From an uncultured Paracoccaceae bacterium (GTDB taxonomy: Bacteria > Pseudomonadota > Alphaproteobacteria > Rhodobacterales > Rhodobacteraceae): a stretch of 64,000 bases of DNA. Positions 1 to 64,000 of the stretch are shown in pieces. The notes beneath the pieces are model-generated. The model did no database searches. It was not told the DNA's origin and saw only the letters and a program-made list of their open reading frames with translations. The number at the start of each line of letters is the position of its first letter. The stretch's first letter is position 1. The DNA lies in assembly GCA_947500825.1 (NCBI GenBank), contig CANMTR010000001.1, positions 310,001 to 374,000 on the forward strand, written 5' to 3'. The translations under genes were made by a program, and so were the position numbers.

Positions 1-1575
1 CTGACCCGGTCGCGACCCGGCATCGACGACCCCGGCACGTTCCTGGCGATGGCGTCGGATCGGATGCTCGACTATCTCACCGATCTGGGGGTCACGGCTG
101 TGGAGCTCCTGCCGGCGCAGGCGTTCCTGACCGACCAGTTCCTGCACCGGAAGGGCCTGACGAATTACTGGGGCTACCAGACGCTGGGCTTCTTCGCACC
201 CGAACCGCGCTACCTCGCGCGAGGGCGGATCGCCGAGTTCCAGCAGATGGTCGCGCGGTTCCACTCGGCGGGGATCGAGGTGCTGATGGACGTGGTCTAC
301 AACCACACCTGCGAGGGGGGGGAGCTAGGTCCGACCCTGTCGTTCCGCGGCCTCGACAACGCCTCGTACTACAGGCTGGAGGACAATCCGCGCCACTACG
401 TCGACGACACGGGCTGCGGCAACACGCTCAACGTCGATCACCCCATGGTGCTGCGGATGATCATGGATTCCTTGCGCTACTGGGTCGAGGTCATGCACGT
501 CGACGGGTTCCGGTTCGACCTGTGCTCGACGCTCGGGCGGGACGGGACGGGGTCGTTCGACCGCGGCGCGTCGTTCTTCGACGCGATCCGGCAAGACCCG
601 GTATTGTCGGACGCCAAGCTGATCGCCGAGCCCTGGGATATCGGGCCGGGCGGCTACCAGCTCGGGGCATATCCGCCGCCCTTCCTCGAATGGAACGACA
701 AGTACCGCGACCGGGTGCGGATGTTCTGGCGCGGCGACGCGGGTTCGGTACCGGGCCTCGCGGACCGGCTGACGGGCTCGGCGCTGCAATTCGACCATTC
801 CGGGCGGCCGGCGACGTCGAGCGTCAACTTCCTCACCGCCCATGACGGCTTCACCCTGACGGACGTGGTCAGCTTCACCGACCGGCACAACGAGGCCAAT
901 GGCGAGGGCAACCGTGACGGACACGGGGAGAATTACTCGGACAATCTCGGGGTAGAGGGCCCGTCGTCGAAACCGGCGATCGTCGCGGCGCGCGCGCGCC
1001 GGCGGCGCAACATGATGGCCACGCTGATGCTAAGCCAGGGCACGCCGATGATCCTTGCGGGGGACGAGATCGGCAATTCCCAGGGTGGCAACAACAACGC
1101 CTATGCCCAGGACAACGAGACCGGATGGGTCGACTGGTCGGAGCCCGACCGGGAGTTCCATGCCTTCGTGCGGCGGATGATCCGCTTCCGCCGCGACCAC
1201 CCGATCCTGCGCCAGAAACTGTTCCTCCATGCCCGCGAGCGGGCGGTCGACCGCAAGGAGGACCTGTTCTGGTGGCGCCGCGACGGCGCCCCCATGCGCC
1301 AAGCGGACTGGACGGCGCCCGACATGGACGCGCTGGCCATGGAGCTCAGGATGGCGAGCGGCACGCCCGCCTACGCCGAAACCGAATCCGCCATCTTCGC
1401 GATCTTCAACCAGGGCGCCAGGCGTCCCTTCGTCCTGCCTGGCACCGACGACGGATCGGGATGGGACTGGGTGGTCGACACCGCCGATCCCGACCGGCCG
1501 ACGGAGCATGTGAGACGCCGGGCCGAGATACCCGCGGATTCCGTCAGCGTCTTTGTATCATGGGGGACTTCATGA
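1..1575 (+). CDS. glgX: Glycogen debranching enzyme GlgX (5' end outside window)
   Basis: GH13 isoamylase-type enzyme that hydrolyses alpha-1,6 branches of limit-dextrin glycogen in the cytoplasm. The reading frame is open from base 1, so the start and the N-terminal CBM48-type domain lie upstream; 524 residues are visible. All four GH13 regions are present: region I DVVYNH; the nucleophile Asp in DGFRFD (codon at 517); the acid/base Glu in AEPWD (codon at 628); and the transition-state Asp in AHDG (codon at 844). The GLTNYWGYQ segment near the visible start is typical of GlgX/TreX. The stop overlaps the malQ start (ATGA), which indicates translational coupling in a glycogen-breakdown operon; the rest of a glg cluster is probably upstream. 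Confidence 0.93.
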   Translation: MTRSRPGIDDPGTFLAMASDRMLDYLTDLGVTAVELLPAQAFLTDQFLHRKGLTNYWGYQTLGFFAPEPRYLARGRIAEFQQMVARFHSAGIEVLMDVVYNHTCEGGELGPTLSFRGLDNASYYRLEDNPRHYVDDTGCGNTLNVDHPMVLRMIMDSLRYWVEVMHVDGFRFDLCSTLGRDGTGSFDRGASFFDAIRQDPVLSDAKLIAEPWDIGPGGYQLGAYPPPFLEWNDKYRDRVRMFWRGDAGSVPGLADRLTGSALQFDHSGRPATSSVNFLTAHDGFTLTDVVSFTDRHNEANGEGNRDGHGENYSDNLGVEGPSSKPAIVAARARRRRNMMATLMLSQGTPMILAGDEIGNSQGGNNNAYAQDNETGWVDWSEPDREFHAFVRRMIRFRRDHPILRQKLFLHARERAVDRKEDLFWWRRDGAPMRQADWTAPDMDALAMELRMASGTPAYAETESAIFAIFNQGARRPFVLPGTDDGSGWDWVVDTADPDRPTEHVRRRAEIPADSVSVFVSWGTS

Positions 1576-3443
1576 GTGATCCGAGGGACGATCTGGCACG
1601 GGAGATGGGGGTGCTACCCCGCTATACCGACGCCACCGGCACCGAGCATGTGCTCACGAACGAGACGCGCGACGCGATCCTGTCGGCGATGGGCGTCGGG
1701 CCGGGCGACCGGGACGCCGAGGATCGCCTGGCGGACATACGCAGCGAGAGCTCTCTGCCGCCCTGGCAGGTGGTCGAGGCGGAGACCGACCAGTACCTCG
1801 ACGTGCTCGCAGACGCGGACTGGCATCTGGAGCTGGAGGACGGCACCACCCGTGACGGGCGAGGCGCCCATCTGGGTCGGCTGCCCCCGGGCATCCATCA
1901 CGTCGCGACCGGCGAGGGTGGGGCATGGCTCCTGTCGGCGCCCGCCCGCCTGCCGGAGCCGCCGCGCGCCTGGGGCGTGACCTTGCCGCTCTACGGCCTG
2001 TCGCCCGAGGGGCATCTGGGAACCTACGACGACCTCGCCCGCGTGGCGGCGAGCCTCGGCCGGGCCGGGGCGGACTTCGTCGGCGTCAATCCGGTCCATG
2101 CAGGTTTTCCGGCAGACCCGGGCGCGGCCTCGCCGTATTCTCCCGCCCACCGGGGGCGGCTGGCGGTGATGCACGTGACCCCCGATGATGAAGTCAGCGC
2201 GCCTTCGGGGGACCTGCTCGACTACGATATCGCGGTGCCGGCGCGGATGGCCGCGCTGCGCGAGGCGTTTGCCACGGGTCCGGACGCGGGCTTCGCCGCA
2301 TGGCGCGCCGGGCAGGACGCGGACCTGGAGCGGTTCGCCCTCCACCAGGCCCTGTCGCACGAGTTGGGCGCCTACTGGCCCGACTGGCCGGAGGAGTACC
2401 ACGACCCGGAAGGTGCCGCGGCGAGGGACTTTGCCGACAAGAACGCCGATGCGCTCGCGTTCCATGCCTGGCTGCAATGGCGTGCCGACTCGCAACTGGA
2501 AGCGGCGCAGGCTGCGGCGCTCGAGTCGGGGATGCGCTTCGGCCTCTACCTGGACCTGGCGGTGGGGACCCACCCTGCAGGGGCCGAGACCTGGGGGCGG
2601 CCGGACCTCTTCGCCCGGGGCGTGTCGCTCGGCGCGCCGCCCGACGCGTTTTCGGCCGCGGGGCAGAGCTGGGGGCTTGCCCCCCTGCGCCCCGACACGC
2701 TGGCGGCAGAGGGGTTCCGCCCGCTGGCGCGGATCCTGCGCAGCGCGCTGGGACATGCGCGGCTCTTGCGGATCGACCACATCCTTGGCTTCGATCGCGC
2801 GTTCTGGGTGCCAGACGACGGCACGCCAGGCGCCTATGTCGCGATGCCGCGCGAGGCGATGCTGGCGGTAGTGCGGATCGAGGCGGCCCGGGCCGGCGCC
2901 ACCGTGGTGGGCGAGGACCTGGGCAACATCCCGGGCGGCCTGCGCGAGGCGCTGGAGGAAAGCGGCATCCTGGGCTGCCGCGTGGCGCAGTTCGAGCGCA
3001 TATGGGACGCCGAGGAGATCACCTTCCGCCCCGCCGAGGACTATGCCCGAGGGGTGCTGGCGTCCTTTGGCACTCACGATTTGCCCACCTGGGAAGGCTG
3101 GAAGGCGGGCCGCGACCTGGCCTGGCGGCGTGACCTCGGCCACATGGACGATGCGGCCTACCGCGACGCGTTGGCAGAGCGGCGCGAGATCGTCCTGGCC
3201 TTCCGCGACACGATCGGCGGGGCGGAGATGGACGACCTGCACCGGTTCCTGGCGCGATCCTCGGCGCGCCTCGTTGCCTGCCAGATCGAGGACCTGACAG
3301 GCCGGAAGGAACAGCCCAACCTGCCCGGGACTGTCCATGACCACCCCAATTGGCGGCGTCGCCCCGGCGGGGTCGTGCAGGACCCCGGCCAGCTTGACGC
3401 GGTGGCCCGCACGGCCATCATCATGGCCCAATTCGACAGATAG
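1572..3443 (+). CDS. malQ: 4-alpha-glucanotransferase (amylomaltase)
   Basis: GH77 disproportionating enzyme of 623 residues that transfers maltodextrin segments released after debranching. The start at 1572 overlaps the glgX stop; an in-frame ATG 12 bases earlier (1560) is the alternative. Catalytic motifs are intact: nucleophile Asp402 in RIDH, acid/base Glu448 in GEDLG, and Asp503 in THDLPT. The N-terminal ~200 residues form an extra domain, as in bacterial MalQ proteins of the longer class, and are less conserved. It sits between glgX and pgm, the usual order for converting glycogen to glucose-1-phosphate and glucose. Confidence 0.93.
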   Translation: MSDPRDDLAREMGVLPRYTDATGTEHVLTNETRDAILSAMGVGPGDRDAEDRLADIRSESSLPPWQVVEAETDQYLDVLADADWHLELEDGTTRDGRGAHLGRLPPGIHHVATGEGGAWLLSAPARLPEPPRAWGVTLPLYGLSPEGHLGTYDDLARVAASLGRAGADFVGVNPVHAGFPADPGAASPYSPAHRGRLAVMHVTPDDEVSAPSGDLLDYDIAVPARMAALREAFATGPDAGFAAWRAGQDADLERFALHQALSHELGAYWPDWPEEYHDPEGAAARDFADKNADALAFHAWLQWRADSQLEAAQAAALESGMRFGLYLDLAVGTHPAGAETWGRPDLFARGVSLGAPPDAFSAAGQSWGLAPLRPDTLAAEGFRPLARILRSALGHARLLRIDHILGFDRAFWVPDDGTPGAYVAMPREAMLAVVRIEAARAGATVVGEDLGNIPGGLREALEESGILGCRVAQFERIWDAEEITFRPAEDYARGVLASFGTHDLPTWEGWKAGRDLAWRRDLGHMDDAAYRDALAERREIVLAFRDTIGGAEMDDLHRFLARSSARLVACQIEDLTGRKEQPNLPGTVHDHPNWRRRPGGVVQDPGQLDAVARTAIIMAQFDR

Positions 3444-3451
3444 GACCGAAA

Positions 3452-5083
3452 ATGGACATCGTGGACGTGGAGACGACGCCCTTCGAGGGGCAGAAGCCCG
3501 GCACCAGCGGGCTGCGCAAGAAGACGAAGACCTTCATGCAGCCGCGCTACCTTGAGAATTTCGTCGAGTGCATCTGGCGCGGCATCGGCGGCGTCGAGGG
3601 CAAGACGCTCGTCCTGGGCGGGGACGGACGGTATTTCGGGGACCGGGCCGCCCAAGTGATCCTGCGCATGGCCGCCGCATCCGGCGCGCGCCGGATCATC
3701 GTCGGACAGGGCGCGCTGATGTCCACGCCGGCCGCGTCGAACATGATCCGCAAGCGCCAGACCCATGGCGGGATCATCCTGTCCGCAAGCCACAACCCCG
3801 GCGGACCCGACGAGGACTTCGGCGTAAAGTTCAACACGCCCAACGGCGGTCCCGCGCCGGAGGAGGTGACGGGACGGATCTTCGAGGCCACGAAGGAGAT
3901 CCGCCGTTACCGCATCCTCGAAGCGCAGGACGTGGACCTGGACCGCCTCGGAACCCAGCGCCTGGGCGACATGGAGGTCGAGGTGATCGACCCCGTGGCC
4001 GATTACGCCGACCTGATGGAGCGGCTGTTCGACTTCGCCGCGATCCGGGAAATGATCTCGGGCGGGTTCCGCCTGACCTTCGACGCGATGCACGCCGTGA
4101 CGGGCCCCTACGCGCGCGAGATTCTGGAGAACCGCCTCGGCGCGGCCCCGGGCAGCGTGCGCAACGCCGAGCCCAAGCCCGACTTCGGCGGCGGCCACCC
4201 CGATCCGAACCCGATCTGGGCCGAGGAGCTCGTGCGCGCCATGCATGCCGAGGACGCCCCCGACTTCGGCGCCGCCTCGGACGGCGATGGCGACCGCAAC
4301 ATGATCATGGGCCCGGGCATGTACGTGGCCCCCTCCGACAGCCTCGCGGTGCTTGCCGCGAACGCCGAGCTGGCCCCGGCCTACGCCGACGGGATCAGGG
4401 GGGTGGCGCGCTCCATGCCGACGTCGCGCGCGGTAGACCACGTGGCGCGCAAGAAGGGGCTCGAATGCTTCGAGACGCCGACGGGGTGGAAGTTCTTCGG
4501 CAACCTGCTGGACGAGGGGCGGGTGCGCCTGTGCGGCGAGGAGAGCGCGGGGACGGGGTCGGACCACGTGCGCGAGAAGGACGGGCTCTGGGCCGTTCTG
4601 CTGTGGCTCAACGTGCTCGCCGCGACGGGCAAGGGGGTGGTGGAGCTGGTCCACGACCACTGGCGCGAGTATGGGCGCGACATCTACAGCCGCCACGACT
4701 TCGAGGGGGTGGAGAGCGAGAAGGCGGAAGCGCTGATCGACGAGTTGCGCACGCGGCTGGACGGGCTTGCGGGCCAGTCCTTCGCGGGGCGGGTCGTGGA
4801 GGCGGCCGACGAATTCTCCTACACCGACCCGGTGGACGGATCGACGGCCGCGCAGCAGGGCCTGCGGATCTATCTCGAGGGGGGTGGGCGGATCGTCCTG
4901 CGCCTGTCGGGCACCGGCACCACCGGCGCCACGCTCAGGGTCTATCTCGAGGACCGGACCGAGGAGCAGGACCGGTTCGGGGTAGACACCCAGGAGGCAT
5001 TGGGCGAGGTCATCGCCGCCGCCCACGAGATTGCGCGCATTGAGGCCCACACGGGTCGCACCGAACCCGACGTGCGCGCCTGA
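3452..5083 (+). CDS. pgm: Phosphoglucomutase (alpha-D-glucose-specific)
   Basis: Interconverts glucose-1-phosphate and glucose-6-phosphate, linking glycogen turnover to central metabolism. It has 543 residues, the normal length for the Pgm/PGM1 class. Phospho-serine Ser113 lies in SASHNPGG; the Mg-binding loop is DGDGDR (Asp277, 279, 281); the sugar-binding loop is GEESAG; and the C-terminal phosphate-binding loop is RLSGTGTTG. The N-terminal GTSGLRKK motif is diagnostic of this class rather than ManB/GlmM mutases. It starts 8 bases after malQ in the same operon. Confidence 0.96.
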   Translation: MDIVDVETTPFEGQKPGTSGLRKKTKTFMQPRYLENFVECIWRGIGGVEGKTLVLGGDGRYFGDRAAQVILRMAAASGARRIIVGQGALMSTPAASNMIRKRQTHGGIILSASHNPGGPDEDFGVKFNTPNGGPAPEEVTGRIFEATKEIRRYRILEAQDVDLDRLGTQRLGDMEVEVIDPVADYADLMERLFDFAAIREMISGGFRLTFDAMHAVTGPYAREILENRLGAAPGSVRNAEPKPDFGGGHPDPNPIWAEELVRAMHAEDAPDFGAASDGDGDRNMIMGPGMYVAPSDSLAVLAANAELAPAYADGIRGVARSMPTSRAVDHVARKKGLECFETPTGWKFFGNLLDEGRVRLCGEESAGTGSDHVREKDGLWAVLLWLNVLAATGKGVVELVHDHWREYGRDIYSRHDFEGVESEKAEALIDELRTRLDGLAGQSFAGRVVEAADEFSYTDPVDGSTAAQQGLRIYLEGGGRIVLRLSGTGTTGATLRVYLEDRTEEQDRFGVDTQEALGEVIAAAHEIARIEAHTGRTEPDVRA

Positions 5084-5129
5084 GAGCGCGCCGTCCCCGA
5101 GATCGAGCAGACTTCGCGAAAGGATTCCC

Positions 5130-7493
5130 ATGAGCCTCAAGGACCGCGTCGCCGCCGACATGGACACGGCGGAGAGCCTCGCGCAATCTTGCCGCAGGGC
5201 GCTGACCACGTCCGAGACGCTGTTCCTCGCCCATCAGCAGATCGCGCGCACCCTGGGCGGGCAGGTCGAAGGGGATCGCGCCACGTTCGGATTCTGGACG
5301 CCGGAACTGCTCGACCACCGGATACCGGACGGCGACGTGTTCCTCGAGGTGCTCTCGCCCGTCGGCCCGCTCGACCTGACCCGGTCGCATCAGAACGTGA
5401 ATTTCGAGCGCATCTACCTGCCCGTGGCGCGCTACGAGGCGCATACTTTCGCGGCGGCCACCGGCATGCGGACCGGCAGCCGCGAGGAGGGGGGCGACTT
5501 CTATGCGCTCGTCTGGCGTGATCAGCATGACGCCTGGCATCGCATTCTCGACCCGCTCGCTGCGTCGCTGCCCTTCGGTGCGTTCGCGCCGGCCGAGCTC
5601 TACGACCTGCACCGGATGCAGGCGGGGCGGCGCGACAAGGAGTACTGGGCCTCCATCCGGGGCGAGGGGCCGCGCAAGGTCGACCCACCTTCGAACATCC
5701 TGCAGATCCACGTGCCCACCGCGACGGCCGGGGGTACGCTCGCGAGCCTGACGCGGCAGTTCGAACGGTTGGCCGAGCGGCTTCGCAACGACCTGCCCAT
5801 CGACCCGATGGACGAGATATTCCTGGGCTATGACGCGGTGCAACTGCTGCCGGTGGAACCGACGACGACCTATGAAACGGGGCCGGAGTTCTGGGCCGAG
5901 ACCGCCATGGACGTCGACCGCGTCGAGATCGAGCTCATCCGCCCCGATACCACCAACTGGGGCTACGACGTGGTGATCTCGGGCATGGCGACGGTAAACC
6001 CGGTGCTGCTGGAGACGGGACGCCCCGACGAGCTGGCCGACTTCGCCGCCGCGCTGCACAACTTCCCCGAGCGGCCCAAGATGCTGATCTTCGACGTGGT
6101 GTTCGGCCACTCGGACAACCAGGGGCTGGATACGCTCAACAGCCACTACTTCGCCGGGCCGAACATGTACGGCCAGAACCTCGATTATCGCAATCCGGCG
6201 GTGCGGGCGATCCTCTTGGAAATGCAGCGGCGCAAGGTGGATTTCGGTGCCGACGGCGTGCGCGTCGACGGTGCGCAGGACTTCAAGTGGTGGGACCCGC
6301 AGGCGCAGACGCTGCGCCACGACGACGAGTATCTCAACCTCATGTCCGGCATCGTCCAGAACGTTGCGGGCGTGGAATACAGGCCCTGGTTCGTGTTCGA
6401 GGACGGCCGTCCCTGGCCCCAGGAGGATTGGGAGCTGTCCTCGACCTACCGCGCGGTGATCGAGCAGCACGCGGATGCGGACGTGTTCCAGTGGGGGCCG
6501 CTGACATTCGCCCACAACACACCCTTCATCTACGGCTACTGGCTGTCGAAATGGTGGCGCATCAAGGAGATGCTGAGCTGCGGCGCGAACTGGATCTCGG
6601 GGACCGCCAACCACGACACATTGCGCCGGGGCACCCAGGTAAACCCCAAGCTCAACATCAATACGCGGCTGGGCGACACGCGGATGGAGATTCTGGAGAA
6701 GGCGTACGACAATCCGGCGGTTTCGATGCTGACCTACGCGGCCTTCCCGGGCGTGCCCATGGACTTCCTCAACGCCACGGCACGGGCCAACTGGGGCTTC
6801 ATCCGCAATCAGGACGACAAGTACGGCGTCAAGGTCGTGGCCGAGGAGGCGATCAGCTTGAAATGGCAGGTCGACGCCTACCGCTACTCGGTGCCGGGAA
6901 ACTTCACCCGCCTCAAGGAGTTGGGGTTCGAGACGCGCGAAGACCTGAGCCGGTTCTTCGAGTTCCTGCCGGCGCTGGTGGAGGTAACCGATTACGACCT
7001 CGACCACATCGTGCGCCTGCTGAACGGGGTGGAGCCGCCGCTCGCCGGGCCGGGCCACTTCACCGTGCAGGATCTCAAGACCATCGCGCGGGCCTGGATG
7101 GACGACATGCACGAGTACTGCAACGTCTCCAACTCCACCTCCGCGTTGAACCCGCTCCAGACCAGGTTCATGCTGGACCTGCGCGACTTCCGCCGCGATA
7201 ACGCGTGGCTGCGCGACAACCTCGGGCCCGAAGACTGGTTCGACTACCTTCAACCCGTGGACGGGCGGACGATCTTCACCAGCTACCGCAAGGGGCCCGG
7301 ACGCGAGGTGTTCACCATCACCCACATGGAGGGGGGGGCCTCGGACGAGTTCGATCCCTTGCGGCTGCCCATACCGGGGCTCGAGGGCGCGGGATGGCGA
7401 TGCGTGCTGAGGACGCCCGGCATCGGGCAGGATTACGTCTCGGGGCCGATCACGATGCGAGATTCCATGGGGTTGGTCTTCGAGAGGAGCTGA
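5130..7493 (+). CDS. GH13-clan glycoside hydrolase, possible glucosylglycerol hydrolase
   Basis: Cytoplasmic protein of 787 residues with no signal peptide. The start at 5130 is preceded by AAGGA; the frame extends upstream but without support. A poorly recognised N-terminal ~220 residues precede a (beta/alpha)8-like part with recognisable GH13 motifs: region I DVVFGH; candidate nucleophile Asp380 in DGVRVD; candidate acid/base Glu424 in FVFEDG; and Asp496 in ANHDT. The layout resembles the group of alpha-amylase-clan proteins containing cyanobacterial glucosylglycerol hydrolase (Slr1670/GghA type); this assignment is from memory of the family and context, not a search. Its place behind glgX-malQ-pgm shows a role in glucoside or glycogen metabolism. 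Alternatives are another maltodextrin- or trehalose-active GH13 enzyme. Confidence is high for the clan and low for the substrate. Confidence 0.55.
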   Translation: MSLKDRVAADMDTAESLAQSCRRALTTSETLFLAHQQIARTLGGQVEGDRATFGFWTPELLDHRIPDGDVFLEVLSPVGPLDLTRSHQNVNFERIYLPVARYEAHTFAAATGMRTGSREEGGDFYALVWRDQHDAWHRILDPLAASLPFGAFAPAELYDLHRMQAGRRDKEYWASIRGEGPRKVDPPSNILQIHVPTATAGGTLASLTRQFERLAERLRNDLPIDPMDEIFLGYDAVQLLPVEPTTTYETGPEFWAETAMDVDRVEIELIRPDTTNWGYDVVISGMATVNPVLLETGRPDELADFAAALHNFPERPKMLIFDVVFGHSDNQGLDTLNSHYFAGPNMYGQNLDYRNPAVRAILLEMQRRKVDFGADGVRVDGAQDFKWWDPQAQTLRHDDEYLNLMSGIVQNVAGVEYRPWFVFEDGRPWPQEDWELSSTYRAVIEQHADADVFQWGPLTFAHNTPFIYGYWLSKWWRIKEMLSCGANWISGTANHDTLRRGTQVNPKLNINTRLGDTRMEILEKAYDNPAVSMLTYAAFPGVPMDFLNATARANWGFIRNQDDKYGVKVVAEEAISLKWQVDAYRYSVPGNFTRLKELGFETREDLSRFFEFLPALVEVTDYDLDHIVRLLNGVEPPLAGPGHFTVQDLKTIARAWMDDMHEYCNVSNSTSALNPLQTRFMLDLRDFRRDNAWLRDNLGPEDWFDYLQPVDGRTIFTSYRKGPGREVFTITHMEGGASDEFDPLRLPIPGLEGAGWRCVLRTPGIGQDYVSGPITMRDSMGLVFERS

Positions 7494-7497
7494 GATC

Positions 7498-9171
7498 ATG
7501 CAGCGGATCGGGTCGATCCATCGGTTCTGGGGCCTGGCGGTCGTTTTGGCGCTGACCGCGCTCCTGCTCTATTTCGCAACGAACGCGGGCGGCTGGTGGT
7601 GGCTCTGGGCCTTCGTGGCTGCGGGCGTGTCCGTCATGGGGTTCGTCGACCTCGTGCAGCGGCCACATTCGATCCTGCGCAATTATCCTGTCATCGGCCA
7701 TATCCGTTTCTTCTTCGAGAAGATCCGCCCCGAGATCCGCCAGTATCTGCTCGAATCCGACCAGGACGAGGAGCCCTTCAGCCGCGAGGATCGCTCCATC
7801 GTCTACCAGCGATCCAAGGACGAGGAGGGCGCCCGGCCGTTCGGCACGAAGAAGGCGATCTACGACGGCGGCTACGCCTGGATGACCCATTCCATCGCGC
7901 CGACGCATCTCGACCGGCACGATTTTCGCGTTCGGATCGGCGGCCGGGAATGCCGCCAACCCTACGACGCGTCGCTCCTCAACATCTCGGCGATGTCGTT
8001 CGGGTCGCTGTCTGGCGCGGCCATCGAGGCAATGAACAAGGGCGCCGCGACGGGCGGCTTCGCCCATGACACCGGGGAGGGCGGGATCTCCCGCTATCAC
8101 CGCAATGGCGGCGACCTGATCTGGGAGATCGGGTCGGGCTATTTCGGCTGCCGCAACAACGAGACGGGCGGCTTCGACCCCGACCTGTTCGCCGAGCAGG
8201 CCGCCGACAGCCAGGTCAAGATGATCGAGCTGAAGCTCAGTCAAGGCGCCAAGCCGGGCCATGGGGGCATGCTGCCCGCCGCCAAAATCACCAAGGAGAT
8301 CGCCGAGGCGCGGGGCGTGCCCATGGGGCAGGACTGCGTCTCGCCGGCGGGGCATTCCGCGTTCTCCACCCCGCGGGAGTTGTGCGAGTTCCTCGGCCGG
8401 TTGCGGGAGCTGTCTGGCGGCAAGCCGGTGGGTTTCAAGCTCTGCATCGGGCACCGGCGCGAATTCATGTGCATCGTCAAGGCAATGCTGGCCACGGACA
8501 TCGTCCCCGATTTCATCGTTGTGGACGGCAAGGAGGGCGGCACGGGTGCGGCACCGATGGAGTTCGCCAACCATGTCGGGATGCCGCTGACCGAGGGGCT
8601 GACATTCGTCCACAACACGCTCAGGGGCGCGGATCTGCGAGATCGAGTCCGGATCGGGGCGAGCGGCAAGCTGATCCACGCCTTCGACATCGCGCGCGCC
8701 TTCGCGCTGGGGGCGGACTGGTGCAATACCGCGCGGGGGTTCATGTTCTCGGTCGGCTGCATCCAGGCCCAGGCCTGCCATACGAACCGCTGCCCCACGG
8801 GCGTGACGACCCAGGACCCGTTGCGCCAACGCGCGCTCCACGTTCCGGAGAAGTCCGTCCGGGTGGCGAAATTCCATCGCAACACGATGCGCGCCCTGGC
8901 CGAGTTGACCGGGGCGGCGGGCCTCAACGATCCGCGAGATTTCCTGCCCTATCATTTCATGAAACGCGAGGCGGACGGCGACATGATCGAGGCGTCCGAC
9001 GTCTGGACCTACCTGCCCACGGGGTTCCTGATCCGGGACGCGGGATTCGACGACGAGGTGCTTCGTCGCCGCTGGAACCGCGCCAGTGCAGACAGTTTCA
9101 AGCCGCCCGAACCGGGTGGACGGACGCAGACGAAGTCCGACGTGGACAGCCCCGCGCAGGCTGCGCAGTAG
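7498..9171 (+). CDS. FMN-binding glutamate synthase-like protein, membrane-anchored
   Basis: A 557-residue protein carrying only the FMN/glutamate-synthase central domain of GltB, without the glutaminase and C-terminal beta-helix domains. Two hydrophobic helices at residues ~10-50 should anchor it in the membrane. The 3Fe-4S cysteines of the family are present (Cys421, Cys427, Cys432 in the ...GCIQAQACHTNRC... segment), as is the KEGGTGAAP substrate-loop motif. Such stand-alone proteins are common, but their reaction is not well established and true glutamate synthesis is not assured. It begins 4 bases after the GH13 gene, so it is probably co-transcribed, although a link to sugar metabolism is unclear. 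Confidence 0.85.
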   Translation: MQRIGSIHRFWGLAVVLALTALLLYFATNAGGWWWLWAFVAAGVSVMGFVDLVQRPHSILRNYPVIGHIRFFFEKIRPEIRQYLLESDQDEEPFSREDRSIVYQRSKDEEGARPFGTKKAIYDGGYAWMTHSIAPTHLDRHDFRVRIGGRECRQPYDASLLNISAMSFGSLSGAAIEAMNKGAATGGFAHDTGEGGISRYHRNGGDLIWEIGSGYFGCRNNETGGFDPDLFAEQAADSQVKMIELKLSQGAKPGHGGMLPAAKITKEIAEARGVPMGQDCVSPAGHSAFSTPRELCEFLGRLRELSGGKPVGFKLCIGHRREFMCIVKAMLATDIVPDFIVVDGKEGGTGAAPMEFANHVGMPLTEGLTFVHNTLRGADLRDRVRIGASGKLIHAFDIARAFALGADWCNTARGFMFSVGCIQAQACHTNRCPTGVTTQDPLRQRALHVPEKSVRVAKFHRNTMRALAELTGAAGLNDPRDFLPYHFMKREADGDMIEASDVWTYLPTGFLIRDAGFDDEVLRRRWNRASADSFKPPEPGGRTQTKSDVDSPAQAAQ

Positions 9172-9208
9172 GCGTCCAATTCCGCGGCGAAATGCGGTCT
9201 GGCACGGA

Positions 9209-10162
9209 TCAGGACCGGATCAGCCCGTCGGCATGGCGCGCGCAGCCGATCAGGGCCGCGTAATCGTCTTCCACGGCCCAGACGGCGAACCTTTCCATGA
9301 AGTCCGAGAACCTTCCCTTGGCTCGGAACGCCTCCGTGAAGCCGTGGCGGACGAGATGTGGGCGCATGGCGTTGGCCATGCCCCCGACCAGGTAGACGCC
9401 GCCGAAGGGCAGGTGCACCAGCGCCAGATCGCCCGCCACCCGGCCGAGCGCGCGGCAGAACGCGTCGGCGGTGCGCGCTGCCACCGGGTCCTTGCCCTCG
9501 TCGATCGCGGCCACGATGTCGTTTGAGCTTAGGGGCTCGGCACCGCCACCGGCCCAGGCGTGGACCCGCTCGAGCCCGCGGCCCGACAGGACGTCCTCGA
9601 CCCCGGGAAAGCCATGGTGCTTCTCCACGAAGCGGGCAAGGGAGAGGTCGTCGTCCGACAGGACGGGAAAGGTGGTGTGCCCGGCCTCGCAGGGCGGGAC
9701 GTAGCGGCCTGTATCCGTGCTGAAGACGGGGACCGCGTTGAAGCCCGTTCCCACGCCCACGACCAACTTGGCGCTGTGATCGTCCCCGTCGGGGCCGGAG
9801 ACGATCTTGTGCAGGCTTTCCCGCGGCAGGGCGGGCACGGCATGTCCCTGGGCCTGCAGGTCGTTCAGGATCGCGGTATGTTGCGCGCCCGTCGCGCCGC
9901 CGAGCTGGTGGCGGTCGAATGTCCAGCCGCGGTTCGTCAGCCGCCCCGTGCCGTCGAGCACCGGGCCGGCCATGGCAATGCAGGCGCTCGCGCATTCCGG
10001 GTTGCCGCGGCTTGCGAGATAGCCGGTGTAGATCGGGCCGAGCCCGTCGTGGTCCGCATTGCGGTAGCGCGAGATCGTGTCGGTTTGCACGATCCCGTCG
10101 CGCGCAAGGCCGACCCGGGTGTTGGTGCCACCGACATCCGAGACGAGAGCAAGCGTCGTCAT
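9209..10162 (-). CDS. glk: Glucokinase
   Basis: ATP-dependent glucose kinase of 317 residues (Pfam Glucokinase, the E. coli Glk type rather than ROK). The N-terminal phosphate-binding motif DVGGTNTR, the central GVGTGFNAV and a CEAGH segment match the family. Its start overlaps the stop of the beta-glucosidase gene (ATGA at 10162-10159), so glucose released by that enzyme would be phosphorylated by the product of the same mRNA. The divergent aglEFGAK genes would supply glucose too. A longer frame continues upstream inside the beta-glucosidase gene but is out of its frame and is not used. Confidence 0.92.
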   Translation of the reverse strand: MTTLALVSDVGGTNTRVGLARDGIVQTDTISRYRNADHDGLGPIYTGYLASRGNPECASACIAMAGPVLDGTGRLTNRGWTFDRHQLGGATGAQHTAILNDLQAQGHAVPALPRESLHKIVSGPDGDDHSAKLVVGVGTGFNAVPVFSTDTGRYVPPCEAGHTTFPVLSDDDLSLARFVEKHHGFPGVEDVLSGRGLERVHAWAGGGAEPLSSNDIVAAIDEGKDPVAARTADAFCRALGRVAGDLALVHLPFGGVYLVGGMANAMRPHLVRHGFTEAFRAKGRFSDFMERFAVWAVEDDYAALIGCARHADGLIRS

Positions 10163-11484
10163 TGCGCGAGCGCCTCCGCCAGGGTGTGGTAGCTGTCCTT
10201 GGGCGTGCGGGCGCGTGTGGCGTAGTCCACGTGGACGAGGCCGAAGCGGGGGCCGTAGCCCATGTTCCATTCGTAATTGTCCAAGAGCGACCACGTGAAG
10301 TACCCCTTCACCGGTACGCCGTCGTCGATCGCGCGCCGAACCTGGGCGAGGTGCGCGTCGAGGAAGTCGGCCCGCCGGGGATCGTGCACGGCCCCGCCCG
10401 ATACGCGGTCGGCAAGTGCCATGCCGTTCTCGGTAACATAGAGCGGGAGGCCGCGCGTGTATCCCTCGTGGACCCGGCGCAGGAAGGCGTGGAGACCCTC
10501 GGGATAAACCTCCCATCCGACCTGCGTCTTGGGCAGGGGCCCCTCCACCTCCTGCAGGGACGGCCAGGGACCGTCCGCCGGAGCGATCAGTTTGCGAGTG
10601 TAGTAGTTCAGCCCCAGCCAATCGAGCGGCTGGCCGATCAGCTCCATGTCGTCCTGCCATCCGTCGGGCAGGTGCTGGCCGAGGCCCTCCAGCGCCTCGT
10701 CGGGGTAGCGGCGGTTCATCAGGCCGCCGAGGAAGAAGCGGTTGTAGTAGGCGTCGTATCTGCGGGCGGCGTGCTGGGCCTCCGCGCTGTCATCGGCGGG
10801 GGCCGCGTACTCGAAGTTGCAGACCGCGCCCACGTTCGACACGTCGAGGTCGCGCAGGACCTCGACGGCACGGCCATGGGCCAGAAGGACATGGTGCATG
10901 GCCCGGGCGGTGGCACGGATATCGCGAAGGCCGGGCGCGTGATGGCCCAGGAAGTGGCCCATCCAGGCGACGCACCAGGGCTCGTTGATCGGGGCCACGG
11001 ACCAGACGCGGTCCCCGATCCGCTCCATGAGGACGCGCGTGAAGTCGGCGAACCAGTCGGCGATGTCGCGATTGCGCCAGCCGCCCAAGTCGGCCAGGGG
11101 CGACGGCAGTTCCCAGTGGTAGAGGGTCGCTGCGGGCTTGAGGCCGCGTTCCAGCAGACCGTCCACCAGCCGGTCGTAGAAATCGAGGCCGGCCGCGTTC
11201 ACCTCCCCCCGGCCTTCCGGCAAGACCCGTGCCCAGGAGGTGGAGAAGCGATAGACGTCGAAATTGCCGTCCCGAAGGAGGTCCAGGTCCTCGTCCATCC
11301 GGTTCAGGTGGTCGCAGGCGATATCGCCTCGCTGGGCGCCCGCCACGTTGCCCGGGGTGTCCGCAAAGTCGTCCCAATGGGTCCGCCCCGCGCCGCCCGA
11401 GGCGTGGCCCTCGATCTGGTAGGAGGACGTGGCGGCGCCGAAGAGAAAGCCGTCGGGGAAATCGGCGCGTCTATGGGTCAGCAT
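10159..11484 (-). CDS. bgl: GH1 beta-glucosidase
   Basis: Retaining beta-glycosidase of family GH1, 441 residues with no signal peptide, so it acts on imported glucosides. The acid/base Glu168 lies in INEPW and the nucleophile Glu352 in YVTENG; the N-terminal FLFGAATSSYQIEG motif is the GH1 signature. It is first in a two-gene operon with glk and divergent from aglE across a 208-base control region. In rhizobial agl loci the imported alpha-glucosides are handled by AglA; the presence of a GH1 enzyme here suggests the importer or a second route also deals with beta-glucosides. Confidence 0.93.
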   Translation of the reverse strand: MLTHRRADFPDGFLFGAATSSYQIEGHASGGAGRTHWDDFADTPGNVAGAQRGDIACDHLNRMDEDLDLLRDGNFDVYRFSTSWARVLPEGRGEVNAAGLDFYDRLVDGLLERGLKPAATLYHWELPSPLADLGGWRNRDIADWFADFTRVLMERIGDRVWSVAPINEPWCVAWMGHFLGHHAPGLRDIRATARAMHHVLLAHGRAVEVLRDLDVSNVGAVCNFEYAAPADDSAEAQHAARRYDAYYNRFFLGGLMNRRYPDEALEGLGQHLPDGWQDDMELIGQPLDWLGLNYYTRKLIAPADGPWPSLQEVEGPLPKTQVGWEVYPEGLHAFLRRVHEGYTRGLPLYVTENGMALADRVSGGAVHDPRRADFLDAHLAQVRRAIDDGVPVKGYFTWSLLDNYEWNMGYGPRFGLVHVDYATRARTPKDSYHTLAEALAQ

Positions 11485-11692
11485 GGGGGCTCCGTCTGGA
11501 CTTCAGGCTGTACATAAACTCCGGCCGGTCTGCGTCAAAAGAGCTCGGCCCAGTTTCGGAGCCTGGGGGTGACACAAGGGCGGTCGACGCATTTGACTTC
11601 GCCCTCCACAATGTGGACGCTTCTTTCCAGAGCCGGGACAACCGGTACTGCTTCCGCTAACACGGACGGTGAGACCAGAGGGAGAGAGACGC
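11485..11692. promoter_or_regulatory. Divergent bgl-glk / aglE control region
   Basis: This 208-base gap separates the beta-glucosidase and aglE starts and must hold both promoters. It contains a 13-base inverted repeat, TCCACANTGTGGA, at 11605-11617, and a TTGACT hexamer at 11594-11599 that could be a -35 element for aglE; no convincing -10 hexamer follows. The palindrome is a candidate operator, but its spacing does not match the CG-centred operator usual for LacI-type sugar regulators such as AglR, and no regulator gene is present in this window. The aglE Shine-Dalgarno is a purine run just before 11693. Confidence 0.45.
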
Positions 11693-13051
11693 ATGGCATC
11701 GATACGAACGCTTCTGGCCGGTACCACGGCACTGGCGCTGGGGGCAGGGGCCGCTTCCGCGCAGGACCTGCAATTCGAGATCGGGGAAGGTCCGTTCACC
11801 TGGGGATCGCTGGAGGAGTTCCGGGGCGCGCATGACTTCTCCGGGGAGAGTATCGACATCACCGGCCCCTGGACGGGGCGTGACGCCGAACTGGTCGATT
11901 CAGTCATCGCGTATTTCGAGGAGGCAACCGGTGCATCGGTGAACTATTCGGGGTCCGACAGCTTCGAGCAGGACATCGTCATCTCCACCGATGCGAACTC
12001 CGCCCCCGATATTGCGGTGTTCCCCCAGCCCGGCCTGCTCGCGGACCTCGTGAGGCGGGGCGAAATCACGCCGCTCGACGAGGAAACGGCGGACTGGATC
12101 CGCGACACCTACGCTGCGGGCGAAAGCTGGGTCAATCTCGCGACCTTCGCGGGCCCCGACGGCAACGAAAGCCTCTATGCGTTCCCCTACAAGATCGACG
12201 TCAAGAGCCTCGTGTGGTACGTGCCCGAGCAGTTCGAGGAGGCGGGGTACGAGATCCCGGAGACCTACGACGACCTCAAGGCGCTGACCGAGCAGATGGC
12301 CGAAGACGGGGTCACGCCCTGGTGCATCGGCCTGGGCTCGGGCGCGGCGACAGGCTGGCCCGCGACCGACTGGGTCGAGGACATGATGCTGCGTACCGCC
12401 GAGCCCTCCGTCTACGACCAGTGGGTGTCCAACGACATTCCCTTCGACGACGAGCAGGTCATCGCCGCGATCGAGGAGTTCGGCTGGTTCCTGCAGGACG
12501 GATACGTCAACGGTGGCCGGGAGGCGGCGGCGACCACCGATTTCCGCGACGCGCCGAGCGGACTGTTCCAGTTCCCGCCCGAGTGCTTCATGCACAAGGC
12601 GGCGACCTTCATCCCCACCTTCTTTCCGGACGGAACCGTCGTGGGCGAGGACGTGGGCTTCTTCTACTTCCCCGCGCCCTCGGAGGGCGATCTGGGCCAG
12701 CCCGTCCTGGGAGGTGGCACGATGTTCGCGATCACCAGCGACAGCGAGACCGCGCGTGGCTTCATCGAGTTCCTGAAGACACCGCTTGCGCACGAGATCT
12801 GGGCGGCGCAGGGCGGCCTCCTGTCTCCGCACCGGGAGATCAATCCCGAGATCTTTCCGTCGGACAGCCAGCGCGAGTTGAACGACATCCTGCTCGAGGC
12901 GACCACGTTCCGGTTCGACGCCTCCGACCTGATGCCGGGCGAGATCGGGGCGGGCGCCTTCTGGTCCGAGATGGTGGAGTTCACCACCGGTGCGCAGGAT
13001 GCCCAGACCACGGCCTCCGCGATCCAGGACCGCTGGAACTCGCTCCAGTGA
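11693..13051 (+). CDS. aglE: Alpha-glucoside ABC transporter, substrate-binding protein
   Basis: Periplasmic binding protein of 452 residues with a Sec signal peptide cleaved after ASA (residue ~22). The rest is a family 1 extracellular solute-binding protein related to AglE and to the cyanobacterial GgtB group. I chose the ATG at 11693, which has a GGGAGAGAG ribosome-binding run, over an upstream in-frame GTG. It is the first gene of aglE-aglF-aglG-aglA-aglK, the order known from the Sinorhizobium meliloti alpha-glucoside locus, where sucrose, maltose and trehalose are taken up. Ligand range here is inferred. Confidence 0.9.
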   Translation: MASIRTLLAGTTALALGAGAASAQDLQFEIGEGPFTWGSLEEFRGAHDFSGESIDITGPWTGRDAELVDSVIAYFEEATGASVNYSGSDSFEQDIVISTDANSAPDIAVFPQPGLLADLVRRGEITPLDEETADWIRDTYAAGESWVNLATFAGPDGNESLYAFPYKIDVKSLVWYVPEQFEEAGYEIPETYDDLKALTEQMAEDGVTPWCIGLGSGAATGWPATDWVEDMMLRTAEPSVYDQWVSNDIPFDDEQVIAAIEEFGWFLQDGYVNGGREAAATTDFRDAPSGLFQFPPECFMHKAATFIPTFFPDGTVVGEDVGFFYFPAPSEGDLGQPVLGGGTMFAITSDSETARGFIEFLKTPLAHEIWAAQGGLLSPHREINPEIFPSDSQRELNDILLEATTFRFDASDLMPGEIGAGAFWSEMVEFTTGAQDAQTTASAIQDRWNSLQ

Positions 13052-13058
13052 GCGATGA

Positions 13059-13092
13059 CGCCCGGAGCGCGTTTGGGCGCACGCTCCGGGCG
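13059..13092 (+). promoter_or_regulatory. Intercistronic stem-loop between aglE and aglF
   Basis: An 11-base-pair perfect inverted repeat (13059-13069 with 13082-13092, 12-base loop) starts 7 bases after the aglE stop and has no T-run. Such hairpins after binding-protein genes usually protect the upstream mRNA from 3' exonucleases and set the high binding-protein to permease ratio. It is inferred to do the same here. Confidence 0.65.
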
Positions 13093-13170
13093 GGGGCCAG
13101 GAGCGACCGGGACGGGGCCATGGTGCGAGCCGACAGCTTGATCGACATCGGGACCTGAGGGGGAGAGGCG

Positions 13171-14151
13171 ATGCCAGTCGTTCTGCAGGGGATCATGACG
13201 ATCCTTGTCGGCGTCGGGGGATGCGTGGGGTATTTCTACGCCTCGAACATGATCCTCGACCGGGTGATCTTTCCAGCGCGCGGCGCGAATATCGGACGCA
13301 ACATCAATCGCGCCAATGCCGTCCGGCCGTGGCTGTTCATGTTTCCGGCGATCTTCGTCCTGAGCCTTTATCTCGTCTATCCCGTGGTCGGTTCGGCGTG
13401 GCGCTCGCTCTACGGACGCGACGGGCAGGATTTCATCGGTCTCGCGTACTACGCGCAGCTCTTCGACGGGGGCGATTTCACCACCGCGTTCCTCAACAAC
13501 CTGCTGTGGGTGATCTTCGTTCCCGCCGCCTCGACATTCATGGGGCTCGTCGCCGCGCAACTGACCGACAAGCTGTCTTGGGGTAACTTCGCCAAGGCGA
13601 TGATCTTCATGCCCATGGCCATCAGCTTCGTCGGCGCGTCCCTGATCTGGAAGTTCGTCTATGCGAACGATGCCGATATCGGCCTGATCAACGCGATCCG
13701 CGCCGGCCTGGGCTGGACCGATCCGGTGGACGTTCTGCAGATCCCGTTCTGGAACAACTTCTTCCTGATGGTGATCCTGGTCTGGATTCAGACGGGTTTC
13801 GCCATGGTGATCCTGTCTGCCGCGCTCAGGGGTATCCCCGAGGAAACGATCGAGGCCGCGATCCTCGACGGGGCGAACCCGTTCCAGCTCTTTTTCCGGG
13901 TGAAGGTGCCCCAGATCATGCCGACGATCGTGGTGGTCTGGACGACGATCACAGTGCTCGTGCTGAAGGTCTTCGATATCGTCTACACGATGACGGGCGG
14001 GAACTTCGATACCGAGATCCTGCCCAGCTACATGATGGACTACTTCGTCACCTCGAAGGGATTTGCCTCCGCCATCGCGGTCGTCATCATGATCACGGTG
14101 CTGCCGGTCATGCTGTGGAACATCCGGGAAGCCCGGAGGGAGATGCGGTGA
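13171..14151 (+). CDS. aglF: Alpha-glucoside ABC transporter permease
   Basis: Inner-membrane permease of 326 residues, MalF-like, with about six to seven membrane segments beginning at residues ~5-25 and ~50-70. The EAA loop that contacts the ATPase (around EAAILDGANPFQLFF, residues ~230-245) is clear. The start follows GGGGGAGAGG. Its stop overlaps the aglG start by one base (TGATG). A 119-base gap with a stem-loop separates it from aglE, consistent with lower expression of permeases than binding protein. Confidence 0.92.
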   Translation: MPVVLQGIMTILVGVGGCVGYFYASNMILDRVIFPARGANIGRNINRANAVRPWLFMFPAIFVLSLYLVYPVVGSAWRSLYGRDGQDFIGLAYYAQLFDGGDFTTAFLNNLLWVIFVPAASTFMGLVAAQLTDKLSWGNFAKAMIFMPMAISFVGASLIWKFVYANDADIGLINAIRAGLGWTDPVDVLQIPFWNNFFLMVILVWIQTGFAMVILSAALRGIPEETIEAAILDGANPFQLFFRVKVPQIMPTIVVVWTTITVLVLKVFDIVYTMTGGNFDTEILPSYMMDYFVTSKGFASAIAVVIMITVLPVMLWNIREARREMR

Positions 14152-15302
14152 TGGACAATGTCGTCGGAGGAAAATCCTCGCTTACCTGGCTGACCCACAT
14201 CTCGGTCGTCCTGCTTGTTGCCGTATGGTTGATCCCGACGATCGGGTTGCTCGTCTCCTCGTTCCGCGAGCGCGACCAGATATCGGAGTCCGGCTGGTGG
14301 CTGGCACCGTTTCCCGTCGAGCTGACGGCCCGGGGCCGCACCGCCGCCGAAGCCGAGCGTGACGGCGACATCTTCGTCGTGACGGGCAACATCTACGACG
14401 ATGCGGAGGCGGCGAGCTACTTTCCAGGCGGCGGCGGCGACGTGGTCGCTTTCGGCACCCGTGGCGTGGACCCCACCGAGTTCGACGCCGGCACGGTGGC
14501 GGAGCTGGACGACGGCGAGACGCTGCGCGTTGAGGCGGACGGCTCGTACAGATGGACCACGCCCGAGGACCCCGGGGACCGGGGGCAGAGGATCTACTTC
14601 GCGGCCCAGTCGCCACCGGAGTTCACGCTGGCGAATTACGGGCAGGTCCTATCGGCCGACAACATGGATCGCGCCTTCATCAACACGCTCACGGTGACCG
14701 TGCCGGCGACCGTGATACCTATCCTGATCGCGGCCTTCGCGGCCTATGCCCTGGCATGGATGGATTTTCCCGGTCGGGGCCTTCTGATCGCGCTCGTCGT
14801 GGGGCTGCTCGTCGTGCCGCTCCAGCTTGCGCTGGTGCCGATGCTCGACCTGCACAACAGAATCGGCATCGGGCAGGGTTTCCTCGGGATATGGTTTGCG
14901 CACACGGCTTTCGGGATGCCGCTTGCGGTGTATCTGATCCGAAATTACATGGCCGGCTTGCCCCGGGACATCATCGAGTGCGCCAAGGTGGACGGGGCGA
15001 ACGACTTCGAGCTCTTCGTCAGGATCGTCCTTCCCTTGAGCCTGCCGGCTCTGGCGGCATTCTCGATCTTCCAGTTCCTCTGGACGTGGAACGATCTTCT
15101 GGTGGCCAAGGTATTCCTGCCATCGGACGACGCGTCGAAGGTAATGACGGTGAAGATCGCCGACGACCTGCTGGGGTCGCGCGGGGGCGATTGGGGAATC
15201 CTGGCCACCGCGGCCTTCGTATCCATCGCCGTTCCGATCGGGGTGTTCTTCGCGCTGCAGCGGTTCTTCGTGCGCGGCCTTCTGGCAGGATCGGTGAAAT
15301 AA
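14151..15302 (+). CDS. aglG: Alpha-glucoside ABC transporter permease
   Basis: MalG-like permease of 383 residues, about 100 longer than most MalG-type permeases. The extra length is one acidic soluble insertion at residues ~45-165 between membrane segments 1 and 2, which should lie in the periplasm; AglG proteins of rhizobia also carry such an insertion. The EAA loop reads ECAKVDGANDFELF near residue 280. Translation is probably coupled to aglF through TGATG. The insertion may contact the substrate-binding protein, but that is inference. Confidence 0.92.
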   Translation: MDNVVGGKSSLTWLTHISVVLLVAVWLIPTIGLLVSSFRERDQISESGWWLAPFPVELTARGRTAAEAERDGDIFVVTGNIYDDAEAASYFPGGGGDVVAFGTRGVDPTEFDAGTVAELDDGETLRVEADGSYRWTTPEDPGDRGQRIYFAAQSPPEFTLANYGQVLSADNMDRAFINTLTVTVPATVIPILIAAFAAYALAWMDFPGRGLLIALVVGLLVVPLQLALVPMLDLHNRIGIGQGFLGIWFAHTAFGMPLAVYLIRNYMAGLPRDIIECAKVDGANDFELFVRIVLPLSLPALAAFSIFQFLWTWNDLLVAKVFLPSDDASKVMTVKIADDLLGSRGGDWGILATAAFVSIAVPIGVFFALQRFFVRGLLAGSVK

Positions 15303-15304
15303 AG

Positions 15305-16963
15305 ATGATGACGAGCGATTTGACGACGGACCGGCCCGCGGAGGCCGGCACTGCAGACCCGGACTGGTGGCGCGGCGCGGTGATCTACCAGATCTACCCA
15401 CGGTCGTTCCAGGATTCGAGCAACGACGGCGTGGGGGATCTGTCGGGCATCATCCACCGGATGGACTACCTCGCCCGGCTCGGGGTCGATGCGATCTGGG
15501 TGTCGCCTTTCTTCCGCTCGCCGATGCGCGACTTCGGATACGACATCTCCGGCTTTCGCGACGTGGACCCGTTGTTCGGGTCCATGGGGGATTTCGATGC
15601 CCTGATCCACCGAGCCCACGAACTGGGCATCCGGGTGCTGATCGACCTCGTGATGAGCCATACCTCCTCCGACCATCGCTGGTTCAAGGAAAGCCGCTCC
15701 TCGCACGAAAACCCGAAGGCGGACTGGTACGTATGGGCAGACCCCAAGCCCGACGGCTCTCCGCCCAACAACTGGTTGTCGATCTTCGGTGGCTCGGCCT
15801 GGGAGTGGGAATCGGAGCGGATGCAGTACTATCTGCACAACTTCCTGATCGAGCAGCCGGACCTGAACTTCCACAACCCGGAGGTGCAGGAGGAGCTCCT
15901 GAACGTCGCGCGCTTCTGGCTCGACAAGGGGGTCGACGGTTTCCGGCTGGACGTCGTGAACTTCTACTTCCACGACAAGGAACTGCGCGACAACCCGGCG
16001 CTGGCCCCGGAATTTCGCAACGACAACACCGCGCCCTCGGTCAATCCCTACAATTTCCAGGATCATCTGTACGACAAGACCCGGCCGGAGAATTTGGTGT
16101 TCCTCCAGCGCCTGCGCGCCGTGATGGACGAGTATCCGGCGATCACCAGCGTCGGCGAGATCGGCGAGAGCCAGCGGGGGATGGAAACCCAGGCCGCCTA
16201 TACATCCGACGGGCGGTTGCACATGGCATACGACTTCGATTTCCTGGCCAATGCCTTCCCGTCGGGCAGCCGTATCCGCCACATCCTCGAACGGTTCGAC
16301 CGGATCGTCACCCAAGGATGGGCGTGCTGGGCGTTCTCCAACCACGACACGGTGCGCTACTCGACCAGGTGGAACCTGTCCGAAGCGCAGAAAAAGCTTT
16401 ACGCCGCGATCCTGATGACGCTGAAGGGGACCGTCTGTCTCTACCAGGGGGAGGAGTTGGGCCTGACCGAGGCCTATGTCCCTTACGACGATCTGCAGGA
16501 CCCCTACGGCAAGCGGTTCTGGCCGCGGTTCAAGGGCCGGGACGGGGCGCGGACGCCAATGCCCTGGAGCCAGGACCACAATGGCGGTTTCACCGATGCA
16601 CGGCCGTGGTTGCCGATTGCCGTCGAGCACGTCGAGCGCGCCGTTTCCGTGCAGGAACGGGACCCGAACTCGACGCTGTCCTTCTACCGGGAGTTCATCG
16701 CGTTCCGCCGCCGTTTCCCGGCCTTGTCCAAGGGAGCGTTGGATATCCTGCGCGCCGACGACGACGTCTATGCGATGGTGCGCGAGCACGAGGGTGAGCG
16801 GGTCTTCGTCGTGTTCAACCTGAGTGCCTCGGAGCAGGTCGTGAAACTGCCGGAGGGCGCGTGGGCGCCGTGCGAGGCTGTACCGTTCGAGGCCGCGTTC
16901 GACGGGCCGGAAGTGAGACTTCCGCCCCACCAGGGAGCCTTCGCCGTCGCAAGCGGAGAATAG
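15305..16963 (+). CDS. aglA: Alpha-glucosidase
   Basis: Cytoplasmic GH13 (oligo-1,6-glucosidase/alpha-glucosidase type) enzyme of 552 residues that hydrolyses alpha-glucosides delivered by AglEFGK. Nucleophile Asp216 is in DGFRLD, acid/base Glu285 in GEIGES and Asp348 in SNHDT; the N-terminal VIYQIYPRSFQDS is the family signature. Two adjacent ATG codons (15305 and 15308) could serve as start. It lies 2 bases after aglG, embedded inside the transporter operon, so uptake and hydrolysis are co-expressed. Confidence 0.93.
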   Translation: MMTSDLTTDRPAEAGTADPDWWRGAVIYQIYPRSFQDSSNDGVGDLSGIIHRMDYLARLGVDAIWVSPFFRSPMRDFGYDISGFRDVDPLFGSMGDFDALIHRAHELGIRVLIDLVMSHTSSDHRWFKESRSSHENPKADWYVWADPKPDGSPPNNWLSIFGGSAWEWESERMQYYLHNFLIEQPDLNFHNPEVQEELLNVARFWLDKGVDGFRLDVVNFYFHDKELRDNPALAPEFRNDNTAPSVNPYNFQDHLYDKTRPENLVFLQRLRAVMDEYPAITSVGEIGESQRGMETQAAYTSDGRLHMAYDFDFLANAFPSGSRIRHILERFDRIVTQGWACWAFSNHDTVRYSTRWNLSEAQKKLYAAILMTLKGTVCLYQGEELGLTEAYVPYDDLQDPYGKRFWPRFKGRDGARTPMPWSQDHNGGFTDARPWLPIAVEHVERAVSVQERDPNSTLSFYREFIAFRRRFPALSKGALDILRADDDVYAMVREHEGERVFVVFNLSASEQVVKLPEGAWAPCEAVPFEAAFDGPEVRLPPHQGAFAVASGE

Positions 16964-16975
16964 GGGGAGGGCGAG

Positions 16976-18088
16976 ATGGCAGAACTGAAGATGAAGGACG
17001 TCGCCAAGGCATATGGCAGCGTCAAGGTGCTCGAGAACATCGACCTGGAGATCAAGACCGGAGAACTGGTCGTCTTCGTGGGGCCGTCTGGGTGCGGCAA
17101 GTCCACGCTCCTGCGGATGGTGGCCGGGCTTGAGCGGATCACCGGCGGCACCCTTGAGATCGACGGGCGGGTGGTCAACGACGTGCCCCCCTCCCAGCGC
17201 GGCATCGCCATGGTGTTCCAGTCCTACGCGCTCTACCCGCATATGACGGTCTACGACAACATGGCCTTCGCCCTGAAGATCGCGAAGAAGTCCAAGGACG
17301 AAATAGACTCCGCGGTCCGCAACGCGGCGCGCATCCTGCAGCTCGAGCCCTATCTCGATCGCCTGCCCAAGGCCCTGTCGGGTGGCCAGCGGCAGCGGGT
17401 GGCCATCGGCCGGGCGATCGTGCGCGACCCCAAGGTCTATCTGTTCGACGAGCCGCTCTCGAACCTCGATGCCGCCCTGCGTGTGGCCACGCGGATCGAG
17501 ATCGCCCAGCTCAAGGACCAGATGCCCGACTCGACCATGATCTATGTCACGCACGACCAGGTCGAGGCGATGACCCTCGCGACCCGGATCGTCGTCCTGG
17601 CCGGGGGCGGGATCAGCCAGGTGGGCACGCCCCTGGAACTCTACCAGAAGCCGCAGAACGAGTTCGTCGCCCAGTTCATCGGGTCCCCGGCCATGAACCT
17701 GCTCGAGGGCAAGGTGGTCGAGACCGGCGACCGTACGGTGGTCGAAATGGCGCGCGGGGGGACGGCCGTCTCGCATTACCCCACCACGGACGCAGATCGG
17801 GGAACGACGGTGAATGTCGGTGTTCGGCCCGAGGACTTCGTCGCGGCCAGAGGAAACGACTATCTCTTCGAGGGGCGGGTCGACATCACGGAGGCGCTGG
17901 GCGAGGTGACCCTCCTCTACTTCGAGACCGGCGAAGCCTCGATGGAGGACATGGAGAAGGGCAACGCGGCCGTGATCGCGAAACTCCAGGGCGTCCATCA
18001 GGATCTTCGCGGTCGGGACGTGAAGCTCGGCGCCGAACCGGAGAAAGTGCACCTCTTCCGAGACGGGCGCTCGCTCCTCTACCGTTAG
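16976..18088 (+). CDS. aglK: Alpha-glucoside ABC transporter ATPase
   Basis: MalK/UgpC-type ATP-binding subunit, 370 residues. Walker [10 protein letters not shown] (~37-45), signature LSGGQRQR (~135), Walker [12 protein letters not shown] and H-loop THDQ are intact. The C-terminal ~130 residues form the OB-fold (TOBE) regulatory domain seen in MalK-class proteins. It closes the agl operon, 12 bases after aglA. A single ATPase gene means the transporter uses a homodimer. Confidence 0.94.
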
Positions 18089-18124
18089 CCCGAGACTTCC
18101 GTTACGGACGGGTGCGCGTGCGGG

Positions 18125-18550
18125 TCATGTGGCGCGAAGGCCAGCCAGAAGGCGCTCTCCCACGTCGTCGGGAAGAAGGCCGAGTTGCACGAAAAGACCC
18201 ATCATGTCGAAGTGGTTGTGGGCCTCTGCGATCAGTCCGCCCTCCAGCCGTACGAGCGTCTGTCCTGTCATCTGCAAGGGCTTGCCCGAGCGCCGGCTCG
18301 TGCCGGTGGCACGGGCCATGCTCGATACCCAGTCGCCATCCTCGAGGACGTGAAGCAACTCGAACTCGATGTTCACGACGTGCATGGAGAGGGAATCGAC
18401 AAAGGCGATCATGTCCTCGGCATCGAGGCTCATTTCCCCGACAAGGCCTGAAGCCTCGGCCCCGGGGGCGAAGAACTTGCGGATCGCGTGGGAGTCTCCA
18501 CCGCTCCAGACGGTATCATAGAACTCTTGCAGGAGATCGTGTTTAGACAT
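18125..18550 (-). CDS. SnoaL-like / NTF2-fold protein
   Basis: Small cytoplasmic protein of 141 residues with the features of the SnoaL-like/NTF2 fold: an N-terminal LLQEFYDTVWSGG helix, a central FAPGAEASG turn, and a C-terminal GGLIAEAHNHFDMMGLFVQLG strand-helix typical of this group. Substrate and role unknown; members are ester cyclases, isomerases or non-catalytic binders. I chose the internal ATG at 18550 over a TTG at 18592. It lies downstream of tmRNA on the same strand and converges with aglK. Confidence 0.7.
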   Translation of the reverse strand: MSKHDLLQEFYDTVWSGGDSHAIRKFFAPGAEASGLVGEMSLDAEDMIAFVDSLSMHVVNIEFELLHVLEDGDWVSSMARATGTSRRSGKPLQMTGQTLVRLEGGLIAEAHNHFDMMGLFVQLGLLPDDVGERLLAGLRAT

Positions 18551-18609
18551 TTTCGCATCCAGCTCCGAAGACAGGACACTAGCGCAGCTCAACTTAATGG
18601 AGAGTGAAG

Positions 18610-18927
18610 AAGTGCAGGCTTCTGTTGCCAGGTGCCTGCGAACCCCGCCTTACCTTGCTAGAGGCAAGGGCTTCAGATTTCGGTCTTGGTTACCGCTTAC
18701 GCGGCAACTGCAACCGGAGCACGATTGTCGTTGGCAATTATGCTTTAACGGACCGATGTCGGTGGTACCTCACCGAGACAAAGCTACACCTTTAGACGTC
18801 CGTCGATCCTATTTCGGCCCCATGATCCGCCAACGACCGGATGTTTTGGTGGAGCCGCCGGGTACCGCCCCCGGGTCCGATCCGCTTATTACGTGCGCGT
18901 TTATGTCCATAGTCCCCTTACGGGGAC
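18610..18927 (-). ncRNA. ssrA: Circularly permuted two-piece tmRNA
   Basis: Transfer-messenger RNA for rescue of stalled ribosomes, in the alphaproteobacterial permuted form. In transcript order the acceptor piece comes first (about 18927 to 18847). It starts with a GUCCCC/GGGGAC hairpin and ends in GGCUCCACCA. A short spacer (18846-18822) follows, then the coding piece from 18821, which opens GGGGCCGAAAUAGGAUCGACGG, close to the conserved tmRNA 5' region. The 7-bp acceptor stem GGGGCCG/CGGCUCC forms between the pieces. The tag frame runs from 18735 to 18697: GCC resume codon, then ANDNRAPVAVAA and UAA. The far 3' end (about 18610) is an estimate. The lower GC content here reflects the RNA gene. 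SmpB is not in this window. Confidence 0.94.
18697..18735 (-). other. tmRNA proteolysis-tag reading frame
   Basis: Twelve codons plus UAA inside the coding piece of tmRNA encode ANDNRAPVAVAA; with the alanine carried by tmRNA itself the added tag is one residue longer. The C-terminal VAVAA is the degradation signal expected to be read by ClpXP and related proteases. The ANDN start matches the conserved tag beginning in Proteobacteria. Confidence 0.93.
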
Positions 18928-18933
18928 GACTTG

Positions 18934-18962
18934 AATATGCGCCCGTGTTCGGCCGGTTTCAA
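18934..18962 (-). promoter_or_regulatory. Promoter of tmRNA
   Basis: Reading the minus strand, TTGAAA (18962-18957) and CATATT (18939-18934) are 17 bases apart. A start about 7 bases further falls at 18927, exactly at the first base of the acceptor-piece hairpin. The promoter sits just past the stop of the upstream small membrane protein gene. Confidence 0.7.
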
Positions 18963-18966
18963 GCCG

Positions 18967-19320
18967 TCAGATGTGGTTTATGGTGATCGCGACGATGCCC
19001 ACCGCGATCTCGACCCCGAAGAAGATCCACTTGGTCCGGGACGTTCCGTCCACGAGGAGCGATGTCAGTCGCCCGATTGCCGCTCCACCCCATGCGCATC
19101 CGATCATTGCATAGGCGGTCGGGGTGTCGATCAGCAATGCACCCGCGCCCAGCCCGACGAAGAGGGCGCCCGATGCGGCGCGCATCTCGCTTGCGCCCAT
19201 AGTGGTGCGCCCGTCGGACTGCAGGCCAACCTGGCGCATCGTGTAGTGGGGTGCGGCCCAGCCTATCGCGCCGAAGCCGATGGACAGAAGGGCGATGACG
19301 ATGTTGATGATATCGATCAT
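18967..19320 (-). CDS. Small integral membrane protein, DUF4345-like
   Basis: A 117-residue protein of four predicted membrane helices with a glycine/alanine-rich core (GASEMRAASGALFVGLG). It resembles the DUF4345 group of small membrane proteins, function unknown. The ATG at 19320 has GGAG upstream with good spacing; an earlier in-frame start would add nine charged residues and is unlikely. It follows the SDR gene on the same strand by 67 bases, which contain an 8-bp G/C hairpin, and its stop abuts the tmRNA promoter. Confidence 0.7.
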   Translation of the reverse strand: MIDIINIVIALLSIGFGAIGWAAPHYTMRQVGLQSDGRTTMGASEMRAASGALFVGLGAGALLIDTPTAYAMIGCAWGGAAIGRLTSLLVDGTSRTKWIFFGVEIAVGIVAITINHI

Positions 19321-19387
19321 TTGGATGTCTCCACGTTTCCTGCCCAAGTCTCGTGATCGACCCGGGGTCCCGCGACCCCGGATCGCC

Positions 19388-20149
19388 TCAGCCGAGGGGC
19401 GGCTGCCCGTTCGAAGCGTTGAGGCCGCCGTCCACCGGGAGGATCACGCCGTTGACGAAGCGTGCCTCGTCCGAAAGCAGGAATGCCACCGGTCCCGCGA
19501 TGTCCGAGGGGTCGGCAGCACGGCCGAGCGGTATCCGCGTCTTGAAGGCGCCGATCAGGTCGTCGTTGTCCATCATTCCCTCGGTCAGTTCCGACAGGGT
19601 GAGGGACGGGGCAATCGCGTTCACGCGCACCCCAGAGGCATGGGCGTCGAGCGCGAGACCCTGGACCATCAGACTGATCGCGCCCTTGGACGCATTGTAG
19701 GCGAACGCTCCCCAGTCACCGCCGATGCCCGACACGGAGGACGTCGCCACGACCGATCCGCCGGTCTCCTTCAGGGCGTCCCAGGCGGCGCGGATCGTGG
19801 TATAGGTCCCCTCGACGTTGACATCGAGCAGCTTGCGGAAATCGGCCGGGTCGAGTTCCTCCATGCGGCCCATGGCGGCGGTGCCGGCATTGGCGACGAG
19901 GCCGTGGATCGCGCCGAATTTCTCTCGGGCGCCGTCCACCATGGCCGCGACCTGATCGGGGTCCGTGACGTCGGTGGCCACGACGAGGCAACGCTCGTTG
20001 CCGATCTCGGACGCGATAGCCTCGAGTTTCTCCGTCCGGCGCGCGGCCAGCACGACATTGGCGCCGCGCACGCCGAGGTCGCGGGCGATCCCCTCGCCGA
20101 TGCCGGAGGAGGCGCCGGTCACGATGTACGTCTTGCCTTCGAGATTCAT
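19388..20149 (-). CDS. SDR-family oxidoreductase
   Basis: Classical short-chain dehydrogenase/reductase, 253 residues. NAD(P)-binding TGASSGIGEG (~12-21), NAG motif VANAG (~86), catalytic YNASK (~150) and a C-terminal ILPVDGG are all present. The AARRTEK sequence after beta-strand 2 favours NADP over NAD. Substrate cannot be read from sequence; the nearest types are glucose-dehydrogenase/FabG-like SDRs. It is divergent from the acuI-like gene and may be co-transcribed with the small membrane protein downstream. Confidence 0.88.
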   Translation of the reverse strand: MNLEGKTYIVTGASSGIGEGIARDLGVRGANVVLAARRTEKLEAIASEIGNERCLVVATDVTDPDQVAAMVDGAREKFGAIHGLVANAGTAAMGRMEELDPADFRKLLDVNVEGTYTTIRAAWDALKETGGSVVATSSVSGIGGDWGAFAYNASKGAISLMVQGLALDAHASGVRVNAIAPSLTLSELTEGMMDNDDLIGAFKTRIPLGRAADPSDIAGPVAFLLSDEARFVNGVILPVDGGLNASNGQPPLG

Positions 20150-20267
20150 CTCGGTCTCCTGTCGATTGTCGCGATGGCAACGGGGCCGGGAAGGTGCGCG
20201 TTCCCGGTTGAAGCGTGGCGTATGCGCACCGTAGGCTCTCCGAAAGCTAACAGGAGGAGACAGGCGG

Positions 20268-21266
20268 ATGTTCGAGGCCCTGGTCGTCGAGAAGGACGAG
20301 GACGGAAAGACCCATGCCGGCGTGCAGGAACTGGAAGAGGACCGTCTGCCCGACGGCGAGGTGACCGTCGCGGTCGAGTATTCGACGTTGAACTACAAGG
20401 ACGGGCTGTGCATCGGCCCGGGCGGCGGGCTGGTGCGCGACTACCCCCACGTGCCGGGTATCGACTTCGCCGGAACGGTGGAGCGTTCGGACGACGACCG
20501 CTACGCGCCCGGCGACAAGGTCGTCCTCACCGGCTGGCGCGTCGGCGAGGCGCATTGGGGCGGCTTTGCCCAGAAGGCGCGCGTCAAGGCAGACTGGCTT
20601 GTGCCTTTGCCGGAGACGCTCACCACGCGCCAGGCGATGGCCGTGGGGACCGCCGGGTTCACGGCCATGCTGGCGGTTCAGGCGCTGGAGGACCAAGGCC
20701 TGCGGCCCGGTGGAGGAAAGCCGGTCCTGGTCACCGGAGCGTCGGGAGGCGTGGGCTCCGTCGCTGTGGCGATCCTGTCGCACCTGGGATACGAGGTCGC
20801 CGCCGTAACCGGTCGGCCCGAAAACGAGGCCTACCTCACCGATCTCGGGGCAAGCCAGATCGTGCCGCGCGAGGAGCTGGCCGAGACCGTGAAGCGGCCG
20901 CTGGAAGCCGAGCGGTGGGCAGGCTGCGTCGACGCGGTAGGCGGGGCCATGTTGGCGCGGGTGCTCGGCCAGATCGCCTATGGCGGTTCGGTAGCAGCGG
21001 TGGGGCTTGCCGGAGGCTCGGACTTGCCGGCGAAGAATATCCCGTTCCTGCTGCGTGGCGTGAACCTACTGGGCATCGACAGCGTCATGCAGCCCTACGA
21101 TAACCGCGTCCGGGCATGGCAGCGCGTCGCGACCGACCTGCCGATGGACAAGCTCGAAGCCATGGTGGAGCCCGCCACATTGAAGGATCTCCCCAATCTG
21201 GGAGCCCGGATCCTAGAGGGTAAGGTGAAGGGCCGCGTACTGGTCGACATCGCATCCGGTATGTGA
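20268..21266 (+). CDS. acuI: Acrylyl-CoA reductase (YhdH/AcuI type)
   Basis: Medium-chain reductase of 332 residues in the YhdH/AcuI group, which reduces acryloyl-CoA to propionyl-CoA with NADPH. Indicators: STLNYKDGLCI near residue 40, the PGIDFAGTV segment, VTGASGGVGSVAV nucleotide-binding motif (~155-167), and TGRPENEAYL after it. In marine Rhodobacteraceae AcuI detoxifies acrylate from DMSP cleavage. The next gene is a BCCT carrier, the transporter class that takes up DMSP and betaines, which supports that role. A GGAGGAG-type ribosome-binding site precedes the ATG. The paralogous general quinone reductase activity cannot be excluded. Confidence 0.82.
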   Translation: MFEALVVEKDEDGKTHAGVQELEEDRLPDGEVTVAVEYSTLNYKDGLCIGPGGGLVRDYPHVPGIDFAGTVERSDDDRYAPGDKVVLTGWRVGEAHWGGFAQKARVKADWLVPLPETLTTRQAMAVGTAGFTAMLAVQALEDQGLRPGGGKPVLVTGASGGVGSVAVAILSHLGYEVAAVTGRPENEAYLTDLGASQIVPREELAETVKRPLEAERWAGCVDAVGGAMLARVLGQIAYGGSVAAVGLAGGSDLPAKNIPFLLRGVNLLGIDSVMQPYDNRVRAWQRVATDLPMDKLEAMVEPATLKDLPNLGARILEGKVKGRVLVDIASGM

Positions 21267-21365
21267 AAGGTTAAACGAAGTTTCGTGACGTTTCGCGCCG
21301 GTTCCCAATCAGGGGGCCGGCCAAAGATCCATTTTTCGGATCCTATCCAACACGAGGAGAGCTAG

Positions 21366-23006
21366 ATGAGCGATTCATCCGAAGGGATGGATATTCCCAG
21401 TCCCGACGGGGCGGTCAACACGATCGACACCCCCTATACCGTCGGGGAAGATAACGTTCAGGGCAAGCTCGGCCCTCTGAGCTTCGATATCCACAATCCC
21501 GTCTTCCTGATCTCGTCGTTGATGACGGTCGCCTTCGTCTTGGTGACCCTGATCTTCCAGGATCAGGCGGGGGCGGTCTTCAATTGGTTGTTCACCTTCG
21601 TGACGACAACCTTCGACTGGCTCTTCTTGTCAGCCGCGAACGTGTTTGTCCTGTTCTGCATCTTCATCGCTTTGACGCCGATGGGGAAAGTGAGGCTGGG
21701 CGGCAAGGAAGCGACGCCGGACTACACGTATCTGTCCTGGTTCGCGATGCTGTTCGCCGCCGGCATGGGCATCGGCTTGATGTTCTTCGGCGTTCTCGAG
21801 CCGGTCTACCACATGCAGGTCTCGCAGCCGCTTGGCCTTGAAGGGCCGTTCGGCGAAGATGGAACGCTGAACCAGGATCAGGTCGCCAATGCCCGGGCGC
21901 ATGGCCTGGCCGCCACGATCTTCCACTTCGGACTTCATCCCTGGGCAGCCTACACGGTGGTGGCGCTGTCGCTGGCGCTGTTCACCTACAACAAGCAACT
22001 TCCCCTGTCGCTGCGCTCGGCCTTCTACACGATTCTGGGGGACCGGGTCTGGGGTTGGCCGGGTCACATCATCGACATCATTGCGGTCTTTGCCACGCTT
22101 TTCGGTCTGACGACGTCGCTGGGCTTGGGTGCGCAGCAGGCGACAGCCGGCATGAACTACGTCTTCGGGGTCCCGAACACGATCAACACGCAGATCATCG
22201 TGATCGCCTGCGTCACGGGAATTGCGCTGATCTCCGTGATCAGGGGCATCGACGGTGGCGTGAAGCTGCTCTCCAACATCAACATGGGTTTCGCGGCTCT
22301 TCTTCTGCTGTTCGTGTTCATTGCTGGACCGACGCTTACCATCCTCAAGGATATAGGCATCGGCCTGGTGACCTATGCGCGTGACGTGATACCGCTTTCC
22401 AATCCGATCGGGCGGGATGACGACAGCTTCCGCCAAAGCTGGACCTCGTTCTACTGGGCGTGGTGGATCAGCTGGTCGCCCTTCGTCGGGATGTTCATCG
22501 CCCGCGTCAGCCGGGGCCGCACCGTGCGGGAGTTCATCACCTGCGTCATGCTCATCCCCACGCTCCTGGCCGTCGTCTGGATGGGCGTGTTCGGCGGGAC
22601 CGCGATCAATCAGGTCGTGACCATGACCGACGAGTCCGGCGTCTATCAGAACGTGATCGGAAGCTATAACGATGCCATCGCGATGTTCGCCATGTTCGGC
22701 GACATGCCCCTGACGGCGATCACCTCGACGCTGGGGATCATCCTGGTTCTGGTGTTCTTCATCACATCGTCGGATTCGGGGTCCTTGGTGATCGATACGA
22801 TCACCGCGGGCGGCAAGACGGAGGCGCCCACGTCGCAGCGCGTGTTCTGGGCGACTACCGAGGGCATCGTGGCGATCGTCCTGCTCCTCGGCGGTGGCTT
22901 GACCGCGCTGCAGGCGATGGTGAATGCCACCGGGATCATCTTCACGGTCGTCCTGCTGTTCCTGTGCTACGCAACGTACAAGGGGTTGCGGACCGAGCCG
23001 CGCTGA
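21366..23006 (+). CDS. BCCT-family betaine/DMSP-type transporter
   Basis: Secondary carrier of 546 residues with twelve predicted membrane helices. The diagnostic BCCT stretch is FYWAWWISWSPFVGMFIARVS near residue 360-380, including the tryptophans that line the substrate site; GMGIGLMFFGVLEP near residue 135 is the other family hallmark. It imports quaternary ammonium or sulfonium solutes (glycine betaine, choline, carnitine, DMSP). No long C-terminal osmosensor tail is present: the protein ends soon after helix 12. Adjacent acuI suggests DMSP, but that is inference. A strong terminator follows. Confidence 0.93.
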   Translation: MSDSSEGMDIPSPDGAVNTIDTPYTVGEDNVQGKLGPLSFDIHNPVFLISSLMTVAFVLVTLIFQDQAGAVFNWLFTFVTTTFDWLFLSAANVFVLFCIFIALTPMGKVRLGGKEATPDYTYLSWFAMLFAAGMGIGLMFFGVLEPVYHMQVSQPLGLEGPFGEDGTLNQDQVANARAHGLAATIFHFGLHPWAAYTVVALSLALFTYNKQLPLSLRSAFYTILGDRVWGWPGHIIDIIAVFATLFGLTTSLGLGAQQATAGMNYVFGVPNTINTQIIVIACVTGIALISVIRGIDGGVKLLSNINMGFAALLLLFVFIAGPTLTILKDIGIGLVTYARDVIPLSNPIGRDDDSFRQSWTSFYWAWWISWSPFVGMFIARVSRGRTVREFITCVMLIPTLLAVVWMGVFGGTAINQVVTMTDESGVYQNVIGSYNDAIAMFAMFGDMPLTAITSTLGIILVLVFFITSSDSGSLVIDTITAGGKTEAPTSQRVFWATTEGIVAIVLLLGGGLTALQAMVNATGIIFTVVLLFLCYATYKGLRTEPR

Positions 23007-23031
23007 GGCGCGGACCGTTCCCTGCGACATC

Positions 23032-23067
23032 GCGCCGGTCCGGGTTGTCCCGGGCCGGCGCTTTCCG
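23032..23067 (+). terminator. Intrinsic terminator of the BCCT gene
   Basis: A 13-bp G/C stem (23032-23044 with 23049-23061, one T-G wobble) with loop TTGT is followed by TTTCCGTTT. It lies 25 bases past the transporter stop and ends 30 bases before the photolyase start. Confidence 0.9.
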
Positions 23068-23096
23068 TTTCCGGGCCCTGTCCTATCTGCCGGGCC

Positions 23097-24524
23097 ATGG
23101 CCGACGACACTTCCCCCATCATTCTGTGGTTCCGCCGCGACCTGCGGCTGACGGATCACCCCGCCCTCGACGCCGCCGCCCGAACAGGTCGGCCGGTCAT
23201 CCCCGTCTTCGTCCACGACGAGGTCGTGGAGGGATACGGGGCTGCGCCCAAATGGCGGTTGGGTCTCGGGGTGGAGAGCTTCGCGGCGCGGCTAGGGGAG
23301 GTCGGATCTCGCCTGACCTTGCGCCGCGGCCGAGCCGAGAACGTGCTCGCGAAGCTGGTGGAGGAAACGGGCGTGGGAACGGTGTGGTGGACGCGAGCCT
23401 ACGATCCGCCGTCGATCGCGCGGGACAGGGCCGTGAAGTCCTCCCTGACGGATCGCGGGGTAGAGGCGGGAAGCCTTCCGGGCCACATCCTGTTCGAACC
23501 CTGGACGGTAGAGACCAAGGCGGGCGAATACTACAAGGTCTACACCCCCTACTGGCGCGCAGTGAAGGACCGCGACGTGGGCGAGCCGTTGCGGGCGCCG
23601 TCCGCGTTGCCCGCTCCGGACGCCTGGCCCACGAGCGAGGCCATCGAAGACTGGGACATGGGCGCGGGGATGGAACGCGGTGCCGCCGTCGTCGCCGAGC
23701 ATGTCACCGTGGGCGAGGAGGCGGCGCGCACCCGGCTCGCGACCTTCGTGCGCGACCGCATCGCGACCTATTCCCGTCGGCGCGACTATCCCGGGCTTGA
23801 TGGCACGTCGGACCTGTCCGAGAACCTCACCTACGGCGAGATCTCGATCCGCACTTGCTGGCACGCGGGCCAGCGCGCGCTCGACGAGGGCAAGGACGGC
23901 GCGGCCGACTGGTTGCAGGAGCTGGTCTGGCGCGAATTCGCCTATCACCTCGTTTATCACACCCCACGCCTGATGACGGACAATTGGCGGGAGAAGTGGG
24001 ACAGTTTCCCGTGGAACGAGGACGAGCGGGTGGCCGAGGTCAAGGCCTGGAAGCAGGGACGCACCGGCATTCGCTTCGTCGACGCGGCGATGCGCGAACT
24101 GTGGGTGACGGGGCGGATGCACAACCGCGCCCGCATGGTGGTGGCGAACTACCTCACCAAGAATCTCATGTGCCACTGGAAGATCGGCCTGCGCTGGTTC
24201 GAGGACACGCTGGTGGACTGGGACCCGGCCTCGAACTCCTTGGGGTGGCAATGGGCCAGCGGGCCGGGGCCCGATGCGACGCCGTACTTCCGTGTCTTCA
24301 ATCCCGTCACCCAGCTCGACAAGTTCGACAAGGACCGTGCCTATACGACCCGGTTCATTGCAGAGTTGAGCGATGATCCACCGGCCGAGGCGCTTTCCTT
24401 CTACGATGCCATCCCGCGGCATTGGCCGATGGCGCGGGGAGACACCTACCCGGACAAGCCCATCGTCGGCCCCAAGGAAGGGCGCGAAAGGGCGCTCGAA
24501 GCCTATGGGAACCGCGATTTCTAG
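23097..24524 (+). CDS. phrB: Deoxyribodipyrimidine photo-lyase
   Basis: Light-driven repair enzyme for cyclobutane pyrimidine dimers, 475 residues. N-terminal antenna-binding domain (LWFRRDLRLTDHPAL) and C-terminal FAD domain are complete. The FAD/DNA-contact segments WREFAYHLVYH, GRTGIRFVDAAMRELWVTGRMHNRARM and GWQWASGPGPDATPYFRVFNP match class I CPD photolyases. Its ATG lies close behind the BCCT terminator and no clear Shine-Dalgarno is seen. It appears to be transcribed alone. Confidence 0.95.
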   Translation: MADDTSPIILWFRRDLRLTDHPALDAAARTGRPVIPVFVHDEVVEGYGAAPKWRLGLGVESFAARLGEVGSRLTLRRGRAENVLAKLVEETGVGTVWWTRAYDPPSIARDRAVKSSLTDRGVEAGSLPGHILFEPWTVETKAGEYYKVYTPYWRAVKDRDVGEPLRAPSALPAPDAWPTSEAIEDWDMGAGMERGAAVVAEHVTVGEEAARTRLATFVRDRIATYSRRRDYPGLDGTSDLSENLTYGEISIRTCWHAGQRALDEGKDGAADWLQELVWREFAYHLVYHTPRLMTDNWREKWDSFPWNEDERVAEVKAWKQGRTGIRFVDAAMRELWVTGRMHNRARMVVANYLTKNLMCHWKIGLRWFEDTLVDWDPASNSLGWQWASGPGPDATPYFRVFNPVTQLDKFDKDRAYTTRFIAELSDDPPAEALSFYDAIPRHWPMARGDTYPDKPIVGPKEGRERALEAYGNRDF

Positions 24525-24704
24525 CAGTGTGGCCCTGCCGCCCCACGCGCGCAAACGTGAGGGGGCGGTGATCGACTTCGCCCGGCCGATCTGGCTTCAG
24601 GGTCGTATGATCACGATCCTGACTTTACTTGAGGTTGATATCGTCTTCCGCCCTAGCGGCCAGGTGCGCCGCACCGCACCAACGTTCCCGATCGGAGCGG
24701 CGGC

Positions 24705-25412
24705 ATGACGATCTCCAGACGCGTGCTTCTCGCCACCGGCGCCGCGGCGCTCGCGGGTTGCGGGACGCCGCCCCATCTCGAGCAGGTCACCCGCGCCGAG
24801 CCCGTCGAATTGCCACCGCCGCCGCCACCGATGCCGGCGCGCTACGGGGCGATCAGCGACGAGCCTTATTACATTCCGGCCGTGCCGGACGGTGTCGTAC
24901 CGCCCGAGTTGTGGCGGCAGGAGGTCGCGAACCCCTATCCCGACATGCGCCCGGGGGGCGTGGTGATCGATCCCGACGACGCCTACCTGCATCTGGTGGA
25001 GGAGGGCGGGCGTGCCCTGCGATACGGGATCAGCGTCGGCCGTGCCGGCTTCGGCTGGTCCGGGGACGCGGTGGCCCAGTGGAAGCGCGAATGGCCGCCC
25101 TGGAAGGTGCCCGACGAGATGGCCGAGCGCCAGCCTGAGCTCGCGCCCTACACGGTGTCGAACGGCGGCATGGACCCGGGCCCGGGCAACCCGCTCGGCG
25201 CGCGTGCGATCTACCTTTTTCAGAACGGGGAGGATACGCTCTACCGCATCCACGGCGGTTGCGAGCCGGCCTATCTGGGCAAGGCGGTGTCCTCGGGCTG
25301 CATCCGGATGCTGGACCAGGATGCGATCGACCTCTTCGACCGGATCGGGACCGGTGTGCCGGTTCGTGTCCTGCGCTCTGTCCGTCCAGCGAAATTCGCC
25401 ACCATTTACTAG
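24705..25412 (+). CDS. L,D-transpeptidase (YkuD), lipoprotein
   Basis: Envelope enzyme of 235 residues that forms 3-3 peptidoglycan cross-links or attaches outer-membrane proteins. The N-terminus MTISRRVLLATGAAALAGC has a twin-arginine-like start and a lipobox LAGC, so it is probably lipidated. A proline-rich linker follows (residues ~35-45). The YkuD catalytic motif is HGGC...SSGCIRM near residues 187-206, with the final cysteine as nucleophile. The 180 bases before it hold no gene. Confidence 0.9.
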   Translation: MTISRRVLLATGAAALAGCGTPPHLEQVTRAEPVELPPPPPPMPARYGAISDEPYYIPAVPDGVVPPELWRQEVANPYPDMRPGGVVIDPDDAYLHLVEEGGRALRYGISVGRAGFGWSGDAVAQWKREWPPWKVPDEMAERQPELAPYTVSNGGMDPGPGNPLGARAIYLFQNGEDTLYRIHGGCEPAYLGKAVSSGCIRMLDQDAIDLFDRIGTGVPVRVLRSVRPAKFATIY

Positions 25413-25514
25413 AGGCCCCCGGGGCCTGACGCGCCGTGACGCAGGCCGCGGGGGACGTTTCCGCTTGGACACGGCCCCGGCCCGCGGCTAGCTTCGCCGA
25501 AACGGGGAGTGACG

Positions 25515-26726
25515 ATGACCGCGCTGACGACGACCGAGGGGCAGGGGCACCTGCCGCGCTACTTTTCCCGCGTCTTTTCCATGGCGCAGGGAATGGAGGC
25601 CGGGCGCCTCGATCTGGTCCTGCCCGACGGCCGCCGCTTCCGGGCCGAAGGGCGCGCGCCCGGCCCGGTGGCCGAGCTTCGCGTACACGACCGCGATCTC
25701 TTCGCTCGCCTGGTGCGGGACGGCGACATGGGCTTTTGCGAGGCATACGTTGAGGGCGGCTGGACGACGCCGGACCTGCAGGCCTTCATGGATCTCGTCC
25801 ACGTGGCCGGCGACGACATGTACGACGGCTTTCCCGCCATGGGGCTGGTGCGCGCGTTCGAGCGGTTCCGCTTCTGGCTCAATCGCAATTCCAAGCGTAA
25901 CGCGCGCCGCAACATCGCCGCGCATTACGATCTGGGCAACGCGTTCTACGAGCTCTGGCTCGACGACACGATGACCTACTCCTCGGCCAAGTTCGACACC
26001 GGCCAGGAAAGCCTGGAAGCCGCGCAGATGGCCAAATACGCCTCGATGGTAGACCAGATGGGCGCCGGTCCCGGCGATCACGTCCTCGAGATCGGCTGCG
26101 GCTGGGGCGGGTTTGCCGAATATGCCGCGCGGGAGCGCGGGCTGCGCGTCACGGGTCTGACCATCAGCCAGGCGCAGTACGATTACGCGACCCGGCGTAT
26201 CGCCGAGGCGGGATTGTCCGACCGGGTGGAGATCCGGATGCAGGATTACCGCGATACCGGCGGCACCTTCGACGGCATCGCCTCCATCGAGATGTTCGAG
26301 GCGGTGGGAGAGCGCTACTGGCCGATCTATTTCGAGACGCTGCGGCAGCGGCTCCGGCCGGGGCGGAACGCCACGCTGCAGATCATCACCGTTCAGGATG
26401 CCCGTTGGGAGGTCTACAAACGCGCCCCCGACTTCATCCAGAAATATATCTTCCCCGGCGGGATGCTGCCCTCTCCCAGCGCGCTGCGCACGGAAATCCG
26501 GCGCGCCGGTCTCGGGCTCGTCCGCTCGATAGAGTTCGGCGAAAGCTACAGCCAGACGTTGCGGCGCTGGCACGACAGCTTCGAGGTGCGCTGGGACGAG
26601 ATCGCGCGGATGGGCTTCGACGAGCGGTTCCGCCGCATGTGGAGTTTCTACCTCACGGCCTGCGCCGCGACCTTCCAGAGCGGCAATTGCGACGTGACCC
26701 AGATCACGGTCACCAGACCTGCCTGA
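25515..26726 (+). CDS. cfa: Cyclopropane-fatty-acyl-phospholipid synthase family methyltransferase
   Basis: SAM-dependent enzyme of 403 residues that methylenates unsaturated acyl chains of membrane phospholipids, or a close relative. An N-terminal lipid-binding-type domain (to ~110) precedes the methyltransferase domain with motif I LEIGCGWGGFAEYAA (~190), then ASIEMFEAVG and the YIFPGG motif. The ATG at 25515 has GGGGAG at ideal distance; a GTG two codons earlier is less likely. Several paralogues with different lipid products exist in alphaproteobacteria, so the product is not certain. Confidence 0.88.
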   Translation: MTALTTTEGQGHLPRYFSRVFSMAQGMEAGRLDLVLPDGRRFRAEGRAPGPVAELRVHDRDLFARLVRDGDMGFCEAYVEGGWTTPDLQAFMDLVHVAGDDMYDGFPAMGLVRAFERFRFWLNRNSKRNARRNIAAHYDLGNAFYELWLDDTMTYSSAKFDTGQESLEAAQMAKYASMVDQMGAGPGDHVLEIGCGWGGFAEYAARERGLRVTGLTISQAQYDYATRRIAEAGLSDRVEIRMQDYRDTGGTFDGIASIEMFEAVGERYWPIYFETLRQRLRPGRNATLQIITVQDARWEVYKRAPDFIQKYIFPGGMLPSPSALRTEIRRAGLGLVRSIEFGESYSQTLRRWHDSFEVRWDEIARMGFDERFRRMWSFYLTACAATFQSGNCDVTQITVTRPA

Positions 26727-26982
26727 CGGGTCTGACGCGCGGGGCGCGGGTCGAGAGGCTTTGTCGCGGCTCGTGGGTGCCACGTGAGACCGGTGCCGGG
26801 CTGACTGTCGCGCCGCAGAACGTCGCCCGCGCCAAGGATGGCCGCGGCGCGCACGGGGTGGCGTTTGGAGCCGAGCCGATCCTGTGAGGCGCCGGCCTGC
26901 GCGGCGCGCCTTAACTTCGACTTCGCGGCTCCGGGCGCCAGATGGGGCCCAAGGCGAACCCGGCGGCGGAGCAGTGAGAAAC

Positions 26983-28092
26983 ATGAGAAAGACCTTCGTC
27001 TTCGGCACCCTTCTGGACGCGGATCTGCGCCGGATCGTTCTGGGCTGCGATGTTGCGGTGTCCTCGGCGGTGCTGGTCGATCACCGGGTCGCACGCGATA
27101 CCACGGGAGCTGGACCCGTGCTCGCGCCCTGCGATGGAGGCTCGGCACAAGGGCTCGTGCTCGATCTCGATGCCGAGGCGGCAGCCCGCCTCGCCTTCTA
27201 CACCGCCGGGCACGGGCTGGTGGCGGAACGGGTGAAGCCGCGGGCAAGCGACGGGCCGGTCCCGTCCACGCTTTATCGCGGAGACGGCGTCGCGGGGGGC
27301 GCCGAGTGGTCCGTGTCAGAGTGGCAAGACGGGGCGGGCCCGCTCGCCCGGCAAGTGGCCGAGGCCGTCATGGCCTCGTTCCGCCGGGTCTCGCCGGAGG
27401 AGTTGCGGTTCCGCCTGCCGATGGTCCGCGCCCGGGCCGACGCTGCCTTGCGTGCCGCGGCACGTCCCGTCCCCGCCGAGCTGCGCACGGGCCGGCAGCG
27501 GGGGGAGGTGGAGGTGCTCGAACACCGTCAGCCCTATTGTCATTACTTCGCCGTGGGCGTGACCCGCCTGCGCCATCCCCTCTACGACGGGGGCACGAGC
27601 GGCGTGGTGGAGCGAGCGGGCCTGCATATGACCGATGCGGTAACGGTCCTTCCCTACGACCCCGTCCGCGACCGGGTGATGGTGGTGGAGCAGTTCCGCT
27701 ACGGCCCATGGCTGCGGGGGGATCCTCGACCCTGGGTGCTGGAGCCCGTCGCCGGCCGCGTCGATCCCGGAGAGGACGCCGAAACCACCGCTCGCCGCGA
27801 GGCCCTGGAGGAAGCGGGGCTGGAAATCGGGGCCTTGCACAGGATCGGCAGCTACTATCCCAGCCCCGGCGGGGTCAGCGAATACATCGAGAGCTTCGTG
27901 GGGCTGGCCGACCTGCCGGATCGCTCGGAGGGGATCGGAGGGCTCGATGCCGAGAACGAGGATATCCGCACCCATGCGATCCCCTTCGAGCGGGCGCTCG
28001 AGCTGGTTCGGAGCGGCGAGGCGGATACCGCCCCGCTCCTGCTCTCGATCCTGTGGCTGGACGCGGCGCGGAACCGGGGCGCCTTCGCTTGA
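26983..28092 (+). CDS. GGCT-like domain fused to Nudix ADP-ribose pyrophosphatase
   Basis: A 369-residue two-domain protein. Residues ~1-95 look like a gamma-glutamylcyclotransferase/AIG2-like fold (FVFGTLLDADLRRIVLG opening). Residues ~215-360 are a Nudix hydrolase of the ADP-ribose/sugar-nucleotide type: the Nudix box has the GX5EX7REUXEEXGU form, with REALEEAGLE. A SPGG motif after the box is typical of ADP-ribose pyrophosphatases. The start at 26983 is preceded by a purine-rich run; the frame is open for 33 further codons upstream without family support. Role in recycling ADP-ribose is inferred from the C-terminal domain; the N-terminal activity is untested. Confidence 0.82.
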   Translation: MRKTFVFGTLLDADLRRIVLGCDVAVSSAVLVDHRVARDTTGAGPVLAPCDGGSAQGLVLDLDAEAAARLAFYTAGHGLVAERVKPRASDGPVPSTLYRGDGVAGGAEWSVSEWQDGAGPLARQVAEAVMASFRRVSPEELRFRLPMVRARADAALRAAARPVPAELRTGRQRGEVEVLEHRQPYCHYFAVGVTRLRHPLYDGGTSGVVERAGLHMTDAVTVLPYDPVRDRVMVVEQFRYGPWLRGDPRPWVLEPVAGRVDPGEDAETTARREALEEAGLEIGALHRIGSYYPSPGGVSEYIESFVGLADLPDRSEGIGGLDAENEDIRTHAIPFERALELVRSGEADTAPLLLSILWLDAARNRGAFA

Positions 28093-28150
28093 GTTCGCCA
28101 GCCTCGCGGCCTAGTCATGGCGCACCGAGCGAGCCCGAGAAGGAGCCGAG

Positions 28151-29182
28151 ATGACCATCCACAGCGATCTGGCCGCGGCCGTCGGGAACACGCCCCTCAT
28201 CCGCCTCAAGGGGCCGTCCGAGGCGACGGGATGCGATATCCTGGGCAAGGCGGAGTTCATGAATCCCGGCCAGTCGGTCAAGGACCGTGCCGCGCTCTAC
28301 ATCATCAAGGACGCGGTGGAGCGGGGCCTTCTGGAGCCCGGCGGCACCATCGTCGAAGGCACGGCCGGCAATACCGGGATCGGCCTCAGCCTCGTGGGCG
28401 CATCCATGGGGTTCCGCTCTGTCATCGTGATCCCCGAGACGCAGAGCCAGGAAAAGAAGGACATGATCCGCCTGGCGGGCGCCGAGCTGATCGAGGTGCC
28501 GGCGGTGCCCTACAAGAACCCAAACAACTACGTGCGCTATTCGGGCCGTCTGGCCGAGGAGTTGGTCAAGTCCGAGGAGCATGGGGCGATCTGGGCGAAC
28601 CAATTCGACAATACCGCCAACCGCCGCGCCCATCACGAGATGACCGGTCCCGAGATCTGGGAGCAGACGGGCGGCAGGGTCGACGGCTTCATCTGCTCGG
28701 TGGGGTCCGGCGGGACCATCGCGGGCGTGGCCGACGCTTTGCAGCACCGCGGCGTCAAGATCGGGCTTGCCGACCCCGAGGGGTCGGGCATGTACAAGAT
28801 CTACACGGGCGAGGAGAATGCGGGGAGCTCGATCACCGAAGGGATCGGCCAGGGCCGGGTGACCGGCAATCTCGACGGGTTCACGCCCGACTTTTGCTAC
28901 CGCATCCCCGACGCCGAGGCGCTGCCGATCGTGTTCGACCTCCTGCAGGATGAGGGGCTCTGCATGGGCGGGTCCACGGGGACGAACGTGGCCGGAGCGA
29001 TACGCCTTGCGCGCGAGCTCGGCCCCGGCCACACGATCGTGACGATCCTGTGCGACTTCGGGAACCGCTACCAATCCAAGATCTACAACCCCGACTTCCT
29101 GCGCGAGAAGGGCCTGCCGGTTCCCGAATGGCTGGTCGAGGGACGGGGCCGCGCGCTTCCGACGGTTTTCGAGGACGCATGA
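28151..29182 (+). CDS. cysK: Cysteine synthase A
   Basis: PLP enzyme of 343 residues making cysteine from O-acetylserine and sulfide. PLP Lys44 lies in NPGQSVKDRA; the phosphate-binding glycine loop is EGTAGNTGIGL; the STGTNVAGAI segment is near the C-terminus. The PNNYVRYSGRLAEEL region and extra length compared with E. coli CysK match an alphaproteobacterial subgroup. AAGGAG precedes the ATG. The stop overlaps the start of mscS (ATGA). Confidence 0.93.
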   Translation: MTIHSDLAAAVGNTPLIRLKGPSEATGCDILGKAEFMNPGQSVKDRAALYIIKDAVERGLLEPGGTIVEGTAGNTGIGLSLVGASMGFRSVIVIPETQSQEKKDMIRLAGAELIEVPAVPYKNPNNYVRYSGRLAEELVKSEEHGAIWANQFDNTANRRAHHEMTGPEIWEQTGGRVDGFICSVGSGGTIAGVADALQHRGVKIGLADPEGSGMYKIYTGEENAGSSITEGIGQGRVTGNLDGFTPDFCYRIPDAEALPIVFDLLQDEGLCMGGSTGTNVAGAIRLARELGPGHTIVTILCDFGNRYQSKIYNPDFLREKGLPVPEWLVEGRGRALPTVFEDA

Positions 29183-31566
29183 TCCGGGCCATCGCGGCGG
29201 TCACGCTCTGGGTCTGCCTGGCGCTGGCGGCCCCGGCACAGGAGACCGTCGACCCCGATTACCAGGCGTGGCGGGAGCTGTCCGGCGAGGTGCAGTCAGC
29301 GCTTGGCGGCGACGTGAATGTCGGCGAGCTCGAGGAGTTTCGCACCGAGCTGGCCGACCGCCGCACCGAGTTTCTCGATGCGCAGGACACCAACGCGGCG
29401 CGGATCGAGACGCTGCAGACCCAGCTCGACGCGCTGGGCGCCCCGCCCGCCGAGGGCGAGCCGCCCGAGGCGGAGCAGGTGTCGGACCGCCGCGCCCGTC
29501 TCAACGAGCAGCTCGAGGAATTGCGCGCACCGGTGCGCGCGGCCGAGGAAGCCTATACCGAGGCCGATAGCCTGGTCGCGGCAATCGACAGGCGCATCCG
29601 CGATCGCTACGCTCAGCAGCTTCTGGTACGCGATCCCACGCCCCTCAACCCCGTCTACTGGTCGGGGGCCGTCTCGGCCGTGGCCGATACCGGCTTCGTC
29701 CTGTGGGAGGAGGCGCAGCGCATATGGCGCAACCCCTCCCTGAGGCCGCAGGCCCTCCAGACGCTGCCCTTGGCGGTGCCGCTCTTCATCATCGGCCTGC
29801 TGATGGTGTTTCGGTCGGGGTGGTGGACCAGCATGTTCCAGGCTTGGGTGCTGGGCCATACCCGCAAGGGGCGGGGCGTTCTGGGGTTTGTCCTGTCGCT
29901 GGGCCAGGTCGTCCTGCCGCTTTTGGGGGTGACGCTTGTCGCGCTCTCGGCGCAGGTCAGCGGTTTCGCGGGGCCGGTCGCGATCGAGGCGACGCAATCG
30001 CTGTTCGACGTGGTCGCGCCGCTCGTGGTGGGCCTGTGGCTGTCGATGATGCTGTTTCCGTTCGACCGCCCCGGGCCCCTGTTCCTCGACGATCATCTCA
30101 GCGAACGGTTGCGGCGCTACGGACGGGCGCTGGCGGCGGCGACGGCGCTCCTTTTCGCGATCCGCGCCTTGGCGGATCTGACGGACCGTACCGACATCGC
30201 GATCGCGGTCCTCCTCTACGTCCCTCGTCTTCTCCTCGCCTTCCTGCTCTACCGGGTCGGGCGGCTCCTCGTGCATGCCCGCCGCTCTGGGGAGGACAGC
30301 GAGAACGACGAGCGTACGCTCACCGGCTCTTTCACCCGCTTTCTCGGCCGCCTCCTGATGCTGGCGGCGTTGGCCGGGGTGGCCTTGGCCACGGCGGGCT
30401 ACGCCAACGCGACCCATTTCCTGCTGATCCCCGCGGTCGAGACGCTCGCCCTCAGCGGGCTGGTCCTGATCCTGCAGCGGCTTGTCTACGACCTCTACGC
30501 CCTGATGACGGATACCGCCGAGGGCTCCTCCGACGCGCTCGCCCCGGTGCTCATCGGCTTTGCGCTGACCTTGGCCGCGCTCCCGCTCTACGCCCTGATC
30601 TGGGGCGCCCGCGTTGCCGACCTGACCGAGCTGTGGTCGCGGTTCCAGGCGGGGTATTCTGTGGGCGACACGCGGGTCTCGCCGGTCGATTTCCTGACCT
30701 TCCTCGCCGTCTTCTTCGTGGGCTACGCGCTGACGCGGTTCATCCAGGCCACGCTGAGAAGCTCCGTCCTGCCCAAGACGCGACTTGACGTGGGCGGACG
30801 CAACGCGATCGCCTCGGGGCTGGGGTATGTCGGCGTCTTCACCGCGATGATCGCGGCGGTGACCTCGGCGGGGATAGACCTGTCGAGCCTTGCCATCGTC
30901 GCCGGTGCCCTGTCGGTCGGGATCGGCTTCGGTCTGCAGAACGTGGTGTCGAACTTCGTCTCGGGCATCATCCTGCTGATCGAGCGCCCCATTAGCCAGG
31001 GCGACTGGATCCAGGTCAACGGCGAGATGGGCTATGTCCGCGACATCTCGGTCCGGTCCACCAGGATCGAGACCTTCGACAAGACCGACGTGATCGTGCC
31101 CAACGCCGACCTGATCTCGGGCACGGTGACGAACTGGACGCGGGGCAACAACGTGGGCCGCGTGATCGTGCCGGTCACCGCGGCATACGGGTCCGACACG
31201 CGGGAGGTGGAGCGCCTTCTGGACGGGATCGCGCGCGATCACCCGATGGTGTCGCTCAACCCGGAGCCCTTCGTGTATTTCGCCGGGTTCGGCCCCAGCG
31301 GAATGAACTTCGAGATCCGGGCGTTCCTCCGCGACATCAACTTCGTGCTGAACGTCCAGACCGACATGAACCACGAGATCGTGCGCCGCTTCGCCGAGGC
31401 CGGGGTGGAGATCCCGCTGGCCCAGCAGGATGTCTGGCTGCGCGCGCCGGGCGAGGGGCGCGGACAGGGGCAGGGCGAGAGGCATCCGACGCGGCGCGTC
31501 GTGGCCCCGCCCCAGGGGCCCCAGATGGACGCGGCCGGCGAAGGGGGCGACGGCGACGGACGATGA
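29179..31566 (+). CDS. MscS-family mechanosensitive channel with DUF3772-type N-terminus
   Basis: Large MscK-like channel of 795 residues. A signal peptide (cleavage near residue 20 after APAQ) is followed by a coiled-coil periplasmic domain to ~170, about eleven membrane helices, and the MscS pore/vestibule. The pore helix region is SVGIGFGLQNVVSNFVSGIILL (~580), then the beta domain with ERPISQGDWIQV. It releases solutes on hypo-osmotic shock. The C-terminal ~40 residues are a disordered Gly/Arg/Gln tail. It is translationally coupled to cysK. Confidence 0.9.
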   Translation: MIRAIAAVTLWVCLALAAPAQETVDPDYQAWRELSGEVQSALGGDVNVGELEEFRTELADRRTEFLDAQDTNAARIETLQTQLDALGAPPAEGEPPEAEQVSDRRARLNEQLEELRAPVRAAEEAYTEADSLVAAIDRRIRDRYAQQLLVRDPTPLNPVYWSGAVSAVADTGFVLWEEAQRIWRNPSLRPQALQTLPLAVPLFIIGLLMVFRSGWWTSMFQAWVLGHTRKGRGVLGFVLSLGQVVLPLLGVTLVALSAQVSGFAGPVAIEATQSLFDVVAPLVVGLWLSMMLFPFDRPGPLFLDDHLSERLRRYGRALAAATALLFAIRALADLTDRTDIAIAVLLYVPRLLLAFLLYRVGRLLVHARRSGEDSENDERTLTGSFTRFLGRLLMLAALAGVALATAGYANATHFLLIPAVETLALSGLVLILQRLVYDLYALMTDTAEGSSDALAPVLIGFALTLAALPLYALIWGARVADLTELWSRFQAGYSVGDTRVSPVDFLTFLAVFFVGYALTRFIQATLRSSVLPKTRLDVGGRNAIASGLGYVGVFTAMIAAVTSAGIDLSSLAIVAGALSVGIGFGLQNVVSNFVSGIILLIERPISQGDWIQVNGEMGYVRDISVRSTRIETFDKTDVIVPNADLISGTVTNWTRGNNVGRVIVPVTAAYGSDTREVERLLDGIARDHPMVSLNPEPFVYFAGFGPSGMNFEIRAFLRDINFVLNVQTDMNHEIVRRFAEAGVEIPLAQQDVWLRAPGEGRGQGQGERHPTRRVVAPPQGPQMDAAGEGGDGDGR

Positions 31567-31588
31567 TTGCAAACCGGGAGGGAGCGCC

Positions 31589-32368
31589 ATGCGCAACGCG
31601 TTGAAGGACATCTGGGCGGCCGGGCAGCCGGTCGCGAACGGCTGGCTGGGCATCGGGTCGCCGTTCGGGGCCGAGATCATGGCCGCGCAGGGTTTCGACA
31701 GTCTGACGATCGACATCCAGCACGGGGCGTTCGACTACGCCGCGGCGCTGTCGATGCTCCAGGCTTTGCGCGGATCGGGCGTCGTTCCGATCGTCCGGGT
31801 GCCGTGGCGCGATCCGGGCCACGTGATGAAGGCCCTCGATGCCGGCGCGATGGGGGTGATCTGCCCGATGGTGAACACGGCCGACGAGGCCGCGGAGTTC
31901 GTCAGCTACATGCGCTATCCCCCCCGGGGGCAACGCAGCTTCGGTCCGATGCGCGCCAGCGTCGCAATGGGCGGCTATGGCCAGGAGATGGACGACGAGG
32001 TCCTGGCCTTCGCCATGATCGAGACGGCTGAGGGGATGAGGAACCTCGACGCCATCGTCGCGACGCCGGGTCTCGACGGGATCTACGTGGGTCCCGCCGA
32101 CCTCACGCTGGGCACGCAAGGCGGCCGGCTGCCGCCCGGCTTCGACCGGGAGGAGCCCGAGATGATCGGCCAGATCCGGGACATCGCCGCGGCCTGCGGT
32201 CGGGCGGGGATCCACGCGGGAATCCATTGCGGATCGCCGGCCTATGCCTGGCGTGCCGTGGAATGGGGATACGACCTCGTCACGGTGTCTTCCGACACGA
32301 GCCTCCTGGCGTCCTCGGCCGCGGAGTCGGTCAGCGCCTTCCGTGACCTGGCCGGGGATACCGGCTGA
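31589..32368 (+). CDS. HpcH/HpaI aldolase family protein
   Basis: Class II (metal-dependent) pyruvate aldolase of 259 residues, type 2,4-dihydroxyhept-2-ene-1,7-dioate or 2-keto-3-deoxy-sugar-acid aldolase. The fold markers are DIQHGAFD (catalytic His region), PMVNTADEA, metal-ligand Glu in MIETAEG and Asp in VGPADL. The start is set by GGGAGG ending 6 bases before the ATG; the preceding frame runs back into mscS and is not coding. It starts 22 bases after mscS and may be read from the same mRNA. Substrate unknown. Confidence 0.88.
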   Translation: MRNALKDIWAAGQPVANGWLGIGSPFGAEIMAAQGFDSLTIDIQHGAFDYAAALSMLQALRGSGVVPIVRVPWRDPGHVMKALDAGAMGVICPMVNTADEAAEFVSYMRYPPRGQRSFGPMRASVAMGGYGQEMDDEVLAFAMIETAEGMRNLDAIVATPGLDGIYVGPADLTLGTQGGRLPPGFDREEPEMIGQIRDIAAACGRAGIHAGIHCGSPAYAWRAVEWGYDLVTVSSDTSLLASSAAESVSAFRDLAGDTG

Positions 32369-32439
32369 CAGGCCCGGCTGCGGCTTGAACATCGACGCCC
32401 CCCCGGTCTAGGACCCTCGAGACCCTCAGAGGAGATCCC

Positions 32440-33123
32440 GTGCCGATGCGCATGCGCGACGTCGTTGTGAAGCCGATGCATCCCGACGGGCGCCGTTTCG
32501 TGGCGATCTTCGCGGCGGCGACGCTGGTCCTGTTCCTCGTGGCCGAGCCGTTGGGCTGGATCGGCCTGGGGCTGACCGTCTGGTGCTACTACTTCTTCCG
32601 CGATCCCGAACGGGTGACGCCCGCGGGGTCCGGCCTCGTCGTCAGCCCCGCCGACGGGATCGTGTCGCAGATCGCTCCCGTCGCGCCTCCGGCCGAACTG
32701 GGCCTGCCGGAGACCCCCTTGACGCGGGTGAGTGTGTTCATGTCGGTCTTCGACTGCCACGTGAACCGGATGCCGGTAGCGGGCCGGATCACCGCCGTCG
32801 ACTACCGCGCCGGTACCTTCGTTAACGCCTCGCTCGACAAGGCCAGCACCGACAACGAGCGCAACGCCCTCGCCCTGGAGACGGAAGGGGGCGATCGGCT
32901 GGTCGTTGTCCAGATCGCCGGCCTCGTCGCGCGGCGGATCCTGTGCTTTGCGTCGCAGGGCGACCGGCTCGCGACGGGGGAGCGGTTCGGGCTGATCCGC
33001 TTCGGCTCCCGGCTCGACCTCTACTTGCCGCCGGGGGTCACGCCGAAGGTGGCGGTGGGGCAGACGGCGATCGCCGGCGAGACCGTCTTCGCCGATCTCG
33101 CCGCGCCCCGGTCGGAGACCTGA
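32440..33123 (+). CDS. psd: Phosphatidylserine decarboxylase proenzyme
   Basis: Short (type II/archaeal-like) Psd of 227 residues that converts phosphatidylserine to phosphatidylethanolamine. The serine that becomes the pyruvoyl group is in the RFGSRLD motif (family GS(T/R)), near residue 190. Two N-terminal hydrophobic helices (~25-50) hold it in the membrane. GTG at 32440 sits 5 bases past AGGAG; ATG at 32446 and 32452 are alternatives. It is the first gene of the phospholipid operon psd-pssA-pmtA, with 0-5 bases between genes. Confidence 0.92.
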
Positions 33124-33879
33124 ATGGACCGGCTTCCCGATCGCCTTCCCGACGACCGGCCGAGCCTCCCGCTGGTGTCGCTCCTGCCCAACCTCGTGAC
33201 GCTGTCGGCCGTCTGCGCGGGGATGACCGCCATCCGCTTCGGCTTTCAGGGGGAATACGGCTGGGCGGTGCGGCTGATCCTGGTGGCCGTGGTCCTCGAC
33301 GGGCTCGACGGGCATCTCGCGCGCCTTCTGCGGGCCAAGTCGCACCTGGGGGCGGAACTCGACTCCCTGGCGGACTTCCTCAATTTCGGCGTCGCGCCCG
33401 GCCTGATCCTCTACGCGTGGTCGTTGGGGGAGATCGGGGGGCTGGGATGGCTCGTCTGCATCGGCTTCGCCCTGTGCTGCCTGCTGCGGCTGGCGCGGTT
33501 CAACGTCGATGCCAAGGTCGGTGACGGTCGGCAATCCGATCACTTTCTCGGCGTGCCGTCTCCGGCGGGCGCGATCCTCGTGCTGATACCCCTCGTCGTG
33601 TCGCTCCAGCTGAAGACGCCGCCCATCCTGCCGCCCGAGGCTCTGGCCGGCTGGACGGCGGCGATCGGTTTCCTGATGATCAGCCGCATGCCCACGCGCT
33701 CGATGAAGAACATCCGCGTCTCGCGAGCGCGGGTGCCGCAGGTGATGCTGGGTGCGGTGCTGGTTACGACCGCGCTCCTGATCTACACGTGGGTTACGCT
33801 GATCGTGCTGGCGGCTGCCTACGCACTCAGCCTGGCCGGATCGGCCCGCCTCGCATGGCGGTCCCGCAAAGAGGAGTAA
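33124..33879 (+). CDS. pssA: CDP-diacylglycerol-serine O-phosphatidyltransferase
   Basis: CDP-alcohol phosphatidyltransferase of 251 residues that makes phosphatidylserine. The catalytic motif DG-X2-AR-X8-G-X3-D-X3-D is complete (DGHLARLL...GAELDSLAD, residues ~62-85). Six to eight membrane helices are predicted. It begins directly after the psd stop, so the two enzymes that act in sequence are made together. Confidence 0.94.
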   Translation: MDRLPDRLPDDRPSLPLVSLLPNLVTLSAVCAGMTAIRFGFQGEYGWAVRLILVAVVLDGLDGHLARLLRAKSHLGAELDSLADFLNFGVAPGLILYAWSLGEIGGLGWLVCIGFALCCLLRLARFNVDAKVGDGRQSDHFLGVPSPAGAILVLIPLVVSLQLKTPPILPPEALAGWTAAIGFLMISRMPTRSMKNIRVSRARVPQVMLGAVLVTTALLIYTWVTLIVLAAAYALSLAGSARLAWRSRKEE

Positions 33880-33884
33880 CCTTC

Positions 33885-34517
33885 GTGGATAGTGACGCCG
33901 TCACCCGTTCCTACGCCCGCTGGGCTCCGATCTACGACCGTACCTTCGGGGCGGCGACCGCGCGGGCGCGCCGGGCGACCGTCCGTCGGCTGAACGGACT
34001 GAACGCCACCACGATCCTCGAGGTGGGCGTGGGCACCGGCCTGGCGCTTCCGTTCTACGACGAGCGGGTGCGGGTTACGGGCGTGGACTTTTCCGCCGAC
34101 ATGCTTGCCAAGGCCCGCGCGCGGGTCGCGCGGCAGGGCCTCTCTCACGTGGCGGCCCTGCGAGAGATGGATGCCCGCGCCCTCGACTTCTCCGACGACA
34201 GCTTCGACGCCGTGGCCGCGATGCACATGATCTCGGTCGTGCCCGAACCCGAGCGCGTCATGGCCGAGATGGTGCGCGTCCTGCGCCCGGGCGGATACTT
34301 GGCGGTGACCAACCATTTCGCCCGCCAGAGCGGCACGCTGGCGCGGATCGAGAAGGCGGTCGCACCCTTCGCCGACCTCCTGGGCTGGCATTCGGACTTT
34401 CCCCTTGCCACGGTGACGGGCGTGCCCCGTCTCGAGGTGGTGGAGCAGAGCGCGGCACCGCCCATGGGGATGATGACGCTCCTCCTTTTGCGCAAGCACC
34501 CCGCCGCGGCGGCCTAG
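33885..34517 (+). CDS. pmtA: Phosphatidylethanolamine N-methyltransferase
   Basis: SAM-dependent methyltransferase of 210 residues, the Rhodobacter-type PmtA that converts phosphatidylethanolamine to phosphatidylcholine. Motif I is LEVGVGTGLALPFY (~43-56) and the later FSDDSFDAV and RVLRPGGYLAVTNHF segments fit. The start is a GTG 8 bases after GAGGAG; no in-frame ATG lies nearby. Function follows from the operon: Psd makes its substrate. The last bases overlap the stop of the convergent 56-residue gene. Confidence 0.87.
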   Translation: MDSDAVTRSYARWAPIYDRTFGAATARARRATVRRLNGLNATTILEVGVGTGLALPFYDERVRVTGVDFSADMLAKARARVARQGLSHVAALREMDARALDFSDDSFDAVAAMHMISVVPEPERVMAEMVRVLRPGGYLAVTNHFARQSGTLARIEKAVAPFADLLGWHSDFPLATVTGVPRLEVVEQSAAPPMGMMTLLLLRKHPAAAA

Positions 34518-34684
34518 TCGGTCGGAAGCGACGCGCAATGGGCACCCGAGGCGGCCGCGTTCGAACCGAGCGCGATGGCGGGCGGCTGCGCATAGATGTC
34601 GGGCGGTGTCGATGCCGCGAGGTCGAACGACAGGAGGCCCACGACGAAGGCGGCGACGATCGCGGCGGTCAGTCGACGGGTCAT
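34514..34684 (-). CDS. Small exported or membrane-anchored protein of unknown function
   Basis: A 56-residue protein with one N-terminal hydrophobic segment (TAAIVAAFVVGLLSF, ~5-20), which could be a signal peptide or anchor, and a short tail containing one cysteine. It starts 2 bases after the YeeE stop on the same strand, so it belongs to the rhodanese-YeeE operon; its stop overlaps the convergent pmtA stop by 3 bases. No family recognised. Codon use is like the neighbours. It could be a small accessory to the transporter. Confidence 0.55.
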   Translation of the reverse strand: MTRRLTAAIVAAFVVGLLSFDLAASTPPDIYAQPPAIALGSNAAASGAHCASLPTD

Positions 34685-34686
34685 GG

Positions 34687-35814
34687 TCAGCCCCCCATCC
34701 CCAGTTTCGGGCGCAACCTGACGCCCACGGCCGACCCGGCGAAGCCGGCGGCGAACCATGCCCAGCCGTGAAGCGACCCGGTGGAAATGCCCGAGAAGAA
34801 CGCACCCACATTACAGCCGAAGGCGATGCGCGAAGAGTATCCGAGCAGGAACCCTGCGACGATCGTGGTCGCCCAAGCCTTCGCGGGCAGGCGCGGCAAG
34901 GCCTTGCCGAGGTCCCCGCGCCAGACGGTGACGAGGAGCGCGCCGCCGATGAGGCCGAGATTCGTCAGCGAGGTCACATCCGTCAGCAGGCTCTGCGCGA
35001 TCCGTTCCTGATTGGCGGGCAGGCCCCAGAACGCCGATGGGTCGGTCGGTATGCCGACGGCCGACGCGCCCTTGGCTGCCCACAGTCCCAAACCGTAGAC
35101 GACGCCCCAGGGCTGTCCGGCCACGACGATATTCAGGATGGCGAACACGGCGAGGGTCGCCGCCGCCCAGACGTAGCGGCGCGGGATGCGCCGCACGCCC
35201 GACGGGGCCAGCCACAGGACGAGCGCGGCGACCGCGCCGAGTGCGGCGAGCGTGACGGCGAGGCCCCCCGTTCCCTCCAGCGCCACCACCGGCAGCGCGC
35301 CGAGCGAGGTCCACCAGACGAGGTTGTATGCCCCCAGGAACGAGCCGATGGCGAAGAATGGCAGCGCCACCACGCCCACGGGGTTGCCGGACCCGGCATT
35401 GACCAAAGAGCCCGACCCGCAGCCCATGACGAGCTGCATGGACAACCCGAAGACGAAGGCGCCGCCCACCATGGCGAAGCCCACCGGCGCGTGCGCCCCG
35501 ATCAGCTCGGCCCCCGATGCCGCCAGGAGCGGAAAGGCCACAACCGCCACCAGCGCGATGGCCAGAAGATGGCCCAGAAGGCCGCCCGGATCGCGCTCGA
35601 CGATCATGCGCCGCCACGGGCCGGCGAAGCCGAAGCGGAACCCCTCGAGGGTGATGCCGAAACCCAGCCCGATCAGGATCAGCAGGCCATAGCGGACGCC
35701 CACCAGAAGGCCCACCGCCAGCGCGAAGGCCAGCGCCGCCCCGATCAGGGCAACGCGGGTGAGGGTGGAAGATGAACGTTCCGCGGACGGCACCGCGATC
35801 GCCGGATTGGCCAT
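34687..35814 (-). CDS. YeeE/YedE-family transporter (thiosulfate uptake, TsuA-like)
   Basis: Integral membrane protein of 375 residues with about ten helices. The conserved cysteine loops of the YeeE/YedE (sulf_transp) family are both present: MGCGSGSLVNAG and FGCNVGAFFSG. The family includes TsuA, a thiosulfate importer. It lies 16 bases after a secreted sulfurtransferase, so thiosulfate or a sulfane-sulfur species is the likely cargo. Alternative: import of sulfur for selenium or tusA-type pathways. Confidence 0.88.
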   Translation of the reverse strand: MANPAIAVPSAERSSSTLTRVALIGAALAFALAVGLLVGVRYGLLILIGLGFGITLEGFRFGFAGPWRRMIVERDPGGLLGHLLAIALVAVVAFPLLAASGAELIGAHAPVGFAMVGGAFVFGLSMQLVMGCGSGSLVNAGSGNPVGVVALPFFAIGSFLGAYNLVWWTSLGALPVVALEGTGGLAVTLAALGAVAALVLWLAPSGVRRIPRRYVWAAATLAVFAILNIVVAGQPWGVVYGLGLWAAKGASAVGIPTDPSAFWGLPANQERIAQSLLTDVTSLTNLGLIGGALLVTVWRGDLGKALPRLPAKAWATTIVAGFLLGYSSRIAFGCNVGAFFSGISTGSLHGWAWFAAGFAGSAVGVRLRPKLGMGG

Positions 35815-35830
35815 TCTCTCCTCCTGCCGA

Positions 35831-36775
35831 TCAGAAGATCGACTTCACCTGATGCCAGAACGTCCGGATCGGCCCGGGCACGTTCGCCATCGCGAAGCCC
35901 GCGTTCGACCAGCCGACGACGCTTTCCGGATAGAGGGTCACGTTCTCCACCCCGGCCAGCTCGGACAGGGCGAACCAGTTCGTCGCCGCCCAGTGGCCGG
36001 TGTTGCAAAAGGAGATGATTTCCGAGGCACCGGTGAAATCCTGCTCCTCGGCAAGCCGCCGCGCGGCGGTGGCGTCGACGATGGCCGGCCCGTCGGAGAA
36101 CCACCCGGAATGCTCGAAATATTGAGATTGCGGGATCGTGCCCGGCTTGGCGGCTGAGGGGTGTGCCTGCTCGCCGTTCCAGAAGCTTTCGGAACGCGCG
36201 TCCAGCAGGAGGGCTTCCTCCTCGCCGCCGAGGACCGATTGCACCTCGTCCGCGGTGGCTGTCCAGCGGTCGTTCCACGTGACCTCGATCTCGCTCGGCG
36301 CGGGCTCGACGGTCTCCGTCGACAGGGTGTTGCCGGCCTCTTCCCAGGCGTTGATGCCGCCGTTCAGGATCGAGATGTCGTCGAAGCCGCTCGATTTCAG
36401 CGTCCAGTAGACCCGAGCCGCGGCGCCGAAGTCGGTCGCATCCTCACCCTGGTAGGCGACGACGACCCGGTCCTCGGTCTCCAGGCCCAGCGCCCCAAGA
36501 GTCTCACTCAGTTCCGTCTCGGAAGGGACCGCGCCGGGGTTTTCTCCAGGGCCGCGGAACAGGGAATACGGCGCGTTCACCGCCCCCTCGATGTGGCCGC
36601 CGCCGTAGCCGTCATCGCCCTCGGCCCGGATATCGACGACTTCGACCTCGCCCAGGGCGGGCTTCAGATCGTCGGCCGAGACGAGCGGCCCGAACGCGGC
36701 CTCCTGGGCACCGGCAGCGGTGGTCGCGAAAAGCCCTGCGACGAGGGGGAGGGCAAGGCGCATCGTCACGGTCAT
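35831..36775 (-). CDS. Exported tandem rhodanese (thiosulfate sulfurtransferase)
   Basis: Periplasmic protein of 314 residues with a signal peptide (cleavage near AGA-QE, residue ~24). Two rhodanese domains follow: the N-terminal one lacks a catalytic cysteine (AYQGEDATD at the loop), the C-terminal one has the active Cys in FCNTGHWAATNW near residue 260, the usual arrangement for tandem sulfurtransferases. AGGAGA precedes the ATG. It probably transfers sulfane sulfur in the periplasm ahead of the YeeE transporter encoded next. Confidence 0.9.
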   Translation of the reverse strand: MTVTMRLALPLVAGLFATTAAGAQEAAFGPLVSADDLKPALGEVEVVDIRAEGDDGYGGGHIEGAVNAPYSLFRGPGENPGAVPSETELSETLGALGLETEDRVVVAYQGEDATDFGAAARVYWTLKSSGFDDISILNGGINAWEEAGNTLSTETVEPAPSEIEVTWNDRWTATADEVQSVLGGEEEALLLDARSESFWNGEQAHPSAAKPGTIPQSQYFEHSGWFSDGPAIVDATAARRLAEEQDFTGASEIISFCNTGHWAATNWFALSELAGVENVTLYPESVVGWSNAGFAMANVPGPIRTFWHQVKSIF

Positions 36776-37292
36776 CGGTCGTCTCCTTGTCTGTCGTCCT
36801 TCGATGTGGCGAATTTCGCCCCGGGTGCAAGTGCCGCCCCTCCCCGTCGCCCGAAACTCGCATTCGCGGTCGAAGGGTGGCGGCGGGAACGCCCGTTCCG
36901 GGCCCCGCGGCTTGCCGTCGAACGTTCTTCGTGGTCGTACGGGCAAGGGGGGATTGGCGTTCCTATTCGCGCCGTTGGCCATTCTTTCCTGCCCCCTGGA
37001 CCGGGGGGAGGGCGTAGATGGACACCCGCCACCAACCATGGCGCCGTTCCGGTGCCTTGATCCGACCACCGCCACCGCTGCCAGCGATACTGTCTCTCCC
37101 ATATGCCCCGGCGCCCGAACCGACCCCGCTCGCCCGGCATACGGAGAAGGCGTTCGAGCGGACCACACGCCTCGCGGCATGATCGTGCAGCGCCAGCCTT
37201 ACGGCGCTAACCACCACGACTGGACCGCGGAGGGGCTCGCGATGCGGGTGCGGCTGCCCATGGCACTACCCACCCGACAGCCGCGTCGAGCT
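36776..37292. other. 517-base gap without a recognisable gene
   Basis: Lies between the sulfurtransferase start and the gcrA stop, both on the minus strand. Several frames are open because of high GC content but none has a family signature or credible ribosome-binding site. I found no tRNA, SRP, RNase P or riboswitch signature by eye. A weak 6-bp hairpin at 37190-37209 is the only structure noted. It must contain the promoter of the sulfurtransferase operon and the end of the gcrA transcript. Confidence 0.5.
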
Positions 37293-37898
37293 TCAGCGCT
37301 TGCGATCGCGGCGCGACGACATCGGCTGGAACGCCACGCCCACATGGGCCTCGCAATAGGGCTTGCCGGACTGCACGGGCAGCCCGCAGAACCAGAAATG
37401 CTCGCTGGCCGGGTCGCCGATGGGCCACTTGCAGGTGCGCTCGGTCAACTCCATCAGCGACAGCTTCTTCGACTTCTTCTCCACCTCGCGCACGGTTTCC
37501 AGCGCCTCGGCGCTGATCTCGTTGGCTGAGGGCTGCGGCGGCAGCGGCTGGCCGGCCGGCACGATCTGCCGCGCGGGGGAGGGGGGGACCTCCTCCTCGT
37601 CCGTCTCGTCTTCGGCCGGTTCCGCCTCGGCCGCGGCCTCGCTCCGACTCGCGGGCTCCGGGGCGGGCTCCCTGGAATGCGGGGGCTCGGCCGCGGGGGC
37701 TGGCTCGGCCGGGGCGTCCGGCACGGGTTCGGCATCGACGGGCGTTCCGCCCACGCGGTTCGACAGCCCCAGCCGATGGACCTTGCCGATCACGGCATTG
37801 CGGGTCACGCCGCCCAGCTCTTTCGCGATGGCGCTGGCCGATTGCCCCTCGTTCCACATCTTCGTCAGCTTCTCGACGCGTTCGTCGGTCCAGGACAT
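37293..37898 (-). CDS. gcrA: GcrA cell-cycle regulator
   Basis: Alphaproteobacterial transcription factor of 201 residues that acts with sigma-70 at promoters carrying CcrM-methylated GANTC. The N-terminal helix-turn-helix (MSWTDERVEKLTKMW...RNAVIGKVHRLGLS, 1-50) is the GcrA signature. A long acidic/proline/alanine linker (~55-125) leads to a C-terminal domain with Cys and His (CKWPIGD...FCGLP...YCEAH) typical of the family. The start at 37898 has AGGA upstream. A GATTC (GANTC) site lies immediately upstream of the start codon. Confidence 0.93.
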   Translation of the reverse strand: MSWTDERVEKLTKMWNEGQSASAIAKELGGVTRNAVIGKVHRLGLSNRVGGTPVDAEPVPDAPAEPAPAAEPPHSREPAPEPASRSEAAAEAEPAEDETDEEEVPPSPARQIVPAGQPLPPQPSANEISAEALETVREVEKKSKKLSLMELTERTCKWPIGDPASEHFWFCGLPVQSGKPYCEAHVGVAFQPMSSRRDRKR

Positions 37899-38006
37899 CG
37901 GATTCCTCGCTTTCGGGATGGGCGTCTGCGGCCGGAGCCGCTTGGTATATTGAATGACCATCCTATTCTAGTCACCCGTTGCCGTGACACAAGGTTGGGA
38001 CGCCGG

Positions 38007-38816
38007 ATGACCGAGACCACTTCGCACGAGATGGGCGTGCGCCGCTTCGGACGCTGGAACTGGATGGGGCTCTATACCCTGGCAGAGCGCGAATGCCGCC
38101 GCTTCATGTCGATCTGGGCGCAGACGGTCATGGGTCCCCTGATCAACGCGGGCCTGTTCCTCGCCGTCTTCGCCATCGCCATCGGACCCACGCGCGGCGA
38201 CGTGATGGGTGTGCGCTACGTCGAGTTCATCGCCCCCGGCCTGATGATGATGACGGTGATCCAGAACAGCTTCGCCAACACCTCGTCTTCGCTACTGGCG
38301 GCGAAGGTTCAGGGCAACATCGTCGACACCCTGATGCCGCCGCTCAGCCCGGCCGAGATGCTCTTGGGCTATCTCGCAGGCGGTGTCGCGCGGGGCGGCC
38401 TGGTGGCCGTGGTCATCGGGGCGGTGATGATCCTCCTGATCGGCACCGGCCTCGCGCATCCGCTCGTGGCGCTCCTCTTCATCGTGCTCGGGGCGGCGAT
38501 GATGGGCGCACTCGGCATCCTGGCGGGGATCTACGCCTCCAAGTTCGACCAGATGTCGGCGATCACCAATTTCGTCATCACGCCCCTGTCGTTCCTGTCG
38601 GGGACCTTCTACTCGATCGAGGCGCTGCCCTCGGCGCTCACGGCCGCGTCGCACCTCAATCCCTTCTTCTACCTCATCGACGGGGCCCGCTATGGCATCT
38701 TGGGCGTGTCGGACGCCTCCCCGCTCCTGGGCTTCGTCGTCTGCCTGGTCACTACGCTCGTGCTGTCGGGGCTCGCCCTGCGCTGGTTCCAGCGGGGGTA
38801 CCGTCTCAAGGCCTGA
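38007..38816 (+). CDS. ABC-2 type transporter permease
   Basis: Membrane protein of 269 residues with six predicted helices, the ABC2_membrane domain of drug/polysaccharide exporters (NodJ/YadH-like). Helix 5-6 region with FLSGTFYSIEALP is typical of this group. The ATG at 38007 has only a weak purine run upstream. No ATP-binding partner is encoded on either side, so the ATPase must be elsewhere. YadH-like permeases pair with YadG ATPases. Substrate unknown. Confidence 0.85.
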   Translation: MTETTSHEMGVRRFGRWNWMGLYTLAERECRRFMSIWAQTVMGPLINAGLFLAVFAIAIGPTRGDVMGVRYVEFIAPGLMMMTVIQNSFANTSSSLLAAKVQGNIVDTLMPPLSPAEMLLGYLAGGVARGGLVAVVIGAVMILLIGTGLAHPLVALLFIVLGAAMMGALGILAGIYASKFDQMSAITNFVITPLSFLSGTFYSIEALPSALTAASHLNPFFYLIDGARYGILGVSDASPLLGFVVCLVTTLVLSGLALRWFQRGYRLKA

Positions 38817-38859
38817 CAGCTCTTGCCCGTATGTCGCGCGCCGTCTAAGGATCGATGCC

Positions 38860-38895
38860 ATGACGATGCGACGACATACGCGCCGACGCCGCTGA
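38860..38895 (+). CDS. Putative arginine-rich leader peptide of argD-argF
   Basis: An 11-residue ORF, MTMRRHTRRRR, with six arginine codons (CGA, CGA, CGC, CGA, CGC, CGC), preceded by AAGGA 8 bases upstream. It stops 10 bases before an intrinsic terminator-like hairpin and 102 bases before argD. Six arginines of eleven next to arginine-biosynthesis genes is the pattern of an attenuator leader. Translation is not shown; chance Arg codons are more likely in high-GC DNA, which lowers confidence. Confidence 0.6.
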   Translation: MTMRRHTRRRR

Positions 38896-38926
38896 CGCCC
38901 ACCGCCGGGCGCCAGCGCCCGATTTT
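38896..38926 (+). terminator. Attenuator: competing antiterminator and intrinsic terminator
   Basis: The terminator stem is 38906-38911 with 38916-38921 (CGGGCG/CGCCCG, loop CCAG) followed by ATTTT. An alternative stem pairs CGCCC at 38896-38900 with GGGCG at 38907-38911, using the 5' arm of the terminator. A ribosome at the leader stop would cover 38896-38900 and allow termination; one stalled at the first Arg codons would leave it free and favour antitermination. Pairings are read directly; regulation is inferred. Confidence 0.55.
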
Positions 38927-38997
38927 CGCGTATCGTCGACGGCCCGGTGGCCTTCGCCACCCTCCGGGCCGCGCCCCTCCCCCGAAGGACCACCGCC

Positions 38998-40173
38998 ATG
39001 ATCCCCGCGATCCTGCCCACCTACAATCGCGCACCCCTCGCCTTCGAACGGGGAGAAGGTGCATGGCTCTGGACGGAGGACGGAACGCGATACCTCGACA
39101 TGGGCGCGGGGATCGCCGTCAACGCGCTCGGCCATGCGCATCCGGCCCTCGTCGAGGCCCTGGCCGAGCAGGCGGGCAAGCTGTGGCACGTCTCCAACCT
39201 CTACGATATTCCGCACCAGCGGCGCCTAGCAGGCCTCCTCGTGGATCACACCTTCGCGGACACGTGCTTCTTCACCAATTCCGGCACCGAGGCGCTGGAA
39301 CTGTCGGTCAAGATGGCACGCAAGCACTTCTCCGCCGCGGGGCAAGACAGGCATCGTATCGTGACCGTCGAGGGGGCCTTCCACGGCCGTTCCATGGCCG
39401 CGATCTCGGCCGTCGGATCCGAGAAGATGACGGACGGGTTCGGCCCGCTCCTGCCGGGCTTCACTCAAGTCCGCTGGGCCGACCACGACGCGCTCGAGGC
39501 GACCATGGGCGACGATGTGGCCGCGATCCTAGTGGAGCCGATCCAGGGGGAGGGCGGCATCCGCACGCTTCCCGATGCCTGCCTCAGGGGCTTGCGCGAT
39601 CTGGCCGACCGCCACGGGGCCTTGCTGATCCTCGACGAGGTGCAGTCCGGCATCGGCCGGACAGGGCGCCTTTTCGCCCACGAATGGGCCGGTATCACCC
39701 CCGACATCATGATGGTCGCCAAGGGGATCGGCGGCGGTTTTCCCCTCGGCGCTCTCCTGGCCACGGAACATGCCGCCGGCGCCATGACCGCGGGAACCCA
39801 CGGATCGACCTATGGCGGCAACCCGCTGGCCTGTGCCGTGGGTGCACGGGTGATGGAGGTGATCACCGCCGACGGCTTCCTCGACGGGGTGAACGCCATC
39901 TCCGGCCGGTTTCGGCAGGGGCTCGAAGGGCTCGCTGCGTCCCATCCGAAAATCTTCGGAGAGGTGCGCGGCCAGGGCCTGATGCTGGGTCTCAAGGCAC
40001 GGGTGCCCAATACCGAGGTGGTGGCGCAATGCTATGCCCAGCACCTGCTGACAGTACCGGCGGCAGACAACGTGATCCGTCTGCTCCCGCCCCTCGTCAT
40101 CGGCGAGGAAGAGGTCGCCGAGGCGCTTTCCCGCCTCGATGCGGCCGCTGCCGCTCTCACGCGGGCGGCGTGA
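38998..40173 (+). CDS. argD: Acetylornithine aminotransferase
   Basis: Class III PLP aminotransferase of 391 residues that makes N-acetylornithine in arginine synthesis (it may also serve as succinyldiaminopimelate aminotransferase). PLP Lys242 is in [10 protein letters not shown], cofactor Asp213 in ILDEVQSG, and NSGTEAL (~94-100) binds phosphate. The start at 38998 has GAAGGA upstream; a possible earlier ATG at 38947 lies inside the leader hairpin region. The next gene is argF, 84 bases on. Confidence 0.93.
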
Positions 40174-40178
40174 GGGTC

Positions 40179-40235
40179 TTCTCACCCTTTCTCGAAATAC
40201 CCCACGGGGGTCTGGGGGCGTGATGCCCCCGGTCC
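40179..40235 (+). repeat. Rhodobacteraceae-type palindromic intergenic repeat, copy 1
   Basis: Between argD and argF lies CTCACCCTTTCTCGAAATAC followed by G/C palindromes (GGGGGTCTGGGGGC...GCCCCCGG). The same CTCACCCTTTC...AAxTACCCC lead and a G/C palindrome recur at 50509-50557. The repeat could act as a weak terminator or mRNA stabiliser; here it interrupts an arg operon, so transcription must pass through it or argF must have its own promoter. Confidence 0.65.
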
Positions 40236-40257
40236 GCCATCGCAACCGGAACGCCCC

Positions 40258-41163
40258 ATGACCCATTTCCTGGATATCCACAAAACGGACCCGGCCGACC
40301 TGCGGCGGATTATCGATACGGCGCGGAAAATGAAGGACAATCGAGACGGGCGGCCGAAAGGGGCGGCGGATGACGAGCGGCCGCTCGAGGGGGCGATGGT
40401 GGCGCTCATCTTCGAGAAACCGTCGACGCGGACACGGGTGTCGTTCGACGTGGGCGTACGTCAGATGGGCGGGCAGACCATGGTGTTGTCGGGGGCCGAC
40501 ATGCAGCTCGGCCATGGCGAGACCATCGCCGACACGGCCCGCGTCCTGTCGCGTTACGTGGACCTCATCATGATCCGCACCTTCGAGGAGGCGACCCTTC
40601 TCGAGATGGCCGATCACGCCGAGGTGCCGGTCATAAACGGGCTGACGAACCGCACCCATCCGTGCCAGATCATGGCCGACGTGATGACCTACGAGGAGCA
40701 TCGCGGCCCCATCAAGGGGCGCAAGGTGGTCTGGTCGGGGGACGGCAACAACGTCTTCGCCTCCTTCGCCCACGCGGCGCAACAGTTTGATTTCGAAATG
40801 GTCTTTACGGGGCCCGAGCCACTGGACCCCGAGCCTGCCCTGCGCGGGCTGATCACCGTCGAGCGCGATCCGGCGAAGGCGGTGGCGGACGCCGACCTCG
40901 TCGTGACCGATACCTGGGTGTCGATGCACGATCCCCAGAGCGCCAAGGAGCGGCGGCACAACCAGTTGCGGGGGTATCAGGTGAACGCGGAGCTGATGGC
41001 GCGGGCCAGGCCGGACGCCCTGTTCATGCATTGCCTGCCGGCGCACCGGGAAGACGAGGTCACCTCGGAGGTGATGGACGGGCCGCACTCGGTGATCTGG
41101 GACGAGGCGGAGAACCGGCTCCATGCCCAGAAGGCGATCATGCGGCACTGCCTGGGGCTCTGA
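40258..41163 (+). CDS. argF: Ornithine carbamoyltransferase
   Basis: Cytoplasmic enzyme of 301 residues forming citrulline from ornithine and carbamoyl phosphate. Carbamoyl-phosphate motif STRTR (~57), HPCQ (~136) and ornithine-binding MHCLPAHR (~258) are intact; the C-terminal segment ends as in anabolic OTCases. Placed after argD, it shares any leader-based control if no internal promoter exists. Confidence 0.95.
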
Positions 41164-41209
41164 CCGGGTTGTCGGAAACGCGTCGGAGTCCCGGCGGAGT
41201 TCCGGAGGG

Positions 41210-42481
41210 TTACCGGCGCTCTACCGCGCCGCCGGTTCGCGCGCTCGTCTCGGCCTCCTCGGGCGCGGCCTCCTCCGGACGCGGCATGCGCTTGCGGCCC
41301 AGGAACACGACCGCGCAGACGCCCATGAGACCCATGGAGACGAGGAACGGCGCGCCGGGTAGGTAGAACTCCGTGGACTCGGCGGTGGAGAACCAGAAGA
41401 CCTGGCTCATCAGGGCGGGGGAGACGACCATGGCGAGCGCGCCCGCGCTTGTCAGGAGGCCCTGAAGCCCGCCCTGGGCGTTGTCGGGGATGGCGCGCGA
41501 CATCATCGCCTGGATCGCGGGCGTGACCACCGCGCCAAGGGCCGCGAGCGGCGCGAGGAAGAGCGCCACGGTGCCCGATTCCACCAGTGCGAGGGCAAGG
41601 AAGGCGCAGGCGCTGAAGACCAGCCCGTAGATCACCGTGCCCCGGTCGCCCAGGTAGCGGATCACGTAGCGGATGAGCCCGCCCTGGACGACCGCGAGGG
41701 AGATGCCGAAGAGCCCCAGCGAGATGCCGATCATGCGCGGGCCCCAGCCGAACCGCTCCTCGGCGAAGTAGGCCCAGATGGCGGGATAGACGAAGAACGC
41801 GGTCTGGTAGAGGAAGAACAGGAGGGTGAGGCGGCCCACGCGGTCTTGCCGGCCCAGGTCGAGGAGCGCGCCCAGCGGGTTGGCCCGGCTCCAGGCGAAG
41901 GGGCGGCGGATCCTGTCGGTGACCGTCTCGGGCAGGATGAAGATGCCCAGGGCGAGGTTCGCCGCAGCGAGCCCGGCCGCGGCCCAGAACGGCGCGCGGG
42001 TCCCGAATTCGGCCAGCACGCCCCCCGCCAGCGGCCCCAGGACGAAACCGAGGCCGAATGCGGCGCCCACCAGCCCGAATCGCTGCGCCTTCTGATCGGA
42101 GGAGGAGATGTCGGCGATGAAGGCGGTGGCCACCGATCGGGTGGAGGCGGCGACCCCGCCGATGACGCGGCCCACCAGCAGGACCCAGATATTGTCGGCC
42201 AGCGCGATCACGACGTAGTCGAGCGCCATGACCGTGAGCGTCGCCAGGAGAATGGGGCGGCGGCCGTAGCGATCCGACAGGGTGCCCAGAAGCGGCCCGC
42301 ACAGGAACTGCATGATCGCGTAGGCGGTGGTGAAGACCCCGCCCCACAGGGCGGCCTGGGCGATGGTGCCGGCCTCCACCTCCCGGATGAGCTGCGGCAT
42401 GACCGGGATCACCAGGCCGATCCCCATGGAATCGATCATCAGCGTGACGAGGATGAAGAGCAGGGGAAGGCGCGCGGTCAT
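41210..42481 (-). CDS. MFS drug-efflux transporter, TetA-like
   Basis: Twelve-helix major facilitator of 423 residues. The cytoplasmic loop 2-3 motif A is GTLSDRYGRRPILL and motif C-like GPLAGGVLAEFG lies in helix 5, both as in the tetracycline-resistance (TCR/Tet) antiporters. The C-terminal tail is rich in Glu/Ala. Chromosomal TetA-like proteins are common in this group and often do not confer tetracycline resistance. It lies alone, minus strand, downstream of the hydrolase-dehydratase pair. Confidence 0.88.
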   Translation of the reverse strand: MTARLPLLFILVTLMIDSMGIGLVIPVMPQLIREVEAGTIAQAALWGGVFTTAYAIMQFLCGPLLGTLSDRYGRRPILLATLTVMALDYVVIALADNIWVLLVGRVIGGVAASTRSVATAFIADISSSDQKAQRFGLVGAAFGLGFVLGPLAGGVLAEFGTRAPFWAAAGLAAANLALGIFILPETVTDRIRRPFAWSRANPLGALLDLGRQDRVGRLTLLFFLYQTAFFVYPAIWAYFAEERFGWGPRMIGISLGLFGISLAVVQGGLIRYVIRYLGDRGTVIYGLVFSACAFLALALVESGTVALFLAPLAALGAVVTPAIQAMMSRAIPDNAQGGLQGLLTSAGALAMVVSPALMSQVFWFSTAESTEFYLPGAPFLVSMGLMGVCAVVFLGRKRMPRPEEAAPEEAETSARTGGAVERR

Positions 42482-42586
42482 GAGGTCTCCCGACGGTCCG
42501 CGCCGGTATGGGGGGGGGCGCGGCCGGGGTCAACGCGCGCCGCGCGGTTTCGGACCGGGGTCGGACGGAACGCCGCGCCGCGCCGC

Positions 42587-43552
42587 CTATGTCCGCCCCA
42601 GGGCGTCCGCGAACACGAGCGGGTCGACGTTGCCGCCGGAGGCCACCACCGTCACCGCCTCGCCCGCGACCTCGTCCGCGTGGAACAGGGCGGCGGCGAG
42701 GGCCACCGCGCCGCCGGGCTCGCAGACGAGCTTGAGGCGCAGGAAGGCCTGGGCCATGGCGCGCAGGGCCTCCTCGTCGGTGACCGACAGGCCGGGCCCG
42801 CAGAGGCGGGCGAGGATCGGGAAGGTCAGCTCGCCCGGGCTGGGAGTGACGATGGCGTCGCAGATCGACCCCGAGGCGCGGTCGTTCGCCACGATTTGCC
42901 CCGCCGCCAGGGACCGTGCCACGTCGTCGAAGCCCACGGGCTCCACCGGACGGACGCGCAGGTCGGGGCGGGTGTCGGACAGGGCCAGCGCCACACCCGA
43001 GGTGAGCCCGCCGCCGCCGCAGCAGACGAGCACGTCGCCGGGCGCGTCGGCGGGGACCTGCTCGGCCAGTTCCAGCCCGACGCTGCCCTGGCCGGCGATG
43101 ACCTCGGGCGCGTCGTAGGGCTTCACCAGGGTCAGGCCGCGCGCATGGGCCAGATCCGCGCCGATCTCCTCCCGGCTCTCGCCGCCGGCGCGGTCGTAGA
43201 GGACCACCTCGGCGCCCATGTCGCGGGTATTGGCGATCTTGAGCGCGGGGGCATCGCGGGGCATGACGATCACCGCGGGCGTGCCGTGCATGGTGGCGGC
43301 GAGGGCCACGCCCTGGGCATGGTTGCCCGAGGAATAGGCGATGACGCCGCGGGCGCGGTCGCCGGGGGCCAGGGCGCTGATCGCGGAATAGGCGCCGCGG
43401 AACTTGAAGCTCCCCGTGAGCTGAAGGGGCTCGGCCTTCACGAACACGCGCCGGCCGGCGATGTCGTCGAGGAAGGGCGACGTCAGGAGCGGCGTGCGGC
43501 GCGCGTGGCCCGCGAGGCGCCTGGCGGCGGCGGCGATGAGATCCGGGGTCAA
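42587..43552 (-). CDS. Threonine/serine dehydratase (PLP-dependent)
   Basis: Fold-type II PLP enzyme of 321 residues, threonine ammonia-lyase/serine racemase type without a C-terminal ACT domain, so probably catabolic. PLP Lys is in GSFKFRGA (~48), and the glycine loop is CGGGGLTSG (~170). The likely start is TTG at 43552, overlapping the hydrolase stop (TTGA); no ATG or GTG fits the conserved N-terminus. Substrate (threonine, serine or hydroxyaspartate) is not resolved. Confidence 0.82.
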   Translation of the reverse strand: MTPDLIAAAARRLAGHARRTPLLTSPFLDDIAGRRVFVKAEPLQLTGSFKFRGAYSAISALAPGDRARGVIAYSSGNHAQGVALAATMHGTPAVIVMPRDAPALKIANTRDMGAEVVLYDRAGGESREEIGADLAHARGLTLVKPYDAPEVIAGQGSVGLELAEQVPADAPGDVLVCCGGGGLTSGVALALSDTRPDLRVRPVEPVGFDDVARSLAAGQIVANDRASGSICDAIVTPSPGELTFPILARLCGPGLSVTDEEALRAMAQAFLRLKLVCEPGGAVALAAALFHADEVAGEAVTVVASGGNVDPLVFADALGRT

Positions 43553-44367
43553 AGGAGCGCGCGCCAGTCCGAGATGGCGGCGAGCGCCTCCGCTTCGTCG
43601 AGGAACGGGACGTGGCCGCGGCCCGGCACCTCGGCCACCACCATGTCGGGGCGGCGGCGGCGCATCTCGGCCAGGGTGGCGGAGGACAGCAGGTCGCTGC
43701 CCACACCCCGGATGCAGGCCAGCGGCAGGCCGTCGGCGGCGTCGAACCAAGGCCAGAGGTCCGGCGCGGGCTCGGCCCCGCCCGAGGCGACGGCCTCGCG
43801 CAGGCCGGGGTCGTAGTTGATGGCGAGGCCGGTCTCGCCCGCGACGTAGTGCTTCTCCACCTCCTCGCGCCAGCGGCTCTCGGGGACGCCCTCGAACCCG
43901 GCCATGAGCGCGGCGCGGGCGGCCGTCGCCTCCGCGTGCGTGGCGTGGGCGGGGTCGCGGCCCACGTAGTCGGCGATCACGGCGAGGCCCGCGGGGTCGA
44001 TCTCGGGGCCGATGTCGTTGAGGCAGATCCCCGTCAGCCGCTCCTTGGCGGTGGCGGCGAGGAACATCGCGATGAGCCCGCCGCGCGAGGTGCCCAAGAC
44101 CGACACCGAGGCGAGGCCCAGGTGGTCGAGAAGCTCTAGCGTGTCGCGCGCCTCCACGGGCACGGTGTAGGTCGCGGGATCGGCCCAGTCCGACGCGCCG
44201 CGGCCGCGGTAGTCGAGCGCGATCAGGCGCGTGTCGTCGAGATGGGGGGCGAGGTAGTCGAAATCGCTGGAATTGCGGGTGAGGCCCGACAGGCACAGGA
44301 GCGGGCGTCCCGTGCCCCGGTCCTCGTAGTGGAGGCGCAGGCCGTCGGAGGTGGTGAAATCGGGCAC
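43549..44367 (-). CDS. Alpha/beta-fold hydrolase
   Basis: Serine hydrolase of 272 residues. Nucleophile Ser is in LGTSRGG (~97), oxyanion-side LSGLTRNSSDFDYL (~28-41), base Asp candidate DAADGLP region, catalytic His in GRGHVPFLDE (~255). The start is GTG at 44367 (protein begins VPDFTTSDG), with AGGAG upstream; an ATG 14 codons earlier gives a basic, non-conserved extension. Translationally coupled to the PLP dehydratase. Substrate unknown. Confidence 0.85.
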   Translation of the reverse strand: MPDFTTSDGLRLHYEDRGTGRPLLCLSGLTRNSSDFDYLAPHLDDTRLIALDYRGRGASDWADPATYTVPVEARDTLELLDHLGLASVSVLGTSRGGLIAMFLAATAKERLTGICLNDIGPEIDPAGLAVIADYVGRDPAHATHAEATAARAALMAGFEGVPESRWREEVEKHYVAGETGLAINYDPGLREAVASGGAEPAPDLWPWFDAADGLPLACIRGVGSDLLSSATLAEMRRRRPDMVVAEVPGRGHVPFLDEAEALAAISDWRALL

Positions 44368-44568
44368 GTCGCGGGGCTCCTGCGGCTGGGGTCGGCGGGA
44401 GGCTCGCACGGGGGGTGGGGGGCCGCAAGGAGGGTCGGGGCGGCGAAATCGCCCCGCCCCGGTTTACACGTCCGGGCACGGTCCCCACTTGGATGTGAGC
44501 AGAGCCGAGCACCCGCCGGAAACAGGCGGCCTCGGGGAATCGAAACCGAAGAAGACGAGGGGAACGCC

Positions 44569-44997
44569 ATGAGCCAGGCCAAGGAAGGCGACACCGTCCG
44601 CATGCATTACTCGGGCAGCCTGCCCGACGGGACGAAGTTCGACAGCTCGGAGGGCCGTGATCCGCTGGAGTTCACGCTGGGCAGCGGGCAGATCATCCCC
44701 GGGCTCGACAGCGCCGTGACCGGCATGGAAGTGGGCGAGAGCAAGCAGGTCACCGTGGGGCCCGCCGAGGGCTACGGCGACCGGGACCCGTCGCGCATCC
44801 AGGCGGTGCCGCGCGACCAGATCCCCGAGCACATCCCCACCGATCCGGGCACGCAGCTGCAGATGCAGACGCCCGAGGGCCAGACCCTGCCCGTGGTGAT
44901 CGCGGAAGCGAACGACAGCGAAGTCACGCTGGACGCCAACCACCCGCTGGCCGGCCAGAAGCTGACCTTCGACGTGGAGCTGGTCGAGATCGTCTGA
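44569..44997 (+). CDS. FKBP-type peptidyl-prolyl isomerase, SlyD-like
   Basis: Cytoplasmic folding helper of 142 residues. The FKBP domain is split by an insert-in-flap chaperone domain (residues ~70-120), as in SlyD; there is no His/Cys-rich metal-binding tail. Markers: VRMHYSGSLPDG (~10), FTLGSGQIIPGLDSAVTGM (~38-56), VTVGPAEGYG. The ATG follows GAGGGGAA. A strong terminator follows. Confidence 0.92.
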   Translation: MSQAKEGDTVRMHYSGSLPDGTKFDSSEGRDPLEFTLGSGQIIPGLDSAVTGMEVGESKQVTVGPAEGYGDRDPSRIQAVPRDQIPEHIPTDPGTQLQMQTPEGQTLPVVIAEANDSEVTLDANHPLAGQKLTFDVELVEIV

Positions 44998-45019
44998 TCG
45001 CGACCGCAGCCGTCGAGAA

Positions 45020-45055
45020 GGGGCCGCATTCCGGGAGGAGTGCGGCCCCTTTTTT
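45020..45055 (+). terminator. Intrinsic terminator of the FKBP gene
   Basis: A 9-bp stem (GGGGCCGCA 45020-45028 with TGCGGCCCC 45041-45049) is followed by six T. It ends 2 bases before the fabI stop of the convergent operon. Confidence 0.92.
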
Positions 45056-45057
45056 CG

Positions 45058-45852
45058 TTAGGTGTGGATGTTCTCGATACGGGGCATGCCGAGGACGTGG
45101 AAGCCGCCGTCGATATGGAGCACCTCGCCCGTGGTGAAGGCGCCGCCGTCCGAGGCCAGGTGGACGGCCGTGGCGCCCACCGCCTCGAGGGTGGCGTTGG
45201 CGCGCATGGGCGCGTTCTGCTCGGCGAACCTGAAGGTGCTCCGAGCGCCGCTGATGGCGGCGCCCGCGAGGGTTTTCATCGGCCCCGGGGAGAGCGCGTT
45301 GACCCGGATGCCGTCGGGGCCGAGATCGTTGGCGAGGTAGCGCACGGCCGATTCCAGCGCCGCCTTGGCCACGCCCATGACGTTGTAGTAGGGCGTCACC
45401 TTGTTCGAGCCCTGGTAGGTCAGCGTCAGTATGGTGCCGCCCTCGGTCATCATCTCGGACGCGCGACGGGTCACGTCGATCAGCGAGTAGCACGAGATCG
45501 ACAGGGTGTGGCCGAAATTGGCCCGCGTCGTGTTCACGAACCGGCCCTTGAGCTCGTTCTTGTCCGAGTAGGCAATGGCGTGGACGACGAAGTCGAGGCT
45601 GTCCCAGTGGTCCTTGAGCGTGGCGAAGGCCGCGTCCATGGAGGCGTCGTCGGCCACGTCGGCGGGGATGACGATATCGCTGCCCGCGCTCTCGGCCAGG
45701 GGCCGGACGCGCTTCAGGAGCGCCTCGTTCTGGTAGGTGAAGGCCAGCTCCGCGCCCGCCTCGCGCATGGCGCGGGCGATGCCCCACGCGATGGAGTGGT
45801 CGTTGGCCACCCCCATGATCAGGCCGCGCTTGCCCTCGAGCTGTCCCGCCAT
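45058..45852 (-). CDS. fabI: Enoyl-[acyl-carrier-protein] reductase (NADH)
   Basis: SDR-type enoyl-ACP reductase of 264 residues, last step of the fatty-acid elongation cycle and the target of triclosan. N-terminal GVANDHSIAWGIA, QGSNKV and the Tyr-X6-Lys form YYNVMGVAKAALE identify FabI over other SDRs. It begins 6 bases after fabB on the minus strand. Confidence 0.95.
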   Translation of the reverse strand: MAGQLEGKRGLIMGVANDHSIAWGIARAMREAGAELAFTYQNEALLKRVRPLAESAGSDIVIPADVADDASMDAAFATLKDHWDSLDFVVHAIAYSDKNELKGRFVNTTRANFGHTLSISCYSLIDVTRRASEMMTEGGTILTLTYQGSNKVTPYYNVMGVAKAALESAVRYLANDLGPDGIRVNALSPGPMKTLAGAAISGARSTFRFAEQNAPMRANATLEAVGATAVHLASDGGAFTTGEVLHIDGGFHVLGMPRIENIHT

Positions 45853-45857
45853 ACCCC

Positions 45858-47084
45858 TCACTCCTTCCACTTCGTCAGCAGCATCGACCCGTTCGTCCCG
45901 CCGAAGCCGAAGGAATTGGTCATCACGGTGTCGAGGCCCGCGTTCTCCACCAGCGAGGTGGCGATCTCGCCCTCGCGGATGCGTTCGTCCAGGGTCTCGA
46001 CGTTGATGGAGGGCGCGATGAAGTCGTGCTCCAGCATCAGCAGGCAATAGACGGCCTCCTGCGCGCCGGTGGCGCCCTGGCTGTGGCCGGTCATCGACTT
46101 GGTGGAGCTGATGGGCGGGGTCGATCCGTCGCCGAAGATGCGGCGCACCGCCTCGACCTCGCCCGCGTCGCCCACGGGCGTGGAGGTGCCGTGGGCGTTG
46201 ATGTAGCCCACGCGCCCGGCCTCCATCTCGCGCAAGGCCAGCCGCATGGCCCGCTCGCCGCCCTCGCCGGAGGGCGCCACCATGTCGTGGCCGTCCGAGG
46301 TCGCTCCGAAGCCCGTTACCTCGGCATAGATCTTCGCGCCGCGGGCGCGGGCATGCTCGAGATCCTCCAGCACCACCATGCCGCCGCCGCCGGCGATCAC
46401 GAACCCGTCGCGATCGGCGTCGAAGGCCCGGCTCGCGCGCTCGGGCGTGTCGTTGTAGCGCGAGGACATGGCGCCCATGGCGTCGAACAGGCACGACAGG
46501 GTCCAGTCGAGTTCCTCGCCGCCGCCGGCGAACATCACGTCCTGCTCGCCCAGGCGGATCTGCTGGGCGGCCATGCCGATGCAGTGGAGCGAGGTCGAGC
46601 AGGCGGAGGTGATGGAGAAGTTCATCCCCTTGATCTTGAACGCCGTCGAGAGGTTGGCGCTGACGGTCGAGGACATCGCCTTGGGCACGGCGAAGGGGCC
46701 GATCCGCTTCGGGCTGCCCTTCTCCTCCACGATCCGGTGGGCCTCGTGCAGGGCCGAGGTGGAGGGCCCGCCGGAGCCGGCGATGAGGCCGGTGGCGGGG
46801 TTCGACACCACCTTCTCGGGCAGTCCCGCGTCGGCGATGGCCTGGCTCATGGCGATGTGGGCGTATGCCGCGCCCGGCCCCATGAAGCGCAGGGTGCGCT
46901 TGTCCACGTGGTCGGCGGGGTCGATCTTGAGCGTGCCGGCGACGCGGCTGCGAAAGCCGTGCTCGGCCATCTCGGGGCTCGCCTCGATCCCCGAGCGGCC
47001 CGCCTTGAGCGACTGGGCGACTTCCTGGGCGGAATTGCCGATGGGCGAGACGATGCCCAGTCCGGTGACGACGACGCGGCGCAT
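45858..47084 (-). CDS. fabB: 3-oxoacyl-[acyl-carrier-protein] synthase I
   Basis: Condensing enzyme of 408 residues that elongates unsaturated acyl chains. Nucleophile Cys in [10 protein letters not shown] (~163), His in [12 protein letters not shown] (~297) and [11 protein letters not shown] (~333) complete the Cys-His-His triad; FabB rather than FabF type by its pairing with fabA. Located between fabA and fabI. Confidence 0.95.
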
Positions 47085-47117
47085 CGTGCTCCTCCTGTTC
47101 GGGTCAGCTTGTCCGGG

Positions 47118-47627
47118 TCAGCCCTCGGAGAGGGCGACCTTCATGTCCTTGACCTGGTAGATCAGGTCCCCGTCGGCGTGAACGGTTCCGTCCGCCACGC
47201 CCATGGTCAGGCGGCGCGTCTGCACCGCCTTGGTGAACTCAACGTTGTAGGTGAGGCGCTTGCGATCGGGGCGGACCATGCCCGTGAGCTTCACCTCGCC
47301 CACGCCCAGGGCGTAGCCGCGCCCCTGCCAGCCGCGCCAGCCGAGGTTGAAGCCCGTGAGCTGCCACAGCCCGTCGAGGCCGAGGCAGCCGGGCATGATC
47401 GGATTGCCGGGGAAGTGGCACTCGAAGAACCACAGGTCGGGGGAGATGTCGAACTCCGCGACCACGTGTCCCTTGCCGTTGGGGCCGCCATCGGCCGAGA
47501 TGTCGGTGATGCGGTCCATCATCAGCATCGGGGGCAGCGGCAACTGGGCGTTGCCCTCGCCGAACAGCTCGCCCTTCGCGCAGGCGATGAGGTCCTCGCG
47601 GTCGAAGGACGTCGGGTAGTCGGACAT
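47118..47627 (-). CDS. fabA: 3-hydroxydecanoyl-[acyl-carrier-protein] dehydratase/isomerase
   Basis: Hot-dog-fold enzyme of 169 residues that introduces the cis double bond at C10 in anaerobic unsaturated fatty-acid synthesis. Active His is in [12 protein letters not shown] and Asp in GLDGLWQL. Start at 47627 has AGGAGG upstream. A TTGCAC (47695-47690, minus strand) with GATAAA 16 bases on is a likely promoter, back to back with that of irr. Confidence 0.95.
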
Positions 47628-47710
47628 GGGGGCCCTCCTGGCGGCGTCGGTCACGTCGATGGTCGCCTTTATCACCGTGCGGGAAAGCGGTGCAAGGGCC
47701 GCAGCCCGCG

Positions 47711-47739
47711 TTGAAATCCCGGGCCCGGTGGTATTATAT
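47711..47739 (+). promoter_or_regulatory. Promoter of irr
   Basis: TTGAAA (47711-47716), a 17-base spacer and TTATAT (47734-47739), overlapping TATTAT, form a good sigma-70 promoter. A start ~7 bases on (about 47746) coincides with the irr start codon, and no ribosome-binding site exists, so the mRNA may be leaderless. Confidence 0.65.
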
Positions 47740-47747
47740 CGTGCGTG

Positions 47748-48191
47748 ATGGCCGATCTGGACCCCTATATCGATGACGACCGCCTCGCCCGGGGGAGCGA
47801 ATGGCTCTCGCGCGCGACGCTGCGCCCGACGCGCCAGCGCCTGTCGCTGGCCGCGCTCCTGGTGGGCGACGGCGAGGTGCGCCACGTCACCGCCGAGAGC
47901 CTGCACGACGCAAGCCGCGCGGCCGGGGAGACCACGTCGCTGGCCACGGTCTACAACACGCTGCGCGCCTTCTGCCGGGCGGGCCTCATGCAGGAAGTCC
48001 ATATCGAGGGTGCCAAGAGCTACTTCGACACCCGCGTGGAAGACCACCCCCACTTCCTGTGGGAGGAGGACGGTCACTTGGCCGATGCCGCCCCCGAGGA
48101 CCTGGAGATCGCGCGCCTGCCGAAGGCCCCTCCGGGCGCGCGGATCAGCGGCGTCGATGTCATCATCCGCTTGCGCCGCGACGAGGAATAG
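47748..48191 (+). CDS. irr: Iron response regulator Irr (Fur family)
   Basis: DNA-binding protein of 147 residues, the alphaproteobacterial Fur-family regulator that responds to haem status and controls iron and haem genes. The winged-helix part ([32 protein letters not shown]) and the histidine-bearing [14 protein letters not shown] dimerisation region fit Irr. It is divergent from fabA-fabB-fabI, an arrangement conserved in Rhodobacteraceae as far as I know. ATG at 47748 or in-frame GTG at 47745. Confidence 0.9.
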
Positions 48192-48413
48192 GGCGCATTC
48201 TGGAAACGATATCGTCGAAATCGCGTGCTTGTTTACGGGTTGCAAAGTGTCCGAGCGATTTTTTCGTCCTGCGTAAAAAGACAAGTTGACGAAAAGTTAA
48301 CTCCCTCGTAGCGGACGTGATCGAGGGGTGTCTGAAGAGGGCGCCCCTCGCGGAGCGGATGCCGGGGATGACATCCGACCGCTGGGTTCCTCTTCGTTTC
48401 GGGAATTTGAAAG
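48192..48413. other. 222-base gap before the VPLPA protein
   Basis: Lower GC than average in its first half. It contains TTGACG at 48287-48292, a possible -35, and several inverted repeats, e.g. CGGATG...CATCCG near 48356-48380, which would fold in a 5' leader of the downstream gene. No gene or known RNA family is seen. Confidence 0.45.
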
Positions 48414-49055
48414 ATGAAAGCATTGCTCCTCGGGGTGGCCGCCACGCTGGCCGCGACCGCGGCCTCCGCGGCGACGTACCAGTCCACCACCTATACCGAC
48501 CCCTCCTACCAAGTCGTCGTCAGCCAGGAGGGCAGCGCCACCCGGTTCGACCTGTCCACCCTGGTGGGCGAGGGCGACTTCCTTGGCTTCGGCTTCAATT
48601 ATGCCGGGTCGGACATGCTCTCGTCCGCGGACCTGATGCTGCTCTCCGCCACCAAGAAGAACGGTGATTCGATCACCCCAGCCATCTCCCTGTTCGGAAA
48701 CGGCAGCGAAACGGTCTCCGGCTGCGGCAACGGCTGCAACTTCAACGGGTCCGGCTCGGCGAGCGAGTTCGACTACATCGTCCGCATCGGGTCGAACGGT
48801 GGCGGCCAGAACAACTACGTGGCCTCCGCCTCCTTCAGCCTCGCCGACACACTGGCCTCCGACTTCGACGGGCTGGCGCTGCGTCTGCAGTCCACGGCCG
48901 ACAGCGCGGGCACCCCGGTCAACGGCGGCTCGCTCAAGATCGACCTCGAGGAGATCGAGGACATGGCCCCGGTGCCGCTGCCGGCCGCCGCGTGGCTGCT
49001 GCTCGCGGGCCTCGGCGGCCTGGGCGCTGTGGCGCGCCGCAAGACCGGCGCCTGA
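48414..49055 (+). CDS. Secreted protein with VPLPA-CTERM sorting signal
   Basis: Exported protein of 213 residues. A signal peptide (MKALLLGVAATLAATAASA) is followed by a polar, Gly/Ser/Asn-rich body with a CGNGC motif, and the C-terminus has VPLPAAAWLLLAGLGGLGAVARRK: motif, helix, basic tail, the VPLPA-CTERM class of exosortase-processed proteins. Cells with such proteins usually export extracellular polysaccharide or biofilm matrix. The exosortase is not in this window. Body function unknown. Confidence 0.8.
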   Translation: MKALLLGVAATLAATAASAATYQSTTYTDPSYQVVVSQEGSATRFDLSTLVGEGDFLGFGFNYAGSDMLSSADLMLLSATKKNGDSITPAISLFGNGSETVSGCGNGCNFNGSGSASEFDYIVRIGSNGGGQNNYVASASFSLADTLASDFDGLALRLQSTADSAGTPVNGGSLKIDLEEIEDMAPVPLPAAAWLLLAGLGGLGAVARRKTGA

Positions 49056-49086
49056 CGCGCCCCCCGGCGGCCCTTGGGCCGCGACG

Positions 49087-49112
49087 ACGCCGGCCGGTTC
49101 CCCGGCCGGCGT
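49087..49112 (+). terminator. Hairpin after the VPLPA gene
   Basis: An 11-bp perfect G/C stem (49087-49097 with 49102-49112) with loop TTCC lies 32 bases past the stop. No T-run follows, so it may be a weak or Rho-assisted terminator or an mRNA 3' end. Confidence 0.6.
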
Positions 49113-49188
49113 TCGCGTGCGGGTCTTGGTCTCGTGAACCGGAGGGTATATGGGCGAGCGCGCATCCCCATTGGAAGGACCGGGCGTG

Positions 49189-50505
49189 ATGGACCGTCAG
49201 CGCAAGCTCTTCATCCGGACCTACGGGTGCCAGATGAACGTCTACGACAGCGAGCGCATGGCCGAGGCGCTGGGCGGGCAGGGCTACGTCCCCACCGATA
49301 CGCCCGACGACGCGGACATGATCCTGCTCAACACCTGCCACATCCGCGAGAAGGCGGCGGAGAAGGTCTATTCGGAGCTGGGCCGGTTCCGCGGGCTCAA
49401 GGAGGCCAACCCCGACCTCAAGATCGGCGTCGCCGGCTGCGTCGCCCAGGCCGAGGGCGAGGAGATCCTGCGCCGCCAGCCCCTCGTGGATCTGGTGGTG
49501 GGCCCGCAGAGCTATCACCGCCTCCCCGAGATGGAGCGGCAGGCCCGGGGCGGGGCGCGCGCCCTCGACACCGATTTCCCCCCCGAGGACAAGTTCGACC
49601 GGCTGGGCGCGCGGCCGAAGGCCCTCCGTGGTCCGACCGCGTTCCTGACCGTGCAGGAGGGATGCGACAAGTTCTGCGCCTTCTGCGTTGTGCCCTATAC
49701 CCGCGGGGCGGAATCCTCGCGCCCCGCCGCGCGGGTGCTGGCCGAGGCGCGCGACCTGGTGGCGCGCGGCGTGCGCGAGATCACCCTCCTGGGCCAGAAC
49801 GTGAACGCCTATCACGGCGAGGGACCGGACGGGGAATGGAGCCTCGCGCGCCTGATCCGGGAATTGGCGGAGATCGACGGGCTGGAGCGGATCCGCTTCA
49901 CCACGTCTCACCCCAACGACATGGACGACGACCTGATCGCCGCCCACGGCGAGGTGGACAAGCTGATGCCCTACCTGCACCTGCCGGTGCAGTCCGGCTC
50001 CGACCGGGTGCTGAAGGCCATGAACCGCAAGCACACCGCCGATAGCTACCTCGCGCTCATCGAGCGCATCCGCGCGGCCCGGCCCGACATCCTGATCTCG
50101 GGCGATTTCATCGTCGGATTCCCCGGCGAGACCGAGGCCGACTTCGCCGCCACCATGGACCTGGTGAAGGCGGTGGAATACGGCCAGTGCTACTCGTTCA
50201 AGTACTCCACCCGGCCCGGCACCCCGGCCGCCGAGCGCGCGCAGGTCGACGAGGCTGCCAAGGACGAGCGCTTGCAGCGGCTGCAAGCCCTCCTCAGGGA
50301 CCAGCAGCGCGCGGTGCAGGACCGGATGGTGGGCCGCGAGGTCGGCGTCCTGTTCGAGAAGCCGGGCCGCGAGCCGGGGCAGATGGTGGGCAAGTCCGAC
50401 CACCTCCACTCGGTCTTCGTGGACGCCCCCGTGTCCCGGGGCGAGCTGGCGCGGGTGCGCATCACCGCCAGCGCCGCGAACTCCCTCGCCGGCGAGCTGG
50501 TCTGA
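49189..50505 (+). CDS. miaB: tRNA-2-methylthio-N6-dimethylallyladenosine synthase
   Basis: Radical-SAM methylthiotransferase of 438 residues acting on A37 of tRNAs reading UNN codons. The radical-SAM cluster is Cys159, Cys163, Cys166 (CDKFCAFC); the second cluster uses Cys in YGCQMN, NTCHIRE and VAGCVAQ. A C-terminal TRAM domain (~375-438) is present. The ATG follows GGAAGGA. It stands alone. Confidence 0.96.
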
Positions 50506-50508
50506 CCC

Positions 50509-50557
50509 TCTCACCCTTTCGTCAAGTACCCCGGGGTCCGGGGCGGAGCCCCGGCCT
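50509..50557 (+). repeat. Rhodobacteraceae-type palindromic intergenic repeat, copy 2
   Basis: CTCTCACCCTTTCGTCAAGTACC followed by CCGGGGTCCGGGGCGGAGCCCCGG; the last part is a stem GGGGC-GGA-GCCCC. It shares its 5' lead with 40179-40235. Here it follows miaB and probably ends its transcript before secG. Confidence 0.65.
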
Positions 50558-50570
50558 CCTGCAGCCCGGG

Positions 50571-50599
50571 TTGCGCGCGGGCCGCGATGGCACTAGACG
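50571..50599 (+). promoter_or_regulatory. Possible secG promoter
   Basis: TTGCGC (50571-50576), 17-base spacer, TAGACG (50594-50599). Predicted start near 50606 would give a ~27-base leader for secG. Only the TTG of the -35 is strong, so this is tentative. Confidence 0.4.
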
Positions 50600-50632
50600 G
50601 TGCCCGGTCACGACAGACGGATCCCGCACCCC

Positions 50633-51037
50633 ATGCAAACCATCGTCCTCACCGTCCACCTGATCCTCGCGCTGTGCCTGATCGGCGTGGTTCTGCTGCA
50701 GCGATCCGAGGGCGGCGGCCTTGGAATGGGTGGCGGCGGCGGCGCCATGTCGGCGCGGGGCGCGGCGACGGCGCTGGGCAAGGCGACCTGGGGGCTGGCC
50801 GCCTGCTTCATCGCCACGTCGATCTGGCTGACGGTGATCGCGGCGCAGAACACTTCCGACACCTCCGTGCTCGACCGGCTGGGCAGTGAGGGCGCCCCGA
50901 TCGAGGAGGGCGACCAGTCCCCCTCGACGCCCGAGCTGGGCGGCGACCTGCTGCCGCCGCCGGCTGCGGACGGCGGCGCGGCCGCGCCGACCGAGGGGTC
51001 GGGCGACCAGCCGACACTGCCGCCCCGCGCCGAGTGA
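50633..51037 (+). CDS. secG: Preprotein translocase subunit SecG
   Basis: Inner-membrane component of SecYEG, 134 residues. Two membrane helices (~1-20 and ~50-72) flank the conserved glycine loop [17 protein letters not shown]. The C-terminal ~55 residues are a Pro/Gly/Glu-rich disordered tail, longer than in E. coli but usual in alphaproteobacteria. Start at 50633 chosen since the helix begins at once; it lacks a clear Shine-Dalgarno. pyrG follows. Confidence 0.9.
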
Positions 51038-51158
51038 CGCCTGCGCCCGCAGGCCCGGTTGCGGGCCCCGCGCGCAGGGGGTAATCGGACGCCCCGTGGC
51101 GGGCGCTGTCGCCCGCGACGCATCTGCCGCATTCCTGTCCACGGGGGACCCCGATCCA

Positions 51159-52802
51159 ATGGCGCGTTACGTCTTCATCACCGGTGGCGTGGTGTCCTCG
51201 CTGGGCAAGGGGCTGGCCTCTGCCGCGCTGGGCTCGCTCCTGCAGGCACGCGGCTTCTCCGTGCGTCTCCGCAAGCTCGACCCCTATCTCAACGTCGATC
51301 CCGGCACGATGAGCCCGTTCGAGCACGGCGAGGTCTTCGTCACCGACGACGGGGCCGAGACCGACCTGGACCTGGGCCATTACGAGCGGTTCACCGGCGT
51401 CGCCGCCCGCTCCACCGATTCGGTGTCGTCGGGGCGGATCTACTCCAGCGTGCTGGAGAAGGAGCGCCGGGGCGACTACCTGGGCAAGACGATCCAGGTG
51501 ATCCCCCACGTCACCAACGAGATCAAGGACTTCCTGACCGTCGGCGCCGACGAGGTCGACTTCATGCTGTGCGAGATCGGCGGCACGGTGGGCGACATCG
51601 AGGGGCTGCCGTTCTTCGAGGCGATCCGCCAGTTCGGCCAGGAGCGACCGCGGGGCCAGTGCATCTTCATGCACCTGACCCTGCTGCCGTGGATCGCGGC
51701 GTCGGGCGAGCTGAAGACCAAGCCCACCCAGCACTCGGTCAAGGAGCTGCGCTCCATCGGCATCGCGCCCGACGTGCTGGTCTGCCGCTCGGAACGGCCG
51801 ATCCCCGAGAAGGAGCGCGAGAAGCTGGCGCTGTTCTGCAACGTGCGCCCCGACAGCGTGATCGCCGCCTACGACCTGGGCTCCATCTACGAGGCGCCGC
51901 TCGCCTATCACCGGGAGGGGCTCGACCAGGCGGTGCTGGACGCGTTCGGCATCCACCCCGCGCCGAAGCCCAACCTGACGCGGTGGGACGACGTGGCCGA
52001 CCGGATCTTCAACCCCGAGGGGGAGGTCCGCGTGGCGATCGTGGGGAAATACACCCAGCTCGAAGACGCCTACAAGTCCATCGCCGAGGCGCTGACCCAT
52101 GGCGGCATGGCGAACCGGGTGAAGGTGCACGTGGAATGGGTCGACGCGGAGCTGTTCGACAGCGAGGACCCCGCGCCGTACCTGGAGCCCTACGACGCGA
52201 TCCTGGTGCCGGGCGGCTTCGGCGAGCGGGGGACGGAAGGAAAGATCAAGGCGGCGCAATTCGCCCGCGAGCGCAAGGTGCCGTATCTGGGGATCTGCCT
52301 CGGGATGCAGATGGCAGTCGTCGAGGCGGCGCGCAACCTGGCCGGCATGGAGCGCGCGGGCAGCCAGGAGTTCGACCACGAGTCGGGAGAGCTCAGGTTC
52401 GAGCCGGTGATCTTCCACCTCAAGGAATGGATCAAGGACAACCAGACCATCGCGCGTGACGTTCTGGACGACAAGGGCGGGACCATGCGGCTAGGCGCTT
52501 ATACCGCGCATCTGAAGGAAGGGTCGAAGGCGGCCGAGGTCTATGGCACGCACCGTATCGAGGAGCGTCACCGCCACCGCTACGAGGTGGATATCCGCTA
52601 CCGCGAGGCGCTGGAGGCCCAGGGGCTGTGCTTCTCGGGCATGTCGCCCGACGGGCGCCTGCCCGAGATCGTCGAGGTGGAGGGGCATCCGTGGTTCATC
52701 GGCGTGCAGTTCCACCCGGAGCTGAAGTCTAAGCCCTTCGCGCCGCATCCGCTCTTCGCCGATTTCGTCCGGGCGGCGAAGAAGGCCTCGCGCCTGGTGT
52801 GA
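51159..52802 (+). CDS. pyrG: CTP synthase
   Basis: Glutamine-dependent enzyme of 547 residues converting UTP to CTP. The N-terminal synthetase domain opens [15 protein letters not shown] and includes [15 protein letters not shown]; the C-terminal GATase domain has the nucleophile Cys in GICLGMQ (~378) and His/Glu in FHPELKS (~515). Next to secG, 121 bases downstream. Confidence 0.97.
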
Positions 52803-52890
52803 GCGGGCCGCGGGCCCGATCGCGACTGGTGACGGAACGGCCGCGAGATCCGTGCGTTTGTGCCCCACATCCGGCGTAGGAGGCCAAGAG

Positions 52891-53115
52891 ATGACCAACG
52901 AGAATGAGACGAAGGGCAAGTCCAAGGACCTTATGGGCAAGGCCAAGGAAGCTCTCGGAGACATGCTCGGAAACGAGAAGATGAAGGCCGATGGCAAGGG
53001 CGATCAGGTCGAGGGCAAGACCCAGGAGACCGCCGGCAAGGTCCAGGATGCGGTCACGCCCGACAAGACCGAAGAGCATCACCACCACCATCACCACGAC
53101 GACACGAAGAAATGA
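52891..53115 (+). CDS. CsbD-family stress protein with polyhistidine tail
   Basis: Small hydrophilic protein of 74 residues. The CsbD core is the repeated GK(A/S)KE..GD...K..G segment (residues ~7-55). Members accumulate in general stress but their role is unknown. Near the C-terminus are seven consecutive histidines between EE and DDTKK, which could bind metal. AGGAGG precedes the ATG at 52891. Confidence 0.85.
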   Translation: MTNENETKGKSKDLMGKAKEALGDMLGNEKMKADGKGDQVEGKTQETAGKVQDAVTPDKTEEHHHHHHHDDTKK

Positions 53116-53120
53116 GCAGT

Positions 53121-53142
53121 CGCGGGCGCTTCGGCGCCCGCG
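53121..53142 (+). terminator. UUCG-capped hairpin after csbD-like gene
   Basis: A 9-bp perfect stem, CGCGGGCGC (53121-53129) with GCGCCCGCG (53134-53142), is closed by a TTCG tetraloop and starts 5 bases past the stop. No T-run; likely a transcript 3' end or stabiliser. Confidence 0.65.
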
Positions 53143-53224
53143 TCCCGTCTGCGGCCGCCCCGCCGCATCTGGCCATCCGGCCCACCCCGTGAGATAGGGG
53201 AGGGCGACGGCCGGGAGGGGACCC

Positions 53225-54712
53225 ATGAGCGATTTCGACTACGACCTGTTCGTGATCGGTGGCGGCTCGGGCGGCGTGCGTGCCGCGCGTACCGCGGTCG
53301 CAACCGGCGCACGCGTGGCGCTGGCCGAAGAGAGCCGGCTTGGCGGAACCTGCGTGATCCGCGGCTGCGTCCCCAAGAAGCTGATGGTCTTCGCCAGCGG
53401 GTTTCCCGACCGGATCGCGGAGGCGCGCGACTACGGCTGGCAGGCCGAGGTGGGCCCGTTCGACTGGACGACGTTCCGCGGCAAGCTGCGCGCCGAGCTG
53501 GACCGGCTCGAAGGCGTCTACCGCTCGATGCTGGAACGTTCGGACGTGGAGATCTTCGACACCCGCGCGCGCCTGACCGGGCCCCACGACATCGAGTTGG
53601 CGGACGGCACGACCAAGAGCGCCAAGCACATCCTGATCGCGGCCGGCGGCTCGCCCGTGCGCCCGCCGATGGAACATGCCGACCTGGGTCTGGTGTCGAA
53701 CGACATGTTCCTGCTCGAGCGGTTGCCGGAGTCGCTGCTGATCGTGGGCGGGGGCTATATCGGCTGCGAGTTCGCCTGCATCATGGCCGGCCTGGGCGTG
53801 AACGTGACCATGTACCTGCGCGGCGGCCAGATCCTGAACGGGTTCGACGAGGAATGCCGCGGCCTGGTGGCGGAGATGATGAAAGAGCGGGGGATCGATA
53901 TCCATACCGGCACCTCCATCGTGGAGCTTGCCCCGGCGACCGCCGACGAGGACGTGCGCCTGGAGGGTGCCAACTCGGACGCGGCGGGGGGCGCGCCGGT
54001 GTCGGACGGGCCCGCGCCCCAGGCCGATCTGGCCGGCAACCCCAAGAGCGAGACCCGCGCCGAGGCGGGCTGCCCGATGCGGGTGAAGTCCACCAACGGG
54101 CGCGAGGCGGTCTTCGACCAGGTCCTGTTCGCGACCGGGCGCCGGCCCAACACCGCCCAGCTGGGGCTGGAGGACGCCGGAGTGGAGTTGGGCCGCAGCG
54201 GCGAGGTCGTCGTGGACGCGTACTCGCAAAGCTCCGTCCCCTCGATCTACGCGATCGGGGACGTGACCGACCGGGTGGCACTGACGCCGGTGGCCATCCG
54301 CGAGGGAATGGCTTTCACCCGCACGGTGTTCGGGGGCGAGGATTGCCCCGTGGACCACGACCTGATCCCGTCGGCGGTGTTCACCCAGCCGGAGCTCGGG
54401 ACCGTGGGCATGACCGAGGAGGAGGCGCGCGACACCTGCGAGATCGACGTCTACTGCACCTCGTTCCGGCCCATGCGGACGGCCTTCATCGGGCGGCCCG
54501 GACGGACGCTCCTGAAGCTCGTGGTCAACCGCGAGAGCCAGGTGGTGATGGGCGCGCATATCGTCGCGGAGGACGCGGGCGAGTTGATCCAGCTGATCGG
54601 GATCGCGGTCAAGAACCGGCTGACCAAGCAGCAATTCGACGCGACCTGCGCGGTGCATCCGACCATCACCGAAGAGCTCGTCACCATGTCGCAGCCGGTG
54701 CGGTCGGGTTGA
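53225..54712 (+). CDS. gor: Glutathione-disulfide reductase
   Basis: FAD enzyme of 495 residues reducing oxidised glutathione with NADPH. FAD motif GGGSGGVRAAR (~12), redox pair in GGTCVIRGCVPKK (~41-52), NAD(P) motif GGGYIGCEFA (~176) and C-terminal HPTITEE are intact. It is ~45 residues longer than usual: residues ~240-285 are an Ala/Asp/Pro-rich insertion inside the NADPH domain, just before the FDQVLFATGRRPNT segment. Start has GGGAGGGG upstream. Confidence 0.93.
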   Translation: MSDFDYDLFVIGGGSGGVRAARTAVATGARVALAEESRLGGTCVIRGCVPKKLMVFASGFPDRIAEARDYGWQAEVGPFDWTTFRGKLRAELDRLEGVYRSMLERSDVEIFDTRARLTGPHDIELADGTTKSAKHILIAAGGSPVRPPMEHADLGLVSNDMFLLERLPESLLIVGGGYIGCEFACIMAGLGVNVTMYLRGGQILNGFDEECRGLVAEMMKERGIDIHTGTSIVELAPATADEDVRLEGANSDAAGGAPVSDGPAPQADLAGNPKSETRAEAGCPMRVKSTNGREAVFDQVLFATGRRPNTAQLGLEDAGVELGRSGEVVVDAYSQSSVPSIYAIGDVTDRVALTPVAIREGMAFTRTVFGGEDCPVDHDLIPSAVFTQPELGTVGMTEEEARDTCEIDVYCTSFRPMRTAFIGRPGRTLLKLVVNRESQVVMGAHIVAEDAGELIQLIGIAVKNRLTKQQFDATCAVHPTITEELVTMSQPVRSG

Positions 54713-54778
54713 ACGGGTTTCGCGCCGGCCACATCTAGGCCAGCATACAGGGACGACACGAGAGGGGACTCACCAGGC

Positions 54779-55960
54779 ATGGCGAGCAACAACGGCGGCC
54801 CTTGGGGCGGCGGCAACAGGGGCGGTGGAGACGAGGGCGACAACCGTCCCACCGGCCAACGCCCGGGACCGGGAGGCAGATCCTCGCCGGATATCGACGA
54901 CCTGATGCGCAAGGGGCAGGACCGCCTGCGCGTCCTCATGGGGGGCAAGGGGGCACGGAACGGCGGGCCCTCGGGCGGCTCCGGCGGGCCGGAACTGAAC
55001 CGGGGGATCTTCGTCCTGGGCGGCCTCGTGCTGGTGGGCCTGTGGCTCATGGCGAGCGTCTATACCGTGCGGCCGGAGGAGCAGTCCGTCGAGTTGTTCC
55101 TGGGCGAATACAGCTCCACCGGGGAGCCGGGCCTGAACTTCGCCCCGTGGCCCGTGGTGACCCATGAGGTTCTGGCGGTGACGCGGGAACAGACCGAAGC
55201 CCTGGGGACCGGGCGTGAGACCTCGGTGGACAACGGCCTGATGCTGACCACCGACGCCAACATCGTCGACATCGAGTTCGAGGTCGTCTGGAACATCCGC
55301 GACCCCGCCCAATTCCTGTTCAATCTCGCCGAGCCGGAAGAGACGATCCGCTCGGTGAGCGAATCGGCCATGCGCGAGGTCGTCGCGCGGTCCGAGCTGT
55401 CGCCAATCCTGAACCGGGACCGTGACGTGATCGCCGCCGATACGCAGGAACTGATCCAGACCACGCTCGACAGCTACAACGCCGGGGTGAACATCGTGCG
55501 CCTGAACCTCGACCAGGCGGACCCGCCCTCCGAGGTGATCGACGCGTTCCGCGACGTGCAGGCCGCCGAGCAGGAGCGCGACCGGCTAGAGCGGCAGGCC
55601 GACGGCTATGCCAACCGGGTCCTTGCCGGGGCACGCGGCCAGGCGGCCGAGATCCTAGAAGATGCGGAAGCTTACCGTGCCCGCGTGGTCAACGAGGCCC
55701 AGGGTGAGGCGTCGCGGTTCTCCGCCGTGCTGACGGAATACCAGAAGGCCCCCGAGGTGACGCGCAAGCGCCTGTATCTCGAGACGATGGAGCAGGTCCT
55801 CGGTCGTGTGGACAAGGTGATCCTGGACGAGCAGGGCGGCGCCGGCGGACAGGGCGTGGTCCCCTACCTGCCGATCAACGAGCTGCGCAACAATCGCGGC
55901 GGGGCGGCCCAGTCCCAGTCCGGCCAGACGCAGACCACCACCACCGGAGGGTCGAACTGA
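54779..55960 (+). CDS. hflK: HflK, membrane regulator of FtsH
   Basis: SPFH/band-7 protein of 393 residues. A disordered Gly-rich N-terminus (1-75), one membrane helix (~76-98), then the band-7 domain and a coiled coil with the C-terminal Gln/Thr-rich tail in the periplasm. With HflC it forms the cage that modulates the FtsH protease. Stop overlaps the hflC start (TGATG). Confidence 0.95.
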   Translation: MASNNGGPWGGGNRGGGDEGDNRPTGQRPGPGGRSSPDIDDLMRKGQDRLRVLMGGKGARNGGPSGGSGGPELNRGIFVLGGLVLVGLWLMASVYTVRPEEQSVELFLGEYSSTGEPGLNFAPWPVVTHEVLAVTREQTEALGTGRETSVDNGLMLTTDANIVDIEFEVVWNIRDPAQFLFNLAEPEETIRSVSESAMREVVARSELSPILNRDRDVIAADTQELIQTTLDSYNAGVNIVRLNLDQADPPSEVIDAFRDVQAAEQERDRLERQADGYANRVLAGARGQAAEILEDAEAYRARVVNEAQGEASRFSAVLTEYQKAPEVTRKRLYLETMEQVLGRVDKVILDEQGGAGGQGVVPYLPINELRNNRGGAAQSQSGQTQTTTTGGSN

Positions 55961-56931
55961 TGCGCAAGATTTATGTCCTGCTGGGCGTTGCCGTTCTCGC
56001 CCTCGTCGTGCTGTTCTCGTCGATCTTCGTGGTCGACGAGAGGGAAAAGGCGCTGGTGCTGCAGTTCGGCCAGATCCAGCGCGTCAAGGAGGAGCCTGGG
56101 CTCGCCTTCAAGATCCCGTTCATCCAGGACGTGGTGCGGTACGACGACCGCATCCTGTCGCTCGACACGGACCCGATCGAGGTGACGCCGTCTGACGACC
56201 GCCGCCTGATCGTGGATGCCTTCGCGCGCTACCGCATCCAGAACGTGGAGCAGTTCCGCCGCGCCGTCGGCGTGGGCGGCATCCGCTCCGCCGAGGGGCG
56301 CCTGACGGCGATCCTGATCGCGCAGACCCGCGCGGTGCTTGGTTCGGACGGCGTGACGTCGAACACGATTCTGTCCGAGGACCGCTCGGAGCTGATGACG
56401 CGGATCCGCGACCAGGCCCGCCTGAGAGCCGCCAACCTCGGCCTCGAGGTGATCGACGTGCGGCTCAAGCAGACGGCGCTGCCCGACCAGAACTTGGCTG
56501 CCACGTTCGAGCGGATGCGGGCCGAGCGCGAGCGCGAGGCCACGGACGAGCGCGCCCGGGGCGAGGAGGCGGCGCAGCGCGTCCGCGCCCAGGCCGACCG
56601 TACCGTGGTCGAGCTCGTGTCCGAAGCCGAGCGCGAGGCCAACATCACCCGAGGCGAGGCCGACGCGACGCGCAACGGCATCTTCGCCGAAGCGTTCGGG
56701 GCGGATCAGGACTTCTTCGCCTTCTACCGCTCGCTGGCCGCCTACGAGACCTCGCTCCAGGGGGAGAACTCGACCATGATCCTGTCTCCCGACAGCGAGT
56801 TCTTTGAATACCTCAAGACCGACAGCCCCGAGGGCGCGACCAACCGGCCGGCGGAGCCGCAGGCGGCCGCGGCCACGGTCGATGAGGAGACCTCCGACGC
56901 AGGCGAGGGCAGCGCGACCGAGACTAACTGA
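55960..56931 (+). CDS. hflC: HflC, membrane regulator of FtsH
   Basis: SPFH protein of 323 residues, partner of HflK. N-terminal helix (~5-24), band-7 domain beginning VVDEREKALVLQFGQI, and a charged coiled coil near residues 180-230. The C-terminal ~30 residues are disordered and acidic, longer than in E. coli. Its stop overlaps the start of the DUF2065 gene by one base. Confidence 0.95.
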   Translation: MRKIYVLLGVAVLALVVLFSSIFVVDEREKALVLQFGQIQRVKEEPGLAFKIPFIQDVVRYDDRILSLDTDPIEVTPSDDRRLIVDAFARYRIQNVEQFRRAVGVGGIRSAEGRLTAILIAQTRAVLGSDGVTSNTILSEDRSELMTRIRDQARLRAANLGLEVIDVRLKQTALPDQNLAATFERMRAEREREATDERARGEEAAQRVRAQADRTVVELVSEAEREANITRGEADATRNGIFAEAFGADQDFFAFYRSLAAYETSLQGENSTMILSPDSEFFEYLKTDSPEGATNRPAEPQAAAATVDEETSDAGEGSATETN

Positions 56932-57125
56932 TGGCGACGATGCTCTGGGCGCTGGGCCTGGTGCTGATCGCGGAAGGGCTTGTCCTGGCCCTCCTTCCCG
57001 GTCGGCTTGAAGGCCTGCTCGATGCCCTGCGCGCGATGCCGCCGGAGGCCCGCCGACTGGCGGGCCTTCTCGCGTTGGTGGCGGGGGTCGGGCTGACGGT
57101 GCTGGCCCGGCGGATCGGCGCGTGA
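56931..57125 (+). CDS. DUF2065 small membrane protein (YjeT-like)
   Basis: A 64-residue protein with two membrane helices (~4-22 and ~42-60) joined by a short loop. It matches DUF2065, which sits beside hflKC in many Proteobacteria; function unknown. Coupled to hflC through TGATG. Confidence 0.85.
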   Translation: MATMLWALGLVLIAEGLVLALLPGRLEGLLDALRAMPPEARRLAGLLALVAGVGLTVLARRIGA

Positions 57126-57282
57126 GATGCAGGTTTCGTATCGTCACGCCCTGTTGAGCCGCCGCGACCGGTCGTTGCGTTGCCGCCGGCGACTCCTATC
57201 TTTTATGTCGTGACGGCAGGCGGCGGAGATCCCGTCCGCACCCGGCCCGCCCGGCGAGACCCATCGCACAAGGAGACCTTGA

Positions 57283-58731
<1,449 letters not shown>

Positions 58732-58736
58732 TCCGG

Positions 58737-58762
58737 CCCCCGGCCCCTCGCGGGGCCGGGGG
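58737..58762. terminator. Hairpin between convergent degP and kdgK-like genes
   Basis: An 11-bp G/C stem (58737-58747 with 58752-58762), loop TCGC, starts 5 bases past the degP stop. No T-run on either strand, so a bidirectional Rho-type end or mRNA stabiliser is likely. Confidence 0.6.
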
Positions 58763-58782
58763 AAGTTCCCCGACATGCCCGT

Positions 58783-59676
58783 TCAGGGGGTCACGTCGAC
58801 GAGCGCGCCGCGCGCTCCGATCACGGCCGCGGAGAGTTGGCAGCCGGCTTGCGCGGCCTTGCCAGGCGACGCGCCCCCCACGAGGGCCGACAGGAAGCCC
58901 GCGTCGAAGCTGTCGCCCGCTGCCGTCGTATCGACCACATGGGTCACGGGCTCGGGCGTGACCTCGGTCACGACGCCGTCGTGATGGATCGTCACCGGGC
59001 CAGCGCCGTTCTTGACCACGACGCATTCCGCCCCGGCGGTGGCATAGCGCCGGGCGGTGGCCGCCGGATCGGCGTCGTCGAAATGTGCCGCCTCGTCGTC
59101 GAAGGAGGGCAGGGCGATATCCGCCACTCCAGCGGCCTGCCCGACCCAGTCGCGCATCTCATCCGGCCCCGACCAGAGCTTGGGCCGCAGGTTGGTATCG
59201 AAGGCGATCCGCACGCCCCGGGCGCGGGCCTGTGCCAACTGTCCGAGCAGGGCGCGGCGGCCCTCGTCCGGCAGGATCGCCAGCGTGATGCCCGAAAAGA
59301 ACGCCATGTCGCCCCCTACCAGCCTTGCCAGGGCGTCGAGATCTCGGGCCAGATCGCGGGCCGCTGAGGTGTCACGCCAGTAGGAGAAGCTACGCTCTCC
59401 GGCATCGAGCGAGATGAGGTAGAGCCCCACGGTGCGGTCAGGTCGCACGGCGAGTTCGGGCACGATCCCCGCCTCGCGGATGAACGCGGTCATTCGGTGC
59501 GAAATCGCGTCGTCCCCCACGGCGGAGAGGTAGGCGACCTCGACGCCGGGCGGAAGGCACCTGCGGACGTACCAGGCCGTGTTGAACGTATCGCCGGCGA
59601 AACCCATGGCGTAGCCGCCGCCCTCGGCTGGGGCCATTTCGACCATGCATTCGCCGATGGAGAGGAACCTGTTCAC
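58783..59676 (-). CDS. kdgK: PfkB-family sugar kinase, 2-keto-3-deoxygluconate kinase type
   Basis: Ribokinase-fold kinase of 297 residues. PfkB motif 2 is DTTAAGDSFDAGF with the catalytic Asp (~250), and N-terminal ECMVEM...GDTFNTAWY matches KdgK. The YWRDTSAAR segment (~98-106) is typical of KDG kinases. It phosphorylates 2-keto-3-deoxygluconate for the Entner-Doudoroff pathway if the call is right; other sugar-acid substrates are possible. Single gene. Confidence 0.85.
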   Translation of the reverse strand: MNRFLSIGECMVEMAPAEGGGYAMGFAGDTFNTAWYVRRCLPPGVEVAYLSAVGDDAISHRMTAFIREAGIVPELAVRPDRTVGLYLISLDAGERSFSYWRDTSAARDLARDLDALARLVGGDMAFFSGITLAILPDEGRRALLGQLAQARARGVRIAFDTNLRPKLWSGPDEMRDWVGQAAGVADIALPSFDDEAAHFDDADPAATARRYATAGAECVVVKNGAGPVTIHHDGVVTEVTPEPVTHVVDTTAAGDSFDAGFLSALVGGASPGKAAQAGCQLSAAVIGARGALVDVTP

Positions 59677-59777
59677 GCAATACTCCCTCGTCAGTCACCG
59701 GGATGTGGCATGGCCCGTGCGCCGAGGTCCAGTGCGCCCGCTTGCAAAACGCCACCGGGCGGCGTAGCGGACGGGAT

Positions 59778-59867
59778 GGAGCCGTGGCAGAGTGGTCGAA
59801 TGCGGCGGATTTGAAATCCGTTGAGCCTTCACGGGTTCCGTGGGTTCGAATCCCACCGGCTCCGCCA
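59778..59867 (+). tRNA. tRNA-Ser (anticodon TGA)
   Basis: A 90-base class II tRNA. Acceptor stem GGAGCCG/CGGCTCC, anticodon loop TTTGAAA, long variable arm, T-loop GGTTCGAATCC and encoded CCA. Reads UCN serine codons. It lies between the kdgK-like gene and rlmE. Confidence 0.97.
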
Positions 59868-59938
59868 CGCGACCCCGAGAACGACGGGTGCCGCGCGGGC
59901 CTCCGGACCGGTGGGAGGCGAGCGGTAGGAGAGACCTC

Positions 59939-60640
59939 ATGGCCAAGGGCAGCAGCGGGCGCGGGCAGCGCGATCTGACGGTGAAGGTGAAGACCGCGCG
60001 GGGGCGCAAGCCGTCCTCGACGCGGTGGCTGCAGCGCCAGCTCAACGACCCTTATGTCAAGCGGGCGCGCGACGAGGGATATCGCGGTCGGGCCGCTTAC
60101 AAGATCATGGAGCTGGACGACCGCTACGGGTTCCTCGTCCCCGGGGCGCGCGTGGTCGACCTTGGATGTGCGCCGGGTGGCTGGGCACAGGTAGCCGTTC
60201 CGCGCGTGAATGCGCTCGGCGAGGCCGGGGCGAAATCCACGGGCCGCGTGCTGGCCATCGACCTGCAGGAGGTGGACCCGATCCCCGGCGCCGAGATCCA
60301 CCAGCTCGATTTCCTGTCCGACGGCGCGGACGTGGCGATCAAGGAGTGGCTGGGCGGCGCGGCCGACGTGGTGATGTCGGACATGGCGGCCTCCTCCTCG
60401 GGGCACAAGCAGACCGACCACCTGCGGATCGTGACCCTTTGCGAGGCCGCCGCGGAGCTGGCCTTCGACGTGCTCGACCCGGGAGGGACGTTCGTCGCCA
60501 AGGTGCTGCAGGGCGGGGCCGAGGCCGGATTGCAGGCGGAGTTGAAGCGCCGCTTCGCGAGCGTGGCCAACGTGAAGCCCCCGGCAAGCCGGCAGGACAG
60601 TTCCGAGAAGTTCGTCGTCGCGCGGGGTTTCCGCGGCTGA
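59939..60640 (+). CDS. rlmE: 23S rRNA (uridine2552-2'-O)-methyltransferase
   Basis: RrmJ/FtsJ-family enzyme of 233 residues, late 50S maturation. SAM motif [13 protein letters not shown] (~74), and the K-D-K-E catalytic set in [22 protein letters not shown] and SSEKF. A basic N-terminal extension (1-35) precedes the domain. Start at 59939 has AGGAGA upstream. Confidence 0.94.
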
Positions 60641-60715
60641 CAGGTCGCGGCGGGGCGTCCCGACATCGTCGTGCTGAGATGCGTGATGCAGACCCGATTC
60701 CATGGATGTGCGCGT

Positions 60716-60868
60716 CTAGCGGGGCAGTGGCACGACGTTCGCGAACGGCATGCCGACAGCCGGATAATGGCCCGTCGGCGGAGCGCTGCCGAAGGTCCAG
60801 GCGGCATCAAGCGCGGCCTGTGCATCGACGGTCCGAGCGGGGTCGGTCGCTGACTTGCGATCTGGTGG
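60716..60868 (-). pseudogene. Possible 3' gene remnant downstream of tRNA-Ser(GCT)
   Basis: On the minus strand, directly after the tRNA, 50 codons run to a TAG with strong G/C in third positions and a protein-like sequence (...LDAAWTFGSAPPTGHYPAV...). No start codon fits before a late internal ATG, and upstream is the tRNA itself. This could be the 3' end of a truncated gene; it could also be chance. Family not recognised. Confidence 0.3.
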
Positions 60869-60869
60869 G

Positions 60870-60959
60870 TGGCGGAGACGAAGGGATTCGAACCCTCGAG
60901 ACGGTTTCCCGCCTACTCCCTTAGCAGGGGAGCGCCTTCGACCACTCGGCCACATCTCC
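60870..60959 (-). tRNA. tRNA-Ser (anticodon GCT)
   Basis: A 90-base class II tRNA on the minus strand. Acceptor stem GGAGATG/CGTCTCC, anticodon GCT in CTGCTAA, long variable arm, T-loop GGTTCGAATCC, encoded CCA. Reads AGC/AGU codons. Confidence 0.97.
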
Positions 60960-61289
60960 GCCGACGCGTGTAACGGGGCCGGGGCCGGGAAACAAGGAGA
61001 AAACCGGGTCGCGGCCCCGGCGTGGAGCTGTTGACAGGGGTGTTCACCACATCTATACGGCCCCAACCGCGCGACCGGGACGAGTCTCTCCGGGCCGGTA
61101 TCAAATTGATGGAAGTGGTCACGATCCGGGCTCCAGGGCCCCGATCCTCTGGATACCCGCCGCGTGGGCCCCTGGCCTTCATGCGGCGTTTGCGTTGTGC
61201 GGACGCGTGCGACGCGGGAACGAAGACCCGGGATGCGCGCGCATCGCGGACGAGACCGAAAGTGTTGCAACACGGGGAATGAAACCGGA
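60960..61289 (+). promoter_or_regulatory. str operon promoter and leader
   Basis: TTGACA (61031-61036), a 17-base spacer and TATACG (61054-61059) form a strong promoter for rpsL-rpsG-fusA. The start near 61066 gives a leader of about 225 bases containing an imperfect long inverted repeat (CCAGGGCCC...GGGCCCCTGG, about 61133-61180). No gene is seen in the interval. Confidence 0.75.
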
Positions 61290-61661
61290 ATGCCAACGAT
61301 CCAGCAGCTGATCCGCAAGCCGCGGCAGCCCAAAGTCAAGCGCTCGAAGTCGCTGCACCTCGAATCCTGCCCGCAGAAGCGCGGTGTCTGCACGCGCGTC
61401 TACACGACCACGCCGAAGAAGCCGAACTCGGCCATGCGGAAGGTCGCCAAGGTGCGCCTGACCAACGGTTACGAGGTCATCAGCTACATCCCCGGCGAGA
61501 GCCACAACCTGCAGGAGCACTCCGTGGTCCTGATCCGGGGTGGCCGGGTGAAGGACCTTCCGGGCGTCCGCTATCACATCGTGCGCGGCGTGCTCGACAC
61601 GCAGGGCGTCAAGAACCGCCGGCAGCGCCGGTCGAAATACGGCGCCAAGCGTCCGAAGTAA
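61290..61661 (+). CDS. rpsL: 30S ribosomal protein S12
   Basis: Complete 123-residue S12, decoding-site protein. The Lys43 and Lys88 regions that mutate to streptomycin resistance are wild type ([20 protein letters not shown]). Begins the str operon. Confidence 0.98.
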
Positions 61662-61673
61662 GAGGATACATCC

Positions 61674-62144
61674 ATGTCCCGTCGTCACGCTGCCGAGAAG
61701 CGCGAGATCCTGCCCGATGCGAAGTTCCACGATCGGGTGGTCACCAAGTTCATGAACAACCTGATGGTCGACGGTAAGAAGTCCGTCGCCGAGGCCATCG
61801 TCTACAACGCGTTCGACCGCGTCGAAGGCAAGCTGAAGAAGTCGCCGATCGAGGTGTTCCACGAGAGCCTCGACAACATCAAGCCGTCGGTCGAGGTCCG
61901 CTCGCGCCGTGTCGGCGGCGCGACCTACCAAGTACCCGTCGAGGTGCGTCCCGAGCGGCGCGAGGCGCTGGCGATCCGCTGGCTGATCGACGCGTGCCGC
62001 AAGCGCAACGAGAACACCATGGAAGAGCGCCTGGCCGCAGAGCTGGTCGACGCCGTCCAGGGCCGCGGCACCGCCGTGAAGAAGCGCGAAGACACCCACA
62101 AGATGGCCGATGCCAACAAGGCGTTCAGCCACTACCGCTGGTAA
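61674..62144 (+). CDS. rpsG: 30S ribosomal protein S7
   Basis: Complete 156-residue S7, the primary 16S 3'-domain binder and the usual translational autoregulator of the str operon. 12 bases after rpsL. Confidence 0.98.
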
Positions 62145-62172
62145 CCGAACTCTAGCCTGAGGATCTGTCCAA

Positions 62173-64000
62173 ATGGCCCGCGAATACTCGCTCGACCGCT
62201 ACCGCAACTTCGGCATCATGGCCCATATCGATGCAGGCAAGACCACCTGCACCGAGCGCATCCTGTTCTACACCGGCAAGTCGCACAAGATCGGCGAAGT
62301 GCACGACGGTGCCGCCACCATGGACTGGATGGAGCAGGAGCAGGAGCGGGGGATCACCATCACGTCGGCCGCGACCACGACCTTCTGGTTCCGCACCGAG
62401 GACGGCGAGAACCCGACCGGCCTGTACGGCGACACGCCGCAGGAGGCGAAGTTCCGCTTCAACATCATCGACACGCCGGGCCACGTGGACTTCACCATCG
62501 AGGTCGAGCGGTCGCTGGCGGTGCTCGACGGTGCGATCTGCGTGCTCGACGCCAACGCGGGCGTCGAGCCCCAGACGGAGACCGTCTGGCGCCAGGCCGA
62601 CCGGTACAAGGTCCCGCGGATTGTGTTCGTCAACAAGATGGACAAGATCGGCGCGGACTTCTTCAACTGCGTCGACATGATCAAGGACCGCACCGGCGCC
62701 AACGCCGTGCCGATCCAGCTCCCCATCGGGGCCGAGGACAAGCTCGAGGGCGTCATCGACTTGGTGACCATGAAGGAGTGGGTCTGGCGGGGCGAGGATC
62801 TGGGCGCGTCCTGGGTCGTGCAGGACGTGCGCGAGGACATGCGCGATCAGGCCGAGGAATGGCGCTCCAATCTCATCGAGGCCGCCGTCGAGATGGACGA
62901 CGACGCGATGGAGGCGTATCTGGAGGGTGACGAGCCCGACCTGCCGAAGCTGCGCGAGCTGATCCGCAAGGGCACGCTGTCGCTGACCTTCGTGCCGGTA
63001 CTGGCCGGCTCGGCGTTCAAGAACAAGGGCGTCCAGCCGCTCCTGAACGCGGTGATCGACTACCTGCCCGGTCCGCTCGACGTGCCGCCCTACATGGGCT
63101 TCTCGCCGGACGACGAGACCGAGACGCGCAACATCGAGCGCCGTCCTGGCGACGAGCAGCCCTTCGCGGGCCTCGCGTTCAAAATCATGAACGACCCCTT
63201 CGTGGGCTCGCTCACGTTCTGCCGGATCTATTCGGGCCTCCTCGAGAAGGGCGGTTCGGTGGTCAACTCGACCAAGGGCCGTCGCGAGCGCATTGGGCGC
63301 ATGATGATGATGCACTCGAACTCCCGCGAGGAGATCGACTGGGCCGGGTCGGGCGACATCATCGCGCTGGCGGGCCTCAAGGAGACGACCACGGGCGACA
63401 CGCTCTGCGACAGCCAGAAGCAGGTTGTCCTGGAGACGATGACCTTCCCCGATCCGGTGATCGAGATTGCCGTCGAGCCCAAGACCAAGGCCGACCAGGA
63501 GAAGATGTCCGCCGGCCTGCAGCGCCTTGCCGCGGAGGATCCGTCCTTCAAGGTCGAGACGGATATCGAATCCGGTCAGACGATCATGAAGGGCATGGGC
63601 GAGTTGCACCTCGATATCCTGGTCGACCGCCTCAAGCGGGAGTTCAAGGTCGAGGCCAATATCGGCGCGCCGCAGGTTGCCTACCGCGAGACGATCAAGC
63701 AGCAGATCACCCACACCTACACCCACAAGAAACAGTCGGGCGGGTCCGGCCAGTTCGCCGAGGTGCAACTGGAGATCTCTCCGACCGAGCCCGGTGAAGG
63801 TTACTCCTTCGAGAGCCGCATCGTCGGCGGCTCGGTGCCCAGGGAATTCATTCCCGGTGTCGAGAAGGGCATCAAGTCGGTGATGGACTCGGGCCCGATC
63901 GCCGGGTTCCCCGTGATCGACTTCAAGGTCGCGTTGGTCGACGGTAAGTTCCACGACGTGGACTCGTCGGTCCTGGCCTTCGAGATCGCGAGCCGGATGG
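62173..64000 (+). CDS. fusA: Elongation factor G (3' end outside window)
   Basis: Translocation GTPase. 609 residues are visible, of about 700 expected. G1 [10 protein letters not shown]3 DTPGHVDFT and G4 NKMDK are intact, and domain IV has begun ([14 protein letters not shown]). The gene follows rpsG by 28 bases and runs off the window edge; tuf is probably next. Confidence 0.97.

Follow-up and report, generated by a model that had tools for sequence, protein, structure and literature searches.

A candidate arginine-sensing leader-peptide gene upstream of argD-argF in the Rhodobacteraceae

Introduction

The attenuators of the trp, his, leu, thr, ilv and phe operons of Proteobacteria pair a run of cognate codons in a short leader ORF with mutually exclusive hairpins. 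The leader described here, which lies upstream of argD in the Rhodobacteraceae, differs from them in that such mutually exclusive hairpins were not found at the family level.

Several described leaders invite closer comparison, drawn here from excerpts of the cited reports. Within the Rhodobacterales, uORFC-8-2, the cysS leader, usually carries tandem Cys codons at positions 14 and 15, and its authors infer ribosome-mediated attenuation (PMC8632094). Like the argD leader, it is a short ORF with cognate tandem codons placed before a gene of that amino acid; unlike the argD leader, it pertains to cysteine and cysS, and its consensus ends in a U run that fits an intrinsic terminator (PMC8632094). 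Also alphaproteobacterial is trpL/rnTrpL of Sinorhizobium meliloti, a leaderless ORF (14 amino acids) that, as is proposed for the argD leader, begins at the first transcript base ahead of a biosynthetic gene, and that gives rise to a small RNA by attenuation (PMC7298713, PMC10117765). It concerns tryptophan and is a terminator-based attenuator, whereas the argD leader is without a conserved antiterminator and is followed by a second promoter in most relatives (PMC7298713, PMC10117765). Finally, orf34 of Salmonella speF shares with the argD leader the use of consecutive Arg codons (codons 12 and 13 of orf34) in a bacterial leader ORF that senses arginine, but controls ornithine decarboxylase rather than arginine synthesis; orf34 begins at +32 with a Shine-Dalgarno (SD) sequence and encodes 34 residues, and ribosome pausing on it alters mRNA folding and RNase G decay (PMC6386406). 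The original prediction for the present locus had named no described bacterial example for arginine genes, a statement to be qualified in view of speF orf34 (PMC6386406).

Excerpts of a regulon study list ArgR among the regulators that many gammaproteobacterial groups conserve and that other classes lack (PMC5343134). No match to the ArgR family PF01316 was found in the genome to which our locus belongs, while nine of 14 control genomes gave one, and within the open PubMed Central literature we found no account of how bacteria with such a genome adjust arginine synthesis. Nor did a search of the same literature, whose scope leaves most subscription papers outside, turn up any report of a Rhodobacteraceae argD gene with an arginine leader; excerpts of PMC3616915 and PMC2928234 hold nothing on an argD leader, and argD does not occur in the main text of PMC8632094. 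If the reading proposed below is correct, arginine biosynthesis joins the pathways under bacterial leader-peptide control, and the sensor is widespread: of the 145 other Rhodobacteraceae genera examined, 125 have the leader.

The leader ORF and its surroundings

The locus lies in a stretch of 64,000 nucleotides from an uncultured Paracoccaceae bacterium, the whole of which is referred to as the window. Direct reading of the bases places the leader ORF, ATGACGATGCGACGACATACGCGCCGACGCCGCTGA, at 38860-38895 (+); it encodes MTMRRHTRRRR and a stop, with six Arg codons among 11 and an Arg-codon run at its 3' end. Every base given in the original prediction for an 11-residue ORF with six Arg codons ahead of argD-argF was confirmed, as were the ten bases that separate the leader stop from the following hairpin and the presence of CGCCC at 38896-38900 and GGGCG at 38907-38911. 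Downstream lies a class III gene of the acetylornithine aminotransferase type (38998-40173, +; PF00202, Aminotran_3, E 1.1e-112), which we take to be argD from its argF neighbour and from common knowledge of the family; its ATG is at 38998, with AAGGA ahead of it at 38985-38989. It is followed by argF, of the ornithine carbamoyltransferase type (40258-41163, +; PF02729 and PF00185). Upstream of the leader, on the same strand, the window holds an ABC-2 permease gene.

A gcrA cell-cycle regulator gene is also found near argD and pointing away from it, both in the window (37293-37961, -) and in Cereibacter (509-1126, -, of locus L228). An excerpt of PMC3616915 likewise places gcrA close to argD, and directed away from it, in S. 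meliloti.

Distribution of the leader

Genomes searched comprised 14 of the window's genus and 218 of its family, 211 of the latter with an argD match. The 159 upstream regions examined represent the 14 of the window's genus and 145 of the 209 argD-matching family genomes from other genera; those left out were mainly lower-ranked, more distant argD genes, together with two at contig ends, and the family-wide share of leaders may therefore be lower than the share found here. Scored by an in-frame CGACG close to the end of a short ORF, a leader of 9-21 codons is present in 136 of the 159 upstreams. These comprise 11 of the 14 upstreams from species of the window's genus, and 125 of the 145 that represent other genera of the Rhodobacteraceae. 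Comparing argD upstreams from many Rhodobacteraceae, a check proposed along with the original prediction, thus found the Arg-rich ORF conserved, and the claim of an Arg-codon leader peptide of argD-argF extends across the examined family members. As in known attenuators, the biosynthetic operon has directly ahead of it a short ORF in which codons for the amino acid made by that operon form a run; an argF-like match follows argD within 1.5 kb in 47 of 47 loci tested. The ABC-2 permease gene of the window recurs upstream in only 18 of these 47 loci, which span at most 1.5 kb upstream, and the leader therefore travels with argD.

High GC content makes CGN codons common, so that an Arg-rich ORF could be expected by chance from GC-rich DNA, and the reverse strand does hold a comparable Arg window in 6/159 upstreams (three with four Arg codons and three with three of four). 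On the forward strand, four consecutive Arg codons among the last eight of a short ORF located 50-230 nt before argD were found in 88 of the 159 upstreams and in none of 795 dinucleotide shuffles; three of four were found in 33 further upstreams, giving at least three of four in 121/159, against 11/795 shuffles. Together with the promoter logo and covarying helix described below, these counts refute chance at the family level and leave it next to no probability.

Twenty-three of the 159 upstreams are without a leader by the CGACG rule, indicating that the leader is dispensable; scored among them is L088, which has an Arg run (MSTAAISLRRRIRA) but no in-frame CGACG. In a subgroup (L068, L099, L132, L144 and L157) shortened leaders end in RRA or RRDI; their run is down to two Arg codons, which gives the impression that it is shrinking. 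Elsewhere in the Alphaproteobacteria, 28 argD loci from 27 other families (the best 28 of 94 matching genomes outside the family) showed no recognisable leader; by eye and by ORF scan, none of these has a four-Arg run, and three of four Arg codons occur in some ORF of L172, L174 and L182.

Exact matches to CGACGCCGACGCTRA were found at 65 places, spread over 60 of the 218 family genomes. Thirty-six of these places precede argD (32 leaders in the examined set and four more), 17 others that were read by eye show no such leader and look internal to other genes, and none of the 53 of 65 places thus placed or read is a leader-like site away from argD. A search for further Arg-run leaders in the window's own genome returned eight sites with one mismatch to CGACGCCGACGCTGA. 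On plasmid pORIO5 of Cereibacter azotoformans, where the gene table (from the incomplete tables of PLSDB) is blank at the place of the leader, a short leader, MTSRTCTPAARR, was seen by eye at argD.

Arginine codons and the tRNA that reads them

Codon counts, like the segment map and the hairpin, switch and Arg-run-hairpin tests described below, omit L012, whose leader and flanks are the same as those of L011. In 80 of the 88 four-Arg runs the first Arg stands at codon 10, 11 or 12. The runs mostly alternate CGA and CGC, with CGA as first codon in 83/88 and CGC as fourth in 81/88; their 352 codons comprise 164 CGA, 170 CGC, 17 CGT, one AGG and no CGG. Across all 619 Arg codons of the leaders, CGA makes up 41% and CGG 2.7%, compared with 4.5% and 27%, respectively, of the Arg codons of argD in 35 loci.

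All 44 tRNA matches of the window's genome were read; they include one tRNA-Arg each with anticodon ACG, CCG, CCT and TCT, and none with anticodon TCG. An ACG anticodon, through inosine, reads CGU, CGC and CGA. The CGA and CGC codons of the run are thus read by the single tRNA-Arg(ACG) of this genome.

The C-terminal position of the Arg run, at the stop or a few codons before it, would also suit an arrest in which the nascent RRRR itself, rather than its codons, halts the ribosome. We consider such peptide arrest very unlikely: the strong synonymous bias, with CGA raised and CGG absent from the four-Arg runs, points to codons or RNA, and residues outside the run are by eye weakly conserved. 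It is likely that the leader senses charged tRNA-Arg.

Putative promoters of the leader and of argD

The putative leader promoter P1 of the window, TTGCCC-N17-TAAGGA, lies at 38823-38851 (+). In a logo of the 136 leaders, numbered from the A of the leader ATG, a -35 element is seen at about -36 to -31, T/A at -12, A (60%) at -11 and C (84%) at -1, and both -12 and -11 are A/T in 103/136 leaders. Such spacing is canonical for transcription that starts at the A of this ATG. Moreover, an SD-like motif precedes 10/136 leaders, as compared with 152/159 argD genes. These sequence statistics from relatives support transcription from P1 starting at the leader ATG, in agreement with the suggestion, made from the window, that TTGCCC-N17-TAAGGA could start the mRNA there. 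In the window itself the putative -10, TAAGGA, lies 2 nt upstream of where the family has it and includes an AAGGA at eight bases from the leader ATG, so that this particular leader could be leaderless or SD-led. A generic promoter scan found none at 38300-39300.

A second promoter, P2, is suggested close to argD. TTGAC occurs 35-95 nt before argD in 144/159 upstreams, 141 of them at 52-71 nt, and TTGA[CT] at 40-95 nt in 125 of 136 upstreams with a leader and in 20 of 23 without a leader gene; by eye, many of the 28 other-family loci likewise have a TTGAC promoter close to argD. Since it is kept where there is no leader and is seen in other families, P2 is probably the old argD promoter, and its place downstream of the leader in 125/136 means that the bulk of argD mRNA does not have to come from readthrough under leader control. 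The window is among the 11 leader-bearing upstreams without TTGA[CT] at 40-95 nt, one of which, L028, has it at 99 nt. As the motif is absent from its place in these 11, argD may depend more on P1 there. The position of P2 in the window (38936-38971, +), taken from the family position of TTGAC and from a palindrome, reads TCGAC rather than TTGAC at -35; it appears decayed, although the degenerate promoter may still work.

The palindrome of P2, GGCCCGGTGGCCTTCGCCACCCTCCGGGCC at 38941-38970 in the window and by eye near GTGCC-N3-GGCAC, covaries across the -10 region (z = 6.4, 5000 permutations). It could be the operator of some regulator.

A helix between the transcript start and the post-stop region

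Covariation was assessed without alignment: how well segments of one locus complement each other was compared with the complementarity obtained when partners were swapped between loci. The set used for 5000 permutations held one genome per genus, 123 of the 136; the genomes dropped were ten from the window's own genus and three whose spacers are short. Complementarity between the 5' end of the leader and the region beyond its stop (helix A) gave z = 11.6, with 0/5000 permutations as high, while three control pairings gave z between -1.0 and 0.2. Consistent with this result, a map of eleven segments returned p < 0.01 for three pairings: that of the post-stop region with the initial 15 nt of the ORF, that of two adjacent post-stop segments corresponding to the hairpin, and that within the P2 palindrome. 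In the window, the two arms are element A (TGACGATGCG, 38861-38870, +) and its complement, element A' (CGTATCGTCG, 38929-38938, +), which pair with a score of 22.6. Among 59 strong cases, 20 have A' ahead of the hairpin, 16 have it behind and 12 overlapping, and 11 have no recognised hairpin; because the place of A' varies in this way, helix A is probably outside the terminator choice. Helix A would close the leader start codon after the first ribosome. Neither helix A nor P2 figures in the original prediction.

The terminator-like hairpin

Hairpin T of the window, CGGGCG-CCAG-CGCCCG (38906-38921), is followed by ATTTT (38922-38926) and has a predicted energy of -10.3 kcal/mol (38906-38926, +, in all). 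In the family, hairpins between the leader stop and P2 are enriched over shuffles and covary (z = 5.1, 5000 permutations, 123 genera). With respect to the 6-bp G/C terminator with ATTTT that had been read from the window, the bases, enrichment and covariation are in its favour, while a generic terminator scan, whose rule demands five T in eight where the tail has four, found no site in 38300-39300. A hairpin was recognised in 100/135 leaders, its tail mostly C/T-rich and without a U run; in most relatives it may be a putative terminator, the C/T-rich tail counting against its strength as one.

Among upstreams in which P2 is unrecognised, the hairpins of L102 and L013 are predicted to form whatever the ribosome does, and in folding of L072 the hairpin is already on with the first Arg-run codon in the A site. 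Both L072 and L102 keep the leader along with strong hairpins, that of L102 having a predicted energy of -22.8 kcal/mol and the tail TTTCCTGT; in L072 the prediction turns sharply from off to on when the ribosome moves from codon 12 to codon 13.

The window can fold as a classical switch, which the family does not conserve

The original prediction had ribosome position select between terminator and antiterminator. The window does fold in this manner: an alternative, antiterminator-like hairpin, CGCTGACGCCC-ACCGCC-GGGCGCCAGCG (38890-38917, +), is predicted at -18.0 kcal/mol, and when a ribosome is made to mask up to 13 nt beyond its P-site codon, the probability of hairpin T is 0.00 with codons 3-7 in the A site, 0.78-0.90 with codon 8 and 0.84-0.99 with codons 9-12 (the ranges reflect two stem definitions). 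Given this change at codon 8, a stall at Arg4-5 would spare argD mRNA, whereas stalling at the Arg run that comes later would have no such effect. Shuffled competitors push hairpin T to 0.01 or less in 14% of cases (native 0.0000), so that the switch of the window may be fortuitous. It needs, moreover, a stall at codon 7 or earlier, and in relatives 80/88 of the four-Arg runs begin at codons 10-12.

Were classical terminator/antiterminator attenuation, just as first proposed, to operate throughout the family, the clean fold of the window and the 19 of 99 leaders that switch between an early stall and the stop would be its instances. Against it, antiterminator complementarity lies below permutation (z = -3.0, 4995 of 5000 permutations at or above native, 123 genera), native and swapped partners do not differ (p = 0.35), and shuffled competitors are stronger than native ones, leaving the hairpin at 0.67 as compared with 0.71. 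In most relatives a stall at the Arg run leaves the hairpin undisturbed, its probability being 0.71 when the ribosome has reached the first Arg-run codon and 0.80 when it is at the stop (n = 100). The permutation, swapped-partner and shuffled-competitor tests led us to reject a classical antiterminator as a family trait, and family-wide attenuation of this kind is accordingly judged unlikely. A classical attenuator reading is possible in the window but is not the conserved property.

A hairpin formed by the Arg run with the codons that follow it, noticed by eye in one subgroup, found no overall support (native 13.07 versus shuffled 12.83, p = 0.1, n = 88).

A proposed mechanism

From sequence comparison, we regard it as fairly probable that the locus is a cis-acting arginine-sensing leader-peptide gene of argD-argF. 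Sequence statistics in relatives suggest that P1 would make a short transcript beginning with the leader AUG; a ribosome would load on its bare 5' end, translate about 9-11 codons and reach the Arg run, where, by analogy with established leader-peptide biology, a scarcity of charged tRNA-Arg would make it stall. Judging from footprint size, a ribosome stalled at the run would just uncover about the first dozen nucleotides, and these could pair with the segment beyond the stop codon, a pairing backed by covariation. Ribosome position and helix A would then presumably set the share of P1 transcript that passes the hairpin into argDF, which is the weakest step of the scheme. In the window the readout can be classical, with a stall at Arg4-5 leading to the 10-bp alternative hairpin and a ribosome at codon 8 or later to the terminator. 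In most relatives, where no antiterminator is detectable, the hairpin may terminate transcription robustly and another route may read the signal, and P1 with its leader would add arginine-responsive transcription to the basal supply from P2.

The missing antiterminator and the covarying 5'-end helix call for a readout that is not the textbook one. We put forward only tentatively a leaderless, one-shot Arg-codon sensor, in which the stall would uncover the 5' segment, and this segment would pair behind the stop and close the start codon; the result would be a small autonomous arginine-sensing RNA that tunes the argD promoter, or targets in trans.

The P1 unit might also be an autonomous leaderless small mRNA or sRNA with a constitutive terminator, sensing arginine and acting in trans or on P2 with no attenuation at all. 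Such an RNA would agree with a hairpin kept free of upstream competitors (z = -3.0), with the retention of P2 downstream of the leader in 125/136, and with a 5' end paired post-stop, a pairing that would leave the completed RNA with a closed start codon; excerpts on S. meliloti moreover present rnTrpL/peTrpL as an attenuator RNA that is leaderless and also functions in trans (PMC7298713, PMC10117765). We nevertheless hold it to be rather unlikely, because the unit adjoins argD in every case placed, no leader-like site occurs elsewhere among the 53 of 65 exact-pattern sites placed or read, and the leader stays in the 11 upstreams where P2 is unrecognised.

Hairpins before argD outside the family

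A known RNA family was considered and rejected: in the window (38600-39200) Rfam gave two matches, both far under the gathering cut-off, and in 12 loci it gave none. No match at cut-off was found in L176, L177, L186 and L195 either. In these four and in other argD loci of the series L170-L197, a TTGAC-N17-GATACT-like promoter was seen by eye, followed at a short distance by a hairpin with a T run and then by argD, possibly a wider argD 5'UTR terminator that has no leader ORF.
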